Shown here: piece by piece, positions 1 to 64,000 of the stretch
Layout of the letters: each line of letters starts with the position of its first letter
How positions within the stretch are numbered: position 1 is the stretch's first letter
Source: Arenimonas fontis
GTDB taxonomy: Bacteria; Pseudomonadota; Gammaproteobacteria; Xanthomonadales; Xanthomonadaceae
Direction: 5' to 3'
DNA length: 64,000 nucleotides
Assembly (NCBI RefSeq): GCF_008386465.1
Contig: NZ_VUOD01000001.1
Span: forward strand, 310,001 to 374,000
Translations under genes and position numbers: made by a program
The notes under the pieces: generated by a model
Seen by the model: the letters and a program-made list of their open reading frames with translations, nothing else
The model's database searches: none
Told to the model about the DNA's origin: nothing

Positions 1-110
1 TCGATGCACATCAGCAGCACGATGACGTTCTTGCGGTTGATGAAGATGCCGGCAACGGCGATGCAGAACAGCACCGCGGCCAGCGCGAGGTAATGTCCGA
101 GCGTGATCAC
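1..110 (-). CDS. nuoK: NADH-quinone oxidoreductase subunit K (5' part, cut by window edge)
   Basis: Small three-helix membrane subunit of respiratory complex I, part of the proton-pumping arm. Only the first 36 codons are inside the window. The visible peptide starts M-I-T-L-G-H-Y and runs through the first helix to the [10 protein letters not shown] segment typical of NuoK. The start is GTG at 110-108, overlapping the nuoJ stop (GTGA), which indicates translational coupling. Identity rests on position after nuoJ plus this N-terminal pattern. Confidence 0.9.
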
Positions 111-724
111 TGCTTGCCCTCCTGGCCACCCTCGGCCGGCATCTTGACCAGACGGATGCGGTCTTCGCGGCGCACCGCCGCCTGCCGGGCCGGATCCTGG
201 TGCTTGGTGCCCGGGCGCCGGCGCAGGGTCAGCATCACCGCCACCACCAGCGCCACCGTCAGGATCACCGCCGCGGTCTCGAACGGCAGGATGTACTGGC
301 TGAACAGGGTCTCGCCCAGCCACTGGATGTTGGTCTTGCCGACGGCGGCGGCCGGATCGCTGCCGGACAGGCCGGCCTCGAAGCGCTTGCCGCTCAGCAG
401 CATGATCATCTCGGCGGCCATTACCACCGCCACCACCAGCGCCAGCGGCACGTGCCGGATGAAGCCCTCGCGCAGCGGCGCGATGTTGATGTCCAGCATC
501 ATCACCACGAACAGGAACAGCACCATCACGGCGCCGACGTAGACCAGGATCAGCACCACCCCGAGGAACTCGGCTTGCAGCAACAGCCACAGGCATGCGG
601 CCGAGAAGAAGGCAAGCACCAGACTCAGCACCGCGTGCACCGGATTGCGCAGGCTGATGACACCCAGGGCCGCCAGCACGGTGACGGCGGCGAAGGTCCA
701 GAAGGAGGCCAGTTCGTACGTCAT
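107..724 (-). CDS. nuoJ: NADH-quinone oxidoreductase subunit J
   Basis: Membrane subunit of complex I, 205 aa. Five hydrophobic helices fill the first ~165 residues (starting [18 protein letters not shown]), including the conserved [17 protein letters not shown] segment of helix 3. The C-terminal ~35 residues are a charged cytoplasmic tail. The reading frame stays open upstream, but ATG 724 matches the family start and lies 22 bp after the nuoI stop. It overlaps nuoK by 4 nt. Confidence 0.95.
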
Positions 725-746
725 GTCCGTTTGCTCTCCCCTGCCT

Positions 747-1235
747 TCAGCGATAGGCCGCGTCGGCGGCGCGGCGTTCGGCGATCTCTTCCTCGAAACG
801 GTCGCCGATGGCCAACAGTTGCGACTTGGTGACGACGTTCTCGCCGCGCTTCTCGAAATGGTATTCGTGGATGTGCGTCTCGACGATCGAGTCCACCGGG
901 CAGCTTTCCTCGCAGAAGCCGCAGTAGATGCACTTGAACAGGTCAATGTCGTAGCGGGTGGTGCGGCGCGAACCGTCGGCGCGCGGCTCCGACTCGATGG
1001 TGATGGCCAGGGCCGGACATACCGCCTCGCACAGTTTGCAGGCGATGCAGCGCTCTTCCCCGTTCGGATAGCGACGCAACGCGTGCAGGCCACGGAACCG
1101 CGGCGACTGCGGAATCTTCTCGAACGGGTAATGCACCGTGTACTTGGGCTTGAACATGTAACCCAGAGTCAGCCGCAAGCCTGCCAGGAGCTCCAGCAGC
1201 ATCAGGCTCTTGAGGTAGTTCTTGATGCGTTCCAT
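747..1235 (-). CDS. nuoI: NADH-quinone oxidoreductase subunit I (two 4Fe-4S clusters)
   Basis: Peripheral-arm subunit, 162 aa, carrying clusters N6a and N6b that pass electrons towards NuoB. Two ferredoxin motifs are visible, [12 protein letters not shown] and [12 protein letters not shown], about 40 residues apart. The N-terminus [17 protein letters not shown] is the amphipathic segment that docks to the membrane arm. An upstream in-frame start would add 10 residues; ATG 1235 fits family length and sits 8 bp after the nuoH stop. Confidence 0.96.
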
Positions 1236-1243
1236 GGCTCTGC

Positions 1244-2305
1244 TCAGGCGCCCAGGGCGAACCATTCGTTGTAGGCCATGATGGCCGTCACGAAGATCCA
1301 GACGATGGTGATCGGGATGAACACCTTCCAGCCCAGGCGCATGATCTGGTCATAGCGGTAGCGCGGGAAGGTGGCGCGCAACCACAGGAAGGTGAAGGCG
1401 AAAAACAGGAACTTGACCGCCAGCCACCACCAGCCCGGCTCGCCCAGCACGCCCCAGGACGGCGGAAACGGCGAAAGCCAGCCGCCAAAGAACAACAGCG
1501 AGGTCAGCAGACTGACCAGCATCATGTTGGCGTACTCGGCCAGGAAGAAGATAGCGAAGGCCGAGCCGGAATACTCGACGTGGAAGCCGGCAACGATCTC
1601 CGACTCGCCTTCGGCGACGTCGAAAGGCGCCCGGTTGGTTTCCGCCACGCCAGAGATGTAATAGATCAGGAACAGCGGCAGCAGCGGAATGAAGAACCAT
1701 TCGCCGATGCCGAGATTGCCCGCCTGTGCTTCGACGATGCCGCTGAGATTCATGGTGCCGGCGGCCACCAGCACGCCGACCAGGGCGAAACCCATGGCGA
1801 TTTCGTAGCTGACCACCTGCGCGGCCGAGCGCAATGCGCCCAGCACGGCGTACTTGGAGTTGGAGGCCCAGCCGCCGACGATGATGCCGTACACGCCCAT
1901 CGAAGTCAGGGCCAGCAGCACCAGCAGGCCGGCATTGACGTCGGCCAGCACCACGCCGTCGTCGAAGGGAATGACCGCCCAGGCCGCCAGCGCCGGCGCA
2001 AGCGCCAGCAGCGGCGCCAGCCGGTACAGGAAACCGCTGGCGTTGCTCGGCACCACCAGCTCCTTGAACAGCATCTTGAACACGTCGGCGAAGGCCTGGA
2101 CGACCGCCAGGCCGGGAATCAACTGGCCGATGTACACCGGTCCGTGCCGCACGTGCATCCAGCCGATCACCTTGCGCTCGGCCAGGGTGTAGAAGGCCAC
2201 GCCCACCACCACCGGCAGGGTGATGCAGAGGATCTTGACCAGGGTCCAAAGAACCAGGCCGATGTCGCCCATCGCCAGGAAGGACTCGCGGATCGCTGCG
2301 ATCAT
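1244..2305 (-). CDS. nuoH: NADH-quinone oxidoreductase subunit H
   Basis: Membrane subunit of complex I (353 aa, about 8 helices) that forms most of the quinone-binding chamber with NuoB and NuoD. Conserved stretches are visible: the [15 protein letters not shown] loop near residue 43, the [20 protein letters not shown] loop near residue 225 with its acidic cluster, and the arginine-rich segment [13 protein letters not shown] near residue 315. The ATG start lies 1 bp after the nuoG stop. Confidence 0.97.
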
Positions 2306-2306
2306 C

Positions 2307-4607
2307 TCAGGCTCCCACCACTGCCAGGCGGGCCACCGGCGACATCGGCGCCGTGGCCTCGTAGCACGACTCGATCCAGGCGGCGCCGCGGGCCACGCGC
2401 GCGTCCACGCTCACCGGCAGGGTGGCGCTGCCGGTGCCGTCACCGATCTTGGCCATGGCGCCCTCGGAAAGGCCACGCGCCAAAGCCTCTTCCGGATGCA
2501 GGACGATGCGGGCGCCGCGGGTCAGCGGGTGTGCGTTCAGGGCCGTTGCCCGGCGCAGGACCGCGTCGCCGCGGTAGATCGGCGTGGTGACGATGCGCTC
2601 CAGGCCCGGCTCGGCTTTGCCGGGCGCGGCCAGGCCCTGTCCGGACGCCGGCGCTTCCGGCCTCAGGCCGGCACGCAGACCGGCCAGGTCGGTGAACTCG
2701 AAACCGGCCAGGCCGAGCTGACCGCCCAGGGCGCGCAGTACGCGCCAGCCTGCGCGGGATTCGCCCGGCAGCCTGCCGCCGGCGCGGGTGGACTGGTCGT
2801 TGCCGTCCAGGTTGGTGAGGGTGGCCTCGATCTCGGGCAGCAGGCCGATCGGCAGGATCACCCGGGCCAGCTTCCTGAGATCCTCGGACGCGTAAGCCGA
2901 AAAGGCCACGACCTTGGCGCCGGCCAAGGCCTTCATGGCCTGGGCGCCGTGGGCGAAGTCGTACTGCGGCTCGATGCCGTACAGCAGGTAGGCCGGCAGC
3001 GGCCGCGCCAGCATGGCACCGGCGTCCCTGCCCTGCCCGGCCGGGCGCACGCCGTGACGGGCCAGACCCAGGGCATTGGCGCCCTGCGGAACGCGATCCA
3101 GACGCGCGCCGGTAGCCTGGGCCAAGGCGCGGGCGACGGCCCGCAGCCAGGAGGCCTGGGCGTGGTTCTCGGCGATCTCGCCGAGCACGATCGCCGCATG
3201 GCCAGCCCTGGCCAGAGCCTCGGCCATGATTCGGGCGGAGTCGTCGCCGTCGCTGGAGACGCCGGCCGGCAGGGTCGCGCCGGCCGCCTCGGCCACCGCC
3301 GCCAGTGCGCCCGGCAACCGCGAGGGCGCGACGATGCGCTTGCCGGCCAGGCCGAAGGTGAACTCGAAGTCAACCGGATTGAGGGCGAAGATGCGGGCGC
3401 CGCGCTTGCCGGCCTTGTGCAGGCGCTGGTGCAGCAAGGGCACCTCGTGGCGCAGGTTGCAACCGACCAGCAGCACCGCATCGGCGTTCTCCAGCTCGGC
3501 GGCCGGCATCTGGAAGGGTTCGGCAAAAGCCTGGTCTGCGAAGTCCAGGGCGCGCAGGCGATGGTCGAGATGACCGGTGCCCAGGCCGGCGGCCAGGCGC
3601 GCCAGCAGGGCACCCTCCTCGTTGGAGGTGGCCGGATGGACCAGCATGCCGAGATCGGCGCCGGCCTCCTTCAGCAGCCCGGCCGCAAAGGCCAGGGCCT
3701 CGTCCCAGCCGGCCTCGCGCCAGGTATCGCCCTCGCGGAGCAGCGGGCGGGTGGCGCGGTCGGCTGCGGCCAGGCCCTGGTGGGAATAACGGTCGCGGTC
3801 GGACAGCCAGCACTCGTTCACTGCCTCGTTGTCCCGCGGCACGGTGCGCAGCACCTCGCCGCGCCGGCTGTGCAGGAACAGGTTGGAGCCGAGCGCGTCG
3901 TGGTAGCCGATGGACTCATGCGCCAGCATCTCCCAGGCGCGGGCCCGGAACCGGAACACCTTGTTGGTGAGCGCGCCGACCGGGCAGACGTCGATGACAT
4001 TGCCGGAAAGCTCGGTCATCAGCGGTTTGCCGTCGTAGGTACCGATCTGCAGGAACTCGCCGCGGTACATGCCGCCCAGTTCGTGGGTACCGGCGATCTC
4101 TGAGGTGACCCGGATGCAACGGGTGCACTGGATGCAGCGGGTCATCTCGGTCGCCACCAGCGGCCCCAGATCCTCGTCGGGCACCACCCGCTTGCGGTCC
4201 GCGTAGCGGCTGACCGAGCGGCCGTAGCCCATGGACAGGTCCTGCAACTCGCACTCGCCGCCCTGGTCGCAGATCGGGCAGTCCAGCGGATGGTTGATCA
4301 GCAGGAACTCCATCACGTTGCGCTGGGAATCCAGGGCGCGGCGCGACTGGGTGTAGACCTTCATGCCCTCCATCACCGGCGTGGCGCAGGCCGGCGCCGG
4401 CTTGGGCATCTTCTCCACGTCCACCAGGCACATGCGGCAGTTGGCGGCGATCGGTAGCTTCTCGTGGTAGCAGAAGCGCGGGATCGGGATGCCGGCCTTG
4501 TCGGCAGCCTGGATGATCATCGAGCCCTTCGGCGCCTGCATCGGCACGCCGTTGATCTCGATGTTCACCATGTCAGGGGCGGTGTTGTTGCTCGGCTGGG
4601 CGCTCAT
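2307..4607 (-). CDS. nuoG: NADH-quinone oxidoreductase subunit G
   Basis: Largest peripheral-arm subunit, 766 aa, with N-terminal iron-sulfur clusters and a molybdopterin-oxidoreductase-like C-terminal part that has no catalytic role in complex I. The 2Fe-2S ligands lie in [15 protein letters not shown] (about residues 47-61). The [14 protein letters not shown] and [10 protein letters not shown] motifs follow, then a 4Fe-4S/Mo-bis-MGD-type domain. ATG 4607 overlaps the nuoF stop by 4 nt (ATGA). A later in-frame Met ([11 protein letters not shown]) is a possible alternative start. Confidence 0.95.
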
Positions 4608-5971
4608 GCGGCCTGCTCCGTGCTGGCGAGCCGGCCGGCGGCCAGATCGTCCACGTAGAAACGCTTGTGGGTGACGGCGTATTCGAACTCGTGCCAGAAG
4701 TGCCGCAGGAAGCCCTGCACGGGCCAGGCCGCGGCCTCGCCGAAGGCACAGATGGTGTGGCCTTCGATCTGGCCGGCGGCGGCCCTGAGCATCTTCAGGT
4801 CTTCCAGGGTGGCCTGGAAGCCAGCGATGCGGCTCAGCACCCGGTGCATCCAGCCGGTGCCCTCGCGGCAGGGTGTGCACTGGCCGCAGCTCTCCTTGTA
4901 GTAGAAGCGGGAAATACGCAGGCAGGCGCGCACCATGCAGGTGGTCTCGTCCATCACGATGACCGCGCCCGAGCCGAGGCCGGAGCCGGCCTTCTGGATC
5001 GAGTCGTAGTCCATGGTGCAGGCCATCATCACGTCTCCGGGCAGCACCGGCATCGAGGAGCCGCCGGGGATGACGCCCTTGAGCTTGCGGCCACCGCGCA
5101 CGCCGCCGGCCATGGCCAGCAGCTCGCTGAACGGCGTACCCAGGCGGATCTCGAAGTTGCCCGGATTGTTGACGTGCCCGGACACCGAGAACACCTTGGG
5201 TCCGCCGTTGTTGGGCTTGCCGAGGTTCAGGAACCACTCCGGGCCGTTGCGCACGATCGCCGGCACCGAGGCGTAGGTCTCGGTGTTGTTGATGGTGGTC
5301 GGCCGGCCGTACAGGCCGTAGTTGGCCGGGAACGGCGGCTTGTAGCGCGGCTGGCCCTTCTTGCCTTCCAGCGACTCCATCAGTGCGGTCTCCTCGCCGC
5401 AGATGTAGGCGCCGGCACCGAGGGCCGAGTGGATGTCCACGTCCACGCCGCTACCCTGGATGTCCTTGCCCAGCCAACCATTGGCGTAGGCTTCCTTCAG
5501 CGCCTGCTCGAAGCGCTCGTAGGGCTCGTGGTGGAACTCGCCGCGCATGTAGTTGTACGCCACGGTGGCGCCGGTGGCGTAGCAGGCGATAGCCATGCCC
5601 TCGATCACCGAGTGCGGGTTGTAACGCAGGATGTCGCGGTCCTTGCAGGTGCCGGGCTCGGATTCGTCCGAATTGCACAGGATGTACTTTTGCCCGGGCG
5701 CGTTGCGCGGCATGAAACTCCACTTCAGGCCGGTCGGGAAACCGGCGCCGCCACGGCCGCGCAGGCCGGACTGCTTGACCATCTCGATGACCTGCTCGGG
5801 CGGGATCTTCTCGGCGAGGATCTTGCGCCAGGCGGCATAACCGCCGGTCTTGAGGTAGTTCTCGTAGGACCAGGGCCTGTCGAAGTGCAGCGTCGTGTAG
5901 ACGACGTTGTGCTCCTGCGGCGCCGGACCGACCGGGCCGGTCGGCGCGGAATAGTCGTGGTGCTTGCCCAT
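4604..5971 (-). CDS. nuoF: NADH-quinone oxidoreductase subunit F (NADH/FMN site)
   Basis: Flavoprotein subunit (455 aa) that takes the hydride from NADH via FMN and passes electrons to cluster N3. Visible signatures are the FMN/NADH glycine-rich stretch [16 protein letters not shown], the [19 protein letters not shown] segment, and the 4Fe-4S motif [10 protein letters not shown] near residue 365 with a downstream Cys. The ATG start lies 8 bp after nuoE. The N-terminal ~25 residues are variable. Confidence 0.97.
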
Positions 5972-5979
5972 CGCCTGCC

Positions 5980-6507
5980 TCACTCCAGTCCGTCGAGCAG
6001 CTCGTCCACCTTCGCGGCAGTGAGCTTCTCGTGGTAATGGCCGTCCACCACCATCATCGGCGCGCCGGCGCAAGCGGCCAGGCACTCCTCCTCGACCTTG
6101 AGGAAGATGCGGCCGTCGGGCGTGCTTTCGCCGTGGCGGATGCCGAGCTTGCGCTCGCAATGGCGGACGATGTCCTCGGCGCCGTTGAGCCAGCAGCTGA
6201 TGTTGGTGCAGATGGCGACCTTGTGCCGGCCGACCGGCTGCAGGTCGAACATCGAATAGAAGGATGCAACCTCATAGGCCCAGACCGGCGGAATGCCCAG
6301 GTACTTGGCCACGGCGGCGATGATCTCGTCGCTGAGCCAGCCGCCGTTCTGCTCCTGCGCGGCCATCAGGCCCTGGATCACCGCCGAACGCTTGCGGTCG
6401 GGCGGGAACTTGGCGACCCAGTGGTCGATGTGGGCGCGGGTGGCCTCGCTCAACGCGACCATCGGGTCGACATGCTGGCAGGCGGCGAAGTTTCCGGTGG
6501 CTTTCAT
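5980..6507 (-). CDS. nuoE: NADH-quinone oxidoreductase subunit E (2Fe-2S)
   Basis: Thioredoxin-fold subunit (175 aa) carrying cluster N1a, paired with NuoF. The four cysteine ligands appear as CTNISC (C-x4-C) and CLAAC (C-x3-C) with about 34 residues between the motifs, as in the family. An N-terminal helical bundle includes [17 protein letters not shown]. The start is ATG at 6507, 13 bp after the nuoD stop. Confidence 0.96.
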
Positions 6508-6520
6508 CGGTCGCGAGTCC

Positions 6521-7777
6521 TTAGCGGTCGATCTCGCCGAAGACGATGTCGTAGGTGCCGATCATTGCGACCACGTCAGGCAGCATGTGGCCGCGCACGA
6601 TCGCGTCCATGGACGACAGGTGGGCGAAACCCGGGGCGCGCAGTTTCAGGCGGAATGGCTTGTTGGCGCCGTCCGACACCAGATAGGCGCCGAACTCGCC
6701 CTTGGGCGCTTCGACCGCGGAGTAGACTTCGCCGGCCGGCACGCTGTAGCCCTCGGTGAACAGCTTGAAGTGGTGGATCAGCGCCTCCATGTCGTCCTTC
6801 ATCTCGGTGCGCCGGGGCGGCGCGACCTTGAAGTTGCGGACCATCACCGGCCCCGGATTGGCACGCAACCACTGCACGCACTGCTTGATGATGCGGTTGG
6901 ACTGGCGCATCTCCTCGACCCGCACCAGGTAACGGTCGTAGCAGTCGCCCTGCACGCCGACCGGCACGTCGAAATCGACCTTGTCGTAGGCGGCGTAGGG
7001 CTGCTTCTTGCGCAGGTCCCACGCAACCCCTGAGCCGCGCAGCATCGGCCCGGTCATGCCCCAGGCCAAAGCCATCTCCGGCGGCACCACGCCGATGCCG
7101 ACCGTGCGCTGCTTCCAGATGCGGTTGTCGGTAAGCAGGTTCTCGTACTCGTCCACCCGCTTCGGGAAGTCGTCGGTGAAGGCGTCGAGGAAGTCGAGCA
7201 GCGAACCCTCGCGCCACTGATTGAGACGCTTGATCTCGGACGCCTTGCGCCAGGGCGACTCGCGGTATCTGGGCATGCTGTCGGGCAAGTCGCGGGCGAC
7301 ACCGCCCGGGCGGTAGTAGGTGGCGTGCATGCGCGCGCCGCTGACCGCCTCGTAGCAGTCCATCAGCTCTTCGCGCTCGCGGAACGCGTACAGGAACACC
7401 GCCATCGCGCCGAGGTCGAGCGCGTTCGAGCCGATCCACATCAGGTGGTTCAGGATGCGGGTGATCTCGTCGAACATCGTGCGGATGTATTCCGCCCGTT
7501 CCGGCACCTGGATGCCCATCAGTTTCTCGATCGCGCGCACGTAGGCATGCTCGTTGCACATCATCGAGACGTAATCCAGGCGGTCCATGTAGCCGATCGA
7601 CTGGTTGTACGGCTTGGACTCGGCCAGCTTCTCGGTGGCGCGATGCAGCAGACCGACGTGCGGGTCGGCGCGCTGCACCACCTCGCCGTCCATCTCCAGC
7701 ACCAGGCGCAACACGCCGTGCGCAGCCGGGTGCTGCGGACCGAAGTTGAGGGTGTAGTTGCGGATTTCCTGGGTCAT
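6521..7777 (-). CDS. nuoD: NADH-quinone oxidoreductase subunit D
   Basis: 49-kDa-type subunit (418 aa), related to the large subunit of NiFe hydrogenases, that forms the quinone site with NuoB. Conserved blocks include [14 protein letters not shown] near the N-terminus with the quinone-site histidine, the [12 protein letters not shown] segment, and the C-terminal end DIVFGEIDR. It is a separate gene here, not the fused nuoCD of enterobacteria. The start is ATG. Confidence 0.97.
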
Positions 7778-7784
7778 GACGGGC

Positions 7785-8504
7785 TCAGTCCTTGCTGCCG
7801 GCCTCGGACGCCGCCTGCAGCCAGCGCGAGTCCTCGCGCACCACGCGCGGCACGCCCACCCGCGGTTCGATGGAGACAGGCTCGTACACCACGCGCTTGC
7901 GCTCGGGGTCGTAGCGCACCTCGACGTTGCCGATCAACGGGAAATCCTTGCGGAACGGGTGGCCGACGAAACCGTAGTCGGTCAGTATCCGGCGCAGGTC
8001 CGGGTGGCCCTCGAAAACGATTCCGAACAGGTCGAAGGCCTCGCGCTCGAACCAGTTCGCCACCGGCCAGATCTCGACCAGCGATGGCACGACCGGCAGA
8101 TCGTTGTCGGCGGCGAAACAACGGATGCGCAGGCGCCGGTTGTGGCGGACCGACTGCAGGTGCACGACCACAGCGAAACGCTGCTCCGGCCCCTGCCCGC
8201 GCGGCCGATCCTCCCAGCGGAAGCGCCCCGGGCCGGCGCCCTCGACGCCACGCGAGAAACCCTCGGAGGACACGTCCACGGTCTCCCATTCGCCCTGGCC
8301 CCAGCCCAGGTAATCGACCCCGCACAGGTCGATCAGCTGCTCGAAGGAGAGCTCTTCGCTGTCGCGCAGGATGCGCGCGGCCTCCAGCCAGTGCTGCACG
8401 GGAATCTCGACCGTGACCTCGCCCAGGGCCTCACGCACGGAACTGGCGCGGTCCTGCAAGGCGGCCTTGAGGCGCTCGGGAAAACTTGCGACGGGTTCGA
8501 CCAT
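7785..8504 (-). CDS. nuoC: NADH-quinone oxidoreductase subunit C
   Basis: 30-kDa-type peripheral subunit, 239 aa. The family signature ERDxFDxxGxxFxGHPDLRR appears as [20 protein letters not shown], followed by [14 protein letters not shown] longer reading frame begins at 8684 inside nuoB; ATG 8504 ([13 protein letters not shown]) is preferred because it follows the nuoB stop by 16 bp and gives family-like length. Confidence 0.95.
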
Positions 8505-8520
8505 GGCGGCGGCTCGGTCC

Positions 8521-9075
8521 TCAGCGGGCGATGGTGTTGGTTCGGCGTATCTTCTTCTGCAGTTGCAGGATGCCGTACACGAGCGCCTCGGCCGTAGGCG
8601 GGCAACCCGGCACGTAGACGTCCACCGGCACCACGCGGTCGCAGCCGCGCACCACCGAGTAGGAGTAATGGTAGTAGCCGCCACCGTTGGCGCAGCTGCC
8701 CATCGAGATCACCCATTTGGGTTCGGGCATCTGGTCGTAGACCTTGCGCAGGGCAGGCGCCATCTTGTTGACCAGGGTGCCGGCCACGATCATCACGTCG
8801 GACTGGCGCGGCGACGGACGGAAGATCACTCCATAGCGGTCCAGGTCCAGGCGCGAAGCGCCGGCGTGCATCATCTCGACCGCGCAGCAGGCCAGGCCGA
8901 AAGTCATCGGCCACATCGAGCCGGTGCGGGCCCAGTTGACCAGCGCATCCACCGAAGTGGTGACGAAGCCGCGCTCTAGCAGCGGATTGTCGCCCTCGGG
9001 GCGCAGGATGTCGTCCACCGAGCCGACCGGCTCGGGGTTGTTCATCACGCGCGCGATCGCAGAGGTCACTCCCAT
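8521..9075 (-). CDS. nuoB: NADH-quinone oxidoreductase subunit B (cluster N2)
   Basis: PSST-type subunit (184 aa) holding terminal cluster N2, which reduces ubiquinone. Cluster ligands are visible in [14 protein letters not shown] (tandem Cys), the [16 protein letters not shown] segment and [11 protein letters not shown]. The ATG start at 9075 overlaps the end of nuoA by 10 nt. The C-terminus [12 protein letters not shown] is basic. Confidence 0.97.
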
Positions 9076-9422
9076 TCGAGCGCTCCCTTCTTCCAGACGT
9101 AGACGAAACCGAGCACCAGCAGGCCGATGAAGATGCCCATCTCGGTGAGGCCGACGATGCCGAGGTTGCGGAAGTTCACCGCCCACGGAAACACGAAGGC
9201 GATTTCCAGATCGAAGATGATGAACTGGATGGCGATGAGGTAATAGCGCACGTCGAACTGCATGCGTGCGTCCTCGAAGGCCTCGAAACCGCACTCGTAC
9301 GGGGACAGCTTCTCGGCTTCCGGGCGTTTCGGGCCCAACAGCCAGCCCAGCGCCAGCAGGGCGATGCCCAGGCCGGTGGAAACCACAAGGAACAGCAGGA
9401 TCGGCAGATATTCGCCCAGCAC
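9066..9422 (-). CDS. nuoA: NADH-quinone oxidoreductase subunit A
   Basis: Small three-helix membrane subunit and first gene of the complex I operon, 118 aa. The ND3-type loop carries [25 protein letters not shown] cut across two conserved blocks (PYECGF and RYYLIAI). The GTG at 9422 (reading [11 protein letters not shown]) is chosen because an AAGGTGAGG Shine-Dalgarno stretch sits 8 nt upstream and it matches family length. Another GTG at 9446 would add 8 residues. tRNA-Leu lies 76 bp upstream. Confidence 0.93.
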
Positions 9423-9498
9423 GCGCGCTTCCTCACCTTGCGCCACAGGGGCGCGTCCGGGCCGCCGTCCGGGAGATCGGGCGGCGACCCGATTGATC

Positions 9499-9583
9499 TG
9501 GTGCCCAAGGGGGGACTCGAACCCCCACGACTTTCGTCGCTACCACCTCAAGGTAGTGCGTCTACCAATTCCGCCACCTGGGC
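9499..9583 (-). tRNA. tRNA-Leu(GAG)
   Basis: An 85-nt class II tRNA with encoded CCA. The acceptor stem pairs GCCCAGG with CTTGGGC. The D-arm carries GGAATTGGTAGACGCAC, the anticodon stem-loop is CTACC-TTGAGGT-GGTAG with anticodon GAG (plus-strand 9547-9549), and the T-arm has GGGGGTTCGAGTCCCCC. The short variable arm GCGACGAAAGTCGT is the type expected for Leu. It sits between secG and nuoA, an arrangement familiar in this group. Confidence 0.97.
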
Positions 9584-9622
9584 TCTGGCCGCGTTCCGGC
9601 CAGACCGGAACGGAGCCGTGAA

Positions 9623-9628
9623 ATTGTA
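9623..9628 (-). promoter_or_regulatory. candidate -10 box for tRNA-Leu
   Basis: On the minus strand TACAAT lies 39 bp before the first base of tRNA-Leu, just beyond the secG stop. No good -35 is visible. The GTTCCGG / CCGGAAC inverted repeat (9593-9611) lies between the box and the tRNA and could be part of the precursor leader. Confidence 0.35.
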
Positions 9629-9636
9629 CCAGCGGA

Positions 9637-10119
9637 TCAACCGCCCTTGTTGCCGTCGGCGGCCGGATCTTCGGCCTTTTCCTTCCCGGCCTGGTCTCCG
9701 GCGCTCGCCGGCGCTTGTCCGGCGGCCGGAACGTCGCCGCCGGAGGCGGCCGGAATCGCCGGCACCTCGGCGGCGGCGGGGATCTCGCCGGCAGGCGGCT
9801 CGGACGGGGATGCCGCGCCAGCAGGCGTCGCCGGCACTTCCGCCATAGCGCCGATGTCCTCCTGGGCCGGCGCGGCCGGACGCCCGCCATGGCCGGCGTA
9901 CCAGGCCATGCCCAGGCTCATCGCCATGAACACGATGGCCAGCCACTTGGTGGCGCTGGAGAGGAAGTTTGCCGAACCGCGGGCGCCGAATACCGTGGCC
10001 GAAGCGCCGGCGCCGAAGCCGGAGCCAGCCGCGGCGCCGGCGCCGCGCTGCATGAGGATGAACACGATCATCGCGACCGCGACGAGCACGTAAACGACAC
10101 TGACGATGGTGAGCAGCAT
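9637..10119 (-). CDS. secG: SecG protein-export subunit with long Pro/Ala-rich tail
   Basis: Subunit of the SecYEG translocon, 160 aa. The first ~75 residues are the SecG core: helix MLLTIVSVVYVLVAVAMIVF, the LMQRGAGAAAGSGFGAG loop, then helix KWLAIVFMAMSLGMAWYAG. The remaining ~80 residues are a low-complexity Ala/Pro/Glu tail ending in DGNKGG, much longer than in E. coli. The ATG at 10119 follows the tpiA stop by 8 bp, so the two are probably cotranscribed. Confidence 0.95.
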   Translation of the reverse strand: MLLTIVSVVYVLVAVAMIVFILMQRGAGAAAGSGFGAGASATVFGARGSANFLSSATKWLAIVFMAMSLGMAWYAGHGGRPAAPAQEDIGAMAEVPATPAGAASPSEPPAGEIPAAAEVPAIPAASGGDVPAAGQAPASAGDQAGKEKAEDPAADGNKGG

Positions 10120-10127
10120 GGTCTTCT

Positions 10128-10880
10128 CTACCTCGCCGCCGCGGCGGCGATGGCCAGGAAATCCTGGGCGACGAGGGACGCGCCCCCGATCAGGCCGCCA
10201 TCCACGTCCGGCTGGGCGAACAGCTCGGCGGCGTTGGCGGGCTTGACGCTGCCGCCGTAAAGGATCGGCAGCGAGCCAGCGATTGTAGCATCGTGGGCGG
10301 CCAGCTCGCCACGGATGAAGGCATGCACCTCCTGCGCCTGGGCCGGGCTGGCGGTGCGGCCGGTGCCGATCGCCCAGACCGGCTCGTAGGCCACCAGGGC
10401 ATCCCGGAAACCGGCGATGCCGGCCAGCTCCAGTACCGGAGCCAGTTGCTTCTCTATCGCCCACTCGGTCTGGCCGGCCTCGCGCTGGTGCAGCGTCTCA
10501 CCCACGCACAGGATCGGCACCAGGCCGGCCTTCCGGGCCGCCACGAACTTTTCGGCCACCAGCCGGCTGTCCTCCTCGTGGTACTCGCGCCGCTCGGAGT
10601 GGCCTACCAACACGTAGCGGGCGCCGACGTCCCGGAGCATTGCCCCGGACACCTCGCCGGTGTAGGCGCCCTGCTCGTGCAGGTCCAGATCCTGGGCGCC
10701 GAAGGCCAGGCCCCGGCCGGCATAGTTTCCGGCCAACTCTGCCAGGTAGGGTACCGGCGGCAAAATCACCAGTTCGACCCCGGCCGGCCTATCAGCGGCC
10801 GCCAGCGCGTCCAGGAGTTCGCGGGCGAAGACGCGGTTGCCGTTGAGCTTCCAGTTTCCGGCGACGATCCTCGGACGCAT
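10128..10880 (-). CDS. tpiA: triosephosphate isomerase
   Basis: Interconverts dihydroxyacetone phosphate and glyceraldehyde 3-phosphate in glycolysis and gluconeogenesis; 250 aa, normal length. The catalytic lysine is in NWKLNG near residue 11, the electrophilic histidine in GHSERR near residue 95, and the catalytic glutamate in VAYEPVWAIGTGR near residue 165. The phosphate loop ILYGGSVKP follows. The start is ATG in MRPRIVAGNWK. The reading frame stays open upstream but resembles nothing there. Confidence 0.97.
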   Translation of the reverse strand: MRPRIVAGNWKLNGNRVFARELLDALAAADRPAGVELVILPPVPYLAELAGNYAGRGLAFGAQDLDLHEQGAYTGEVSGAMLRDVGARYVLVGHSERREYHEEDSRLVAEKFVAARKAGLVPILCVGETLHQREAGQTEWAIEKQLAPVLELAGIAGFRDALVAYEPVWAIGTGRTASPAQAQEVHAFIRGELAAHDATIAGSLPILYGGSVKPANAAELFAQPDVDGGLIGGASLVAQDFLAIAAAAAR

Positions 10881-10923
10881 CGTTTTCTCCCTGCAGACCA
10901 GGCCGGCAAGGATACCCGTTTGC

Positions 10924-11337
10924 TCAGGGCCTGACGATCTCCCGTCGCATCGGCGCCAGCCTCGCCAGCAACCGGTTCCGGGCTGTCCTGGGCACACCTC
11001 TGGCTTCCATGACGGCGACCAGGTGCTCCACCAGCGCGTTGAAGTCGGCTTCGGAGATTCCCAGCGTGGCATGGGATTCACGCATCGTGCGTCCGCGGTA
11101 GACACAGGGGCCACCGAGCTCCGCGCAGAACTGCTCGACCAGGCGCGCGTGCAGGTTGTCCAGGTCGACATCGAGGAAGTAATGGCCGATCCCGGGGTCT
11201 TCGAGGACACGGACGAGCAGGTCTTCGACCAGCACCTCAAGGCCTTGCCGGCCTCCGAACTGCCTGTAGGGGGTGTCTCCGGCCAGACTTGCGCACCCGG
11301 AGAGCAGCAGCACCATCAGCAGCAAACTCCGGATCAT
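10924..11337 (-). CDS. lipoprotein-type group 1 truncated hemoglobin
   Basis: A 137-aa truncated-globin-family protein with a lipoprotein signal: a hydrophobic leader ending LLLSGC puts the lipidated Cys at 15, so the globin is predicted to be anchored in the cell envelope. Globin features are YRQFGG near residue 24, a GHYF segment, and the proximal histidine H89 in MRESH followed by LGISEADF. Family members bind O2 or NO; the ligand here is unknown. It is the last gene of the operon that begins with the cupredoxin-like gene, 9 bp after the DUF3034 gene and 43 bp before tpiA. Confidence 0.85.
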   Translation of the reverse strand: MIRSLLLMVLLLSGCASLAGDTPYRQFGGRQGLEVLVEDLLVRVLEDPGIGHYFLDVDLDNLHARLVEQFCAELGGPCVYRGRTMRESHATLGISEADFNALVEHLVAVMEARGVPRTARNRLLARLAPMRREIVRP

Positions 11338-11346
11338 GCGCTCTCC

Positions 11347-12228
11347 TCAATGGCTTACCTGGATGGAAAGGTAGGGCCCCTGCTGCTGCCCGAGCGTGGC
11401 GACATCTCCCAGATCCACCCAGCCCGCGACGACGGCCACGCGCTTGTTCGGAAACCAGGCCAGGAACAGGTCACGGGCACCCTCCTCTGCCGCGAACGCC
11501 AGATTGTCCGGTTTCTGCCGGTACTCGGCCCCCACGACCCAGGACGGGTCGAGCAGCAGCGCGGCAACCCCCTCCCAGACCAGGTCGCGACCGCGCCCGA
11601 GGTCTCCTCCGTGCCCCAACAATCCGAACTGGTTCGCCCGGGTCGAACGCAGGGTCAGGCCGAACAACACCTGCTGCCCCGCCATGTCCAGAAACAGCTT
11701 GCTTGCCGAGAGATAAACATCCCAGCCGTCTCCGGAACGCGCTCCGATCGCCAAGGGCAAGGCATCGTCATGCGACCGCTTGTACTGCACTCCCAGGCTG
11801 AACTGGGGCCAGGGGGTGTACAGCAGATCGCCGCCAAGCCGAAGCTTGGCACCAATGACGTCCTGACCCAGGGCCGCCCAGGGCAAATCCAGCTGCCGCT
11901 GCAGCACCCCGATGTCCAGACGCTGGCGCGCCAGGGAAAGTTCGAGGCGATTCCGGAAGGTCCAGGCCAGCCCGAAAGCCTCGAGGCGATAGTCATCGGT
12001 GTGCAGGCGGCTGGCAAACGCGGTTCCGCCATTCTCGTCCCGGGTTCCGTAGCCCGCCAACACCGCCCAGGGAACCAGACCGCCTCCGGCGGCTCCCTCC
12101 ACCTGACTGGCTCCGCCGCTGGCGAGCAGACGCCCCCCGGCCGCGAACGTCGGCCCGGCCAGGCAGGCCAGGCAGGCCAGCAAGACTGCGCGCGCGAGAA
12201 TCTTCGCCCTCGAGGAACGGCGGTTCAT
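11347..12228 (-). CDS. DUF3034 family outer-membrane-like protein
   Basis: Predicted 293-aa exported protein. A signal peptide is clear (basic MNRRSSRAK start, hydrophobic core, cleavage near GPTFA-A). The mature part has alternating strands (LEAFGLAWTFRNRLELSLAR, FSLGVQYKRS, VVGAEYRQKPDN) resembling an outer-membrane beta-barrel. I recognise it as DUF3034-like; no function is established to my knowledge. ATG 12228 overlaps the stop of the GGDEF-EAL gene by 4 nt, so the two are translationally coupled. Confidence 0.75.
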   Translation of the reverse strand: MNRRSSRAKILARAVLLACLACLAGPTFAAGGRLLASGGASQVEGAAGGGLVPWAVLAGYGTRDENGGTAFASRLHTDDYRLEAFGLAWTFRNRLELSLARQRLDIGVLQRQLDLPWAALGQDVIGAKLRLGGDLLYTPWPQFSLGVQYKRSHDDALPLAIGARSGDGWDVYLSASKLFLDMAGQQVLFGLTLRSTRANQFGLLGHGGDLGRGRDLVWEGVAALLLDPSWVVGAEYRQKPDNLAFAAEEGARDLFLAWFPNKRVAVVAGWVDLGDVATLGQQQGPYLSIQVSH

Positions 12229-14561
12229 GCCTCCACTCCTTCGAACTTCCGGCACCATTCCAGCAAGGCGCCTCCATCCAGCGGAGGACTGAAGAGATAC
12301 CCCTGGGCCATGTCGCAGCGATATCGCCGCAACAGGGCGAGACCGGAAGGATGCTCGACGCCCTCGGCGATCACCGACAGCCCCATGTTGTGCCCAAGAT
12401 CTATCGTCGAACGCACGATGACGGCGTCATCGCTGTCCTCGCGCAGCTGAACGACAAAACTCTTGTCTATCTTCAGCTCGTCCACCGGCATTCTCTTGAG
12501 TTGCGCCAGCGAGGAATAGCCGGTACCGAAATCGTCGATGGAAAGCCGAACGCCGATCGCCCGCAACCTGTGCAGCATGCGCACCGCGTAGTCAACGTCC
12601 CGCATCAGTGCGCTCTCGGTAATCTCCAGAATCAACCTGGTGGCGGGAACACGATGACGGCGCAGGCACCCGACCACCATGTCGGGCAGGCCATCGTCCA
12701 TCAGGTCCATCGCCGACAGGTTCACCGCCAGCCCAATCTCCAGTCCATCGGCACTCCAGCGGGCGTTCTGTGCCACAGCACCGTCCAGAACATACCGGGT
12801 CAGATCGCGGATGACGCCGGACCGCTCGGCCAACGGGATGAACTCATCGGGAGGAACGGCACCGAGCCGTGGATGCTGCCAGCGAAGCAGCGCCTCGACG
12901 TGTCCCACGCGATTCCTGCCGAGGTCGATCTTTGGCTGATAACGGATGGAAAGCTGTCCTTCCGCGATGGCTCCGCGCAGATCCCCCATGAGGGTAAGCT
13001 GACGCAGGTGCAGTTCGTCCCTTCCCTCGGTATAGAGGGCGACACCCGCCTTGGCTTCCTTGGCGTCGTACAGCGCTATGTCGGCGCGTCTCAGCAGGGT
13101 CTGCGCATCCCGGCCGTGCAGCGGATACACGGCCACCCCCAGGCTCGCATCCAGGGACATGCGGGCATCCGGAAGCTCCAGCGGCCGGCGCAGTTCTTCA
13201 AGCAACTGCCGGGCCCGGCGCCTGGCCTGATCCGGATCGGCATCCCGGAGCAGCACCATGAACTCGTCGCCACCCAGCCTCGCGACCAGGTCATCGCCGC
13301 GCACGGCATCGCTGAGCCTGCGCCCCACCTCATGAAGCACCTTGTCCCCGAAGCCATGCCCCAGCGTATCGTTGATCTCCTTGAAGCGATCGAGGTCGAG
13401 CATGAGCACCGCCGCCTGGCCGCCTTGCGTCCGCACCAGCGCATCCAGCTCGGCACGCGCGCAAGCCCGGTTCGGCAGGCCGGTCAATCCATCATGATTG
13501 GCCTGATACACGATCCTGGCCTCACGGGCGGCGATACCGGCCTGCATCTGTTCCAGCGCGTGACCAAGGCCCGCCAGCTCATCCCTGCCCTCGACCACCA
13601 CCGGCTGGGTGTAGTCTCCTGCCGCAATGCGCTGGGCAGCCTCGGCCAGCTTCGCCACCGGCCGAACGATGCCACGACCCAAGAGTACCGCGACCGCAAT
13701 CGCAAGCCCCGTCGCCAGGGCGGACAGCAGCAGGATCCGTCGCTCGAGCGCGTCGAACGGTGCCATCGCCCGCTCCAGGGAGCCCTGCAGGACGACCAGC
13801 ATGTCCGACCCCGATTCCGCCATGGGCTCGGCCAGCAGAAAGGTTTCCTCCCGGCCTACTTCCAGACGTCGCACGCCGCCGTCCGCCACCACGGCCGGTG
13901 CAAGCAGGCTACCGAGGTCGGCACGGGCCGCTCCGGCCAGGCTGGAGCCATAAAGACGCAACTTCCCGCCTTCAACGCGGGCGAAACTGGCATCCAGCCC
14001 GGTCAGGGCGCGAAACTCGCCGGCGTAGGCGTCGCCGAAACTGACGGCTATCGCTACCCAGGCAATCTGTTCGGGAGCCATCACCGGCAGCACCACCGTC
14101 AGGTGGGCATGCCCGCCGAGGATGAGGACTCCGCTGGCATAACCCAGCTCTTCGGCCCGATTCAGGAGCGGTGCGAGCGCCTCGGCTTGCGCCGACTCGC
14201 TTTCCGGGGCGAATCCTGCCTGCCACGCGCCGTCGGGGCGGAACAGCATCGCCGCATCCGCGCCCAGGCGCCCGGCGTGATTCCTCAGTGCCGAGATCTG
14301 GGTCGCCGCATCGTTGCTGGCGACCGCGGCACGGAAACCGAAGTCGTCGGCGAGCACCATCGCCGACGAGAGCAGTTGGTCCTCGCGCGCGGCGTGGAAG
14401 CGGCGCCAGACCCGTTCGCCGACCTGAAGTTCCGCCTGCAGCTGCGCAGCCACGCTCCGCTCCGTGGCAATGCGCACCATGGCAAGGGTCGCCACCTGCG
14501 CTGCGACCACTACCAGCACCAGCAGCACGATGAGGCGAAACCGGAGACTGGAACGTATCAT
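12225..14561 (-). CDS. membrane GGDEF-EAL c-di-GMP enzyme with periplasmic sensor domain
   Basis: Bifunctional-type cyclic-di-GMP protein, 778 aa. Order: TM helix 9-31, a large periplasmic sensor region 32-275 (Cache-like by architecture, inferred), TM helix 276-297, HAMP 298-350, GGDEF domain to ~510 and EAL domain ~525-775. The cyclase motif GGDEF is intact at 430-434, with an RxxD inhibitory site (RGDD, 421-424) five residues before it. EAL residues are intact: EALLRW 556, NLSA, EITES, DDFGTGYSS 676, KIDKSF, AEGVE. Both activities are therefore possible. It overlaps both neighbours by 4 nt, so its signal probably concerns the cupredoxin, barrel or globin proteins. Confidence 0.93.
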   Translation of the reverse strand: MIRSSLRFRLIVLLVLVVVAAQVATLAMVRIATERSVAAQLQAELQVGERVWRRFHAAREDQLLSSAMVLADDFGFRAAVASNDAATQISALRNHAGRLGADAAMLFRPDGAWQAGFAPESESAQAEALAPLLNRAEELGYASGVLILGGHAHLTVVLPVMAPEQIAWVAIAVSFGDAYAGEFRALTGLDASFARVEGGKLRLYGSSLAGAARADLGSLLAPAVVADGGVRRLEVGREETFLLAEPMAESGSDMLVVLQGSLERAMAPFDALERRILLLSALATGLAIAVAVLLGRGIVRPVAKLAEAAQRIAAGDYTQPVVVEGRDELAGLGHALEQMQAGIAAREARIVYQANHDGLTGLPNRACARAELDALVRTQGGQAAVLMLDLDRFKEINDTLGHGFGDKVLHEVGRRLSDAVRGDDLVARLGGDEFMVLLRDADPDQARRRARQLLEELRRPLELPDARMSLDASLGVAVYPLHGRDAQTLLRRADIALYDAKEAKAGVALYTEGRDELHLRQLTLMGDLRGAIAEGQLSIRYQPKIDLGRNRVGHVEALLRWQHPRLGAVPPDEFIPLAERSGVIRDLTRYVLDGAVAQNARWSADGLEIGLAVNLSAMDLMDDGLPDMVVGCLRRHRVPATRLILEITESALMRDVDYAVRMLHRLRAIGVRLSIDDFGTGYSSLAQLKRMPVDELKIDKSFVVQLREDSDDAVIVRSTIDLGHNMGLSVIAEGVEHPSGLALLRRYRCDMAQGYLFSPPLDGGALLEWCRKFEGVEA

Positions 14562-15232
14562 CGCCCGGTCCCGGCTTTGCGGAGCCGATCCTGGAGCATC
14601 CGCAACCGCTCGCTACCCCGGCGCGTCGGCGCCTCCGGCCGCAGCTCCAGCCTGAGCACGAGCTCGGTCTCATGCCCTTCATCGAGCGCCAAGCCGAGCT
14701 CCGGTTGTTCGGCGGACAATCGGGCGTGCCAGGCGCGAAGCCCGTATTCCCCGGCCGGTGCCTCGAGGCGAACCAGGCCATCGGCGTCGGTTTTGCCGAA
14801 GTACGGCGTATCGAGCACCACGATGTGGCCCACCATCCAGTCATGGATGTTGCAGCCGACCACCACGACGCCGGGACGATCGAACAGGATCGGATCCGGC
14901 GGTGTACCGGAGTAGAGAGGCAGCTCGAACGGCCGCGCTTCGGAAAACGAATACACCTGGTGCTGGACGCTGTCGCTGTTGGGGAACTCGACTTCGGTGC
15001 CGACGCGGATGGCAAACACTCCCGGTTCGAAGGCGGAGTTCCGCTGGTCCAGGATGGCCCGGCCCGGCGCTTCCGGCGGCGACCGGGGTGGTCCGTGCAG
15101 GCTTACGACCGCGTCGGCGACCGGCTGGCCTTCCGCCAGCACCCTGACCAGCAACTCGGCCGCATGGGCCGGCCCCGCCAGGCCCAGCAGCACGGGAAGC
15201 AGCAAGCCGCCAATGCCGTCATCCCTCCGCAC
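14558..15232 (-). CDS. periplasmic cupredoxin-like protein
   Basis: 224 aa with a signal peptide cleaved near GPAHA-A (residue 24). The fold looks plastocyanin-like: candidate type-1 copper ligands are H91 (in SDSVQHQVYS) and C127, H130, M133 in VGCNIHDWM. Such proteins are often annotated as methylamine utilization proteins, but no methylamine dehydrogenase genes are present. A carboxypeptidase-regulatory-like beta segment follows (GLVRLEAPAGEYGLRAWHA), then a charged C-terminus. The start is GTG 15232. It is the first gene of the four-gene operon ending with the truncated hemoglobin. Confidence 0.78.
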   Translation of the reverse strand: MRRDDGIGGLLLPVLLGLAGPAHAAELLVRVLAEGQPVADAVVSLHGPPRSPPEAPGRAILDQRNSAFEPGVFAIRVGTEVEFPNSDSVQHQVYSFSEARPFELPLYSGTPPDPILFDRPGVVVVGCNIHDWMVGHIVVLDTPYFGKTDADGLVRLEAPAGEYGLRAWHARLSAEQPELGLALDEGHETELVLRLELRPEAPTRRGSERLRMLQDRLRKAGTGR

Positions 15233-15328
15233 ACCCGCCCCCTGCAGTCGGTCGCTGGCGCGGATGGTCGCTGCGACGCGGTGATGATCGTGCGAAGACC
15301 GCGGGCGGTCGCGCGGCGGCAGACACTA

Positions 15329-15375
15329 GGGCAGGAACACCTGACGCCACCATCCTGCCCGGACGCGGCGTCAGG
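15329..15375 (-). promoter_or_regulatory. two interleaved perfect stems (pseudoknot-like) in the leader of the cupredoxin operon
   Basis: In the 182-bp gap between the oxygenase gene and the cupredoxin operon, CCTGACGCC (15340-15348) pairs perfectly with 15367-15375, and GGGCAGGA (15329-15336) pairs perfectly with 15353-15360. The arms alternate (A-B-A'-B'), the topology of an H-type pseudoknot, with connecting loops of 3, 4 and 6 nt. It lies 39 bp after the oxygenase stop and 96 bp before the cupredoxin GTG. Function as a leader element or terminator is inferred. Confidence 0.5.
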
Positions 15376-15414
15376 CCACCATGTCGGCCCCGGGTCCGCC
15401 GGCGCGGGCAGGCC

Positions 15415-16353
15415 TCAGACCAGTTTGATCTCCCGCAGGCGCTCGAGCAGGTAGTCCTGGGCGGTGATCGGCTCGGGGTACCGATCCGGATTGTCGGCGC
15501 TCACGCATTGCGGCAGCGTGCGGATCAGGAAGTCCGGATTCGGATGCAGGAAAAACGGCGTGGAATAACGCGGCTGTCGCGCCTTGTCGCCAGGCGGATT
15601 GACCACCCTGTGGGTGGTCGAGGGGTACACGTGGTTGGTCAGGCGCTGCAGCATGTCGCCGATGTTGACCACGATGGTGTCGGCATCGGCGGTGAACGGC
15701 ACCCATTCGCCCTTGCGCGACAGCACTTCCAGGCCCTCGGCGCTGGCGCCGACCAGAAGGGTGATCAGGTTGATGTCCTCGTGCGCGCCGGCCCGCACGT
15801 TCGGAATGTCGGTAGCGGTGATCGGCGGGTAGTGGATCGGCCGCAGGATGGAGTTGCCGACATCGGTCTTGTCGGCGAACCAGTCCTCCGGCAGGCCGAT
15901 GTGCAGGGCCAGCGCCGACAGAACCCGCGAGCCCAGGGCGTCCAGCGCCTCGTACAGCGCATAGGCCACTTCCCGGAACTCCGGCACTTCCTCGGGCCAC
16001 AGGTTCGGCGGCATCACGTCCGCGTATTTGCCGTCGCGGGGAATCTCCCGGCCGACGTGCCAGAACTCCTTGAGGTCGTAATGCTCGGCGCCCTTGGCAG
16101 TTTCTATGCCGAAAGGCGTGTAACCGCGGGCGCCGCCGCCACCAGGCACGTGGTACTTGCGCTTGACCTGTTCTGGCAGGGCGAAAAACCGGCGGAACAC
16201 CTCGTAGGCGCGATCGATCAACGACTGCGGGATGCCGTGATTGCGGATGCCGGCAAAGCCCCATTCCCGGTAGGCGGCGCCGAGATCGGCCACGAAGGCG
16301 GTGCGGTCGGTGTCGAAACGCTGGATGTCCAGGGTAGGGATGCTGGCGCTCAC
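15415..16353 (-). CDS. isopenicillin-N-synthase-like Fe(II)/2-oxoglutarate oxygenase
   Basis: Non-heme iron oxygenase of the IPNS/ethylene-forming family, 312 aa. The N-terminal domain has WGFAGIRNHGIP and the LP-x-KRKYH region. The jelly-roll core carries the metal triad H191-x-D193 (in AHEDIN) and H248 (THRVVNP), with the co-substrate R262 in the RYS motif. The substrate cannot be told from sequence. The start is GTG 16353, 68 bp after glmM on the same strand. No biosynthetic cluster surrounds it, so a primary-metabolic or detoxifying role is as likely as natural-product synthesis. Confidence 0.88.
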   Translation of the reverse strand: MSASIPTLDIQRFDTDRTAFVADLGAAYREWGFAGIRNHGIPQSLIDRAYEVFRRFFALPEQVKRKYHVPGGGGARGYTPFGIETAKGAEHYDLKEFWHVGREIPRDGKYADVMPPNLWPEEVPEFREVAYALYEALDALGSRVLSALALHIGLPEDWFADKTDVGNSILRPIHYPPITATDIPNVRAGAHEDINLITLLVGASAEGLEVLSRKGEWVPFTADADTIVVNIGDMLQRLTNHVYPSTTHRVVNPPGDKARQPRYSTPFFLHPNPDFLIRTLPQCVSADNPDRYPEPITAQDYLLERLREIKLV

Positions 16354-16421
16354 GGCAGGTCCTCGGTCGGCGTTGGGCGGAAGTCTAGGCGCCCGGACGG
16401 GGCATGCAAGACCGCGACGGC

Positions 16422-17768
16422 TCAGGCCGCGGCCGCGGCGCGGACCGCGCCGGCGAGCCGCTCCAGCACGTCTTGCATCAGGGTCTCGTCCGCCGCCTCG
16501 ACCGTGACCCGCACCACCGGCTCGGTGCCGGAGGCCCGCAGCACCAGTCGGCCGCGCCCGGCCAGGGCCGCTTCGGCCTCGGCACGTGCGGCCAGAACCT
16601 GCCCGTCCTCGAGCGGCCGCGCGCCAGGCCCGATCCGCACGTTGACCGTCCGCTGCGGCAGGGGCCGGTAACCTGCCAGGGCCTGTTCCAGACTCTGACC
16701 GCGCCGGCGCAGCACCTCCAGCACCTGCAAGGCCGCCACGATGGCGTCACCGGTGCTGGCCCGGTCCATGCACAGCAGGTGACCCGAGGCCTCGCCGCCC
16801 AACACACCGCCGCGGGCCACCAGCGCCTGATGCACGTAGCGGTCGCCGACCTGGGTGCGGAGGAAGGGAATGCCGCGCTCGGCCAGGGCCGCCTCGAGCG
16901 CATAGTTGCTCATCAGCGTGCCGACCACCGGTCCCTCCAGTCGGCCGGTCGCCTGCCAGTCGCGGGCCAGCAGCCAGATCAGGCCGTCGCCGTCCACCAG
17001 CCGCCCCTGCCCGTCCACCATCTGCACGCGGTCGCCGTCGCCGTCGAAGGCGATGCCGAGGTCGGCACCGGTTTCGCGCACCCTGGCGATCAGCGCCTCC
17101 GGATGGGTGGAGCCGACGCCGAGGTTGATGTTCAGCCCGTCCGGATCGACGCCGATGGCGTCCACCCGCGCGCCCAGCTCGGAGAAGACCCGCGGCGCCA
17201 CCTGATAGGTGGCGCCATGGGCGCAATCCAGCACGATGCGCATGCCTCCCAGCATCAAGTCCTCGGGCACGGTGGACTTGCAGAATTCGGCGTAACGCGC
17301 CATCGCGTCGGTGACCCGCGAGGCCTTGCCCAGGCGTTCTGACGGCACGGTTCGCAGGGGTTGCTCCAGTTCGGCCTCGATCGCTTCCTCGACCGCATCG
17401 GCCAGCTTCTCGCCCTGGGCGGAGAAGAACTTGACCCCGTTGTCCTCATGCGGGTTGTGCGAGGCGGAGATGACGATGCCGGCGTCGGCGCGCAGGGAAC
17501 GGGTCAGATAGGCCACGGCCGGGGTCGGCATCGGTCCGAGTAGGCGCACATTGGCGCCGGCCGCCACCAGGCCGGCCTCCAGGGCCGACTCGAACATGTA
17601 GCCGGAGATGCGGGTGTCCTTGCCGATGACCACGGTGGCGTGGCCAGCGTCGCCGTTGGCCAGCACCCGGCCGGCAGCCGCGCCCAGGCGCAGCATGAAA
17701 TCGGCCGAGACCGGGAACTGCCCCACCCGGCCGCGGATGCCGTCGGTACCGAAATACCTGCGCGTCAT
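16422..17768 (-). CDS. glmM: phosphoglucosamine mutase
   Basis: Converts glucosamine 6-phosphate to the 1-phosphate on the way to UDP-GlcNAc for peptidoglycan and LPS; 448 aa, usual length. The activating phosphoserine is S103 in [12 protein letters not shown], the Mg-binding loop is FDGDGDR near residue 245, the sugar-specificity loop is GGEASGH, and the phosphate-binding loop is [11 protein letters not shown] near the C-terminus. The ATG start is 4 bp after accD, an unusual partner; in many relatives glmM follows folP. Confidence 0.96.
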
Positions 17769-17772
17769 GGGC

Positions 17773-18660
17773 TCAGGCAGCGGCCGGCGCCGGATCGGCC
17801 TCGGGGGCCGGCTGGCGCATCATCAGGGCCAGCAGCGCAGCCAGCTTGTCGCGCATCTGCCGGCGATCGACGATCAGGTCGATGGCGCCGTGCTCGAGCA
17901 GGAACTCCGAACGCTGGAAGCCTTCCGGCAGCGTTTCCCGCACGGTCTGTTCGATCACGCGCGGGCCGGCGAAACCGATCAGCGCCTGCGGCTCGCCGAC
18001 GTTGATGTCGCCAAGCATGCCCAGCGAGGCGGACACGCCGCCGGTGGTCGGATGGGTCAGCACCGAAATGAACGGCAGGCCGGCGGCGCGCATGCGGCCC
18101 AGCGCAGCCGACGTCTTGGCCATCTGCATCAGCGAGAACAGGCCTTCCTGCATGCGGGCGCCGCCAGTGGCGGAGAAGCAGACCAGCGGGCAGGCCCGTT
18201 CGACGGCGCGTTCGGCAGCCAGGGCAAAGCGCTCGCCCACCACCGACCCCATGGAGCCGCCCATGAACCGGAACTCGAAAGCGGCCGCGCAGATCGGCCG
18301 GCCTTTCAGCCGGCCCTGCACGGCGACCAGGGCATCGCGCTCGCCGGTGGCCTTCTGCGCGGCCTTGATGCGGTCGGCGTACTTCTTCTGGTCCTTGAAA
18401 TGCAGCGCGTCCACCGGGCCCAGGCGGGCACCGATCTCCTCGACGCCGTCCTCGTCCAGGAAGGCGGCGAGGCGCTCGCGGGCGCCGATCGCCATGTGGT
18501 GTCCGCACTTGGGACAGACCCGCAGGTTCCGCTCCAGCTCGGGGCCGTACAGGGCGGCGCCGCAGCTGTCGCACTTCTCCCACAGGCCTTCGGGAACGCC
18601 GCGCTTGCCGGTCCCCTGGGTGCGGATGCGCGAGGGCATCAGTTTGCTCAGCCAGCTCAT
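17773..18660 (-). CDS. accD: acetyl-CoA carboxylase carboxyltransferase beta subunit
   Basis: Beta half of the carboxyltransferase that makes malonyl-CoA for fatty acid synthesis; 295 aa. The N-terminal zinc ribbon is visible as [10 protein letters not shown] and CPKCGHH (about residues 30-55). The crotonase-like fold follows with [10 protein letters not shown], the [11 protein letters not shown] oxyanion segment and [12 protein letters not shown]. The end is Pro/Ala-rich. The ATG start lies 35 bp after trpA. Linkage to trpFBA is common in gammaproteobacteria. Confidence 0.97.
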
Positions 18661-18695
18661 TCGGTATCCGGTCTGGTCTTGCGAGGGCGGGCAGT

Positions 18696-19532
18696 TTATC
18701 CCGAACGGGGCCCGGCAGGCGTCGCCCGGGCCGCCCCGTCCAGGGCCGCCCGCAGCGGTGCCAGGAACTCGCCGGCCCGGCGCGCGGCCTCGACGGCGCC
18801 GCCGGCGCCGGCCATGGCCTGGACCAGGGCGCTGCCCACTACCACGCCGTCGGCCGCCACGGCCAGGGCCGCTGCCGTTGCCGCGTCACGGATACCGAAG
18901 CCCACCAGCACCGGAACGACCGCCCGTTGTGCCAGCTCGCCGGCACGCCGGCGGACCTCGCCCGGATCGAGATGGCCGGCGCCGGTTACTCCTGCCAGGG
19001 AGACGTAGTACAGATAGCCCTGCGCTTCCCGGGCCAGGCGCTGCAGACGCGCAGGCGCCGTGGTCGGGGCGGCCAGCGCCACCAGGGCCAGGCCCTCGGC
19101 GTTCAGCGCCGCCCGTGTCGGGCCGGCCTCCTCGGGCGGCAGGTCCACCAGCAGCGCCCCGTCCACGCCGGCCTCGGCGGCGGCGCGGGCGAAAGCCCCG
19201 GCGCCGAGGATTTCGACCGGGTTGAGATAACCCATCAGTACCACCGGCGTCGTCGCGTCGCGTTCGCGGAAGGCCTGTACCTGCGCCAGCACCCAGCGCA
19301 GGCCGGCGCCGCGGGCGATGGCCCGTTCCGAGCTGCGCTGGATCACCGGCCCGTCGGCCATGGGATCGGAAAACGGTACGCCCAGCTCGATGGCATCGGC
19401 CCCGGCGGCCACCAGCGCATGCATCACCGGCACCGTCGCCTCCAGCGACGGATCCCCGGCGGTGATGAACGGCACCAGCGCCTTCCGGCCGGATTTCGCC
19501 AGGACTTCGAACTTTCGCTGCAGTCTGTTCAT
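18696..19532 (-). CDS. trpA: tryptophan synthase alpha chain
   Basis: Cleaves indole-3-glycerol phosphate to indole, channelled to TrpB; 278 aa. Catalytic glutamate in [16 protein letters not shown] (near residue 50), aspartate in VDLPPEE (near 130), phosphate site near GFGIRD and GVVVGSA. An ATG two codons upstream (19538) is equally possible; neither has a clear Shine-Dalgarno. The C-terminal ~15 residues ([13 protein letters not shown]) look like an unstructured extension. Confidence 0.95.
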
Positions 19533-19558
19533 GGGCATCCGGCCGCCGCCAATTCCAC

Positions 19559-20806
19559 TCAAAGTTCGATACCTTCGCGGCGGGCGATGGTGAAGATGTC
19601 CTTGTCGCCGCGGCCCGAGAGGTTGCACAGGACCAGGCCGTCGCGGGGAAGTTCGCGGGCCAGCCTGATGGCCTGCGCCACCGCGTGGCTGGATTCCAGT
19701 GCCGCCAGGATGCCCTCGCTGCGCGCCAGCAGGTGGAAGGCTTCCAGGGCCTCGTCGTCGCTGATGCCGACGTATTCGGCCCGGCCGATGTCCTTGAGGA
19801 AAGCGTGCTCGGGACCGACGCCGGGGTAGTCCAGGCCGGCCGAGACCGAGTGCGTTTCGACGATCTGGCCGTCGTCGTCGCACAGCACGTAGGTGCGGTT
19901 GCCGTGCAGCACGCCCGGCCGCCCGGCGGCCAGCGATGCCGCATGCCGGCCGCTGGCCAGCCCCTCGCCGGCCGCCTCGGCGCCGACCAGGCGCACGCCG
20001 GCATCGTCCAGGAAGGCATGGAAGATGCCGATGGCATTGCTGCCGCCGCCGACGCAGGCAGTCACCACGTCCGGCAGCCGGCCGTACTCGGCCAGCATCT
20101 GTGCCCTCGCCTCGCGGCCGACCACGGCGTTGAAGTCGCGCACCAGCATCGGATAGGGATGCGGACCGGCCACGGTACCGATGATGTAGAAGGTGTCGCG
20201 GACGTTCGTGACCCAGTCGCGCATGGCTTCGTTCAGCGCGTCCTTCAGCGTCTTGCTGCCGGACTGCACCGGCACCACGGTGGCGCCCAGCAGTTTCATC
20301 CGGAACACGTTCGGCGCCTGCCGCTCGACGTCGGTGGCGCCCATGTAGACCACGCACTCCAGGCCCAGACGCGCCGCCACCGTGGCACTGGCGACGCCAT
20401 GCTGGCCGGCGCCCGTCTCGGCGATGATGCGGGTCTTGCCCATGCGCCGGGCCAGCATGGCCTGGCCGATGGTGTTGTTGATCTTGTGCGCGCCGGTGTG
20501 GTTCAGGTCCTCGCGCTTGAGCAGGATGCGGGCGCCGCCGACCTCCTCCGACAGCCGCCGGGCCTCATAGACCGGACTGGGCCGGCCGACGTAGTGCCGG
20601 TACTCGTGCTCCAGCTCGGCCCGGAAGGCCGGGTCCACCCTGGCGGCCGCGTAGGCCGCCGCCAGCTCGCGCAGCGGCTCGACCAGGGTTTCCGGCACGA
20701 ACACGCCGCCGTAAGGACCAAAGTGGCCGTGCTCGTCCGGCCAGGTCCCGACCCCCCGCGCCGGTGGCCCGCCGGGGGACTCATTCGGATCCGGACCGGT
20801 CTGCAC
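19559..20806 (-). CDS. trpB: tryptophan synthase beta chain
   Basis: PLP enzyme joining indole and serine, 415 aa. The PLP lysine is in HTGAHKINN near residue 105, the phosphate loop is GGGSNAIG near 250, and the entry [13 protein letters not shown] is standard. The GTG start at 20806 has GGAGG 7 nt upstream and makes the first 26 nt overlap the end of trpF in another frame, implying coupling. The N-terminal ~25 residues are Gly/Pro-rich and longer than usual. Confidence 0.96.
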
Positions 20807-21419
20807 GTCTCACCTCCTCCACGAATGCCTGCATCTTCGCGCCGTCCTTGATGCCCGGCGCGCGCTCGATTCCGCTGGATACGTCCACTGCGTACGGCCG
20901 GACGGCGCGGATGGCCCGGCCGACGTTGTCGGGGCCGAGCCCGCCGGCCAGCCAGACCGGCCGACCCGGCGCCGGCGCCCGCGACCAGTCGAAGGCCTGG
21001 CCGCTGCCGCCGCGCTGCCCGGGCGCGTGGCCGTCGAGCAGGAAGCCGCTTGCCGAAGGGTAACGCGCCAGCGCCTGCCTCGCCTCCGTTCCACCCTGCC
21101 CCATGGCAAGCACCTTGAGGTAAGGCCGGTCGAAGCCGCGACAAAAGGTCTCATCCTCGCCGCCATGGAACTGCAGCAAGTCCGGCCGCAGTGCCCGCAC
21201 GATCCGGCGCACCTCCTCAGCCGGGTTGTCCATGAACAGGGCCACCGCCGCCACCGGCGGCGGCACCGCCTCGCGCAGCGCCAGTGCCTGGCCAGGCTCG
21301 AGCCGGCGTGGGCTGCCCGCGGCGAACACGAAGCCGATCGCGTCCACGCCCAGCTCCACCGCAAGGCGCACGTCGCCCGGCCGGGTCAGGCCGCAGAACT
21401 TGATGCGGGTGCGGCTCAC
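20781..21419 (-). CDS. trpF: phosphoribosylanthranilate isomerase
   Basis: Third step of tryptophan synthesis from anthranilate, 212 aa, stand-alone TIM barrel. The catalytic cysteine is in [10 protein letters not shown] (residue 9), the general acid aspartate in [14 protein letters not shown] near residue 130, and the phosphate loop is [10 protein letters not shown] followed by VDVSSGIE. The start is GTG 21419, overlapping the truA stop (GTGA). trpE, trpD and trpC are not in the window, so the pathway is split. Confidence 0.95.
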
Positions 21420-22186
21420 AGGCAGACCTCCTCGGGAAGGCCCCAGCGGCGCGGATAACGCGGCCCCAGGAAAACCAGGCCGCCACCCGGCGCGGTCGGC
21501 CCGGCCAGGGTCCGGTCGCGCCCTGCCAGCAGTTCGGCCAGCCAGGCCTCCGTCCGCTCGCCGCGGCCGATCGGCAAGAGGCTGCCGACGATGTTGCGCA
21601 CCATGTGGTGCAGGAAGGCATTGGCCTGCACTTCCACCACCACCCTGTCGCCGGGCTCGCGGCGCACCTCGATTTCCTGCAGCTCGCGCACCGGGTGCGG
21701 TGCCTGGCAGTGTACGGTGCGGAAGGCGCTGAAGTCGTGCTCGCCGAGCAGGGCCTGGGCGGCGCGATGCATGGCCTCCACGTCCAGCGGCGCCCGCTCC
21801 CAGGCGAGGAAATGCCGGTACAGGGCCGGCCGCGTCGGCCGGTTCAGCAGCGTGTAGCGGTAGCGGCGGGCGCGGGCCGAGTAGCGGGCGTGGAAATCGT
21901 CGGGCACGCGCTGCGCCCAGAGCACGGTGACTCCGTGCGGCAGGCGGCTGTTGCAACCCTGGCGCAGGCCGTAGTCGCCGCGTTCGACCTCGGTGTCGAA
22001 ATGCACCACCTGGCAGGCGGCGTGCACGCCGGCGTCGGTGCGGCCGCCGCAGGTCACCTGCACCTCGTGGTCGAGCACGAAGCCCAGCGCCGACTCCACC
22101 GCCGCCTGCAGGGTGGCGCCGTGCGCCAGCCGCTGCCAGCCGAGGAAGCCGGTGCCGTCGTATTCGATGCCCAGTGCGTAGCGCAT
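21416..22186 (-). CDS. truA: tRNA pseudouridine(38-40) synthase
   Basis: Makes pseudouridine at tRNA positions 38-40, 256 aa. The catalytic aspartate is in GRTDAGVHA near residue 51. RRYRYTLLN and the C-terminal [14 protein letters not shown] block are diagnostic. The ATG start is 64 bp after fimV; its stop is shared with the trpF start. Confidence 0.96.
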
Positions 22187-22250
22187 GCCCTGAATGCCGA
22201 GGGCCGGGTCGCCCCGGCCCTCGTCGTATTGCCCGTCGAGTGGGCTCAGC

Positions 22251-24611
22251 TTAGCCGATTTCCCGGAGCAGCTTCTCGGCCTCGGCGCGGCCGGCCGGCC
22301 CGGCTTCGGCGATCACTTCCTCCAGCATGGCCTTGGCGCCCTCGACATCGCCGATGTCCAGGTAGGCCCGGGCCAGCTCGATCTTGGTGGCGCTGGCGTC
22401 ATCGTCGAGCGCGGGCGCCTCGCCTTCGCCGGCCTCGTCTTCGCCGGCCTCGCCCGCCATGCCGGCGTCGCCGGCCAGGTCGGCCGGGAACGCCTCTTCC
22501 AGATCGACGGCGGCATCGAAGTCGGCAACGAGCTCAGCCCCGGACGTCGGAACCGGCGCCGGCGCCCCGGACCGGTCCGAGGTCTCCGCGGCCGGCACCG
22601 CCCGGTCGCCGTCTTCCGCGTCCGCCGGCTCCGGTGCGGCAGCGGCCTCGGGCGTCGCCGTCGCCGACATCACGCCGGTGTCGCCGAAGCGCGGGGCATT
22701 CCAGCCGGACTGCTGGAACAGCGGATGGCCGGGCAGCAGGGACAGGCCCATCACCGCCGCCTCGCGCCAGCGCGGGTCCAGGGTGCTGCGCACCTGCGCG
22801 CGCATGGCCTGGGCGGCGCGCTCGTACTCCGCGGCCTCGCCGCGCGAGTGCAGCAGCCGCAGCAGGCAGATGTGCGCCTCGAGGTCGGAAGGATTGGCGG
22901 CGATGCGCTCGCGCAGGGCCTCGGCCTGGTCGTCGACGGCGGCCTCGACTTCCTCCTCGTCGATCTCCTCCTCCGCCACGGCCGCGGCGGCGGCGCCAGG
23001 CAGGCTGCGCTTGAGCGCCTCGTCGTCGGAGATGCGCCGCGGCGGCGGGCTCGGCAGCACCTCGCGCTTGCGCCGGCCACGCAGGGCCAGCACCAGGCCA
23101 CCCAGCACCACCACGCCGGCACCGCCCAGCACGTAGGGATCGAGGTACCAGGGGGCGGGCGCCGGTGGCTGGCCTGCCGCGGACTCCGCCGCCGCCGGCT
23201 CCTCTGCCTGCGCCTGCTGCTGCCCCAGGCGGTCCTGCAGGGCCTTGAGCTGGGCTTCCTGCATCTCGATGAGACGCTCGCTGTCGGCCTGCTGCTGCTC
23301 GATCTCGGCGATCTGCGAGCGCAGCTCGGCCACCTCGGCTTCGCGTGCAGCCAGATCCTCCTGGTCCTGACCGGGTTCGGCCCGAAGCTCCTCGCCTGCA
23401 CCGTCGGCGCTGGCGCCGGAACGGGCACCGCGGGCTGCGGTTTCGCCCTCGGCGGGCGGCACGATTTCCAGGCGTCCCTCCGCCGCCGGTCGTGTCGGGG
23501 CCGGGCGCGCAGGCGCGGGACGCGGCGCCTCGGCGACCGCCTCGGCCGGCTGCGGCACCGGCACGCGCCGGGCCTGCCAGGCCTCGGCCTGCTGGCGGAC
23601 CAGGGCCGCGGCCTCCGCCGCTCCCAACTGCAACATCTGCTCGCGGCCGGGAATGCGCAACACGGCGCCGCGCCTGAGCAGATTGATGTTGTCGTCGATG
23701 AAGGCTTCGGGGTTGGCCCGCTGGATGGCCAGCATCACCTGGTTCATGGTGACCGCCGGATCCGGGCGGACCTGCTGGGCGATGCTCCAGAGCGTCTGGC
23801 CGTCGGCCACCGGGCCGACATCGCCGGGGGCCGGGGCTGGGGGCGGCAGGGGTCGGCTGGGTGGTGGCGGGGTCGGCTCCGGCGCCGGCGTTGGGGCCGG
23901 CTCGGGCACCGGCATCGGGGCCGGACCGGGTTCCGGCAGCGGAGCCGGCTCGGGCACGGGCTCCGCCGCCGCGGCCGGACCCGGTTCGGCAATCGCCACC
24001 GGCGCCGCCGGTTCCGTCTCCGGTGGCAGGGCTTCCACCGGCGCCGGGCCGGGCTCCGGCAACGGCTCAGGCGGAATGTCGCGGTAAGTGAAGACCGGCT
24101 CGGGATCGGGTACCGGTTCGGGCTCGGCCGGCGCCGGCACGGGTGCCGGAGCCGGCGTGGCGGGCACCGAAACCACCGGCGTTTCCAGTGGTTTGACCAC
24201 CGCCGGCGCGATGTAGGGCGGGTCCACCAGGGCGCTGAACTCGCGCACGACCTTGCCGCGGCCCCAGTCGGCCTCCAGCAGGAAGGTCAGGAAAGGTTCG
24301 TTGAACCGGCTCGTGGTGGTCACCCTGATCACCGGCTGGCCCTGGGCGTTGCGGCCCACCTCCATCTGCAGGTTCGCGGTCAGGCCGACCGGACGCTCCA
24401 GCCCTACCCGGGCAAAGGCCTCGGGCGAAGCCAGGCGTACCTCCAGATCCTCCAGCTCGCCGGGGGCGGCCGAGACGATGGGGATCTCCGCCACCAGCGG
24501 CTCGTTGAGCCGGGACTTGACCTCGATCTGGCCCAGGCCCAGGGCATGGGCGCTGCCCGCGCCCAGGGCGAGGGCCAGGGCCAGCGACAGCTGCAATTGC
24601 CGGTTGTTCAC
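22251..24611 (-). CDS. fimV: FimV-like pilus/polarity hub protein
   Basis: Inner-membrane peptidoglycan-binding scaffold that in Pseudomonas organises the cell pole and type IV pili; 786 aa. Order: signal peptide 1-23; FimV N-terminal beta domain 24-145; Pro/Glu/Ala repeats ~150-262 (PEPxPxP and PAPxP runs); LysM 265-322; second Pro/Ala linker; coiled coil ~420-470; TM helix 487-512; acidic cytoplasmic region; C-terminal TPR-like FimV motif 745-785 ([16 protein letters not shown]). The start is GTG. Its place between asd and truA is conserved. Confidence 0.93.
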
Positions 24612-24707
24612 GCTCGGATGTCTCCCCGTTCCTTGGACGGCAGAACCTGATGGGCCCGACGCCTTCCCCCGCGGCAGCCGGGCCGGCTGGCGGCCCGAAT
24701 ATACCCG

Positions 24708-25727
24708 TCAGCCGCCGGCCTTGACCACGAGTTCGGCCAGCTGCACGGCGTTCAGGGCCGCGCCCTTGCGGATGTTGTCGGCGACGATCCAGAGATTCAG
24801 GCCGCGCGGGTGCGAAAGGTCCTCGCGGATGCGTCCGACGTAGACTGGATCCCGACCGGCCGCATGCGTCACTGGGGTCGGATAGCCGCCGGCCTCCGGC
24901 TCGTCCACCACCTCGACGCCCGGCGCCGACATCAGCAGCTCGCGCGCCCGCTCGGCCGTGATCTTCTCCCGGGTCTCCAGGTGCACCGCCTCGGAATGGC
25001 CGTAGAACACGGGCACCCGCACGGCGGTGGGGTTCACCAGGATGTCCGGGTCGCCGAGGATCTTGCGGGTTTCCCAGACCATCTTCATCTCCTCGCGGGT
25101 GAAGCCGTTGTCCAGGAACTCGTCGATGTGCGGGATCAGGTTGAAGGCGATCTGAACCGGGAACTTCGCCGGCTCCTGCGGCTGGAAGTTCAGCAGGGCG
25201 GCGGTCTGCCGGCCCAGCTCCTCCATGGCGCTGCGGCCTGCGCCCGACACCGACTGGTAGGTGGCGACGTTGATGCGTTCGATGCCGACGGCGCGGTGGA
25301 TCGGCGCCAGCGCCACCATCATCTGCATGGTCGAGCAGTTCGGGTTGGCGACGATGCCGCGCGGGCGCTCCGCCAGCGCTTCCGGGTTCACTTCCGCCAC
25401 CACCAGCGGCACGTCCTCGTCGTAGCGGAAGGCCGAGCTATTGTCTATGACCACGGCGCCGGCAGCGGCGAACTTCGGCGCGTAGGCCCTGGAGACGCTG
25501 CCGCCGGCGGAAAACAGCGCCACGTCGACGCCGGCCGGATCGAAGCCGGCCAGATCCCGCACCGGCAGCTTGCGGCCGCCGAAATCCACCTCGCGGCCGG
25601 CCGACCGCTCGCTGGCCAGCACATGCAACTCGCCAACCGGAAAATTCCGCTCCGCCAGAATCTCCAGCATCGCCTCGCCGACGGCGCCGGTGGCACCGAC
25701 GACCGCCACATTGAACGTCCTGCTCAT
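24708..25727 (-). CDS. asd: aspartate-semialdehyde dehydrogenase
   Basis: NADPH-dependent branch enzyme for lysine/diaminopimelate, threonine and methionine; 339 aa. The NADP site is VGATGAVGE near residue 10, the catalytic cysteine is in NPNCSTMQ near residue 130, and SVSGAGRSAMEEL and the histidine-containing VPVFYGHSEAVH near 245 follow. The reading frame continues upstream, but ATG 25727 (MSRTFNVAVVG) is clearly the start. Confidence 0.97.
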   Translation of the reverse strand: MSRTFNVAVVGATGAVGEAMLEILAERNFPVGELHVLASERSAGREVDFGGRKLPVRDLAGFDPAGVDVALFSAGGSVSRAYAPKFAAAGAVVIDNSSAFRYDEDVPLVVAEVNPEALAERPRGIVANPNCSTMQMMVALAPIHRAVGIERINVATYQSVSGAGRSAMEELGRQTAALLNFQPQEPAKFPVQIAFNLIPHIDEFLDNGFTREEMKMVWETRKILGDPDILVNPTAVRVPVFYGHSEAVHLETREKITAERARELLMSAPGVEVVDEPEAGGYPTPVTHAAGRDPVYVGRIREDLSHPRGLNLWIVADNIRKGAALNAVQLAELVVKAGG

Positions 25728-25756
25728 GATCGTTCCTTGATGATTATTGGCCGCGA

Positions 25757-26854
25757 CTACGACCCTTCCCCCGGCACCCGAGGGACAACCGGCCCGACGT
25801 CGCCGCACTGGGCGCGGTGGCGGAGGGCCTGGTCCATCAGTACCAGGGCCAGCATGGCCTCGCAGATCGGCGGCGCCCGCAGACCGACGCAGGGGTCGTG
25901 CCGGCCGGTGGTCACCACCTCCACCGGCGCGCCGCTCACGTCCACGGTGGCGCCGGGCAGGCGCAGGCTGGAGGTCGGCTTGAAGGCCACCGACACCTCG
26001 ATGGCCTGGCCGGTACTGATGCCGCCCAGGATGCCGCCGGCGTGGTTGCTGGCGAAGCCCTGTGGCGACATCAGGTCCCGGTGCTCGCTGCCCTTTTGCC
26101 TGACCGCGGCGAAACCGGCGCCGATCTCCACGCCCTTGACCGCATTGATGGACATCATGGCGGCGGCGATCTCGGCGTCGAGCTTGCCGTAGACCGGCTC
26201 GCCCCAGCCCGGCGGCACGCCCAGAGCCTGCACCCGCACCCGCGCCCCGACCGAATCGCCGGACTTGCGCAGCGCGTCCATGAAGGCCTCGAGTTCCGGC
26301 ACCTGCTCCGCGCAGGGCCAGAAGAAGGGACTGTCCTCGACCACACCCCAGTCGAAACCGCGCGGCAGCACCTCGCCGATCTGGCTGACGCAGGCCCGCA
26401 CGGACACGCCCTTCGCCGCCAGCCACTTCTTGGCGATCACGCCGGCGGCCACGCGCATCGTCGTTTCCCGGGCCGAGCTGCGGCCGCCCCCGCGCGGGTC
26501 GCGGATACCGTATTTCTGCCAGTAGGTGTAGTCGGCGTGGCCTGGCCGGAACTGCCCCGCGATGGCGGCGTAGTCCTTGCTGCGGGCGTCGGTGTTGCGT
26601 ACCAGCAGGGCGATCGGCGTGCCGGTGGTACGGCCCTCGTAGACACCGCTGAGGATCTCCACCTCGTCGGCCTCGCGCCGCTGCGAGGTGTGCCGGCTGC
26701 GGCCCGTGGCGCGCCGGGCCAGGTCATGGGCGAAGTCTTCCGGCGCCAGCCCGATGCCGGGAGGGCAGCCGTCCACCACGCAGCCGATGGCCGGCCCGTG
26801 GCTCTCGCCGAAGGTGGTGACGCGCAACAGGCGGCCGAAGCTGTTGTCGCTCAT
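25757..26854 (-). CDS. aroC: chorismate synthase
   Basis: Last step of the shikimate pathway, using reduced FMN; 365 aa. Signatures are GESHGPAIG with the catalytic His near residue 17, [24 protein letters not shown], and [16 protein letters not shown] near the C-terminus. The ATG start at 26854 is 10 bp after prmB. Its product feeds the tryptophan genes downstream. Confidence 0.97.
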
Positions 26855-26864
26855 GCGCTCGCGC

Positions 26865-27785
26865 TCAGCGCCCCCGTGCGTCGGCCAGGACGCGGATGCG
26901 GTCGTGGTGGGCCAGCAGGTCGGCACGCTCGACCACGAACACGCCCATCTGCCCGACCTTGAACTCGACCCAGGCGAAGGGAATCCCGGGCAGCAGCATC
27001 GCCAGCGCCCGCTCGCTCTCGCCGACCTCGCAGACCAACAGGCCGTGTTCGGACAAGTGCGCCGGCGCGTCGCGCAGGATCGCCAGGACGAGGTCCAGGC
27101 CGTCCTCGCCGGCGCGCAGGCCCAGCTCGGGCTCGTGCCGATACTCGGGCGGCAAGGCATCGGTCTGCTCGTGGGTAACATAGGGCGGGTTGCTGACGAT
27201 CAGGTCGTAGACCTCGCCGCGCAGGCCGGAAAACAGGTCGGACTTCAGCAGCCGCACGTTGTCGGCATGCAGGCGCTCGACGTTCTCGGCGGCCAGGGCC
27301 AGGGCGTCGTCGCTGATGTCCACCGCATCCACCTGCCAGTGCGGGTGGTAGTGGGCCATGGCGATGCCGATGCAGCCCGAGCCGGTGCACAGGTCGAGCG
27401 CGCGCCGGACCTCCCGTCCCCCAAGCCAGGGCTCGAAGCCGGCCTCGATCAGCTCGGCGATCGGCGAGCGCGGCACCAGCGCACGCGGATCGGACTTGAA
27501 GCTCAGGCCGGCGAACCAGGCCTCGCCGGTCAGGTAACAGGCCGGGATGCGCTCGTTGATGCGCCGGGCGAACAGGGCCATCACCTCCTGCTTCTCCTCG
27601 CCGGTGAGCGCGGCCTGGCCATAGGCCGGCGGCAGGTCGTGCGGCAGGTGCAGGGCATGCAGGACCAGTTGAGTCGCCTCGTCCAGGGCGTTGTCCATGC
27701 TGTGGCCGAAACTGAGGCCGGCGGCATTGAAACGGCTGGCGCCGTAACGGATGAAGTCGACGATGGTACGCAGTTCCGCCGGCAT
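26865..27785 (-). CDS. prmB: ribosomal protein L3 glutamine N5-methyltransferase
   Basis: SAM-dependent methylation of a glutamine in ribosomal protein L3; 306 aa. The SAM site is [14 protein letters not shown] near residue 130, with aspartate in DAVDIS, and the catalytic NPPY motif is at VSNPPYV near residue 195. [16 protein letters not shown] is typical of PrmB/PrmC. Next to aroC the assignment as PrmB rather than PrmC is firm. The ATG start is the first gene of the long minus-strand run. Confidence 0.95.
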
Positions 27786-27813
27786 TGCCCTGCAACCCTT
27801 TGAATGGACCGCG

Positions 27814-27838
27814 AGTATAGCGGCCGGCCGGCTATAAT
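27814..27838. promoter_or_regulatory. divergent -10 boxes between prmB and the SCO gene
   Basis: The 83-bp gap between divergent genes holds a perfect TATAAT on the plus strand (27833-27838), which would give a leader of about 25 nt before the SCO GTG. On the minus strand TATACT (27819-27814) lies about 30 nt before prmB. No convincing -35 was found for either. Confidence 0.45.
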
Positions 27839-27868
27839 TGCCGACCCCGCGCCGACCGGAACCGCATC

Positions 27869-28519
27869 GTGTTCAACCGCCAGACCCTGCTGATCCTGCT
27901 GGCCGCCCTGGCCGCCGGCCTGGGCCTCTGGGCCGCCCAGATCGCCTTCGCCCCCTCGCTGCCGCGCGACGACGGCCCTGCGCTCGACCCGGCCACCCTG
28001 AGCGCGGTGCGCCTTTTCCCGCAGCCGCGACCGTTGCCGCCCTTCGAGCTGCAGCAGTCCGACGGCACGCCGCTGACCGGCAGCGAGCTGGCCGGTCGCT
28101 GGACCCTGGTCTTCCTGGGCTTCACCCACTGCCCGGACGTCTGCCCCACCACCCTGACCGAGCTGGCCGGCGCCCAGCGGGCCTGGATGGGGATTCCGGA
28201 ACCGCGCCGGCCGCGGGTGCTGTTCGTCTCGGTGGACCCCGACCGCGACAGCCCGGAGCGCGCCGGCGAGTACGCCCGCTACTTCCACCCCGACACCCTG
28301 GCCGCGACCGCGCAGGAGCCGGCCCTGCAGCAGTTCGCCACCGCCCTGGGCCTGGTCTACATGAAGGTGCCGCTGGAAGGCGGCGACTACAGCATGGACC
28401 ACAGCACCGCCGTGGTGGTGCTGGATCCGCGGGGCCGGCAGGCCGGGCTGATCCGGCCGCCGCTGGTGCCGGCCGACATCGCCGCCGACCTGCGCCTGCT
28501 GGCGGAAACGATCCCGTGA
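27869..28519 (+). CDS. SCO1/SenC/PrrC-family copper chaperone
   Basis: Membrane-anchored thioredoxin-fold protein that delivers copper to the CuA site of cytochrome oxidase; 216 aa. An N-terminal helix (5-27) anchors it. The copper ligands are the pair C88-P-D-V-C92 (in [10 protein letters not shown]) and H178 (in SMDHSTAV), all present. [14 protein letters not shown] is typical. The start is GTG. The stop overlaps the psd start (GTGA). No oxidase genes are in the window. Confidence 0.93.
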
Positions 28520-29364
28520 GCCCGAAGGTCGCGCTGCAGTACCTGCTGCCACACCGGCTGCTTACGCGCCTGGCCTACGGCGTGGCGCGGGTGCGGGTGG
28601 GCTGGTTCAAGGACTGGCTGATCCGGCTGGTGATCCGCCGCTTCGGTGTGGACATGACCGAGGCCGCCAACCCCGACCCGCGCAGTTACCTGCACTTCAA
28701 CGCCTTCTTCACCCGCGAACTGAAACCCGGTGCGCGCCGGCCGGACCCGGACCCGTCCACCCTGCTGATGCCGGCCGACGGCAAGGTCAGCCAGGTCGGG
28801 CGGATCGCCGGAGGTCGCATCTTCCAGGCCAAGGGCCGGGACTACAGCGCCGCCGAACTGCTGGGCAGCGAGGCCATGGCCGCGCCCTATGCCGACGGCT
28901 GGTTCGCCAACGTCTACCTGTCGCCGCGCGACTACCACCGCGTGCACATGCCCTGGGACGGCGAGCTGCAGGAAACCCTGCACGTGCCGGGCCGGCTGTT
29001 CACGGTGGCGCCGTGGGGCGTACGCGCCATTCCGCGACTGTTCGCCCGCAACGAACGTCTGGTCTGCCACTTCGGGACGGAGTTCGGGCCGATGTGCGTG
29101 GTGATGGTGGGCGCCCTGCTGGTTTCCGGCGTGGAGACGGTGTGGAACGGCGAGGAGATACCACCCTACGCGCACCGGCCCGTGCGGCGCGATTGGCGCG
29201 GCCAGGGCATCCGCCTGGCCCGCTTCGCCGAGATGGCCCGCTTCAACTACGGCTCCACGGTCATCCTGCTTTTCCCGCGCGGAGCGGTGGAGCTGGACGG
29301 CTTCGACAGCGAGGCGCCGACCCGGGTCGGGCAGCGCCTGGGCCAGGTCCTGCCGCGCGGCTGA
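28516..29364 (+). CDS. psd: phosphatidylserine decarboxylase proenzyme
   Basis: Makes phosphatidylethanolamine at the membrane; 282 aa. The proenzyme cuts itself between G246 and S247 of FNYGSTV (a YGST form of the usual LGST), leaving a pyruvoyl group. Candidate triad residues are D88 (PADGKV) and H144 (DYHRVHMP). The GTG start overlaps the SCO stop, so coexpression with the copper chaperone is likely. Confidence 0.94.
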
Positions 29365-29385
29365 TCCGGCGCTAGACTGGCCGGC

Positions 29386-30099
29386 ATGGGTCAGCAGCAG
29401 CACGCCATCCGTCTTTTCCAGACCATCGAGCATCCCTGCGGCTACTGGCCGGAGCGGCTCTCGCGCGACCTGGTGATAGATCCGGCGGATCCGCACCTGC
29501 CCTCGGTCTACGCCCAGGCCCTGGCCATGGGCTTCCGCCGCTCCGGCGGCCATGTGTACCGGCCCTACTGCAAGGGCTGCCGCGACTGCATCTCGGTGCG
29601 CATCCCGGTGCGCCGGTTCCGGCCCAACCGGGCGCAGCGCCGCTGCATGGCCCGCAATGCCGATCTCGAGCTGGCGATCGTGCCGGCCCGGCGCAATCGC
29701 GAGAACTTCGCCCTGTACCGGCGCTACCTGGACAGCCGGCATCGCGGCGGCGGCATGGACGACCCCAGCCCGGAGAACTTCGACAACTTCCTGGCCTGCC
29801 GCTGGAGCCCGACCCAGTTCATGGAACTGCGCCTGGCCGGCAGGCTGGTGGCGGTGGCAGTGACCGATGTCGTGCCGGACGCGCTCTCGGCCGTGTACAC
29901 CTTCTTCGAACCGGAACTGGGCCATCGCAGCCTGGGCGCCTATGCCATCCTGCGCCAGGTGCAGCGGGCCGTCGAGGACGGCCGCGACTACCTGTACCTG
30001 GGCTTCTGGCTGCGCGGACACCCGAAGATGGAATACAAGCGCGCCTTCCGCCCGCTGGAATACCTGGACGGCGCCCAGTGGCGACCCATGCCGGATTGA
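29386..30099 (+). CDS. bpt: aspartate/glutamate leucyltransferase (Bpt/Ate family)
   Basis: Adds a destabilising residue to the N-terminus of proteins so that ClpS/ClpAP can degrade them (N-degron pathway); 237 aa. Seen: N-terminal CGYW, YRPYCKGCRDCISVRIPV with its Cys cluster (residues 59-72), FxPNRAQRRC, and the C-terminal AILRQVQRA...YLYLGFWLRGHPKMEYKRAFRPLE block split over two conserved parts. The family includes Arg- and Leu-adding enzymes; the specificity is assigned by similarity of type. A TAGACT box ends 7 nt before the ATG, suggesting a leaderless message. Confidence 0.93.
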   Translation: MGQQQHAIRLFQTIEHPCGYWPERLSRDLVIDPADPHLPSVYAQALAMGFRRSGGHVYRPYCKGCRDCISVRIPVRRFRPNRAQRRCMARNADLELAIVPARRNRENFALYRRYLDSRHRGGGMDDPSPENFDNFLACRWSPTQFMELRLAGRLVAVAVTDVVPDALSAVYTFFEPELGHRSLGAYAILRQVQRAVEDGRDYLYLGFWLRGHPKMEYKRAFRPLEYLDGAQWRPMPD

Positions 30100-30166
30100 T
30101 GTCGGCCGTCGCGGGGACTGCCGCGGGACTGCCGGCTGTCATGTCCATGCGGCACAATGCCGGCCC

Positions 30167-31426
30167 ATGCACCTGCCGCATCGCCCGACGCCGTCTCGCG
30201 TCCCCTTTCTCGCCCTGCTCCTGCTGCTGGCCGCCTGCGCCGCCGTGCCCGTCGCGCCAAGTGACCGGGATCAGGCCATGAGCGAGCCACTCCGCCTGCG
30301 CGTCGCCACCTTCAATGCCTCCTTGTACGATCAGGCGCCCGGCGGCCTGGTCGCGCGCCTGCGTGCCGGCGACGAGAACGCGCGCAGGATTGCCGCCATC
30401 GTCCAGCGCGTCCGCCCGGACATCCTGCTGCTCAACGAATTCGACTACGACGCCGGCGGCGAGGCCGCCGACCTGTTCCGGACCCGCTACCTGGAGGTCG
30501 GCCAGCACGGCCAGCAGGCGATCCATTACCCCTGGCGCTACCTGGCGCCGGTGAACACCGGCGTGCCCAGCGGCCTGGACCTGGACGGCGATGGCCAGGT
30601 GGGCGGCGAAGGCCGGCAGCGCGGCAACGATGCCTGGGGCTACGGTCTGCATCCGGGCCAGTACGGCATGCTGGTGCTGTCGCGCCATCCGCTGGACGCC
30701 GGCGCCGCCCGCAGCTTCCGCCTGCTGAAGTGGAGCGCACTGCCGCGGGCCAGCCGGCCGCGGCATCCCGATGGCCGCCCCTTCCATCCACCCGAGGTCT
30801 GGCAGGCCTTGCGGCTGAGCTCGAAATCGCACTGGGACCTGCCGGCGGACACGCCGCTGGGCCGCATCCACTTGCTTGCAGCGCACCCGACTCCGCCGGT
30901 GTTCGACGGGCCGGAGCGGCGCAACGCCCACCGCAACCACGACGAGATCCGGCTCTGGGCCGAATACCTGAACCCGGGCAACGGCGACTGGCTCTGTGAC
31001 GACGACGGCCGCTGCGGCGGCCTGGCCGAGGGCGAGCGCTTCGTCATCCTCGGCGACTACAACGCCGACCCGGCCGACGGCGCCAGCCTGCCCGGCGCCA
31101 TCCACCAGTTGCTGGAACACCCGCGGGTGCTGCGCATGGCCACGCCGCGCAGCGAGGGCGGGCCGGAAACCCAAGCCGCGATCGCCACCGCGCAGGCCGC
31201 AGCCGGGGAAACGCCGCCGGAGAAACGCGGGGCGCCTGCCCACGCCACCGCGGTGTTCGGCCGCGCCGGCGTGTTCCGGGTGGACTACGTGCTGCCGTCG
31301 GTGGGCTTCCGGGTCGTGGACAGCGGCGTGTTCTGGCCGCGCGAAGGCGAACCTGGCGCCGAATGGCTGGATGCAAGCGACCACCGCCTGGTCTGGGTGG
31401 ACCTGGAGGCGGCGGACGCCGAGTAG
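30167..31426 (+). CDS. endonuclease/exonuclease/phosphatase-family lipoprotein
   Basis: 419 aa. The N-terminus MHLPHRPTPSRVPFLALLLLLAACAA (read in two parts) is a lipoprotein signal with lipobox LAAC, so the enzyme is exported. The EEP fold is indicated by RVATFNAS, ILLLNEFDYD, LLAAHPTPP with a catalytic-type His, ILGDYNADP and the terminal DASDHRLVWVDLE. Substrates could be extracellular nucleic acid, sugar phosphates or lipids; the sequence does not say. CACAAT sits 8 nt before the ATG (possible leaderless start). It is convergent with purT, 16 bp apart. Confidence 0.85.
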   Translation: MHLPHRPTPSRVPFLALLLLLAACAAVPVAPSDRDQAMSEPLRLRVATFNASLYDQAPGGLVARLRAGDENARRIAAIVQRVRPDILLLNEFDYDAGGEAADLFRTRYLEVGQHGQQAIHYPWRYLAPVNTGVPSGLDLDGDGQVGGEGRQRGNDAWGYGLHPGQYGMLVLSRHPLDAGAARSFRLLKWSALPRASRPRHPDGRPFHPPEVWQALRLSSKSHWDLPADTPLGRIHLLAAHPTPPVFDGPERRNAHRNHDEIRLWAEYLNPGNGDWLCDDDGRCGGLAEGERFVILGDYNADPADGASLPGAIHQLLEHPRVLRMATPRSEGGPETQAAIATAQAAAGETPPEKRGAPAHATAVFGRAGVFRVDYVLPSVGFRVVDSGVFWPREGEPGAEWLDASDHRLVWVDLEAADAE

Positions 31427-31442
31427 GCGTCGCCGAGCGGAC

Positions 31443-32642
31443 TCAGGCCTTCAGCTCGACCTTCAGGGCGGCGGCAGCGCGCCGCGCCTTCGCCCGCGCT
31501 TCGTCGACGCTGGCGCCGCGTGCCAGCGTCACCGCCACGCGGCGATGACCCTCGACCACCGGCTTGCCGAACAGGCGCAAGGCGGTGTCGGGTTCGGCCA
31601 GGGCCGCGTCCACACCGGAGAACACCGGCACGCCATGGCCGTGCGCCAGCACGGCACAGCTGGCCGAGGGCCCATACGTACGCAGGGAGGGAATCGGCAG
31701 GCCGAGGATGGCGCGGGCATGCAGGGCGAACTCGCTGTGTTCCTGCGAGACCAGGGTCACCAGGCCGGTGTCGTGCGGCCGCGGCGAGACCTCGCTGAAC
31801 CAGACCTTGTCGCCCTTCACGAACAGCTCGACGCCGAACACGCCCCAGCCGCCGAGATCGTCGGTGATGGCGCGGGCGATGCGCTGCGATTCGGCCAGCG
31901 CCGCCGGCGACATCGGCTGCGGCATCCAGCTTTCGCGGTAGTCGCCATCCTGCTGCAGATGGCCGATCGGGTCGCAGAACAGGGTGCTGTCGCGGTGGCG
32001 CACGGTCAGCAGGGTGATCTCGTAGTCGAAGTCCACGAAGCCCTCGACGATGCAACGGCCGCCGCCGGCACGGCCGCCGGTCTGGGCGTAGTCCCAGGCG
32101 CGTTCGATGTCGGCTTCGCGGCGCACCGTGCTCTGGCCCTTGCCGGAGGAGGACATCACCGGCTTGACCACGCAGGGCAGGCCGATCCCGCGCACCGCCT
32201 GCAGGTACTCCTCGCGACTGTCCACGAAGCGGTAGGGCGAGGTCGGCAAACCCAGGGTCTCGGCGGCCAGGCGGCGGATGCCCTCCCGGTCCATGGTCAG
32301 GCGGGCGGCACGGGCGGTCGGAACCACCCGCTGACCGTGCTCGCGTTCCAGCTCGACCAGGGTCGGGGTGTGGATGGCCTCGATCTCCGGCACCACCAGG
32401 TGCGGCTTCTCGTGTGCGATCAGGTCGCGCAGGGCGGCCGGGTCCAGCATGTTCAGCGTGTGGCAGCGGTGCGCCACCTGCATGGCCGGCGCATGGTCGT
32501 AGCGGTCGGCGGCGATCACCTCGACGCCGAAGCGCTGCAGTTCCATCACCACTTCCTTGCCCAGCTCGCCCGAACCGAGCAGCAGCACCCGCAGGGCCGA
32601 GGCGCTGAGCGGAGTTCCGAGGGTGACGGGGGCATCGGTCAT
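31443..32642 (-). CDS. purT: formate-dependent phosphoribosylglycinamide formyltransferase
   Basis: ATP-grasp enzyme that formylates GAR using formate and ATP in purine synthesis; 399 aa. The N-terminal substrate loop [11 protein letters not shown], the ATP-grasp stretch [10 protein letters not shown] near residue 160, and [25 protein letters not shown] with Mg ligands mark PurT over PurK. The start is ATG. A TACAAT box about 27 nt upstream on the minus strand (32675-32670) may be its -10. Confidence 0.95.
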
Positions 32643-32731
32643 GGGCGCGACTCCGGTGGCGAGGCGGCAATTGTAGCGGCGCGACCGCCGCGGTTCCGAC
32701 CGTCATGGTTTTCTGGGATGCTTCCGCTTCC

Positions 32732-33631
32732 GTGAAGCCGATCGCCCCCTGCCTGCTGTCCTTGCTGTTGCTGCTGCCCGCCGCCGTGCCGGCGGCCCGC
32801 TGGAGCGAACCCGAGATCGCCGGCCTGGTCACCCGCGCGGAAGTGGACGAAATCAGCGGCCTGGCCGCCTCGCGCACCCGGCCGGGCCACTACTGGGCGA
32901 TCAACGACAGCGGCAATGCCGCCGTGCTGGCCCTGCTGGACGGCCGCGGCCGGTTCATGGGCAGTGTGCCGGCGCCGGTGCCGAACGTGGACTGGGAAGA
33001 CCTGGCCTCGTTCGAGTTGGACGGCCGCCGCTACCTGCTGATCGCCGATACCGGCGACAACGGCGGCCTGCGCCGGGAACTGGCCCTGCAGGTGCTGGAA
33101 GAGCCGCGCTCGCTGGAACAGGCCCCGACCCTGGCCTGGACGGTGCGTTTCCGCTGGCCGGACGGCCCGCGCGACTGCGAGGCGGTCGCCGTGGACCCGG
33201 CCCGTGGCGAGATCCTGCTGGTGTCCAAGAAGCGGGTACCGCCGGAACTGTTCCGCCTGCCGCTGCGCGCCGAGGGCCTGCAGGTGGCCGAACTGCTGGG
33301 CACCCTGCAGGGCATCCCCCAGCCCAGCGCCGAGGACCTGGCGCGCAATCCGGTCTACGGCCGCTACCGCTCGCAGGTCACCGCCGCCGATCTCGGCCCG
33401 GACGGACGGATCCTGGCGGTGCTCACCTACCGCGCCGTCCATTACCTGGAACGCGAGGCCGGCACCGGCTGGGCCGAGGCGCTGGCGCGGCCGGTCCAGT
33501 CCCTGCCCATGCCCTGGATGCCCCAGGCCGAAGCCATCGCCTTCTCGGTGGATGGCCGGGAACTGCGGGTGGCCAGCGAGCAGCTACCCTCGCCGATCCT
33601 GCGTTACCGCTTGAAAGCCTCAGGCAAGTAG
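32732..33631 (+). CDS. secreted beta-propeller-like protein of unknown function
   Basis: About 299 aa. Starting at GTG 32732 gives a clean signal peptide (KPIAPCLLSLLLLLPAAVPAA, cut before RW); an ATG at 32705 would add nine residues, including Asp, that fit a signal poorly. The mature part has repeated strand pairs like propeller blades (HYWAINDSGN, YLLIADTGDNGG, DCEAVAVDP, RILAVLTYR, EAIAFSVDGREL), resembling YncE/SdiA-regulated or esterase-like phytase families. No catalytic residues could be assigned. It is followed by the SPFH operon on the same strand. Confidence 0.7.
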   Translation: MKPIAPCLLSLLLLLPAAVPAARWSEPEIAGLVTRAEVDEISGLAASRTRPGHYWAINDSGNAAVLALLDGRGRFMGSVPAPVPNVDWEDLASFELDGRRYLLIADTGDNGGLRRELALQVLEEPRSLEQAPTLAWTVRFRWPDGPRDCEAVAVDPARGEILLVSKKRVPPELFRLPLRAEGLQVAELLGTLQGIPQPSAEDLARNPVYGRYRSQVTAADLGPDGRILAVLTYRAVHYLEREAGTGWAEALARPVQSLPMPWMPQAEAIAFSVDGRELRVASEQLPSPILRYRLKASGK

Positions 33632-33687
33632 CTGTTTTTTAAGAGATTCTCCGTCATGCCGGCGGCGCACGTCCAACTCCTTGCAAG

Positions 33688-33709
33688 TTGATATCGTTGT
33701 GATATCGTT
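33688..33709 (+). promoter_or_regulatory. tandem TGATATCGTT operator-like repeat
   Basis: TGATATCGTT occurs twice in direct orientation (33689-33698 and 33700-33709) with an 11-bp period, one helical turn. Each copy is centred on the palindrome GATATC. A weak promoter can be drawn through it (TTGCAA 33681-33686, 16 bp, TATCGT 33703-33708). The repeat lies 25 bp before the SPFH start and is a plausible site for the ribbon-helix-helix protein encoded in the same operon, by analogy with Arc-type repressors. Confidence 0.6.
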
Positions 33710-33726
33710 CTCCCGAACCTCGGGAG
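33710..33726 (+). promoter_or_regulatory. perfect hairpin covering the SPFH ribosome-binding site
   Basis: CTCCCGA-ACC-TCGGGAG forms a 7-bp perfect stem with a 3-nt loop. The right arm contains the GGGAG Shine-Dalgarno, 7 nt before ATG 33734, so folding would hide it. This applies only if transcription starts at or before 33710, which is not known. Confidence 0.5.
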
Positions 33727-33733
33727 ACCCGCC

Positions 33734-34600
33734 ATGAAAGAACAACCGCTGCGCTCCATCCCCGGCATTCCGCTGCTGATCGTCCTGCTGCTGGCCGTGG
33801 CGGCAGGCGGCTGGTCCTTCTTCTCCGGTCTCGGTGCCGACCCTGACGCGATGCGGATCACCGCCGGCGTCGTCATCGTGGCCTCGTCCTTCTTCCTGAT
33901 GTTCGGCCTGTACATGGTCGAGCCCAACCAGGCCGCGGTGCTGAGCCTGTTCGGCAAGTACGTCGGCACGGTCAAGGACCAGGGCCTGCGCTGGAACAAT
34001 CCCTTCTACGCCGCCCGCAAGATCAGCCTGCGTGTACGCAACTTCGAGTCCGGCAAGCTCAAGGTCAACGAGCTCGACGGCAGCCCCATCGAGATTGCCG
34101 CCGTGGTGGTCTGGCAGGTGGTGGATTCGGCCGAAGCCGTCTACAACGTGGACGACTACGAGAGTTTCGTGCACATCCAGTCAGAGGCGGCGCTGCGCGG
34201 CATGGCCAGCAGCTATCCCTACGACCAGCACGAGGACGGCGGCATCGCCCTGCGCAGCCACGCCGCCGAGATCTCCCGGCACCTCACCGAAGAGATCCAG
34301 GAGCGGCTGACCCAGGCCGGCGTGAACGTGATCGAGGCGCGCATCAGCCATCTGGCCTACGCCCCCGAGATCGCCCAGGCCATGCTGCAGCGGCAGCAGG
34401 CCAGCGCCATCATCGCCGCCCGCACCCGCATCGTCGAAGGCGCGGTCAGCATGGTCGAGATGGCCCTGTCGCAGCTTTCCGAGCGCAACGTGGTCGACCT
34501 GGACCCGGAGCGGCGGGCGCACATGGTCAGCAACCTGCTGGTGGTGCTGTGCGGCGAGCGCGGCACCCAGCCGGTGCTGAACACCGGCAGCCTGTACTGA
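33734..34600 (+). CDS. SPFH/Band-7 domain membrane protein
   Basis: 288 aa. Two N-terminal hydrophobic segments (11-31 and 41-62) anchor it. The SPFH domain spans ~65-250: [21 protein letters not shown], the LRWNNPF turn, [20 protein letters not shown], then an alpha-helical part including [30 protein letters not shown] and [23 protein letters not shown] proteins form membrane-bound oligomeric cages or microdomains. Here no NfeD or FtsH-type protease partner is adjacent; the operon instead carries an Arc-like protein, a tiny membrane peptide and a PH-domain protein. Confidence 0.92.
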
Positions 34601-34610
34601 GGCCGGCATC

Positions 34611-34799
34611 TTGGCGGAGAAAAAGGCCTATCCGCTGCGGATCAACGCCCGGGTGCTGGACGCCGTCCAGCGCTGGGCCGATGACGAGCTGCGCTCGGTG
34701 AACGCGCAGATCGAGTACGTATTGCGCGAGGCCTTGCGCAAGGCCGGCCGTCTGCCGCGGGAATCGCAGGCCGGCGCTGACGTCCACGACGGAGAATGA
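34611..34799 (+). CDS. Arc-type ribbon-helix-helix DNA-binding protein
   Basis: 62 aa. The strand YPLRIN is followed by two helices ([18 protein letters not shown] and [16 protein letters not shown]), with the turn RSVN-x-QI matching Arc repressor RSVN-SEI. Such proteins dimerise and read DNA with the paired strand. The only sensible start is TTG 34611, 10 bp after the SPFH stop, with GAGG 9 nt upstream. No toxin gene follows, so it is more likely an operon regulator than an antitoxin. The tail ADVHDGE is acidic. Confidence 0.85.
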
Positions 34800-34810
34800 G
34801 GAGACAAGCC

Positions 34811-34936
34811 ATGCTGCACATCGTGAAACTGATCGAACGCCGCCGCGCCGGCAAGCCGCTCGCCGCCGCCCTGCCCTGGCTGATCGGCTCGGCCCTGGCA
34901 TTGCTGACCGGACTGGCTTTGCTGTTCCTGCCGTGA
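34811..34936 (+). CDS. 41-aa single-pass membrane peptide
   Basis: Small ORF with a strong Shine-Dalgarno (GAGGAG, about 8 nt before the ATG) and tight spacing: 11 bp after the RHH gene, with its stop overlapping the next start (GTGA). The first 16 residues are basic (LIERRRAGKP), followed by one transmembrane helix (LPWLIGSALALLTGLALLFL). No family was recognised. Its place between coupled genes argues that it is translated, perhaps as a membrane partner of the SPFH or PH-domain protein. Confidence 0.7.
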   Translation: MLHIVKLIERRRAGKPLAAALPWLIGSALALLTGLALLFLP

Positions 34937-35487
34937 GCGGCGCTTTCCGCCGCTTCCGCCTGCCGCCACTGGGCAAGGCCCCGGTCCTGTTCGCCCTGCT
35001 GCTGGGCGTGCTGATGCCGGTCGGCGTGGCGGTGGGCCTGATGCTGCAGGTGCAGACGGGGGGCGCCCGGCTGCCGGTGGTGCTGGGCGTGCAGGCCCTC
35101 GTGGCCCTGATCGTGCTGGCGGTGCTGCTGCCCATGTTCCGGCGCGAAGTGGCCTTCGACGACCGCAGGCTCCGGGTCAAGGCCACCTGGTACACCCGCG
35201 AGGCCGACGTGCGGCAGTTCGATCTCGACCAGGCCCGGGTGCTGGACCTGCGTGAGCATACCGAGTTCAAGCCCGCTCTCAAGACCAACGGCTTCGCCAT
35301 CCCGGGCCTGCAGGCCGGACACTTCCGCTTGCGCAACAAGGCCAGGGCCCTCTGCCTGGTCAACGACCCGACCCGGGTGCTGATGCTGCCGCATGCCGAC
35401 GGCAGCACCTGGCTGCTCAGCGTCGAGAGCCCGCGGGCGGTGCTGTCGGTACTGCGCGAGGCCCGCGACCGCCTGCGCGCCGGCTGA
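34933..35487 (+). CDS. bacterial PH-domain membrane protein
   Basis: 184 aa. Two N-terminal helices (about 17-40 and 45-66) form a hairpin. The rest looks like a bacterial pleckstrin-homology domain: REVAFDDRRLRVKATWYTREADV in short blocks, FDLDQARVLDL, MLPHADGSTWLLSV, then a C-terminal helix AVLSVLREARDRLRA. Bacterial PH proteins are often membrane-stress or membrane-domain proteins. The GTG start overlaps the 41-aa peptide stop. It is the last gene of the SPFH operon. Confidence 0.75.
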   Translation: MSGAFRRFRLPPLGKAPVLFALLLGVLMPVGVAVGLMLQVQTGGARLPVVLGVQALVALIVLAVLLPMFRREVAFDDRRLRVKATWYTREADVRQFDLDQARVLDLREHTEFKPALKTNGFAIPGLQAGHFRLRNKARALCLVNDPTRVLMLPHADGSTWLLSVESPRAVLSVLREARDRLRAG

Positions 35488-35511
35488 GCCGGCTTTGTTA
35501 AGCTGCCGGGC

Positions 35512-36318
35512 ATGCGCGCCCTGCCCTGGCATCTGGTCAACAGCGAACACGTAGAGGCCTGGCCGGCGCATCTGCTGCGCGCGCGCGGCAATGCCGACGC
35601 CCGCGCCCTGGCGCAAACACGCTGGTGCCTGCGGCGCAAGCATGACGGTCGTTACCTGGCCACCTTCGACGGCCTGCGCCTGCGCGCCCTGGTGCCGCGG
35701 CTGGATCGCGAGCCGGGCATCACCGACATCCTGAGCTCGCTGGACGGTCCCCTCGAACGCGCCGGCTGCGACCTCGACCTGCCCCTGGCCGGCCTGCGGG
35801 AACGCCTGCAGCGCTTGGGCATCGACGAGGACTACGGCCGGCGCAGCGGCCTGGCCCTGGTCGCCGAGCCGGTTCGGCTGGAGTTCGCCGGCCACGACCG
35901 CTTCCGCCGGCCGCTGTGGCTGCGCGCGCCGGCCGCGCGCGCCTGGCTGGCCATGCGCAGCGCCGCCCGCGAGGACGGCGTGGTGCTGCAGGCCATCTCC
36001 GGCTACCGCAGCCACGACTACCAGTTGGGCATCTTCGCCCGGAAACTCGCCCGCGGCCTGAGCGTCGAGCGGATCCTGGCAGTGAACGCCGCCCCGGGCT
36101 ACAGCGAGCACCACGGCGGCCGGGCCTTGGACATCGGCACGCCGGGCGAACCGCCGGCCGAGGAGAGTTTCGAAACGACCCCGGCCTTTGCCTGGCTGCG
36201 CCGCCGTGCCGGCGAGTTCGGTTTCCGGCTCAGCTATCCGCGCGGCAATCCGCACGGCATCGTCTACGAGCCCTGGCACTGGTGCTGGCATCCGGCCGGC
36301 GCGCGGGACGGCGCCTGA
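35512..36318 (+). CDS. M15-family D-alanyl-D-alanine carboxypeptidase-like metallopeptidase
   Basis: 268 aa. The VanY/D-Ala-D-Ala carboxypeptidase fold sits in the C-terminal ~135 residues: ISGYRSHDYQ near 162, the SxHxxGxAxD zinc motif with H200 and D207 (YSEHHGGRALDIG), and the ExxHW motif with E253 and H256 (YEPWHW). It should trim peptidoglycan peptides. No signal peptide is visible, unusual for a wall enzyme; the N-terminal ~120 residues match no domain I know. The TAAGCT box ends 7 nt before the ATG (leaderless candidate). Confidence 0.85.
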   Translation: MRALPWHLVNSEHVEAWPAHLLRARGNADARALAQTRWCLRRKHDGRYLATFDGLRLRALVPRLDREPGITDILSSLDGPLERAGCDLDLPLAGLRERLQRLGIDEDYGRRSGLALVAEPVRLEFAGHDRFRRPLWLRAPAARAWLAMRSAAREDGVVLQAISGYRSHDYQLGIFARKLARGLSVERILAVNAAPGYSEHHGGRALDIGTPGEPPAEESFETTPAFAWLRRRAGEFGFRLSYPRGNPHGIVYEPWHWCWHPAGARDGA

Positions 36319-36404
36319 GCCCGCCGATCACGGCGGCACGAGGGACGGCGCCAGCGTTCGCCCATCACGGCCGCGGGCTGCGGCACGGGCTCCCCCCGAC
36401 CGAT

Positions 36405-37079
36405 TCAGTCCTGCGAACGCTTGATCGGTTCCTTCGCCGGGCCGGCGCCGTCCACGATCCGCCACAGATACAAGCCGGCCAGCGTGCGCCAGGGCCGCCA
36501 ACGCTCACCGCGCTCGGCCAGCTCGCGCGGCGTCGGCATGTCCTTCAGGCGATCCAGCAATTGCGCGCCCTTGCGCACGCCCAGGTCGTCCACCGGCAGC
36601 ACGTCGGGCCGGCCGAGCTGGAACATCAGCATCATCTGCACCGTCCAGCGGCCGATGCCGCGGATGGCGGTGAGGCGTTCGACGATGGCCTCGTCGGCCA
36701 TGTACGCCAGTTCGCGCAGCGAGGGAATCTCGCCGCGCAGGTCGCGGGCGGCGAGGTCGCGCAGAGCCAGGGTCTTGTTGCCGGAGACGCCGCAGGCGCG
36801 CAGGGTAGCGTCGTCCACCCGGGCCAGGGTGTCGCCGTGCAGCTTCCTGGCGCCGATGGCGGCCTCGACCCGACCGACGATGGTGGCGGCGGCCTTGCCC
36901 GACAGCTGCTGGTAGAGGATGGCGCGGGCCAGGGCATCGGTGGGATCGAAGGGACGGCGCCAGCGCGCCGCCACGTCCAGCGGACCCATGCGGCGAATCC
37001 AGCGGCCCAGCTTGCGGTCGCGCCTGGCCAGTTGGTCGGCGGCAGCGGCAAGGTCGAAGCCGCGACGGTATCTGGGCAT
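36405..37079 (-). CDS. AlkA-like DNA-3-methyladenine glycosylase (HhH-GPD)
   Basis: Base-excision repair enzyme removing alkylated bases, 224 aa. The N-terminal AILYQQLSGKAAATI block, the helix-hairpin-helix LTAIRGIGRWTVQMML (residues 137-151) and the catalytic aspartate D165 in LPVDDLGVRKG are present. It has the short form without the AlkA N-terminal domain. The ATG start is 1 bp after the DUF423 gene, at the end of the ABC operon. A short inverted repeat (36321-36336) in the 86-bp convergent gap with the M15 gene could help terminate. Confidence 0.9.
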   Translation of the reverse strand: MPRYRRGFDLAAAADQLARRDRKLGRWIRRMGPLDVAARWRRPFDPTDALARAILYQQLSGKAAATIVGRVEAAIGARKLHGDTLARVDDATLRACGVSGNKTLALRDLAARDLRGEIPSLRELAYMADEAIVERLTAIRGIGRWTVQMMLMFQLGRPDVLPVDDLGVRKGAQLLDRLKDMPTPRELAERGERWRPWRTLAGLYLWRIVDGAGPAKEPIKRSQD

Positions 37080-37080
37080 G

Positions 37081-37425
37081 TCAGTCCCGGCGGCGGAAAA
37101 CGCCGAAAGCGATGACGAGCCACCCGGCCATCAGCAGCACACCACCCGCCGGCGCCAGCGTGCCCGGCCAGCCGGCCAGGGCCTTGCCCAACAGCGAGCC
37201 GGCGAACAGCAGCAGGCCCGCCGCCAACATCCACGGTCCGATCAGGCGTTCGCGCGGCGCCAGCAGTGCCAGCGCCAGGCCATGCGCGAAGGCGAAGGCC
37301 GCCGCCAGGCCGACCAGGCGGGCGGCATCGCCGCTCAGGCCGTGGCTGGCCCAGGCGGACAGACCGACGGCGACCGCGCAGGCGACGGCGCCGCCGGCGG
37401 CGAGGACGCGGCGGGCCATGCTCAC
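37081..37425 (-). CDS. DUF423 (YgdD-type) small membrane protein
   Basis: 114 aa with four hydrophobic helices: VLAAGGAVACAVAVGLSAWASHGL, LAAAFAFAHGLALALL, MLAAGLLLFAGSLLG and GGVLLMAGWLVIAFGVF. The short loops and SAWASHGL signature match DUF423. The function is unknown. The ATG start overlaps the stop of the DUF4340 gene by 4 nt (37422-37425). Confidence 0.85.
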   Translation of the reverse strand: MSMARRVLAAGGAVACAVAVGLSAWASHGLSGDAARLVGLAAAFAFAHGLALALLAPRERLIGPWMLAAGLLLFAGSLLGKALAGWPGTLAPAGGVLLMAGWLVIAFGVFRRRD

Positions 37426-38609
37426 CGGCGCGCCTCGAGGTAGTCGGCGCGGCCCTTGAGCAGGTTGGCCGCCTTGTAGGGCGGAATCAGGAAGCGCTTG
37501 CCGGCGAAGCGGGCCTGCCAGGCCTCGATCTCGGCGCGACGGGCGGCAACACGTTCGGCGGCTGCACGGGCCACATCCGTGTCGGTGTCATCGGCGGCAG
37601 CCTCGGTTTCTTCCACCACGCCCGCCTCGTCGGCGGCCTCCTCGGCGCCGGTGCCGGCGCCACCCTCGCCTCCCCCGGACTCGGCGGCGCGGGCTTTCAC
37701 TTCCGCACGGACGGCGCGCTCGTACCAGGCCAAGGCCTTGTCTTCGTCCAGGCGCGCGGACAGGCGGGCCCAGGTCTGCTGCCCTTCCGGCTGCCACAGG
37801 GCGATGCTCAGCTGGACGCCGTCGTCGGCAAACCAGGTCAGGGTCTGGCCGGGCTCGCTTCCATCGTCGGCGGCGACGTCGTCCAGCACCAACTGGTCGG
37901 GCACGCCGGCGGTGGCGCTGGCCTCGTCCATCCGCACCGTCGCAGTGCGCGGCGCCGCGGGCAGGACGAAACGGCCGTCGCGGTCGCGCACCAGGCGGAA
38001 GGCCTGGCCCTCGGCCGGCTTCACTTCCACTTCCGCGACCAGAGCCATGGGCAGATCCACCAGGCGGCGGTCCAGCCAGTCGGCCGGCCGGCGTGCCGGC
38101 GACAAGTCCTCGTCCACCAGCCAGCTGCGGGCCTGGTCGGCCAGGCGCACGTAGCTGCCACCCAGGCCGGGATGATTGCGGCCGATCACCAGACGGACCG
38201 GATCGCCACCGCCCTCGAGGCGCAGCTCGACACCGGTGGCGTCCTCGCCGGTCACGTCCTCCACGCCCAGGCGGTCGTAAAGCCCGGGATTGGCGGTCTT
38301 GGCTTCCAGCTTCCTCGCGCCGGCCAGACGGAACAGCGCCCGGCTGATCTCGCGCTGATTGCCCGGCCAGTCCAGCCGGTCGGGCATGCGCCACGAGCCG
38401 TCCACACGGACCACGGCCACCAGGGTCTTGCCGCCGGCGCCGACCACTTCGATGCGGTCCACCGCTTCGATCCGGTCCTCGAAGCCGGGCAGCAGCAGGC
38501 CTTCGTCGCCGGCGCCCTCGGGGGCGCGTTCCGACAGCGCCCACCAGGCGGCACCGGCCAGCACACCGGCCGCCAGGGCCAGCAGGCCGAGATTGCGTGC
38601 GCGCAGCAT
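37422..38609 (-). CDS. DUF4340 protein of a Gld-type ABC system
   Basis: 395 aa. One N-terminal helix (LLALAAGVLAGAAWWAL) anchors a periplasmic beta-rich region with two DUF4340-like halves (IEVVGAGGKTLVAVVRVDG, WRMPDRLDWPGNQREISRAL, VRLVIGRNHPGLGGSYVRL). A low-complexity Gly/Glu/Ala insert lies near residues 310-340, before a helical end LLKGRADYLEARR. Such genes usually follow gldG homologues and are thought to be periplasmic parts of the same exporter. Cargo is unknown. The start is 3 bp after the GldG-like gene. Confidence 0.85.
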   Translation of the reverse strand: MLRARNLGLLALAAGVLAGAAWWALSERAPEGAGDEGLLLPGFEDRIEAVDRIEVVGAGGKTLVAVVRVDGSWRMPDRLDWPGNQREISRALFRLAGARKLEAKTANPGLYDRLGVEDVTGEDATGVELRLEGGGDPVRLVIGRNHPGLGGSYVRLADQARSWLVDEDLSPARRPADWLDRRLVDLPMALVAEVEVKPAEGQAFRLVRDRDGRFVLPAAPRTATVRMDEASATAGVPDQLVLDDVAADDGSEPGQTLTWFADDGVQLSIALWQPEGQQTWARLSARLDEDKALAWYERAVRAEVKARAAESGGGEGGAGTGAEEAADEAGVVEETEAAADDTDTDVARAAAERVAARRAEIEAWQARFAGKRFLIPPYKAANLLKGRADYLEARR

Positions 38610-38612
38610 GGC

Positions 38613-40484
38613 TCAGCCCTCCGCCGCCGCCCGCCTGCGCGTCCAGCGCCGCCAGGCCAGCGCCAGGGCCGCCAGCACCACCAGGGCCGGCATGCCCAGG
38701 ATGTTGATCAGCTTGAGCCGGTTGCCCAAGGCCTCGATGTCGGCATTGAGCCGGTGCTGCACCTCGCGAAGCTCCCTGCGGGTACGCAGGCGCTCGTCCT
38801 GGAAGCGCAGTATCTCCGCCTGCTGCTCCGCCGTCACCGCCACGGCCTGGCCGTCGGCTCCGGCCTGCTGCAGGGCTTCGAGCTTTCGCTCCAGCTCGTC
38901 CAGCTGCTGCTGCAGTTGCTGCTCCTTGGCACGGTAACGCTGCTCGGCGGCGCGTCGCAGTGCCTCCACCTTCTCGAACGGCCGCTGGGCGCTGGCACGG
39001 GTGCGCACGGCGATCAGGTCGGCATTGCCGACCAGGTTGTCCACCGCGTTGTAGACGAAATCGCCGTTGTTGGCGAAGGCGTTGTAGACCGGCTGGCCAA
39101 GGAAGTCCCGTACCTGTACCCAGAGCCGATCGCTCAGCACGTCGGTGTCGGCGACCACGATCATGTTCACCGGCTCCACGCTGCGGGCGAGATGACCCTC
39201 GCGATCGGCGCGCTCCGGGAACGCGCTCGACAGTTCGCCGCTGAAGCGCGCCGCCAGCACCAGTGCATTGCCGCCGGGCCGGAAGTCCTCGCGCAGGCGG
39301 TCGGGATTGGCGGCGGCATCACGCACGGCCCTTGCATCGGCCAGCGCCGAGGCAGCCGAACTCTGCGCCAGCGGCTCCATCTGCAGGGTGGACTCCTTGC
39401 CCAGCCCAAGCGCGCCGGCGGTGGAAAAGTGCAGACGCTCCAGGTCGCCGCTGACCACGTCGTCCTGGTTGAGCGCGGCGGCATCCAGGCCGATCACCGC
39501 CAGGTGCCGTACCGGCGCCCCGCCGGGATCGGGCTGCACCTGCAGGGCGTGTTTCTCGTCCAGCACCACCCGGGCAGGATCGAACTGGATGCCCCAGCCA
39601 TCGAACAGGCGCGACAGGTCGGAGGGCCGCGGCTCGGCACCGGATAGCGGATCCAGCGGGTCCACGCCGCCGACATCGGCCTCGGCGTCGGGGTCCACGA
39701 ACGCCAGAAGGCGCCCACCGCGCAGCAGGAACTGGTCTATCGCGTACAGCGTGTCTTCGGGCAGCTCGCGCGGATGCACCAGCATCAGCAGGTCCACGTC
39801 CTCGGCGATCGAGGTCGGGTAGTCCTGCAAGCGCCTAAGCTCGAACAGCTCGGCGATCTGCCGGTCCACCACCCAGCCCGGGCTGGCGCGGCCGGTGACG
39901 GGATCCAGGCGCGGCCCGGTGGGCAAGCCGCTGATCAGGCCGACCACCGGCAATCGGTCGGCGCTCAGGGTCGAGAGCAGCTTGGCCACGTCGTATTCGA
40001 GGAAGGCCTCCTTGTCCGGCTGGATGAACGGCATCAGGCTCTCGCCGTCGGTGCTGTTGCTGCCGACCAGTCCGAAGTAGAGCTTCTGTCCGGCACTGTC
40101 CAGCGGCACCGCCTGCAGACCGTAGGCCGCGGCCTGGTCCTCGGCCTCGGAGAAGGGCAGCGGGTCGATCACCTCCAGTTTCACCTTGCCACCGGAACGG
40201 GCGGCGATCTCCTCCAGCAGCTCGCGCACGCGCGCGGCGAACACCCGGAACTGCTGGAAATCGCGGCTGGCGTGCTCGGAGTAGTACAGCTTCAAGGTTA
40301 CCGGCTCCTCGATCTTGTCGAGGATGCGCAGCGTGCCCTCGGACAGCGTGTACAGGCCCTTGTCGGTCAGGTCCAGACGGGCGCCGCGCAGCAGTACCGA
40401 GCTCAGTGCCACCGCGGCGACGAAGGCCAGGGCCAGCAGGACCAGGGCCAACAGCGGAAGGGAACGTCTGTGCAGCTTCTTCAT
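38613..40484 (-). CDS. GldG-like ABC auxiliary protein
   Basis: 623 aa. N-terminal TM helix (9-32), a large extracytoplasmic region (DLTDKGLYTLSEGTLRIL, VTLKLYYSEHASRDFQQF, VVGLISGLPTG), a coiled coil about 520-600 (YRAKEQQLQQQLDELERKLEALQ split), and a C-terminal TM helix (NILGMPALVVLAALALAWR) with a basic end. This is the ABC_transp_aux/GldG architecture. It works with the permease and ATPase encoded just upstream; the substrate cannot be inferred. ATG 40484 is 5 bp after the permease stop. Confidence 0.88.
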   Translation of the reverse strand: MKKLHRRSLPLLALVLLALAFVAAVALSSVLLRGARLDLTDKGLYTLSEGTLRILDKIEEPVTLKLYYSEHASRDFQQFRVFAARVRELLEEIAARSGGKVKLEVIDPLPFSEAEDQAAAYGLQAVPLDSAGQKLYFGLVGSNSTDGESLMPFIQPDKEAFLEYDVAKLLSTLSADRLPVVGLISGLPTGPRLDPVTGRASPGWVVDRQIAELFELRRLQDYPTSIAEDVDLLMLVHPRELPEDTLYAIDQFLLRGGRLLAFVDPDAEADVGGVDPLDPLSGAEPRPSDLSRLFDGWGIQFDPARVVLDEKHALQVQPDPGGAPVRHLAVIGLDAAALNQDDVVSGDLERLHFSTAGALGLGKESTLQMEPLAQSSAASALADARAVRDAAANPDRLREDFRPGGNALVLAARFSGELSSAFPERADREGHLARSVEPVNMIVVADTDVLSDRLWVQVRDFLGQPVYNAFANNGDFVYNAVDNLVGNADLIAVRTRASAQRPFEKVEALRRAAEQRYRAKEQQLQQQLDELERKLEALQQAGADGQAVAVTAEQQAEILRFQDERLRTRRELREVQHRLNADIEALGNRLKLINILGMPALVVLAALALAWRRWTRRRAAAEG

Positions 40485-40489
40485 GGCGT

Positions 40490-41224
40490 TCAGTCGGCCT
40501 TCTTCATGTCGATCACCAGCACGGTGGCGGCCAGCCAGGCGACGATGCAGAGCAGGAAGAAGGCCACGTCGCGCAGGTCCAGCACACCACGGCTGATGGC
40601 CTGGAAGTGGGTCAGGAAGCTGAGTCCGGCGACCGCATCCACCACCGCCTGCGGCGCCCAGCCGCGCACCAGGTCCAGGGCCAGCGGATAGCCGGCCAAC
40701 AGCAGCAGCAGGCAGGTCACCACGGTCAGGATGAAGGCGACCACCTGGCTGCGGGTGGCGGCGGAAAGGGCGCTGCCGACCGCCAGGAAGGCACCGGCCA
40801 TCAGCCAGCTGCCCAGGTAGCCGGCCAGGATGACGCCGTGGTCGGGCTCGCCCAGCCAGGCCACGGTCAGCCACATCGGGAACGTCAGGGCCAGGGCCAG
40901 ACCGAGGAAGGCCCAGGCCGCAAGGAACTTGCCCAGCACCGCCTGCCACAGGGTCAGTGGCAGGGTCAGCAGCAACTCCAGGGTGCCGGACTTGCGCTCC
41001 TCGGCCCACAGGCGCATGGCCACCGCCGGCGCCAGCAGCAGGTACAGCCAGGGGTGGAAGCGGAAGAAGGCCTGCAGGTCGGCCTGGCCGGCCTCGTAGA
41101 AACCTCCCAGGTAGAAGGTGAAGGCACCGGCCAGGGCCAGGAAGATCACCAGGAACACCGCCGCCAGCGGCGTGGCGAAGTAGCCGGCGAACTCGCGCCG
41201 GAACACCGACAGCACCGGGCTCAT
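40490..41224 (-). CDS. ABC transporter permease (GldF-like, ABC-2 type)
   Basis: 244 aa, six transmembrane helices. The N-terminal FRREFAGYFATPLAAVFLVIF, the cytoplasmic turn MRLWAEERKSGTLELLLTLPLT and the YLGSWLMAGAFLAVGSALSA helix are typical ABC-2 exporter elements. The ATG start overlaps the ATPase stop by 4 nt, so the two are translationally coupled. Confidence 0.92.
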   Translation of the reverse strand: MSPVLSVFRREFAGYFATPLAAVFLVIFLALAGAFTFYLGGFYEAGQADLQAFFRFHPWLYLLLAPAVAMRLWAEERKSGTLELLLTLPLTLWQAVLGKFLAAWAFLGLALALTFPMWLTVAWLGEPDHGVILAGYLGSWLMAGAFLAVGSALSAATRSQVVAFILTVVTCLLLLLAGYPLALDLVRGWAPQAVVDAVAGLSFLTHFQAISRGVLDLRDVAFFLLCIVAWLAATVLVIDMKKAD

Positions 41225-42153
41225 GCCGCGCCCTCCCCGGTAGTGATGCGACGGAACACTTCGTCCAGGCGGCCGCGCTCGGTCTGCAGGCCGCTGAAGG
41301 CGACACCGCGCTGGCGCAGGCGTTCGGCCACTGCCTCGGCGGACACCGGCTTGCCACCCTGCGGGAACACGTACAGCCGACCGTCCCCGCCATCGTGATG
41401 CAGGCCGCTGCTGCCCGGCATGCCCTCCAGGGCGGCACGGGCGGCGATGCTGTCCTCGACCTGCAGGGAGACCGCGCCCTGGTAGCGCGAACGCGCCAGC
41501 AGCTCGGCCGGCGCGGCATCGGCCAGCACCTTGCCGCGGGCCACGATCATGGCGCGGGTGCATACCGCCTCCACCTCTTCAAGGATGTGGGTGGACAGCA
41601 AGACGGTGCGCTCGCGCGCCAGCTCGCGGATCAGCGTGCGCACTTCGTGCTTCTGGTTCGGGTCCAGGCCGTCGGTCGGCTCGTCCAGGATCAGGGCGGG
41701 CGGGTCGTGCAGGATCGCCGCCGCCAGCCCGACCCGGCGCTTGAAGCCCTTGGACAGGGTGTCGACAGGCTGACGCAGCACGCCGCCCAGGGCCAGGCGC
41801 GAGATCACCGCGTCCAGGCGCGACTTCAGCACCTCGCCGCGCAAGCCGCGCACCTGGCCGACGAAACGCAGGAAGGCCGCCGGTTCCATTTCGCCGTAGG
41901 CGGGCGCGCCTTCGGGCAGATAGCCCAAGGCGCGGCGCGCCGCCAGCGGTTCGCGCTGGACATCATGGCCACAGACCCGGGCAGTGCCGGCGCTGGGGGC
42001 CAGGAAGCCGGCGATCATCTTCATCGTGGTGGATTTTCCGGCCCCGTTCGGGCCGAGGAAGCCGAGCACCTCGCCTGGCTCGACCTTGAAGCTGATGTCG
42101 TCCACGGCCAGTAGGCGGCCGTAGCGCTTGTGCAGGGCGTTTGCCTCGATCAT
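41221..42153 (-). CDS. ABC transporter ATP-binding protein (GldA-like)
   Basis: Motor of the exporter, 310 aa. Walker A is GPNGAGKST (residues 34-42), the signature is LSKGFKRRV near 135, Walker B is LILDEPTDGLDP near 155, and the switch His is in LLSTHILEE. A C-terminal ~90-residue extension ends RLDEVFRRITTGE, as in gliding-type and multidrug ABC-2 ATPases. It is the first gene of a six-gene run (ATPase, permease, GldG-like, DUF4340, DUF423, glycosylase). The start is ATG 42153. Confidence 0.94.
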   Translation of the reverse strand: MIEANALHKRYGRLLAVDDISFKVEPGEVLGFLGPNGAGKSTTMKMIAGFLAPSAGTARVCGHDVQREPLAARRALGYLPEGAPAYGEMEPAAFLRFVGQVRGLRGEVLKSRLDAVISRLALGGVLRQPVDTLSKGFKRRVGLAAAILHDPPALILDEPTDGLDPNQKHEVRTLIRELARERTVLLSTHILEEVEAVCTRAMIVARGKVLADAAPAELLARSRYQGAVSLQVEDSIAARAALEGMPGSSGLHHDGGDGRLYVFPQGGKPVSAEAVAERLRQRGVAFSGLQTERGRLDEVFRRITTGEGAA

Positions 42154-42263
42154 CGCGTTGCGTCTGCCTCGTCGGTGATGCGGGGAAGGCGCGGCGGGCG
42201 CCAGCCCGCTGGACAATGCGAGGGCCGGGAAGTTCCGCGGCGGATTTCCGGCCCCGGAAACGA

Positions 42264-42288
42264 CAGGGCGGGCACTGGGCCCGCCCTG
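42264..42288 (-). terminator. strong hairpin downstream of the SRPBCC gene
   Basis: CAGGGCGGGC and GCCCGCCCTG form a perfect 10-bp stem with a 5-nt loop, 8 bp beyond the SRPBCC stop. No clear U-run follows on the minus strand, so it is either a weak intrinsic terminator or a 3'-end stabiliser. The 143-bp gap to the ABC ATPase gene fits a transcript end here. Confidence 0.5.
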
Positions 42289-42296
42289 CGCCGGAA

Positions 42297-43574
42297 TCAG
42301 GCGGCCTCGTCCGCCTGTGCCGGCCCGGCCTCGGCCTCGCCCTCGCCGGCCGCCGGCGCCTCGTCTTCCTCGGGCTCCGGCAGGATCTGCACCGGCTCCG
42401 GAGGATTCTTGCCGTCCACGCGCAGTGGCCAGTAGACGGTGAATTCCGCGTCCTCGGCCAGCATGTTCTTGATCTCGACGCGGTATTCCTCGAACGGCCG
42501 GCCGCCGGTCTCGTGGCCGCGCACCATCGCCCAGGCGCGCAGCTGGTCGCGCACCAGGGCCAGGCCCGGCGACGGCCCGACATAGGTGGTGGTGGCCGCC
42601 TTCATGGCCGGAATCTGCACGTAGAAGACCGGATTGTTGTCGCCGTCCAGCACCACCTCCAGACGCTCCGGCGGCAGGGTGTCGGCGACGGCATCGGCAC
42701 CGGCGTCCGCGCCGTCCCCGGCGCCGTTGCCGTCCGCTTCCCCGGCGGCGTCCTCGCCCTCGGCCGGGCCGCTGCCCTTGCGGCGGACCGGCTGGACCAC
42801 GTCGAAGGCGTAGGACTCGGGACCGAAGTCGTTGGTGACGATGCGCATCGGCCCGGCCGGCTCGAGCCCGCTCTTTTCCATGACCTGCTCGATCCACTTC
42901 ATCTGGTTGGTCATGGCCAGGGCGATTTCGTCGTTGGCACGCTTGGCGTTGGTCCTGGCCAGCAGCGCGTTGACGGCCGGCAGCTCGACGACCGCATACT
43001 CGCCGTCGTGGCGGCTGTAGTCGAAGCGCGGGATGGTGGCCAACAGGTTGGAGAACTTGGCCAGGCCGCGCTTGATGTCATCGCCGATGTCGCGGGTGAC
43101 GTACAGGCCGGCGTAGCGGCCGAGCAGGTTCCAGCCGTAGTCCACGCTGTAGGTCTGGGTAATCTTGACGTTCTGCCGGCGCTGGCCGGTGCGCTCGAAC
43201 TCGAAGGTCATGCGCTTGTCCTTGCCGCGCCCCGGGGTGTTCAGCGCGAACACGATGCGCTGGCCCGGCACCGACTCGACGATCTCCCAGCTGCCCTCGC
43301 CGATCTGATGGTCGGCGGAGACGTAGGCGAGCCGGGCGCCGACGCCGGCCTCCGGGCCGGAGACGTCCAGGCGGACGTTCGGGTCATGGTTGACCAGGGC
43401 GTTCCAGTCCTTGAAGCGGACGAAGCCGTTGAGCGTGTCGTAGACCGTCGTCATCGGCCGGTTCGTCTCGACGGAGTGCGAGACGACACGCTTCGCCGGC
43501 AGGAACAGGCCGATCACCACGAACAGCGCCACGACGATCAGCAGGGAAATCAGCCACTCGATAATTCGCGTCAT
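42297..43574 (-). CDS. membrane-anchored SRPBCC (polyketide-cyclase-like) protein with GyrI-like C-terminal region
   Basis: 425 aa. TM helix 5-27 (IEWLISLLIVVALFVVIGLFL). The START-like SRPBCC domain covers ~30-170 (PMTTVYDTLNGFVRFKDWNAL in two blocks, GSWEIVESVPGQRIVF). The second half resembles the GyrI/BacA effector-binding fold (MKAATTTYVGPSPGLALVRDQL) but is split by an acidic Gly/Ala/Asp insert near 283-315. The tail is a Glu/Pro/Ala repeat ending QADEAA. The ligand is unknown, and neither neighbour suggests one. Confidence 0.78.
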   Translation of the reverse strand: MTRIIEWLISLLIVVALFVVIGLFLPAKRVVSHSVETNRPMTTVYDTLNGFVRFKDWNALVNHDPNVRLDVSGPEAGVGARLAYVSADHQIGEGSWEIVESVPGQRIVFALNTPGRGKDKRMTFEFERTGQRRQNVKITQTYSVDYGWNLLGRYAGLYVTRDIGDDIKRGLAKFSNLLATIPRFDYSRHDGEYAVVELPAVNALLARTNAKRANDEIALAMTNQMKWIEQVMEKSGLEPAGPMRIVTNDFGPESYAFDVVQPVRRKGSGPAEGEDAAGEADGNGAGDGADAGADAVADTLPPERLEVVLDGDNNPVFYVQIPAMKAATTTYVGPSPGLALVRDQLRAWAMVRGHETGGRPFEEYRVEIKNMLAEDAEFTVYWPLRVDGKNPPEPVQILPEPEEDEAPAAGEGEAEAGPAQADEAA

Positions 43575-43727
43575 TCGGAATCTCTCCAGGGGCGGCCGCG
43601 CGCGGGGTCGGTGGGTGCCCGGCCGCATGAACCCGGGAGGATATCAGGTCGGACCGGGGCCCGGCAGGGGGCCGTCCGGCCATCGCGGACGCGCAGCGCC
43701 CGTCCATGAAGCCGCAACCCGGCCGGC

Positions 43728-44369
43728 TCAGACCAGTTTGAGTTCGAAGGCCTTGAGTACGGCCCGGGTGCGGTCGCGCACGCCGAGCTTGGACAGGATG
43801 TTGGAGACGTGATTCTTGACCGTGCCTTCGGCCACGCCCAGGGAGTTGGCGATTTCCTTGTTGGAGAAGCCGCCGGCCATCAGGCGCAGGATCTCGGTCT
43901 CGCGGTCGGTCAGCGGGTCGGGCTGGTCCAGGCTGACGAACTCGTTCTGCAGCCCCTCCAGGCCCGAGAGCAGGCGCTGGGTGACGGCCGGCTGCACCAG
44001 CGAACCGCCGGCGGCCACGGTCTGGATGGCGCTGACCAGCTGGTCCAGGGACACGTCCTTGAGCAGGTAGCCCTTGGCACCGGCGCGGATGCCGGCCAAC
44101 ACCAGCTGATCGTCGTCGAAGGTGGTCAGGATGATGGTGGGCGGCAGCTGCCCCTTGGCACCCAGCGCCTGCAGCGCCTCCAGGCCGGACATCACCGGCA
44201 TGCGCATGTCCATCAGGACCACGTCGGGCCCGATCTCCGGGATGATATCCACGGCCTGGCGGCCGTCGGCGGCCTCGGCCACCACCTCGATGCCGTCGGC
44301 CAGCTCGAGCAGGGACTTGACGCCCTGGCGCACCAGGGTCTGATCGTCAACCAGGCAGACGCGGATCAT
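43728..44369 (-). CDS. NarL/FixJ-type response regulator
   Basis: 213 aa. Receiver domain 1-120: acidic pair D8-D9, phospho-acceptor D54 (VLMDMRMP), Thr/Lys switch residues in ILTTFDDD and GYLLKDVS. LuxR-type helix-turn-helix at the C-terminus: LTDRETEILRLMAGGFSNKEIA then VKNHVSNILSKLGVRDRTRA. The ATG overlaps the kinase stop by 4 nt. Targets are unknown; it is the natural partner of the upstream DesK-like kinase. Confidence 0.94.
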   Translation of the reverse strand: MIRVCLVDDQTLVRQGVKSLLELADGIEVVAEAADGRQAVDIIPEIGPDVVLMDMRMPVMSGLEALQALGAKGQLPPTIILTTFDDDQLVLAGIRAGAKGYLLKDVSLDQLVSAIQTVAAGGSLVQPAVTQRLLSGLEGLQNEFVSLDQPDPLTDRETEILRLMAGGFSNKEIANSLGVAEGTVKNHVSNILSKLGVRDRTRAVLKAFELKLV

Positions 44370-45535
44370 GCGGGGTTCTCCAGCGGTAGTCGAATGTCGA
44401 GCGCGAAGCCCTGGCCGCGCCCGGTGATGATATCCACCCGACCGCCGAAGGCGGCCAGGCGCTCGCGCATGCCGCGCAGGCCATTGCCCTGGAGCAAGGC
44501 CGGCTCGGCGCCGCGGCCGTCGTCCCGGGCCTGCACGCGGGCCTCGCGACCGTCCCGACTGACGCTCAGCCATAGGGTGCGGGCGCCCGAATGGCGGACG
44601 GTGTTGGTGATGATCTCCTGGGCACAGCGCAGCAGCACGTGGGCACGCTCCGGATCTTCTATGTTGAGCGGCTCGGGCAGGTCCAGGCGGATGTCCAGAG
44701 CCGGCACGCCCTCGGCCAGGGTGCGGATGGCGCCGCTGAGGTCCACCGCGCCGTCCTCGCGCATCTCGCTGACCGCTTCGCGTACGTCGGTCAACAGCAG
44801 CCTGGCCAGGGTCAGGCTTTGCCGCACATGTTCCTGGGCACGGCCTTCGGTGAGGTGGGCGGCCACCTCCAGGTTCAGGCTCAGGGCGGTCAGGTGGTGG
44901 CCGAGCAGATCGTGCAGCTCGCGCGAGATGCGCACCCGCTCGCTCATCCGCGAGCTTTCCGCCAGCAGGGCCCGGGTCGCGCGCAGCTCGGCGTTCAGGC
45001 GCCGCTGCTCCTCCCTGGCCTGGGCCTGCTGTCGGGCCACCAGGCCGATCACCAGGGCGAAACTGGAATAGCCGACGTAGGTCAGGGCCTGCATCACCGC
45101 CAGACCGGGAGTGAAGCCTTCGACCCGGTTGAACACCGGAATCAGGGCCGCGTGCTGCAGTACCAGCCAGACCACGCCGACCCGGATGTTCACCAGCCAG
45201 GGAATGACCCCCGCGATGATCATCATCAGGATCGCCGCCAGGCCGGTGCCGGTCTCGGCGCTTACCAGGATGGCCGAGAGCGTCAGCGCCGCCAGCAGCA
45301 GCAGGTCGCCCAGGCGCTGCTGGCGGAAGCCCAGCGAGTGGGTCACCTTCCAGTAGATCAGGCCGAAGGCCAGGTAGGCCGAAATCGCCACCACCGCCCG
45401 CGGCGCGGCGCCGTGCGCACCGACCGTGCCATCCGGCCCCAGGTAAAGCACCACGAACACCGGAACGCCGAGCACCGCCCAGGTGAACAGACCGGCGTAG
45501 CGCAGCAACTGGGTATGGCTGAGACGGTTGAGCAT
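44366..45535 (-). CDS. DesK-type membrane sensor histidine kinase
   Basis: 389 aa. About six transmembrane helices in the first 170 residues and almost no periplasmic domain, so it probably senses the membrane itself. HisKA_3 phospho-acceptor H208 is in SRELHDLLGHHL; ATPase N-box is EIITNTVRHSGA, G-boxes DDGRGAE and GNGLRGMRERL. On the minus strand a TATGAT box ends 6 nt before the ATG, suggesting a leaderless transcript. It overlaps its response regulator by 4 nt. Membrane-fluidity or antibiotic sensing, as for DesK/LiaS relatives, is inference. Confidence 0.92.
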   Translation of the reverse strand: MLNRLSHTQLLRYAGLFTWAVLGVPVFVVLYLGPDGTVGAHGAAPRAVVAISAYLAFGLIYWKVTHSLGFRQQRLGDLLLLAALTLSAILVSAETGTGLAAILMMIIAGVIPWLVNIRVGVVWLVLQHAALIPVFNRVEGFTPGLAVMQALTYVGYSSFALVIGLVARQQAQAREEQRRLNAELRATRALLAESSRMSERVRISRELHDLLGHHLTALSLNLEVAAHLTEGRAQEHVRQSLTLARLLLTDVREAVSEMREDGAVDLSGAIRTLAEGVPALDIRLDLPEPLNIEDPERAHVLLRCAQEIITNTVRHSGARTLWLSVSRDGREARVQARDDGRGAEPALLQGNGLRGMRERLAAFGGRVDIITGRGQGFALDIRLPLENPA

Positions 45536-45692
45536 GGCGCCATCATAGGCGCAGCCGGGCGCGCCGCGCCGCCCCGGAAGTCATGACCCGGGGCCGCCCA
45601 CCCTGCCCCCCGGACCATGCGATAATCCCGGCCCGATCGCGCCGCCCGCGCCCCTCGCGGCGGCGTTCCCCGACATCGGAGCGACGGAGCAC

Positions 45693-46289
45693 ATGCCGAT
45701 CACCCTCCGCGACGTGCGCGAGCACGAGCTGGATTCAGTAATGGCGCTTAACAACGCCGCCGGCCCGGCCATCCTGCCGATGGACACGGCCCGGGCCCGT
45801 TTCTTCTGGGACCACGCCGAATATTTCCGGGTCGCCGAACAGGACGGCCATATCACCGGCTTCCTGGCCGCCTTCAGCCAGGACGCCCCGCACGACAGCC
45901 CCAATTTCCTCTGGTTCCGGGAGCGTTACGAACGCTTCCTGTACATCGACCGCATCGTCATTGCCCGGCCCCGCCGCGGTGGCGGTCGCGGCCGGGCCTT
46001 CTACGCCGACGTGCAAAGCTTCGCCGAGGTGCGCTGGCCGCTGCTGTGCTGCGAGGTGTTCCTGCAGAGCGGCAACGACCCCGCCCTGCTCTTCCACGGC
46101 GGCTTCGGTTTCCGCGAGGTCGGCCAGCAGGTGATGGCCGGCACCGGCATCCGCGCCGCCATGCTCATGAAGGAGTTGTGCAGCCACGCCTGGGTCGCCC
46201 AGACCTATGGCGGGCGCCTGCCCGACCAGCCCTGGCTGCGGGCCCGCGAACTGAGCGGCCGGCGCCCGGCCCTCGCCACGGGAACCTGA
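45693..46289 (+). CDS. GNAT-family N-acetyltransferase heading the min operon
   Basis: 198 aa. GNAT features: MPITLRDVREHELDSVMALN start, the VAEQDGHITGFLAAF beta-strand pair, RFLYIDRIVIARPRRGGGRGRAFY split across the acetyl-CoA pyrophosphate loop (RRGGGRG in place of the usual RxxGxG), then FHGGFGFREVGQQVM. The acceptor is unknown. The minC start follows by only 5 bp, so it is cotranscribed with the division-site genes. An extended -10 (TGCGATAAT, 45618-45626) lies upstream. Confidence 0.82.
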   Translation: MPITLRDVREHELDSVMALNNAAGPAILPMDTARARFFWDHAEYFRVAEQDGHITGFLAAFSQDAPHDSPNFLWFRERYERFLYIDRIVIARPRRGGGRGRAFYADVQSFAEVRWPLLCCEVFLQSGNDPALLFHGGFGFREVGQQVMAGTGIRAAMLMKELCSHAWVAQTYGGRLPDQPWLRARELSGRRPALATGT

Positions 46290-46294
46290 GCCCG

Positions 46295-47077
46295 ATGGCG
46301 GCGAACATGGATTACGAACAGGCCGGCGAGCTGAAGTTCGGCCAGGTCGGCATCGCCAATCTCCGGATCCGCCGGCTCGATCTCGACAAGCTCGAAGCCG
46401 AGATGGCCGAGCGGGTACGGCGCGCGCCCAGGCTGTTCGCCCGGGCGGCCGTGATCCTGGATTTTGGCGGGCTGAGCCCCTGCCCGGACACGGCCACCAC
46501 CCGCGAGCTGATCCAGGCCCTGCGCCGGGCCGGGGTGCTGCCGGTGGCCCTGGCCTACGGCACCCGCGAGGTCGAGGCCCTGGCGGAGGCGGTGGAGCTG
46601 CCGCTGCTGGCCAAATTCCGGGCCCAGTACGAACGGAGCGACCAGGCCGGTGGCGAAACGCCGGCGACCGTGTCGCCGCCCGCGGGCGCCGCCGCGGCGG
46701 CGTCCGCGCCGCCCCCCGAGGCCCGGGCGGCGCCGGCGCCGCGGGCGCAGGCCGGCCTTCTGCACCTGCAGCCGGTCCGCTCCGGACAGCAGGTTTATGC
46801 CCAGGACCGCGATCTGACCGTCTGCGCCACCGTCGGCGCCGGCGCCGAGGTCATCGCCGACGGGTCCATCCATGTATACGGCGCCCTGCGCGGCCGGGCC
46901 CTGGCCGGCGCCTCCGGCCTGGCCTCGGCACGCATCTTCTGCCGTGAGTTCCATGCCGAGCTGGTGGCGGTGGCCGGGCACTACAAGGTGCTGGAGGAAA
47001 TCCCCCGGGAACTGGTCGGCAAGGCCGTGCAGATCCGGCTCGAGAATGAGAAGCTGCTGATCGAGCAGCTCGACTGA
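46295..47077 (+). CDS. minC: septum site-determining protein MinC
   Basis: Inhibits FtsZ polymerisation away from midcell, 260 aa. N-terminal domain ~1-110 (FGQVGIANLRIRRLDLDKLE in two blocks), a long Ala/Pro linker (SPPAGAAAAASAPPPEAR), and the C-terminal beta-helix ~150-255 with the MinD-binding surface near SIHVYGALRGRALAG and ARIFCREFHAELVAVAG. A second in-frame ATG (46307) is possible. It lies between the GNAT gene and minD. Confidence 0.94.
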   Translation: MAANMDYEQAGELKFGQVGIANLRIRRLDLDKLEAEMAERVRRAPRLFARAAVILDFGGLSPCPDTATTRELIQALRRAGVLPVALAYGTREVEALAEAVELPLLAKFRAQYERSDQAGGETPATVSPPAGAAAAASAPPPEARAAPAPRAQAGLLHLQPVRSGQQVYAQDRDLTVCATVGAGAEVIADGSIHVYGALRGRALAGASGLASARIFCREFHAELVAVAGHYKVLEEIPRELVGKAVQIRLENEKLLIEQLD

Positions 47078-47098
47078 AAGGACGTCAGGAGAACGACA

Positions 47099-47908
47099 TT
47101 GGCTGAAATCATCGTGGTGACCTCGGGCAAGGGCGGCGTCGGCAAGACCACCACCAGCGCCTCGCTCGCCTGCGGCCTGGCCAGGGCGGGCAAGAAGACT
47201 GCCGTCATCGATTTCGACGTCGGCCTGCGCAACCTCGACCTGATCATGGGCTGCGAACGGCGGGTCGTGTACGACTTCGTCAACGTGGTCAACGGCGAGG
47301 CCAGCCTCAGGCAGGCCCTGATCAAGGACAAACGCTTCGACAACCTGTTCGTGCTGGCCGCATCGCAGACCCGCGACAAGGACGCGCTCACCAGGGAAGG
47401 CGTGGAGAAGGTGCTCAGGGACCTGGGCGAGGACGGCTTCGACTTCATCGTCTGCGACAGCCCGGCCGGCATCGAGAAGGGGGCTTTCCTGGCCATGTAC
47501 TTCGCCGACCGGGCCGTGGTCGTGGTCAATCCCGAGGTCAGCTCGGTGCGTGATTCCGACCGCATCCTCGGCCTGCTTGCCAGCAAGACCCGCAAGGCCG
47601 AGGCCGGCGAGCGCGTGCGCGAGCACCTGCTGCTGACCCGCTACAGCCCCAGGCGGGTCGAGGCCGGCGACATGCTGTCGATCAAGGACGTGCAGGAAAT
47701 CCTCGGCCTGGACGTGGTCGGCGTGATCCCGGAGGCGCCGGAAGTGCTGCAAAGCTCCAACGCCGGCGTACCGGTGATCCTGGACGAGGCCTCGCCAGCC
47801 GGCCAGGCCTACCAGGATGCGGTCGCCCGCATCCTCGGCGAGGACCGGCCGATGCGCTTCACCACCGTCGAGAAGAAGGGCTTCTTCTCCAAGATGTTCG
47901 GGGGCTGA
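47099..47908 (+). CDS. minD: septum site-determining ATPase MinD
   Basis: Membrane-associated Walker ATPase that carries MinC and oscillates with MinE; 269 aa. The deviant Walker A KGGVGKTTT is near residue 11, switch I FDVGLRNLDL near 40, and switch II CDSPAGIEKG near 120. The C-terminal amphipathic membrane-targeting helix is KKGFFSKMFGG. The start is TTG 47099 (GACATTGGC), an unusual initiator but the only one that keeps the family N-terminus MAEIIVVTSGKGG. It lies 21 bp after minC. Confidence 0.96.
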   Translation: MAEIIVVTSGKGGVGKTTTSASLACGLARAGKKTAVIDFDVGLRNLDLIMGCERRVVYDFVNVVNGEASLRQALIKDKRFDNLFVLAASQTRDKDALTREGVEKVLRDLGEDGFDFIVCDSPAGIEKGAFLAMYFADRAVVVVNPEVSSVRDSDRILGLLASKTRKAEAGERVREHLLLTRYSPRRVEAGDMLSIKDVQEILGLDVVGVIPEAPEVLQSSNAGVPVILDEASPAGQAYQDAVARILGEDRPMRFTTVEKKGFFSKMFGG

Positions 47909-47911
47909 GCC

Positions 47912-48181
47912 ATGGGCCTGTTCGATTTCCTGACCCAGCGCAACCGCAACACCGCCAGTGTCGCCAAGAACCGTCTGCAGATCCTGATCCAGCAGGAGCG
48001 GCGCATGCGCAACGCACCGGACTATCTGCCGGTGCTGCAGCGCGAGCTGCTCGAGGTGATCCGCAAGTACATCAACGTGGAAGCCGAGGCGGTGAAGGTG
48101 GACCTGCACCGCGACGGCGACGCCGAGCTGCTGGACATCTCCGTCACGCTGCCGGACAAGCCGGCGGCCGCCAACGGCTGA
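47912..48181 (+). CDS. minE: cell division topological specificity factor MinE
   Basis: 89 aa. Stimulates MinD ATPase to drive pole-to-pole oscillation. N-terminal membrane-contact segment [23 protein letters not shown] then the dimeric topological domain ([30 protein letters not shown]). It follows minD by 3 bp and precedes the metallopeptidase-like gene by 3 bp. Confidence 0.95.
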
Positions 48182-48184
48182 GAC

Positions 48185-48766
48185 ATGGCGGGCGACCCCG
48201 CCCCGGCCGCGGTCGCCGCCGCTTCACCGTCGCCAGGCCGCGCAGAAACGCCGGCGGGGGACGGGCATTCCCCGGGCGGTGCGGTGTCGGCCGGTAGCCC
48301 GCCAGGCTCCCCGGCGGTGCTGCGCCTGGCCGACGTCGGTTTCGAGGCGGCCACCGCCCTGCTGGCCGGTTACGGCCTGCGGCTGGAGCGCGTGCCCGAA
48401 GGCCGGCCGATCCCCGGCAGCTACTGGGGCGAGTGCGAAGCCGGCCTGATCGGCAACACCGTCTACGCCCGCGCCGACACCCCGGTGCATTCCCTGCTGC
48501 ACGAGGCCTGCCACCTGATCGTGATGCCGGCGGAGCGACGCGCTGCCGTGCATACCGACGCCACCGATTCGGTGGCGGAGGAGGACGCCGCCTGCTACCT
48601 GCAGATCCTGCTGGCGGATCGTTTGCCCGGCGTCGGCCGCGAGCGGCTGATGGCCGACATGGATGCCTGGGGCTACAGCTTCCGGCTGGGCAGCGCCCGC
48701 GCCTGGTTCGAAGGCGATGCCGAGGATGCCCGCGCCTTCCTGGCCGGGCGCGGGCTGCCGTCCTGA
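48185..48766 (+). CDS. putative ImmA/IrrE-like zinc metallopeptidase downstream of minE
   Basis: 193 aa. The first ~45 residues are low-complexity Ala/Pro/Gly. The core has an HExxH motif at about 105-109 (LLHEACHLIV) and, about 25 residues on, EEDAACYLQILLADRL, resembling the third-ligand helix of ImmA/IrrE (M78) peptidases, where an acidic pair precedes A-x-x-F/Y-A-x-x-L. This resemblance is my reading, not a search result. It sits 3 bp after minE, so it belongs to the min operon. Substrate and link to division are unknown. Confidence 0.72.
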   Translation: MAGDPAPAAVAAASPSPGRAETPAGDGHSPGGAVSAGSPPGSPAVLRLADVGFEAATALLAGYGLRLERVPEGRPIPGSYWGECEAGLIGNTVYARADTPVHSLLHEACHLIVMPAERRAAVHTDATDSVAEEDAACYLQILLADRLPGVGRERLMADMDAWGYSFRLGSARAWFEGDAEDARAFLAGRGLPS

Positions 48767-48890
48767 GGCGGCGCCGGCCCCGCATGCGCCCTGTCGGTGG
48801 GGCGGGCGGCGCGGTTCTCGCTTGCGCCGGGCCCGGCGGGGGGACTAGCCTGCGGACCGCATTCCCGCACCATCAGCCTGGAGTGAACCC

Positions 48891-50822
48891 GTGAAATACC
48901 ACCGCGCCCTGCTGGCGCTCGCCGTTTCCGCCGGCTTGTCCGGCCTGGCCGCCTGCACCCCCGCCGACGACAAGTCCGCCGATGCCCGGCCGGCCGAGAG
49001 CGCCGACGAATTCATCGCCCGCGTCAACAAGACCCAGAAGGAGATGACCCCTGAGATCACCTCCGCGTTCTGGCTGTCCTCCACCTACATCAATGCCGAC
49101 AGCCAGCGGGTCGCCGCCGCCGCCAACGAGCGCGCCCTGGCGACGACCAACGGCTTCATCGAGCAGGCCAAGTTGTACGACGTGAGCGCGCAGAAGCCGG
49201 AAACCGCCCGCGCCCTCACCCTGATCAAGGTCGGCGCCTCGATGCCGGCTCCGCGCGATCCGGCAAAGCTCAAGGAACTGACCACGATCGCCTCGGGCAT
49301 GGAGGCCGCCTACGGCGCCGGCAAATGGTGCGTGGACGGCGATTGCAAGGACATCGGCCAGATCACCGACATCCTGGCCGACATCGAAGGCCACAGTTAC
49401 GACCAGCTCAAGGCCGCCTGGGAGGGCTGGCACACCATCTCGATCCCGATGCGCAAGGACTACCAGCGCTTCGTCGAGCTGACCAACGAGGGCGCCAGGG
49501 AAATGGGTTACGCCAACACCGGCGAAGTCTGGCGCGCCGGCTACGACATGCCCGCCGAGGACTTCCAGGCCGAGGCCGACCGGCTGTGGGGCCAGGTCGA
49601 GCCCCTGTACGAGCAGTTGCACTGCTACGTGCGCGGCAAGCTCGAGGACAGGTACGGCGAGCGCGGCCAGGTGGACGGGATGATCCCGGCCCACCTCACC
49701 GGCAACCTCTGGCAGCAGGACTGGTCGAACCTCTGGCCTCTGGTGCAGCCCTATCCGGACGCCGGCAGCCTGGACATCAGCGCCGCGCTCAAGAAGCAGC
49801 GCGACGCCCTATTGGCCGAAATGGTCGCCGAGGCCGGCGGCATGTCGAAGCTGACCGCCGCCGAGCAGGTCGAGCTCGAGCGCAAGGCCGACCGCGAGAT
49901 GGCCGTGCGCATGACCAAGCTGGCCGAGAGCTTCTACACCGGCCTGGGCATGCCGGCCCTGCCCGAGAGCTTCTACACCGACTCGATGCTGATCCAGCCG
50001 CGTGACCGTGACGTGGTCTGCCACGCCAGCGCCTGGCCCATGAACACCGAGGGCGAGGTGCGCATCAAGATGTGCATCAAGCCGACCGAGGAGGAGCTGA
50101 CCACCATCTACCACGAACTCGGTCACATCTATTACTACCTGGCCTACAAGTCGCAGCCGCCGGTGTTCCAGAACGGCGCCCATGACGGCTTCCACGAAGC
50201 CATCGGCGACACCATCGTGCTGTCCATGACCCCGGAATACCTGGCCTCGATCGGCCTGGTGGACAAGCCGCTGCTCAGCCAGGAAGCGGTGATCAACGCG
50301 CAGATGCGCATGGCCCTGTCCAAGGTGGCCTTCATGCCCTTCGGCCTGCTTATCGACCGCTGGCGCTGGGGAGTGTTCGACGGCTCGATCAGCCCCGAGA
50401 ACTACAACCGCGCCTGGTGGGAGCTGAAGGCGAAGTACCAGGGCGTGGCCCCGGTCGAGCCGCGTGGCGAAGAGTTCTTCGACCCCGGTGCCAAGTACCA
50501 CGTGCCGGGCAACACGCCCTACACCCGCTACTTCCTCTCGCACGTGCTGCAGTTCCAGTTCTACAAGGCGCTGTGCGACGCCGCTGGCCACGAGGGCCCG
50601 CTGTACACCTGCAACTTCGCCAACAGTTCCGAGGCCGGCAAGCGCTACTGGGCGATGATGGAGCGGGGTGCCAGCCAGCCCTGGCAGCAGACCCTCCGCG
50701 AGCTGACCGGCGGCGAGCAGATGGACGCCTCGGCGGTGCTGGAGTACTTCCAGCCGCTGCAGACCTGGCTGCAGGAGCAGAACCAGGGCAAGGACTGCGG
50801 CTGGATGCCGGCCGGTTCCTGA
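48891..50822 (+). CDS. M2-family (ACE-like) peptidyl-dipeptidase lipoprotein
   Basis: 643 aa. Lipoprotein signal MKYHRALLALAVSAGLSG-LAAC puts the lipidated Cys at 22, so the enzyme is anchored in the envelope. Zinc site: H408-E-L-G-H412 (IYHELGHIYYY) with third ligand E436 in DGFHEAIGD. Signatures of angiotensin-converting-enzyme homologues such as FMPFGLLIDRWRWGVF and ALCDAAGHEGPLY are present. It removes C-terminal dipeptides; the natural substrate in bacteria is unclear. The start is GTG. A 14-bp palindrome CGCCGGGCCCGGCG (48825-48838) lies in the 124-bp upstream gap. Confidence 0.93.
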   Translation: MKYHRALLALAVSAGLSGLAACTPADDKSADARPAESADEFIARVNKTQKEMTPEITSAFWLSSTYINADSQRVAAAANERALATTNGFIEQAKLYDVSAQKPETARALTLIKVGASMPAPRDPAKLKELTTIASGMEAAYGAGKWCVDGDCKDIGQITDILADIEGHSYDQLKAAWEGWHTISIPMRKDYQRFVELTNEGAREMGYANTGEVWRAGYDMPAEDFQAEADRLWGQVEPLYEQLHCYVRGKLEDRYGERGQVDGMIPAHLTGNLWQQDWSNLWPLVQPYPDAGSLDISAALKKQRDALLAEMVAEAGGMSKLTAAEQVELERKADREMAVRMTKLAESFYTGLGMPALPESFYTDSMLIQPRDRDVVCHASAWPMNTEGEVRIKMCIKPTEEELTTIYHELGHIYYYLAYKSQPPVFQNGAHDGFHEAIGDTIVLSMTPEYLASIGLVDKPLLSQEAVINAQMRMALSKVAFMPFGLLIDRWRWGVFDGSISPENYNRAWWELKAKYQGVAPVEPRGEEFFDPGAKYHVPGNTPYTRYFLSHVLQFQFYKALCDAAGHEGPLYTCNFANSSEAGKRYWAMMERGASQPWQQTLRELTGGEQMDASAVLEYFQPLQTWLQEQNQGKDCGWMPAGS

Positions 50823-50840
50823 TCCCGCGAGCGTCACCGT

Positions 50841-50868
50841 GCGGCCGGCGGTACCATCCGCTGGCCGC
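50841..50868 (+). repeat. 11-bp inverted repeat around TACCAT
   Basis: GCGGCCGGCGG (50841-50851) and CCGCTGGCCGC (50858-50868) are complementary at 10 of 11 positions (the other a G-U pair in RNA), with TACCAT as a 6-nt loop. It lies 18 bp after the M2 peptidase stop and 15 bp before the Rieske oxygenase ATG. It may be a terminator, an operator over a -10 box, or both. Confidence 0.5.
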
Positions 50869-50883
50869 CCGACCGGAACCCGC

Positions 50884-51957
50884 ATGAACTCCGCCCTGCC
50901 CGACCCGCTGGCCCCGCAGGACCTGGCCCAGGCGACCGCCCTGGAAGCGGCCTTTTACCTGGGCGAGGAGATGCTGGCCCGCGACCGGCGGGCGGTGTTC
51001 GCCCGCAGCTGGCAGCTGGTGGGCCACGAGAACAGCCTGGCCGGCGTCGGCGACCACCTGGTCACCGACCTGGCCGGCCTGCCGGTGCTGGTGGTGCGCG
51101 ACAGCCAAGGCGTGCTGCGGGCCTTCCACAATGTCTGCCGGCATCGCGCCGGCCCCTTGGCCACCTGCAACGGCAAGGGCGCCAAGGCCCTGCGTTGCCA
51201 GTACCACGGCTGGACCTACAGCCTCGAAGGCGTGCTGCGCAGCGCCCCGGAGATGAAGGGCACCCCCGACTTCGAGCCCTCCTCGGTCCGCCTGCCCGAG
51301 CTCCGCGTCGGCCTGTGGCAGGGCCTGGTCTTCGTCGGCAGCGAGGGCGCGCCCGATTTCGCCGACTTCAGCCGCGGACTGGACGAACCCCTGCGTTCAC
51401 TGTCACCGCGCGGCTACCACTTCCATTCGCGGGTGCGCTACGAAGTGGCCTGCAACTGGAAGGTCTACTGCGACAACTACCTCGAGGGCTATCACGTCCC
51501 GCACATCCATCCGGGCCTGAACCGGCTGCTGGACTACCGGCAATACCTGACCGAATGCGGCGACTGGTTCAGCTACCAGTACAGCCCGCTGGAGAGCGAG
51601 GCCGGCCTGTATGGCGACGGCGACGCGCTGTACTACTTCATCTATCCCAATACCATGCTCAACCTGCTGCCGGGACGGCTGCAGAGCAACCGGGTATTGC
51701 CCCTGGGCCCAGACCGCTGCCTGGTAGAGTTCGACTACTACTACGCCGAGGCCGAGACCGGCGCCCGCGAAGCCCGCTTCCACGCCGACCATGCCTTTGC
51801 CCACCAGGTGCAGGACGAGGACATCGCCATCTGCGAACACGTGCAGCGCGGACTGGCCTCCGGCTCCTACCGCAGCGGCCGGCTGAACCCGCACCGCGAG
51901 AACGCCCTGCACCACTTCCACGAACTGCTGCGCGCCGCCTATCGGGCCACGCCCTGA
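50884..51957 (+). CDS. Rieske-type aromatic/amine ring-hydroxylating oxygenase subunit
   Basis: 357 aa. Rieske 2Fe-2S ligands: C85-x-H87 (NVCRHRAG) and C105-x-x-H108 (RCQYHGW). Catalytic non-heme iron site: H204 and H209 (EGYHVPHIHP), bridging D197 (DNYLEG), third ligand in the QDEDIAICEH region. Overall it resembles choline monooxygenase / glycine-betaine demethylase alpha chains more than aromatic dioxygenases, but the substrate is not resolved. No reductase or beta-subunit gene is nearby, so electrons come from elsewhere. Confidence 0.88.
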   Translation: MNSALPDPLAPQDLAQATALEAAFYLGEEMLARDRRAVFARSWQLVGHENSLAGVGDHLVTDLAGLPVLVVRDSQGVLRAFHNVCRHRAGPLATCNGKGAKALRCQYHGWTYSLEGVLRSAPEMKGTPDFEPSSVRLPELRVGLWQGLVFVGSEGAPDFADFSRGLDEPLRSLSPRGYHFHSRVRYEVACNWKVYCDNYLEGYHVPHIHPGLNRLLDYRQYLTECGDWFSYQYSPLESEAGLYGDGDALYYFIYPNTMLNLLPGRLQSNRVLPLGPDRCLVEFDYYYAEAETGAREARFHADHAFAHQVQDEDIAICEHVQRGLASGSYRSGRLNPHRENALHHFHELLRAAYRATP

Positions 51958-52014
51958 ACCGCCCGGACGGCCGCGACGCATTCACTCCGCGGGGCCGAAC
52001 GTGCCCCGGCGCGC

Positions 52015-53217
52015 TCAGGCGTGGGCGATCCGCGCCCGGTACAGCCGCCACAGGCTCCAGGCCGTGAGGGTGAAGCAGGCGGCACCCAGCGCCATCGCCA
52101 GGCCGTCATGGCTGAGCAGCGGCGAGAGCACGCCGGCGATCAGGGCATTCGACAGCAGGCCCATGAACGCCTGCATGGACGAGGCGCCGCCGCGCTGGCG
52201 CGGATACATGTCCAGCAGGGCCAGGGTGACGATCGGGAACACCAGGGCGATGCCGAAGGCGCCCACTGCCGTAGGCAGGACGGCCCAGGGCAGGCTGGGG
52301 GCCTCCGCCAGCAGGTTGTAGACGATGTTGTAAAGCGCAGCCGCCCCGCAAAAACCGAACCCCCATTCGACCAGACGGGTGCCGGGGATGCGGCCGGCCG
52401 CCTTTCCGCTGACCCAGGCACCAAGCATCATGCCGCCGATGGTCGGCACGAAGAACCAGCCGAAATCCTGTTCTCCAAGCCCAAGAAGATCCATCACGAA
52501 GGCCGGGGCCGAGGCGATGTACAGGAACAGCGCGCCGAAGTTGGCGATGCCGGTCAGGGCCAGCAGCTGGAAGCGGCCGTTGCCCAGCATTTCCCGGTAG
52601 CCGGCCAGGATCGGCCCCAGCCGCAGCGGCAGGCGCTGCTCGGGCGGGTGCGTCTCGGGCAGGCCCCAGGCCGTGACCGCCGCCAGCGCCGCGCCGAACA
52701 GGGCCAGGAACCAGAAGATGGCGTGCCAGTCCGCAACGCCCAGGATCCAGCCGCCGATGATCGGCGCGATCGCCGGCGCCACGCCGAAGATCATCGACAC
52801 CTGGCTCATCAGGCGCTGGGCGTCGTCGCCCTGCAGGCAGTCGCGGATCACCGCCCGGCCGACGATCAGGCCGACGCCGGCGCACAGGCCCTGTAGCACG
52901 CGAAAGGCCAGCATCGTGGGCAGGTCCTGCGCAAGCGCCGCGCCCACCGAGGCCAGGGCGAACATCAGGGTGCCGGCCAGCAGCACCTTCCTGCGGCCGA
53001 TCGCATCGGAGATGGGACCGTGGAACAGCGACATCGCCGCATAACCGATCAGGTAGGCGCTGATGGTCTGCTGCATGGCCAGCTTGCCGGCGCCCAGGTC
53101 GGCCGCCATCACCGGAAAGGCCGGAAACACGGTGTCGATCGAGAACGGCCCGAACATGGCCAGGCCCGCCAGGATCAGGGCCAGGCGGGCACGGGGAATG
53201 GCGAGCGGGCTGTTCAT
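52015..53217 (-). CDS. Bcr/CflA-type MFS drug efflux protein
   Basis: 400 aa, 12 hydrophobic helices. MFS motif A is seen as HGPISDAIGRRKVLLAG (residues ~60-76), with the FSIDTVFPAFPVMA first helix and ALPEIxxxLG-like MAADLGAG loop typical of Bcr/CflA, and the GxxxGPxxGG-like APAIAPIIGGWI motif C. It probably exports small hydrophobic drugs. The frame is open further upstream; ATG 53217 fits best. It diverges from parC and converges with the Rieske gene. Confidence 0.9.
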   Translation of the reverse strand: MNSPLAIPRARLALILAGLAMFGPFSIDTVFPAFPVMAADLGAGKLAMQQTISAYLIGYAAMSLFHGPISDAIGRRKVLLAGTLMFALASVGAALAQDLPTMLAFRVLQGLCAGVGLIVGRAVIRDCLQGDDAQRLMSQVSMIFGVAPAIAPIIGGWILGVADWHAIFWFLALFGAALAAVTAWGLPETHPPEQRLPLRLGPILAGYREMLGNGRFQLLALTGIANFGALFLYIASAPAFVMDLLGLGEQDFGWFFVPTIGGMMLGAWVSGKAAGRIPGTRLVEWGFGFCGAAALYNIVYNLLAEAPSLPWAVLPTAVGAFGIALVFPIVTLALLDMYPRQRGGASSMQAFMGLLSNALIAGVLSPLLSHDGLAMALGAACFTLTAWSLWRLYRARIAHA

Positions 53218-53307
53218 CGGCAAGATCGCGACGCGGGAAGCCCGGCAGCGTACCCCCAGGCGTGCTCCGGCCCTTGAACACCGCCCCAACGGGGCGCACG
53301 GCGAGGC

Positions 53308-53351
53308 GGCGCCGATCCGGCGCCGATCCGGCGCCGGCCTGGCGCCGAAGC
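53308..53351. repeat. four 11-bp tandem units each starting GGCGCC
   Basis: GGCGCCGATCC is repeated twice exactly (53308-53318, 53319-53329), followed by GGCGCCGGCCT (53330-53340) and GGCGCCGAAGC (53341-53351). The 11-bp period places the GGCGCC palindromes on one face of the helix, between the divergent MFS and parC genes. Either a degenerate microsatellite-like run or a binding-site array. Confidence 0.7.
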
Positions 53352-53384
53352 TCGCGGCCGACGCGGCGCCGGCACCGGCGGCGA

Positions 53385-53390
53385 TAGAAT
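53385..53390 (+). promoter_or_regulatory. candidate parC -10 box
   Basis: TAGAAT (within GCGATAGAATG) lies 33 bp before the parC ATG. No good -35 is visible; the GGCGCC tandem units end 33 bp upstream, overlapping the expected activator or -35 zone. Confidence 0.4.
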
Positions 53391-53423
53391 GTCGAACCCG
53401 CTTCCCGCACGACCTTGCTCCAC

Positions 53424-55670
53424 ATGACCGAACCCGCCCGCCCCGCCTTCCACGGCTTCGAGCAGATCCCGCTGCGCGAATACGCCGAACGCGCCTACCT
53501 GGACTACTCGATGTACGTGGTGCTGGACCGCGCCCTGCCCTTCCTGGGCGATGGCCTGAAGCCGGTGCAGCGGCGCATCGTCTACGCGATGAGCGAGCTG
53601 GGCCTGGGCGCCGCCGCCAAGCCCAAGAAGAGCGCCCGCACCGTCGGCGACGTGATAGGCAAGTTCCATCCGCACGGCGACAGCGCCTGCTACGAGGCCC
53701 TGGTGCTGATGGCCCAGCCGTTCTCGTACCGCTACCCGCTGATCGAGGGCCAGGGCAACTTCGGTTCGCCGGACGATCCCAAGAGTTTCGCCGCCATGCG
53801 CTACACCGAGGCCAAGCTCACGCCCATCGCGGAGGTGCTGCTGGGCGAGCTGGGCCACGGCACCGTGGACTGGAATCCGAACTTCGACGGCACCCTGCAG
53901 GAGCCCGGCTGGCTGCCGGCGCGGCTGCCGCACCTGCTGCTCAACGGCACCACCGGCATCGCCGTCGGCATGGCCACCGACATCCCGCCGCACAATCTCA
54001 ACGAGGTGGTCAGCGCCTGCGTGCGCCTGCTCGAGGATCCCGACGCCAGCGTCGCCGACCTCTGCGAGCACGTGCGCGGCCCCGACTACCCGACCGGCGC
54101 CGAGATCATCACCCCGGCCGCCGAGCTGCGCGCCATCTACGAAACCGGCGGCGGCAGCCTGCGCGCCCGCGCCAGTTGGGTGCGCGAGCACGGCAACATC
54201 GTCGTCACCCAGCTGCCCTACCAGGTCTCGCCCTCGAAGGTGATCGAGCAGATCGCCCAGCAGATGCGCGCCAGGAAGCTGCCCTGGCTGGAGGACGTCC
54301 GCGACGAATCCGACCACGAGAACCCCGTGCGGGTGGTGCTGGTCCCGCGCAGCAACCGGGTGGACGTCGAGGCCCTGATGGGCCATTTGTTCGCCACCAC
54401 CGACCTGGAGAAGAGCTTCCGGGTCAACTTCAACGTGATCGGCCTGGATGGCCGCCCGCAGGTGAAGAACCTGCGCGACTTCCTCTCCGAGTGGCTGCAG
54501 TTCCGCACCGACACTGTCATCCGCCGTCTGCGCCACCGCCTGGAGCGCGTCGAGCGCCGCCTGCACCTGCTGGAAGGCCTGCTGGTGGCCTTCCTGAACC
54601 TAGACGAGGTGATCCGCATCATCCGCAGCGAGGACGAGCCCAGGCCGGTGCTGATGCGGCGCTTCGGCCTCAGCGAGGAGCAGGCCGAGTACATCCTGGA
54701 GACCAAGCTCAGGCAGCTGGCCCGCCTGGAGGAAATGAAGATCCGCGGCGAGCAGGATGAGCTGGGCAAGGAACGCGAGCAGATCACCGCCACCCTCGGC
54801 AGCAAGGCCAGGCTGCGCAAGCTGGTCAAGGACGAGCTGCTGGCGGACGCCAAGAAGTTCGGCGACGCCCGCCGCTCGCCCCTGGTCGAGCGCGAGGCCG
54901 CCCAGGCAATGAGCGAGACCGAACTGGTGCCCAGCGAGCCGGTCACCGTGGTGCTGTCGAGGAAGGGCTGGGTGCGTGCCGCCAAGGGCCATGACGTGGA
55001 CGCCGCCGGCCTGAGCTACCGCGAGGGCGACGGCCTGCTGCAGGCCGCCCGCGGCCGCAGCACGCAGCAGGTGGCCTTCCTGGATTCCACCGGCCGCAGC
55101 TATTCCACCCTCGCCCACAGCCTGCCCAGCGCCCGCGGCAATGGCGAGCCGCTGAGCGGCCGCTTCAGCCCGCCGGCCGGCGCCGGCTTCGTCGGCCTGG
55201 CCGTGGCGGACAGCGACCAGCGCTACCTGCTGGCCTCCAGCCATGGCTATGGCTTCGTCACCCGCTTCGAGAACTTCACCGGCCGCAACAAGGCCGGCAA
55301 GCAGCTGCTCAACGTCGGCGAGGCCGAGGTGCTGGCGCCGGTGCCCGTCACCGACCCGGCCGGCGACCGGGTGGTGGCCATCACCAGCACCGGCCACCTG
55401 CTGGCCTTCCCGGTGACCGAGCTGCCCGAGCTGGACAAGGGCAAGGGCAACAAGCTGATCCAGATTCCGCCGGCGAAGCTGAAGGCCGGCCAGGAGAAGG
55501 TGGTGGCCGTCGCCAGCGTCCGCGAGGGCGGCGAGCTGACCATCTACAGCGGCCGGCAGAAGCTGGTGCTGTCCTGGCGCGACCTGCAGGCCTACGAGGG
55601 CGCCCGTGCCAGCCGCGGCCACATGCTGCCGCGAGGATTCACCAAGGTGGATCGGGTGGACAGCACTTGA
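53424..55670 (+). CDS. parC: DNA topoisomerase IV subunit A
   Basis: Decatenates daughter chromosomes together with ParE; 748 aa. Active-site tyrosine in AMRYTEAKL near residue 125. The quinolone-resistance region [14 protein letters not shown] keeps the Ser and Glu of sensitive ParC. GyrA-type breakage-reunion domain to ~480, coiled coil around the helix [18 protein letters not shown], then a short beta-propeller C-terminal domain ([42 protein letters not shown]) lacking the GyrA box, which supports ParC over GyrA. ATG 53424 is favoured over a TTG at 53415. parE is not in the window. Confidence 0.96.
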
Positions 55671-55819
55671 GGAACGACATTCGCGGGTGGATCGGCGCCT
55701 CCGGCCGGAGCTGTCCCGCCACGGCTTTGGGCTGGCAGTGGCTCTTTGCCAGACCAATCATGGCCGTCGTAGCATCGACCGGCCTCCACCCCTTGATCAT
55801 GATCGGTAGCTGAGGGCTC

Positions 55820-58255
55820 ATGCGGGCGATCCCGGAAAGCAGGCAGTCATCCTCTGGCTCACCGGCCCCCGCGCCATCCATTGCCCGCTTTGCCCTGCGC
55901 TTGCTGGCCGTCCTCGTCATCCTCGCCGCACTGGCGGTGCTGACGGCCCTCTGGCTGGCGCGGGGCAGCCTTGCACAGCTTGACGGCGAACGTGCCCTGT
56001 CCGGCCTGTCGGCGGCGGTGAGCATCGAACGCGACGCCCTGGGCGTGGCGACGATAGATGCCGCCAACGAGGCGGACGCCGCCCGCGCCCTGGGCTTCCT
56101 GCACGCGCAGGAACGCTACTTCGAGATGGACCTGATGCGGCGCGCCGCCGCTGGCGAGCTGTCCGAACTTTTCGGCCCGCTGGCCCTGGAGCGCGACCGG
56201 GAGGTCCGCCTGCACCGCCTGCGCGCCCGCGTCGGCCAGTACCTGCCGGAGGTGGCCGGCGACCGCCTACCGCTGCTGCAGGCCTATGCCGAGGGCGCCA
56301 ACGCCGGCCTGGCGGCACTGGACAGCAAGCCCTGGGCCTACTGGCTGCTGGGCGCGGAACCGGCGCCGTGGACGCCGGAAGACACCGCCCTGGTCGGCTA
56401 CGCCATGTTCTTCGACCTGCAGGACGAGATGAACTCGCGCGAGCTGGCCCTGTGGCGCATCCGCCAGGTGCTGCCGGCGCCGCTGTACGCGCTGTTGGCG
56501 GTGGACGGAAGCGAGTGGGACGCGCCCATGCTCGGTGGGCCGCGCGGCAATGCCGTGCTGCCCGGCGCGGACGAAGTGGACTTGCGCGCCCTGCCCGCCC
56601 CCGATGACGGCGGCGACTATCCGGAAGCCGAACCGGCGGCACCAGGTAGCAACAACTTCGCCGTCGCCGGCGCGCTGAGCGCGCACGGCCATGCCATCGT
56701 CGCCAACGACATGCACCTGGGCCTGCAGGTGCCGGCCCTGTGGTTCCGGGCCCGCCTGCGTTACGCCGATCCGGCCGCCCCCGACGGCCGGGTGGACGTC
56801 ACCGGCTTCACCCTGCCGGGCATCCCGGCGGTGATCGTCGGCAGCAACGGCCACATCGCCTGGGGCTTCACCAACAGCTACGGCGACTGGGCCGATTTCT
56901 ACCGCGTGCGCTGGCTGGACCAGGACCGGCTGCGTTACCGCGTGCCCGGGGGCGAGGCGGTGGCGCGCACCGAATCGGAATGGATCGAGGTCAAGGGCGA
57001 AGGTCCCGTCGAACTCAAGGTCACCGAAACCCGCTGGGGACCGGTGACGGTGGAGCTGGACGACGGCAGCTCGCTGGCCTTGCGCTGGGCGGCGCAATTG
57101 CCGGGCGCGCTCAATTTCGGCCTGGCCGGCATGGCCCGTGCCGGCAGCCTGGACGAAGGCCTGGCGGTGGCCGACCTCGCCGGCATTCCCGGCCAGAACC
57201 TGGTGATCGGCGACCGGGAGGGCCGCATCGCCTGGCGCCTGACCGCGCAGATACCCGAGCGCGCCGGCGACTGCGACCCGCGGACGCCGCTGGAACCGGA
57301 GCAGGCCTGCCGCTGGGCCGGCTGGCTGGCGCCGACGGAAAACCCCAGCCTGGTGGACCCGGAAAGCGGCCGCGTCTGGACCGCCAATGCCCGCGTGGTG
57401 GACGGCGCGGCCCTGGCCCTGGTCGGCGACGCCGGCTACGCCAACGGCGCCCGCGCCAGACAGATCCGCGACGGCCTGTTCGCCCGCGACCGCTTCAGCG
57501 AGGCCGACCTGCTGGCCATCCAGCTCGACGACCGTGCCCTGTTCCTGCAGCGCTGGCATGGGCTGCTGCAGGAAGCGGCGCGGGCATCCCCGAATGCCGA
57601 CCTGCGCGCCCTCGCCGAGGCGGCGCGCGACTGGGAAGGGCGCGCCATGCCCGAGGCGGTGAGTTACCGGCTGGTACGGGCCTGGCGCCTGAGGCTGATC
57701 GAGCGCCTGCGCGAAGGGCTGCTGGCGCCGGCGATGGTGGCCCTGGGCGAGGACTTCGTCATGCCCGACCTGCCGCAGTTCGAGGCGGTGGCCTGGCCGC
57801 TGCTGCAGGAACGGCCCATGCATCTGCTGCCGCGCCGCTACGACAGCTGGGAGGCGCTGCTGGCCGAGGCCGCCGGCGACGTGCGCAGCGAACTGGAGGC
57901 CCTGGGCCCGCTGCACGAGCGCACCTGGGGCGAACGCAACACCGCCCGCGTCTGCCACCCCCTGGCCAATGGCCTGCCGGGCTTCCTGCGCGGTCCGCTG
58001 TGCATGCCGGCCGACCCGCTGCCCGGCGACGGCAACATGCCGCGGGTGCAGGCCCCGGCCTTCGGCGCCAGCCAGCGCATGGTGGTGGCGCCGGGCCGCG
58101 AGGCCGAAGGCCTGGCGCACATGCCCGGTGGCCAGAGCGGCCATCCACTGTCACCGTTCTGGGGCGCCGGACATGCCGACTGGGTGGCCGGCCGGCCCTC
58201 GCCCTTCCTGCCTGGCCCGGCGGTCCACACCCTGAGACTCCGCCCGGAAATGTGA
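55820..58255 (+). CDS. penicillin acylase (S45) family Ntn-hydrolase
   Basis: 811 aa, a self-processing N-terminal-nucleophile amidase. A membrane segment (about 25-47) follows a polar 24-residue start, so it is exported. The alpha-chain signature YFEMDLMRRAAAGELSELFG lies near residue 100. The catalytic N-terminal Ser of the beta chain is S277 (APG-SNNFAVAG), with DMHLGLQVPALWFRARL, GFTLPGIPAVIVGSNGHIAWGFTN split, and the C-terminal GGQSGHPLSPFWGAGHADW region. Substrate may be acyl-homoserine lactone, cyclic lipopeptide or beta-lactam; undecided. GAGGG precedes the ATG. Confidence 0.92.
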   Translation: MRAIPESRQSSSGSPAPAPSIARFALRLLAVLVILAALAVLTALWLARGSLAQLDGERALSGLSAAVSIERDALGVATIDAANEADAARALGFLHAQERYFEMDLMRRAAAGELSELFGPLALERDREVRLHRLRARVGQYLPEVAGDRLPLLQAYAEGANAGLAALDSKPWAYWLLGAEPAPWTPEDTALVGYAMFFDLQDEMNSRELALWRIRQVLPAPLYALLAVDGSEWDAPMLGGPRGNAVLPGADEVDLRALPAPDDGGDYPEAEPAAPGSNNFAVAGALSAHGHAIVANDMHLGLQVPALWFRARLRYADPAAPDGRVDVTGFTLPGIPAVIVGSNGHIAWGFTNSYGDWADFYRVRWLDQDRLRYRVPGGEAVARTESEWIEVKGEGPVELKVTETRWGPVTVELDDGSSLALRWAAQLPGALNFGLAGMARAGSLDEGLAVADLAGIPGQNLVIGDREGRIAWRLTAQIPERAGDCDPRTPLEPEQACRWAGWLAPTENPSLVDPESGRVWTANARVVDGAALALVGDAGYANGARARQIRDGLFARDRFSEADLLAIQLDDRALFLQRWHGLLQEAARASPNADLRALAEAARDWEGRAMPEAVSYRLVRAWRLRLIERLREGLLAPAMVALGEDFVMPDLPQFEAVAWPLLQERPMHLLPRRYDSWEALLAEAAGDVRSELEALGPLHERTWGERNTARVCHPLANGLPGFLRGPLCMPADPLPGDGNMPRVQAPAFGASQRMVVAPGREAEGLAHMPGGQSGHPLSPFWGAGHADWVAGRPSPFLPGPAVHTLRLRPEM

Positions 58256-58282
58256 ACTGGTTCACAGTTTCGGCATGAATGG

Positions 58283-58311
58283 ATGACAACCGTCACGATT
58301 TCGGCCATAAA
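58283..58311 (+). promoter_or_regulatory. sigma-70-like promoter for the 144-aa gene
   Basis: ATGACA (58283-58288), a 17-bp spacer and CATAAA (58306-58311) match the -35/-10 pattern at five and four of six positions. Transcription would start near 58318, right at the first leader hairpin. Confidence 0.5.
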
Positions 58312-58318
58312 CGGCCCA

Positions 58319-58375
58319 CGCCCGACTGCTCCGTCGGGCGGCGGACCGGCAGGTCGCGTGCAGGGGGAGCGACCT
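58319..58375 (+). promoter_or_regulatory. two-hairpin leader before the 144-aa gene
   Basis: CGCCCGAC / GTCGGGCG (58319-58340, 8-bp perfect stem, 6-nt loop) and AGGTCGC / GCGACCT (58351-58375, 7-bp perfect stem, 11-nt loop) lie in tandem. The first could also be the terminator of the penicillin-acylase gene, whose stop is 64 bp upstream; the promoter just before it suggests a structured 5' leader instead. Confidence 0.45.
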
Positions 58376-58405
58376 ATCGCAGCCTTCAAACCGCTGAGGT
58401 AGGTG

Positions 58406-58840
58406 ATGGACACGATGATTACGATGCTGACGCTCTGGCGCCGGTGGATGCTGGCCCGCCAGGCCGAGGTGGTGCGCAGGGCCGTTTCCGGCCTCACTCC
58501 CGAACAACGCCGGCAGACGGCCGATCAGACCCTGGCCGAGATCCAGGCGGCCGCCTGCCTGCCCATACCGCATCTGCACGGTGACACCCAGCAATCGCTG
58601 TACCAGCCCTGGTCGCCGGTGGCGAGCCGGGCGGCGCAGCGCGCCACCGACCGCTCCGTGCAACTGCGCCAGCGCGGCATCGCCCTGTGGCTGGCGGTGG
58701 TCTACCACGAAACCCGCCAGGCCCGGGACCCGGGCCTGCAGGCGGTGCACCGCAGCGTGCTGGGCATCCTGCGTGAGCTGCGGGAGACGGTGAAGGCGCA
58801 AGCCCCGGCCGAGCAGGCCTGGTTCAACGCCGCGGCCTGA
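58406..58840 (+). CDS. unknown 144-aa helical protein
   Basis: I do not recognise the family. The ATG at 58406 has GAGGTAGGTG immediately upstream; an overlapping GTG at 58403 is also possible. The N-terminus MDTMITMLTLWRRWMLARQAEVV is amphipathic to hydrophobic and could touch the membrane. The rest is predicted helical (LTPEQRRQTADQTLAEIQAA, AAQRATDRSVQLRQRGIALWLAVVYHETR in parts, GILRELRETVKAQ), separated by a polar loop PIPHLHGDTQQSLYQPW. It appears monocistronic and converges with dapE 27 bp away. Confidence 0.7.
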   Translation: MDTMITMLTLWRRWMLARQAEVVRRAVSGLTPEQRRQTADQTLAEIQAAACLPIPHLHGDTQQSLYQPWSPVASRAAQRATDRSVQLRQRGIALWLAVVYHETRQARDPGLQAVHRSVLGILRELRETVKAQAPAEQAWFNAAA

Positions 58841-58867
58841 ACCGCGGCGACCGGAAGAAGCGGAGGG

Positions 58868-60001
58868 TCAGGCGAGCAGCAGGCGCTCGGCGAGTTCCCG
58901 GTACAGCATGGGGAGATGCTCGAGTTCCGCCACCGCTATGCGCTCGTTGGCCTTGTGGATGCTGGCATTCACGGGACCCAGCTCCACCACCTCGGCGCCC
59001 AGGGGCGCGATGAAACGGGCGTCCGAGGTGCCGCCACCGGTGTTTTCCTCCGGCACGATGCCGCCACAGGTGGCGGCGATGGCGGCCCGCGCCGCCGCCC
59101 GCAGCCGGCCTTCCGGCGTGAGGAAAGGCTCACCGCCGCGATGCCAGCGCAACTCGAAGTCCACGCCGTGCCGGCGCAGCGTCTCCTCGACCTCCCTCTG
59201 CAGCGCCTCCGCCTGCCAGCCGGGGTTGTAGCGGAAGTTGAACAGCAGCTCGCAGTGCCCCGGGATGACGTTGTTGGCGCCGGTGCCGGCGTGGATGTTG
59301 GAGATCTGGAAGCTGGTAGGCGGGAACTCCGGGTAACCCGGGTCCCAGCGCCGGGCACACAGCTCGGCCAGGGCCGGCATCAGGTCGTGGATGGGATTGC
59401 GCGCCTTGTCCGGATAGGCGACATGGCCCTGGATGCCCTTGGCCAGCAGGGTACCCGAGAGCGTGCCGCGGCGGCCGACGCGCAACAGGTCGCCCAGGTG
59501 CTCCTTCGACGAGGGCTCGCCGGTGACACAGTAGTGCACAGGCTGGCCGGTTTCGCGCAGATGCTGGGCGACACGGCGCACGCCGTCGATGGCATCGCCC
59601 TCCTCGTCCGAGGTCAGCAGCAGGGCGACGGTGCCCGGGTGGCCGGGATGGGCGGCGACGAACCGCTCCAGCGCCACCAGCATGGCGGCGACGCTGCCCT
59701 TCATGTCGGCGGCGCCACGTCCGTACAGCCAGCCATCGCGCTCGACCGGTTCGAACGGGTCGCTGTCCCAGGCTTCGCGCGGGCCGGGCGGCACCACATC
59801 GGTATGGCCGAGGAACAACAGCACCGGGCCGCCCTCGCCGTGACTGGCCCAGAGGTTCTTCACCGCACCGAAGTCCAGCTGCCGGCACCTGAAGCCGGCC
59901 GCCTGCAGGCGCGCCGACAACAGGGCCTGGCAGCCGGCATCCTCGGGCGTCACCGAGGGCCGGGCGATCAGTTCCTTCGTCAGCCGCAGAACATCGCTCA
60001 C
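58868..60001 (-). CDS. dapE: succinyl-diaminopimelate desuccinylase
   Basis: Zinc enzyme of the succinylase lysine pathway that yields LL-diaminopimelate for lysine and peptidoglycan; 377 aa. M20 motifs: [13 protein letters not shown] (His and Asp near 68), [16 protein letters not shown] (Asp near 99), [12 protein letters not shown] (catalytic and metal Glu), GTSDARFI near 345. The start is GTG 60001, overlapping the yffB stop (GTGA). Confidence 0.96.
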
Positions 60002-60357
60002 TTGCGGACCCCGAAGCGGGCCTTCCAGGCATTGTCGGTGAAACCGACGCTGACGGTGCCGTCATCGGTGACCAGCACCGGTCGCTTCACCAGTTGCGGG
60101 TACTCCTTCAGCAGCAAGGTCCATTCCGGATCGCTGCCGGGAGACTTTCTCGCTTCGGGCAACTGCCGCCAGGTGGTTGAGGCCTTGTTGACCAGCTTCT
60201 CCCAGCCGCCCAGTTGGGTGGCCCAGGACCTGAGCGTCTCCGGCGGCACCCGGTTCTCGCGATAGTCCACGAAACCGAACTCGACGCCGAAGCGCTGCAG
60301 CCAGTTGCGCGCCTTCCGGCACGTATCGCAGGTGGCCAAGCCGTACACCGTTACCAT
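59998..60357 (-). CDS. ArsC/Spx-family reductase-like protein (YffB)
   Basis: 119 aa thioredoxin-fold protein. The redox pair C10-D-T-C13 ([16 protein letters not shown]) and the ArsC-family segments [12 protein letters not shown] and [10 protein letters not shown] are visible. It is the YffB type usually found between dapD and dapE; its role in the pathway is not established. ATG start. Confidence 0.9.
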
Positions 60358-60385
60358 TGCTGGGTTCCTGTCGGTATTGTTCTGA

Positions 60386-60440
60386 CGCGGATGAACGCGA
60401 ATAAAGCCTCATGGTCTGTGCTCGTCCGCGTTCGTCCGCG
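60386..60440. repeat. CGCGGATGAACGCG-type inverted repeat
   Basis: CGCGGATGAACGCG (60386-60399) and CGCGTTCGTCCGCG (60427-60440) are complementary at 13 of 14 positions with a 27-nt spacer, filling most of the 91-bp gap between dapD and yffB. Short repeats built on CGCGTTCATCCGCG are, from memory, scattered through many bacterial genomes; this looks like one diverged pair. Confidence 0.6.
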
Positions 60441-60448
60441 GCGAGAAA

Positions 60449-61297
60449 CTACTCCACGGCACCACGCAGCAGCTCGTTGACCGAAGTCTTGGCCCGCGTC
60501 TTCGCGTCCACCTGCTTGACGATGACGGCGCAGTAAAGCGAGTAGCGGCCATCGGCGGACGGCAGCGAGCCGGACACCACCACGCTGCCGGCCGGCACCC
60601 GGCCGTAGCCGATCTCGCCGGTCAGGCGATTGTAGATGCGGGTGGACTGGCCGATGAACACGCCCATGCCGATCACGCTGCCCTTCTCCACCACCACGCC
60701 CTCGACGATCTCGGAGCGGGCACCGATGAAACAATCGTCCTCGATGATGGTCGGGCTGGCCTGTAGCGGCTCGAGCACCCCGCCGATGCCGGCGCCGCCG
60801 CTGATGTGGCAGTTCTTGCCTACCTGGGCGCAACTGCCGATGGTGGCCCATGTGTCCACCATGGTGCCGGCGCCGACATAGGCGCCGATGTTGACGAAGC
60901 TCGGCATCAGCACCACGTCCTTGCCGATGTGGGCGCCGGCACGGACGACCGCACCGGGCACGACGCGGGCGCCGAGCTTGTGGAATTCGGCCTCGTCGAA
61001 GCCTTCGAAGCGCAACGGCACCTTGTCCCAGTACGGCGCCGGCTCGGCCTCGACCAGATGCATGTCGTTCACCCGGAAGTACAGCAGCACTGCCTTTTTC
61101 AGCCAGGCATTCACTTCCCAGCCCTTGGCGCCGGGTACCGCCACCCGCCCCTTGCCCGATTCCAGCAGGGCGATGGCCTCTTCCACCGCCGGCCGGGTCG
61201 AGCCCTCGATCTCCGCCGCGGTCAGGGTGGCGCGACGCTCGAAGGCATCCTCGATGATCGCCTGAAGTTGTTCAGTGCTGGGCTTTTTCCTTGCCAT
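60449..61297 (-). CDS. dapD: 2,3,4,5-tetrahydropyridine-2,6-dicarboxylate N-succinyltransferase
   Basis: Commits tetrahydrodipicolinate to the succinylase lysine route; 282 aa. N-terminal helical region ([14 protein letters not shown]), then a left-handed beta-helix made of hexapeptide repeats from ~110 to 240 ([40 protein letters not shown]), including the [15 protein letters not shown] active-site block. ATG 61297 has GGAG 9 nt upstream; its first 26 nt overlap the end of glnD. Confidence 0.96.
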
Positions 61298-63926
61298 GTC
61301 CGCCGTCTCCATCCACGCAGGCGACGATCGCCTCGCGCAAGCTTTCCAGTCTGGCCTGCTCGCCGATGGCACGATCGCGCTCGTCGGTCAGCAGGAAGAA
61401 GTCTTCGACCCGCTCGCCGAAGGTGGCGATGCGGGCATCGTGCACGCGCAGCCGATGCTGGCGCAGCACCTGCGCCACCTGTGCCAGCAGACCGGGCTGG
61501 TCGGTACAGACCAGGCTCATCCGGGTACCGCTGCCGTCGGCCAGATGGTCGAAGCCTACCTGTACCGGCACCCGGAAGTGGCGCAGTTGACGCGGGGCCG
61601 CCCGCCGCGACGGCCGCACCCGGGCCGGATCGCGCAAGGCGGCGCGCAGGGCTGCCGCCACCTGCGCAGGCTCCGGCGGTGTGCCCTGCGGCGACATCAG
61701 CTGGAAGCTGTCCAGCGCGTGGCCGTCGCTGGAGCCCAGCACCCGCGCCTCCAGCACGTTCAGCCCCAAACGGTCGAAGGTGGCGACGATGGCCGCGAAC
61801 AGGCCGTCCCGGTCCGGCGTGCGCAGGAAGGCTTCCAGACCGCCGCCGGCGGCATGCGGGCGTACCAGCACGATGGTTTCCTCACCGCCGGCACCGGCGA
61901 TGCCGAGCGTTTGCCAGGCTATCTGCTCGGGCCGGTAGCGCAGGAAACCGACGTCCGGGTAGGCCGCCCAGATCCGCTCCACCTCCTGCCTGGACAGGCC
62001 CTCGGCCAGCAGCCGCTCCATTGCTGCCGCCCGGGTCTCGGCAACGATCTCGTTGGCATGCACCGGGTTCTCCAGGCCACGCCGCAGGGCGAAGCGGGTG
62101 GCCGCGTACAGGTCGGCCAGCAGCCGGTCCTTCCAGGCGTTCCACAGCTTGGGACTGGTGCCGGCGATGTCGGCACAGGTCAGCAGGTAGAGGTAGTCGA
62201 GATGCTCGCGGTCGGCCACCTCGCGGGCGAAACGCGCCACCACGTCCGGGTCGGAGATGTCCTGGCGCTGGGCGGTCACCGACATCAGCAGGTGCTTCTC
62301 CACCAGCCAGGCCACCAGGTCGGTGTCGGCCTGCGGCAGCGCGTGCGCCTCGGCGAAGGCACGCGCGTCCACCGCACCCAGTTCGCTGTGGTCGCCGCCG
62401 CGGCCCTTGGCGATGTCGTGGAACAGGCCGGCCAGCAGCAGCAGGTGCGGCTTGCGCAGCCGCGGCAGCACCTCGTGGGCCAGGGCGAAACGCGGATCCG
62501 GGCCGCGGGCGAAGCCGTCCATGTGCGCCAGCACGGTCAGCGTGTGCTGATCCACGGTGTAGACATGAAACAGGTCGTACTGCATGCGCCCGGCCACCTG
62601 GCCGAAGGCCGGCAGGTAGCGGCCCAGCACACCCAGCCTGGCCATGCGGGTCAGGGTCGTCACCGCCGCCGGGCCCTGCAGCAGGGCCATGAAGGCCTGA
62701 CGGGTGGCCGCGGGCTGTTCGCCATAGGGGCGGATCGCACCCAGCGATTCGCCCAGGGCGCGGGCGGTTTCCGAGTGCAGGCCGCGCGCCAGCGGCGCGC
62801 CGGCCCAGGCGGCGAACAACTCGATCATCGGCGCCATGCCGGCGCGCAGGCGTTCGGGTTCGCGCATGGCGAGATAGCCATGGCGCAATTCGTAGCGTTC
62901 GCCGACCGGTTCGGGCAGTTCCTCGCCAGCCAGTTGTTCCTCGAAGCGCTGCAGCAGGCGGTCATTGATGCGGATGACGGTGGCGGCAGCGCGGAAGAAA
63001 CCTTGCATCATCTGTTCGACCGCCAGGTTGTCGCGGCGTTCGTCGCGCAGGCCCAACAGGGCCGCCAGGGCCTTCTGGTGGTCGAAGCCCAGGCGCTCCT
63101 GGCGCCGCCCGGCCAGCAGGTGCAAACCGAAGCGCAGCCGGGCCAGCACCCGCCATTCGCGCTCCAGGCTGGCGCACTCGTCCTCGCCCAGCAGGCCCAG
63201 CGGCACCAGGGCGCGCAGGCCGGGCACGCCGTACAGCCGCATGCCCATCCATGTGACCGTCTGCAGGTCGCGCAGCCCGCCCGGGCCTTCCTTGATGTTG
63301 GGCTCGAGGTTGTAGGCGGTATCGTTGAAGCGGGCATGCCGCTGCATCTGTTCGGCACGCTTGGCACGGAAATAGTCCGCGGGCGGCCACAGCCCCGGCG
63401 GCGCCAGGGCCGCGGCCAGGGCAGCGGGCATGGCCGTATCGCCTGCCAGCAGGCGGCTCTCCATCATCGCCGTCAGCACAGTGATGTCGGTGCCGGCCGC
63501 TTCCGCGCACTGGGCCAGCGAGCGTACGGCGTGGCTGGTGGCCAGGCCGGCATCCCACAGAAGGGAGAGAAAACGGCCGATGGCGGCCTCGTGGGCCTGC
63601 TGGGCCTCGGGCTCTCCCAGCACCAGCAGGTCTATGTCCGACTGCGGATACAGCTCACGCCGACCGTAGCCGCCGGTAGCCAGCAAGTGCAGCGGCGCGT
63701 CCTCCGGCAGGCACAGCCGCCAGGCCGACAGCACCAGGGCATCGGCATCGGCGCAGCAGGCCGGCACCAGCCGGTCCACGGCCTCTCCGGCTTCGAACCG
63801 GCGACGCAGCGCTTCCCGGCCGGCCGCCAGGCCGGTCCGGGCCTTCTCACGCCAGGCGTCCGGCGTGGCCGCGCCGGCCAGCAGGCCGGCCAGGCCGGTC
63901 TCGTGTACGGGCTGCACGGCGCTCAC
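61272..63926 (-). CDS. glnD: bifunctional PII uridylyltransferase/uridylyl-removing enzyme
   Basis: Nitrogen sensor that modifies PII according to glutamine; 884 aa, normal length. Nucleotidyltransferase domain with [19 protein letters not shown] near residue 85 (metal-binding aspartates). HD domain for deuridylylation near 500 ([17 protein letters not shown]). Two ACT domains at the C-terminus ([19 protein letters not shown] and [20 protein letters not shown]). The start is GTG 63926, 13 bp after the map stop. Confidence 0.96.
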
Positions 63927-63939
63927 CGGCCGTCCCCGC

Positions 63940-64000
63940 TCAGAGCTCGTTGTCGTCGCCGGGCAGCCGGGTCAGGATCTCGACCCCATCGGCCGTCACC
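63940..64000 (-). CDS. map: methionine aminopeptidase (C-terminal 19 residues only)
   Basis: The edge peptide reads VTADGVEILTRLPGDDNEL and stop. VT-x-x-G-x-EILT is the terminal strand of type I methionine aminopeptidases. Position upstream of glnD-dapD on the same strand fits map in related genomes. The catalytic part lies outside the window. Confidence 0.75.
   Translation of the reverse strand, partial: VTADGVEILTRLPGDDNEL

Follow-up and report, generated by a model that had tools for sequence, protein, structure and literature searches.

A four-gene unit common to many Pseudomonas, Xanthomonas and related bacteria that looks like one cell-envelope sensor

Periplasmic proteins that govern membrane enzymes are known from several signaling systems. 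LuxP, which has the sugar-binding-protein fold, governs the Vibrio autoinducer-2 receptor LuxQ, whose output is a histidine kinase. In YfiBNR (TpbB) and NspS-MbaA, a membrane enzyme of c-di-GMP metabolism is under the control of a periplasmic protein; in the former, which includes an outer-membrane lipoprotein, YfiR governs the cyclase YfiN. Breakdown of c-di-GMP can also be tied to flagellar regulation, as illustrated by Escherichia coli YhjH, a FliA-linked c-di-GMP phosphodiesterase. For Pseudomonas aeruginosa BifA, PMC4866697 reports no FliA site and suggests possibly indirect control.

Here we describe, by computation, a four-gene unit common to many Pseudomonas, Xanthomonas and related bacteria that looks like one cell-envelope sensor. 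Among open-licence PMC articles we found no description of this unit; DUF3034, one of its families, is mentioned in PMC12548924, within the legend of a retron figure.

Layout and conservation of the four genes

The window, that is, the whole 64,000-nucleotide stretch analyzed (Arenimonas fontis contig NZ_VUOD01000001.1, positions 310,001 to 374,000), holds four adjacent minus-strand genes, as a check of its open reading frames and coordinates established. They encode a cupredoxin-like protein, CUP (14558..15232; 224 aa, GTG start), a GGDEF-EAL transducer (12225..14561; 778 aa), a DUF3034 protein (11347..12228; 293 aa counted from the ATG at 12228) and a globin (10924..11337; 137 aa). The CUP and transducer genes overlap by 4 nt (14558-14561), as do the transducer and DUF3034 genes (12225-12228), and 9 nt (11338-11346) separate DUF3034 from the globin gene. 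These coordinates agree with an earlier note on this DNA, which had reported four same-strand genes with two 4-nt overlaps and a 9-bp gap.

That note had also staked its interpretation beforehand on the co-occurrence of the four families elsewhere. Of 80 named loci, 75 have the complete set of four in one cluster; Pseudomonas of the P. fluorescens group or P. chlororaphis (loci L140 and L156) are among the carriers. These 80 loci are the best-scoring of at least 585 confirmed DUF3034 relatives and are biased to the window's relatives, with Pseudomonas and Xanthomonas in the majority; GGDEF-EAL matches below 300 bits were excluded from the count. Such recurrence of the whole group across the phylum makes the arrangement more than chance and supports its standing as one conserved unit. 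No other family adjoins the four in more than two bacterial families among the 30 largest neighbor clusters at 26 loci. Antisense shadows of the four genes are the exception among the recurring neighbor clusters at these loci.

Within the unit, two pairs stand out. DUF3034 and globin genes are neighbors at 26/26 loci (25 genomes), and their co-occurrence across 299 genomes is 25/0/1/273, counting operon-type globins at 100 bits or more. For CUP (likewise at 100 bits or more) and the sensor domain of the transducer (E of 1e-10 or below, with a profile made from CUP-linked proteins) the corresponding figures are 31/4/1/263; the Fisher values for co-occurrence ignore relatedness. CUP lies directly upstream of 28/36 sensors. 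The adjacent arrangement is missing for 8/36 sensors and 10/38 CUPs, and four genomes (G158, G142, G126 and G015) retain both genes, though megabases apart or on separate contigs. The pairs can also be found apart from each other: G078 has the DUF3034-globin pair with neither CUP nor sensor, G019 has it with no sensor match at E 1e-10, and G007, G234 and G288 retain CUP and sensor with neither DUF3034 nor an operon-type globin. CUP is the sensor's most constant partner, and since it stays with the sensor where DUF3034 and the globin are absent, the main partner of CUP is the signal transducer.

The copper protein, its sensor and the enzymatic output

CUP is cupredoxin-like and exported, and its C-terminal part is Ig/carboxypeptidase-regulatory-like. 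The residues that the earlier note had singled out, H91, C127, H130 and M133, are present at those positions: the C127-x2-H130-x2-M133 motif spans 14834..14854 on the minus strand, with H91 closer to the gene start. These putative type 1 copper ligands (His, Cys, His, Met) are invariant in 96/96 CUP sequences and make up the ligand set expected of a cupredoxin, which CUP would thus appear to be. Its profile aligns, C-H-M motif to C-H-M motif, with copper domains in NirK-type reductases and in amicyanin (best E 9e-6). The window protein has no Pfam domain above cut-off; among its relatives, 6/18 members show weak Cupredoxin_1 and 4/18 Copper-bind matches, which for the window protein fall below cut-off. 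Many CUP relatives on plasmids are annotated 'methylamine utilization protein'.

Four Pfam domains score above cut-off in the transducer (EAL 2e-69, GGDEF 4e-46, HAMP 7e-15, dCache_3 2e-11), which is predicted to be an inner-membrane enzyme with the receptor order double Cache, HAMP, GGDEF and EAL. The periplasmic dCache_3-like sensor (PF14827; 13752..14462, minus strand; residues ~34-270) is modeled with a mean pLDDT of 90. Its tied top structural matches are an integrative model of McpB, LuxQ (3c38) and DctB (Z 13.9); LuxQ aligns over 196 residues at 3.2 A with Z 14.6, a match tied within Z 1 with the chemoreceptor model and DctB. The LuxP-LuxQ complexes 2hj9 and 1zhh are also among the structural matches, LuxQ is absent from the 50 best Foldseek rows for this model, and single-sequence phmmer returned no PDB sequence match for the region. 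Most of the structural matches are Cache domains that themselves bind small ligands.

On the output side, the GGDEF domain (13050..13502, minus strand) and the EAL phosphodiesterase domain (12282..12983, minus strand) both have intact catalytic sites in the window protein, as the earlier note had it. Relatives differ between the two domains. Among the 91 of 107 enzymes that score at least 700 bits and lie just downstream of CUP, the EAL residues, which we take to be the catalytic and metal residues, are intact in 91/91 and those of GGDEF in 9/91; clustering at 70% identity gives 37/37 and 9/37. In the other 16 enzymes, which are tandem copies except for one that is linked to DUF3034 but has no CUP, EAL is intact in 16/16 and GGDEF in 0/16. 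The transducer thus carries the residue set of c-di-GMP phosphodiesterases, and because EAL is always intact and GGDEF usually degenerate, the conserved output is predicted to be c-di-GMP breakdown. With its GGDEF domain intact, the window organism's own enzyme may be a cyclase or have both activities. The proposal that envelope sensing is passed to c-di-GMP therefore survives in part: the sensor architecture suits that role, but the conserved output is breakdown, with GGDEF usually degenerate.

The output can also be exchanged. In two loci (L210 and L211) the neighbor of CUP is a dCache-HAMP sensor with a class III nucleotide cyclase output, and in a third (L202), with a weaker sensor match, it is one with a Ser/Thr kinase output. 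As the pair persists with these outputs, the double-Cache sensor, not the output domain, is the most plausible partner of CUP. Together with the co-occurrence, this displaces the earlier view of the copper protein as a general ligand handler. Output swapping also suggests a general copper-protein/Cache input module.

The barrel, the globin and the upstream region

The DUF3034 protein matches PF11231 at 2e-96 (323 bits vs a cut-off of 25) and is modeled as a 12-strand barrel, predicted to lie in the outer membrane, with a conserved Gly-rich N-terminal segment, consistent with the barrel-like protein described before. The best structural match of the model is FapF (5o65; Z 19.6, 3.0 A, 217 aligned), but 12-strand barrels of unrelated function nearly equal it: KdgM reaches 18.5, a COG4313 channel 17.8 and several autotransporter domains 15-17. 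The FapF and COG4313 alignments extend into the N-terminal segment, which is modeled at low confidence. FapF, KdgM and the COG4313 channel share the 12-strand barrel with DUF3034 but only 9-12% identity, and DUF3034 has neither a PDB sequence match nor a Pfam link to other families above cut-off. We therefore did not assign DUF3034 to the FapF family, the likeness being one of fold only.

The globin matches Bac_globin (PF01152) at 1.5e-15 (57.9 bits vs a cut-off of 21) and has a lipobox Cys15, a Cys71/Cys78 pair, a proximal His89 and Leu at both B10 and E11. The lipid-anchored truncated hemoglobin of the earlier note is thus recognizable in the sequence, and the family is one of group I truncated hemoglobins with export signals, mostly lipoproteins across relatives, with the proximal His kept in 105/106. 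In HbN, B10 Tyr and E11 Gln stabilize bound O2 and form the distal network of typical group I members. Neither occurs here (B10 Tyr 0/106, E11 Gln 0/106), apolar substitutes standing in all but one cell of that count, and on this absence the operon globin is assigned to a divergent group I branch. HbN (1idr) aligns with it without gaps over the globin core and shares the proximal His; the operon globin, unlike HbN, is exported, mostly lipobox-bearing and equipped with a conserved Cys pair, and lacks B10 Tyr and E11 Gln in 106/106. Its best PDB profile match is 2gl3, a double distal mutant of HbN whose mutant residues we took from the profile alignment, by a small margin over wild type (97.7 vs 95.3 bits). 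An apolar distal pocket was considered as a hallmark of the operon and rejected: the globins drawn also include five without DUF3034 (L079-L083), in which B10 Tyr is present in 1/5 (L082) and E11 Gln in 0/5, so loss of these residues is no mark of the unit. The Cys pair is also carried by two of the five, L079 and L080.

Flagellar sigma-28 sites of the TAAAGTTT-N11-GCCGATAA type, a consensus that agrees with PMC4866697, lie upstream of the operon in several lineages, the best being in parts of Pseudomonas and in Xanthomonas, where the spacer has one extra base. The pattern is post hoc, having been noticed in CUP upstream sequences during a scan for regulator sites and then tested against the reverse strand, shuffles, all other positions, and clusters versus shuffles. 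Allowing at most one mismatch in 1.4 Mb on both strands, 22/29 sites fall in the 1.2% of sequence that immediately precedes CUP; a site is found in 6/51 CUP clusters vs 0.2 in shuffles, and is missing from 42/51 even at 2 mismatches. FliA is present in 21/25 DUF3034 genomes and in 20/21 class-mates having DUF3034, vs 90/158 in a class sample; this sample was drawn separately from the 299 phylum genomes but overlaps with them, for example in G000 and G019. In the window's organism, neither a sigma-28 site nor a FliA match above cut-off is present, which places it outside such a regulon. Patterns for FNR/Dnr, NsrR-like, Fur, CueR-like and NorR-like sites do not rise above shuffles upstream of CUP (95 loci, one shuffle per sequence).

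Proposed mechanism and comparison with described systems

We give an even chance to the reading that the operon is one trans-envelope signaling unit of two cassettes, in which metalloproteins tune c-di-GMP breakdown. In the first, periplasmic CUP, if loaded with copper, would bind or report to the double-Cache domain of the HAMP-coupled inner-membrane enzyme, and its copper state, or its bound or unbound status, would set the conformation of the enzyme; this direction of control is one that we infer. A candidate interface for the contact would be a conserved helix region of the DFGFR type. In nearly all relatives the outcome that counts would be EAL-type c-di-GMP hydrolysis, helping to hold c-di-GMP low, and in several lineages this lowering would be part of the flagellar regulon. 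In the second cassette, the DUF3034 barrel and the exported globin, its heme lying in an apolar distal pocket, would stand at the outer membrane and meet or relay a small redox-active signal.

More doubtful is a new receptor class, in which a type 1 copper protein would serve as exchangeable-signal co-receptor of a double-Cache transducer whose output varies among c-di-GMP breakdown, a Ser/Thr kinase and a class III nucleotide cyclase. In most members it would be fed by a barrel and a heme globin, both of the outer membrane, the globin without the usual O2-holding residues, and the metal centers would read envelope redox or gas state toward a motility decision. If true, these ideas would provide functions for DUF3034, for the 'methylamine utilization protein' cupredoxins and for a branch of exported truncated hemoglobins, and c-di-GMP control would gain an input from metalloproteins.

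Some of the same evidence could reflect NO-responsive dispersal, with the globin capturing NO at the outer membrane, CUP reporting to the sensor and the phosphodiesterase lowering c-di-GMP. The absence of the HbN-type residue pair throughout the 106 globins and the narrow preference for 2gl3 favor it, as do a strong PF02239 (NirS-type) match and NnrS in the window genome, but the five globins without DUF3034 mostly lack the same residues, and no FNR/Dnr, NsrR-like or NorR-like site is enriched upstream of CUP. Neither NnrS (13/25 DUF3034 genomes vs 169/299 overall) nor cytochrome d1 (PF02239 above 300 bits in 4/25 vs 44/299) is enriched; since bacteria other than denitrifiers also sense NO, this comparison carries little weight. 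We consider this reading unlikely. Sensing of copper itself, whereby envelope copper would load CUP and loaded CUP switch the sensor, agrees with the invariant ligands and with CUP as the sensor's most constant partner. It nevertheless seems improbable: type 1 copper sites usually serve electron transfer, the recurring neighbors (30 largest clusters, 26 loci) include no copper-resistance family, no CueR-like site is enriched at the 95 loci, and the globin is left without explanation.

Just as improbable, in our view, is a periplasmic redox pair, CUP and the globin, whose exchange of electrons would reduce O2, peroxide or NO; DUF3034 would be the channel admitting the substrate, and the c-di-GMP enzyme would be no more than an operon-mate. 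Both proteins have export signals and metal-ligand residues, the DUF3034-globin pair is also found without CUP (G078), and PMC11976967 proposes a periplasmic oxidase role for cytochrome-fused truncated hemoglobins of cable bacteria; yet CUP keeps the sensor even without DUF3034 and globin in G007, G234 and G288. Least probable of all is an exopolymer or amyloid system, in which DUF3034 would act as the channel for export, a role compatible with its FapF-like fold, and the c-di-GMP enzyme would control the cargo. FapF is indeed the top structural match, but barrels of unrelated function score nearly as high, and no cargo gene appears among the recurring neighbors in the 30 largest clusters at 26 loci.

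As a trans-envelope unit of two cassettes, the operon can be set beside the systems introduced above. YhjH and BifA likewise are EAL enzymes tied to flagellar regulation, a tie that holds for the operon enzyme only in part of its lineages; the operon differs in being a four-gene envelope unit, with a recognizable sigma-28 site in some lineages and none in most, the window included. YfiBNR and NspS-MbaA share with the proposed unit a periplasmic protein controlling a membrane c-di-GMP enzyme, but have no copper site, globin or DUF3034, and YfiN is a cyclase whereas the operon's conserved activity is predicted to be that of EAL. LuxP-LuxQ has a double-Cache sensor of similar fold, in a tie with other Cache sensors, and a periplasmic protein encoded alongside the sensor as likely signal carrier. 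It has neither barrel nor globin, and the partner in the operon is a cupredoxin instead of a LuxP-like sugar-binding protein, so that the operon would work like LuxP-LuxQ without being a member of that system.

Conservation of the four-gene unit

On the minus strand of the window lie genes for an exported cupredoxin-like protein (CUP, 14558-15232), a GGDEF-EAL enzyme (12225-14561; Pfam EAL, GGDEF, HAMP and dCache_3), a DUF3034 protein (11347-12228; Pfam DUF3034) and a globin (10924-11337; Pfam Bac_globin). These coordinates bear out exactly the two 4-nt overlaps and 9-nt gap described in an earlier note, and Pfam confirms its family assignments for the last three genes. A tpiA-like gene (by eye) is next on the same strand, starting 43 nt past the globin. 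Between 9637 and 17768, a GlmM-like gene on one side and tpiA-like and SecG-like genes (both by eye) on the other flank the operon together with a 2-oxoglutarate oxygenase gene; in another genome (G276, locus L043), relatives of all three flanking genes likewise sit no more than a few kb from it.

The four families co-occur elsewhere, which passes the co-occurrence check set by the earlier note. DUF3034 (PF11231) is present in 25 of 299 genomes drawn phylum-wide, where the globin adjoins it in 26/26 loci (one being a decayed second copy) and all four genes cluster in 17/26. In the four of these genomes that belong to another class (L036, L047, L049, L051), CUP-enzyme and DUF3034-globin form two divergent pairs. 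Among the best 80 of at least 585 confirmed DUF3034 relatives, a set leaning towards the window's relatives, 75 loci carry all four genes on one strand; the other five comprise three with DUF3034-globin alone (two near a contig end), one lacking CUP, at a contig end, and one lacking the enzyme. Profiles over the 299 genomes—at least 100 bits for CUP and globin, E 1e-10 or better for the sensor, whose profile was built from CUP-linked proteins—place DUF3034 and globin together in 25 genomes, DUF3034 alone in 0, globin alone in 1 and neither in 273. CUP and sensor are both present in 31, CUP alone in 4, sensor alone in 1 and neither in 263, while DUF3034 and CUP share 24 genomes, with DUF3034 alone in 1 and CUP alone in 11. 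Among the 30 largest neighbor clusters of the 26 loci, shadows of the four genes aside, no fifth family lies beside the unit in more than two bacterial families. The finding goes further than the earlier note had it: the unit is a widespread, apparently undescribed envelope-to-c-di-GMP system. One genome holds a decayed duplicate alongside an intact copy elsewhere: its second DUF3034-globin pair (L053, G078:C3, with L026-L028) is interrupted by in-frame stops.

Enzyme output, barrel and globin

That both active sites are intact, as the earlier note had it, is true of the window's enzyme but does not extend to most of its relatives. Among enzymes that score at least 700 bits and lie just downstream of CUP, 91/91 retain each of the seven EAL catalytic residues examined. 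Under a strict definition of GGDEF, requiring a metal Asp or Glu together with [GAS]G[DE]E, 9/91 qualify, the window's included, and 27/91 do so under a lenient one. Clustered at 70% identity, the figures are 37/37 for EAL versus 9/37 for strict GGDEF; the 16 tandem or other copies left out of the count give 16/16 and 0/16. This disparity argues that the conserved product is c-di-GMP hydrolysis, making phosphodiesterase the predicted conserved output of the unit; the window organism's enzyme may instead be a cyclase or have a dual role. In Pseudomonas, a second GGDEF-EAL gene lies just upstream of CUP at L142, L146, L147, L149-L153, L159, L165, L173 and L175; the two such copies aligned (L142, L152) have an altered version of the conserved DFGFR sensor motif, and in every such copy scored for catalytic residues the EAL is intact and the GGDEF degenerate.

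The DUF3034 protein is modeled as a 12-strand barrel (mean pLDDT 75, residues 24-62 below 50), with FapF as the nearest solved fold (Z 19.6, 3.0 Å, 217 aligned), followed by KdgM (Z 18.5) and a COG4313 channel (Z 17.8). Such matches to a predicted model give a barrel class, not a function.

The globin aligns gap-free across its core to HbN, a typical group I truncated hemoglobin, retaining the proximal His in 105/106 sequences and a Cys pair (105/106 and 104/106) that would suit an exported, oxidized protein. The lipobox column is Cys in 96/106, and most of the rest begin with a signal-peptide-like stretch (by eye). Neither B10 Tyr nor E11 Gln occurs in any of the 106 sequences, Leu mostly taking their place, and the best PDB match of the globin profile is the HbN B10/E11 double mutant (2gl3), 2.4 bits over wild type. 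Judging from HbN, O2 binding should suffer more than the binding of NO or CO when these two residues are lost. Little can be read into their loss here, however, since five globins without DUF3034 (L079-L083) mostly lack them too (B10 Tyr 1/5, E11 Gln 0/5); L079 and L080 also share the Cys pair, which L081-L083 lack. A unit-type globin, with the Cys pair and with Leu in both distal positions (B10, E11), occurs without DUF3034 at L203 in G154, a genome that pairs CUP with a Ser/Thr kinase. Truncated-globin matches number two or three, often side by side on one contig, in many genomes of bacterial family f32 that lack DUF3034.

Possible flagellar regulation and candidate signals

With the sigma-28 consensus quoted in PMC4866697, sites (≤2 mismatches) were found upstream of CUP in 35/95 loci; shuffled sequences gave ~1 and the reverse strand none. 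Over 1.4 Mb on both strands, 22 of 29 sites with ≤1 mismatch fall in the 350-nt stretches preceding CUP, which make up 1.2% of positions; counted per CUP cluster, sites number 6/51 (≤1 mismatch) versus 0.2 in shuffles, and 9/51 (≤2) versus 1.1. Hosts are Xanthomonas (spacer one base longer than consensus), Pseudomonas in several separate lineages and, from another family, one genome (L045). FliA scores above cut-off in 21/25 DUF3034 genomes, and within the window's class in 20/21 versus 90/158 in a class sample drawn separately from the 299 genomes, with some common to both. In PMC4866697, a P. aeruginosa fliA mutant is reported to have raised c-di-GMP, tied, perhaps indirectly, to the EAL enzyme BifA, which shows that a FliA-to-phosphodiesterase logic is workable elsewhere. 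The window organism has neither FliA above cut-off nor a sigma-28 site upstream of CUP, and there the unit must therefore work outside any FliA regulon.

For NO, neither NnrS (13/25 DUF3034 genomes versus 169/299 overall) nor PF02239 matches above 300 bits (4/25 versus 44/299) are enriched; both are present in the window genome. Upstream of CUP in 95 loci, no regulator pattern tried for gas, iron or copper was enriched. The window genome's PF02239 (cytochrome d1) match is single (G000:C27:37222-38400), whereas G174, G246 and G298, with an equally strong match, have six; nirN/nirF-type partners may be missing from the window genome.

The copper protein and its likely partner sensor

The cupredoxin-like identity given in the earlier note is borne out by a family profile: although CUP itself matches no Pfam domain above cut-off, a profile built from 18 relatives finds copper domains in solved nitrite reductase and amicyanin structures, aligning their Cys-His-Met motif. 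In the 299 genomes CUP lies directly upstream, on the same strand, of 28/36 sensors. Proximity might account for such an association, yet G158, G142, G126 and G015 keep both genes on separate contigs or megabases apart, a co-retention that linkage alone does not explain. The pair also persists without DUF3034 and its globin (L194, L197, L198), and CUP belongs with the Cache sensor. At L210 and L211, in two genomes, the output fused to a dCache-HAMP sensor beside CUP is a class III nucleotide cyclase; at L202, in one genome and by a weaker sensor match (dCache_3 26.6 bits versus cut-off 25.7), it is a Ser/Thr kinase. The C-x2-H-x2-M motif is retained in CUPs with cyclase or kinase outputs, and in all 19 CUP-like proteins found in the loci examined. 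As gene arrangements go, an input module with interchangeable outputs would be expected to show this pattern. Perhaps the outer-membrane parts are interchangeable too: L210-L212 encode a 290-320 aa protein just upstream of CUP with only weak, sub-threshold barrel matches, and at L195 CUP is followed directly by a 418-aa protein that looks exported.

Distant CUP-like proteins adjoin di-heme peroxidase-like genes at L204 (G021; a CCP_MauG match, then a membrane histidine kinase) and L213 (G022; by eye), neighbors that may be the source of the name 'methylamine utilization protein'.

In the sensor model (mean pLDDT 90) we read two long helices as bracketing a pair of Cache subdomains. The structural matches that share the top rank to within one Z unit are the chemoreceptor McpB (integrative model; Z 14.6, 5.7 Å), the LuxQ periplasmic domain (3c38; Z 14.6, 3.2 Å, 196 aligned) and DctB (Z 13.9); LuxP-LuxQ complexes 2hj9 and 1zhh also appear, amino acid chemoreceptors rank after, and LuxQ is absent from the 50 best Foldseek matches. 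LuxQ is governed by the periplasmic protein LuxP; the analogy makes CUP the likely partner of the double-Cache sensor. A bolder possibility, that the two form a metal-center co-receptor module, we regard as rather less likely than not. The unit may work like LuxPQ or YfiBNR, yet it is a member of neither system.
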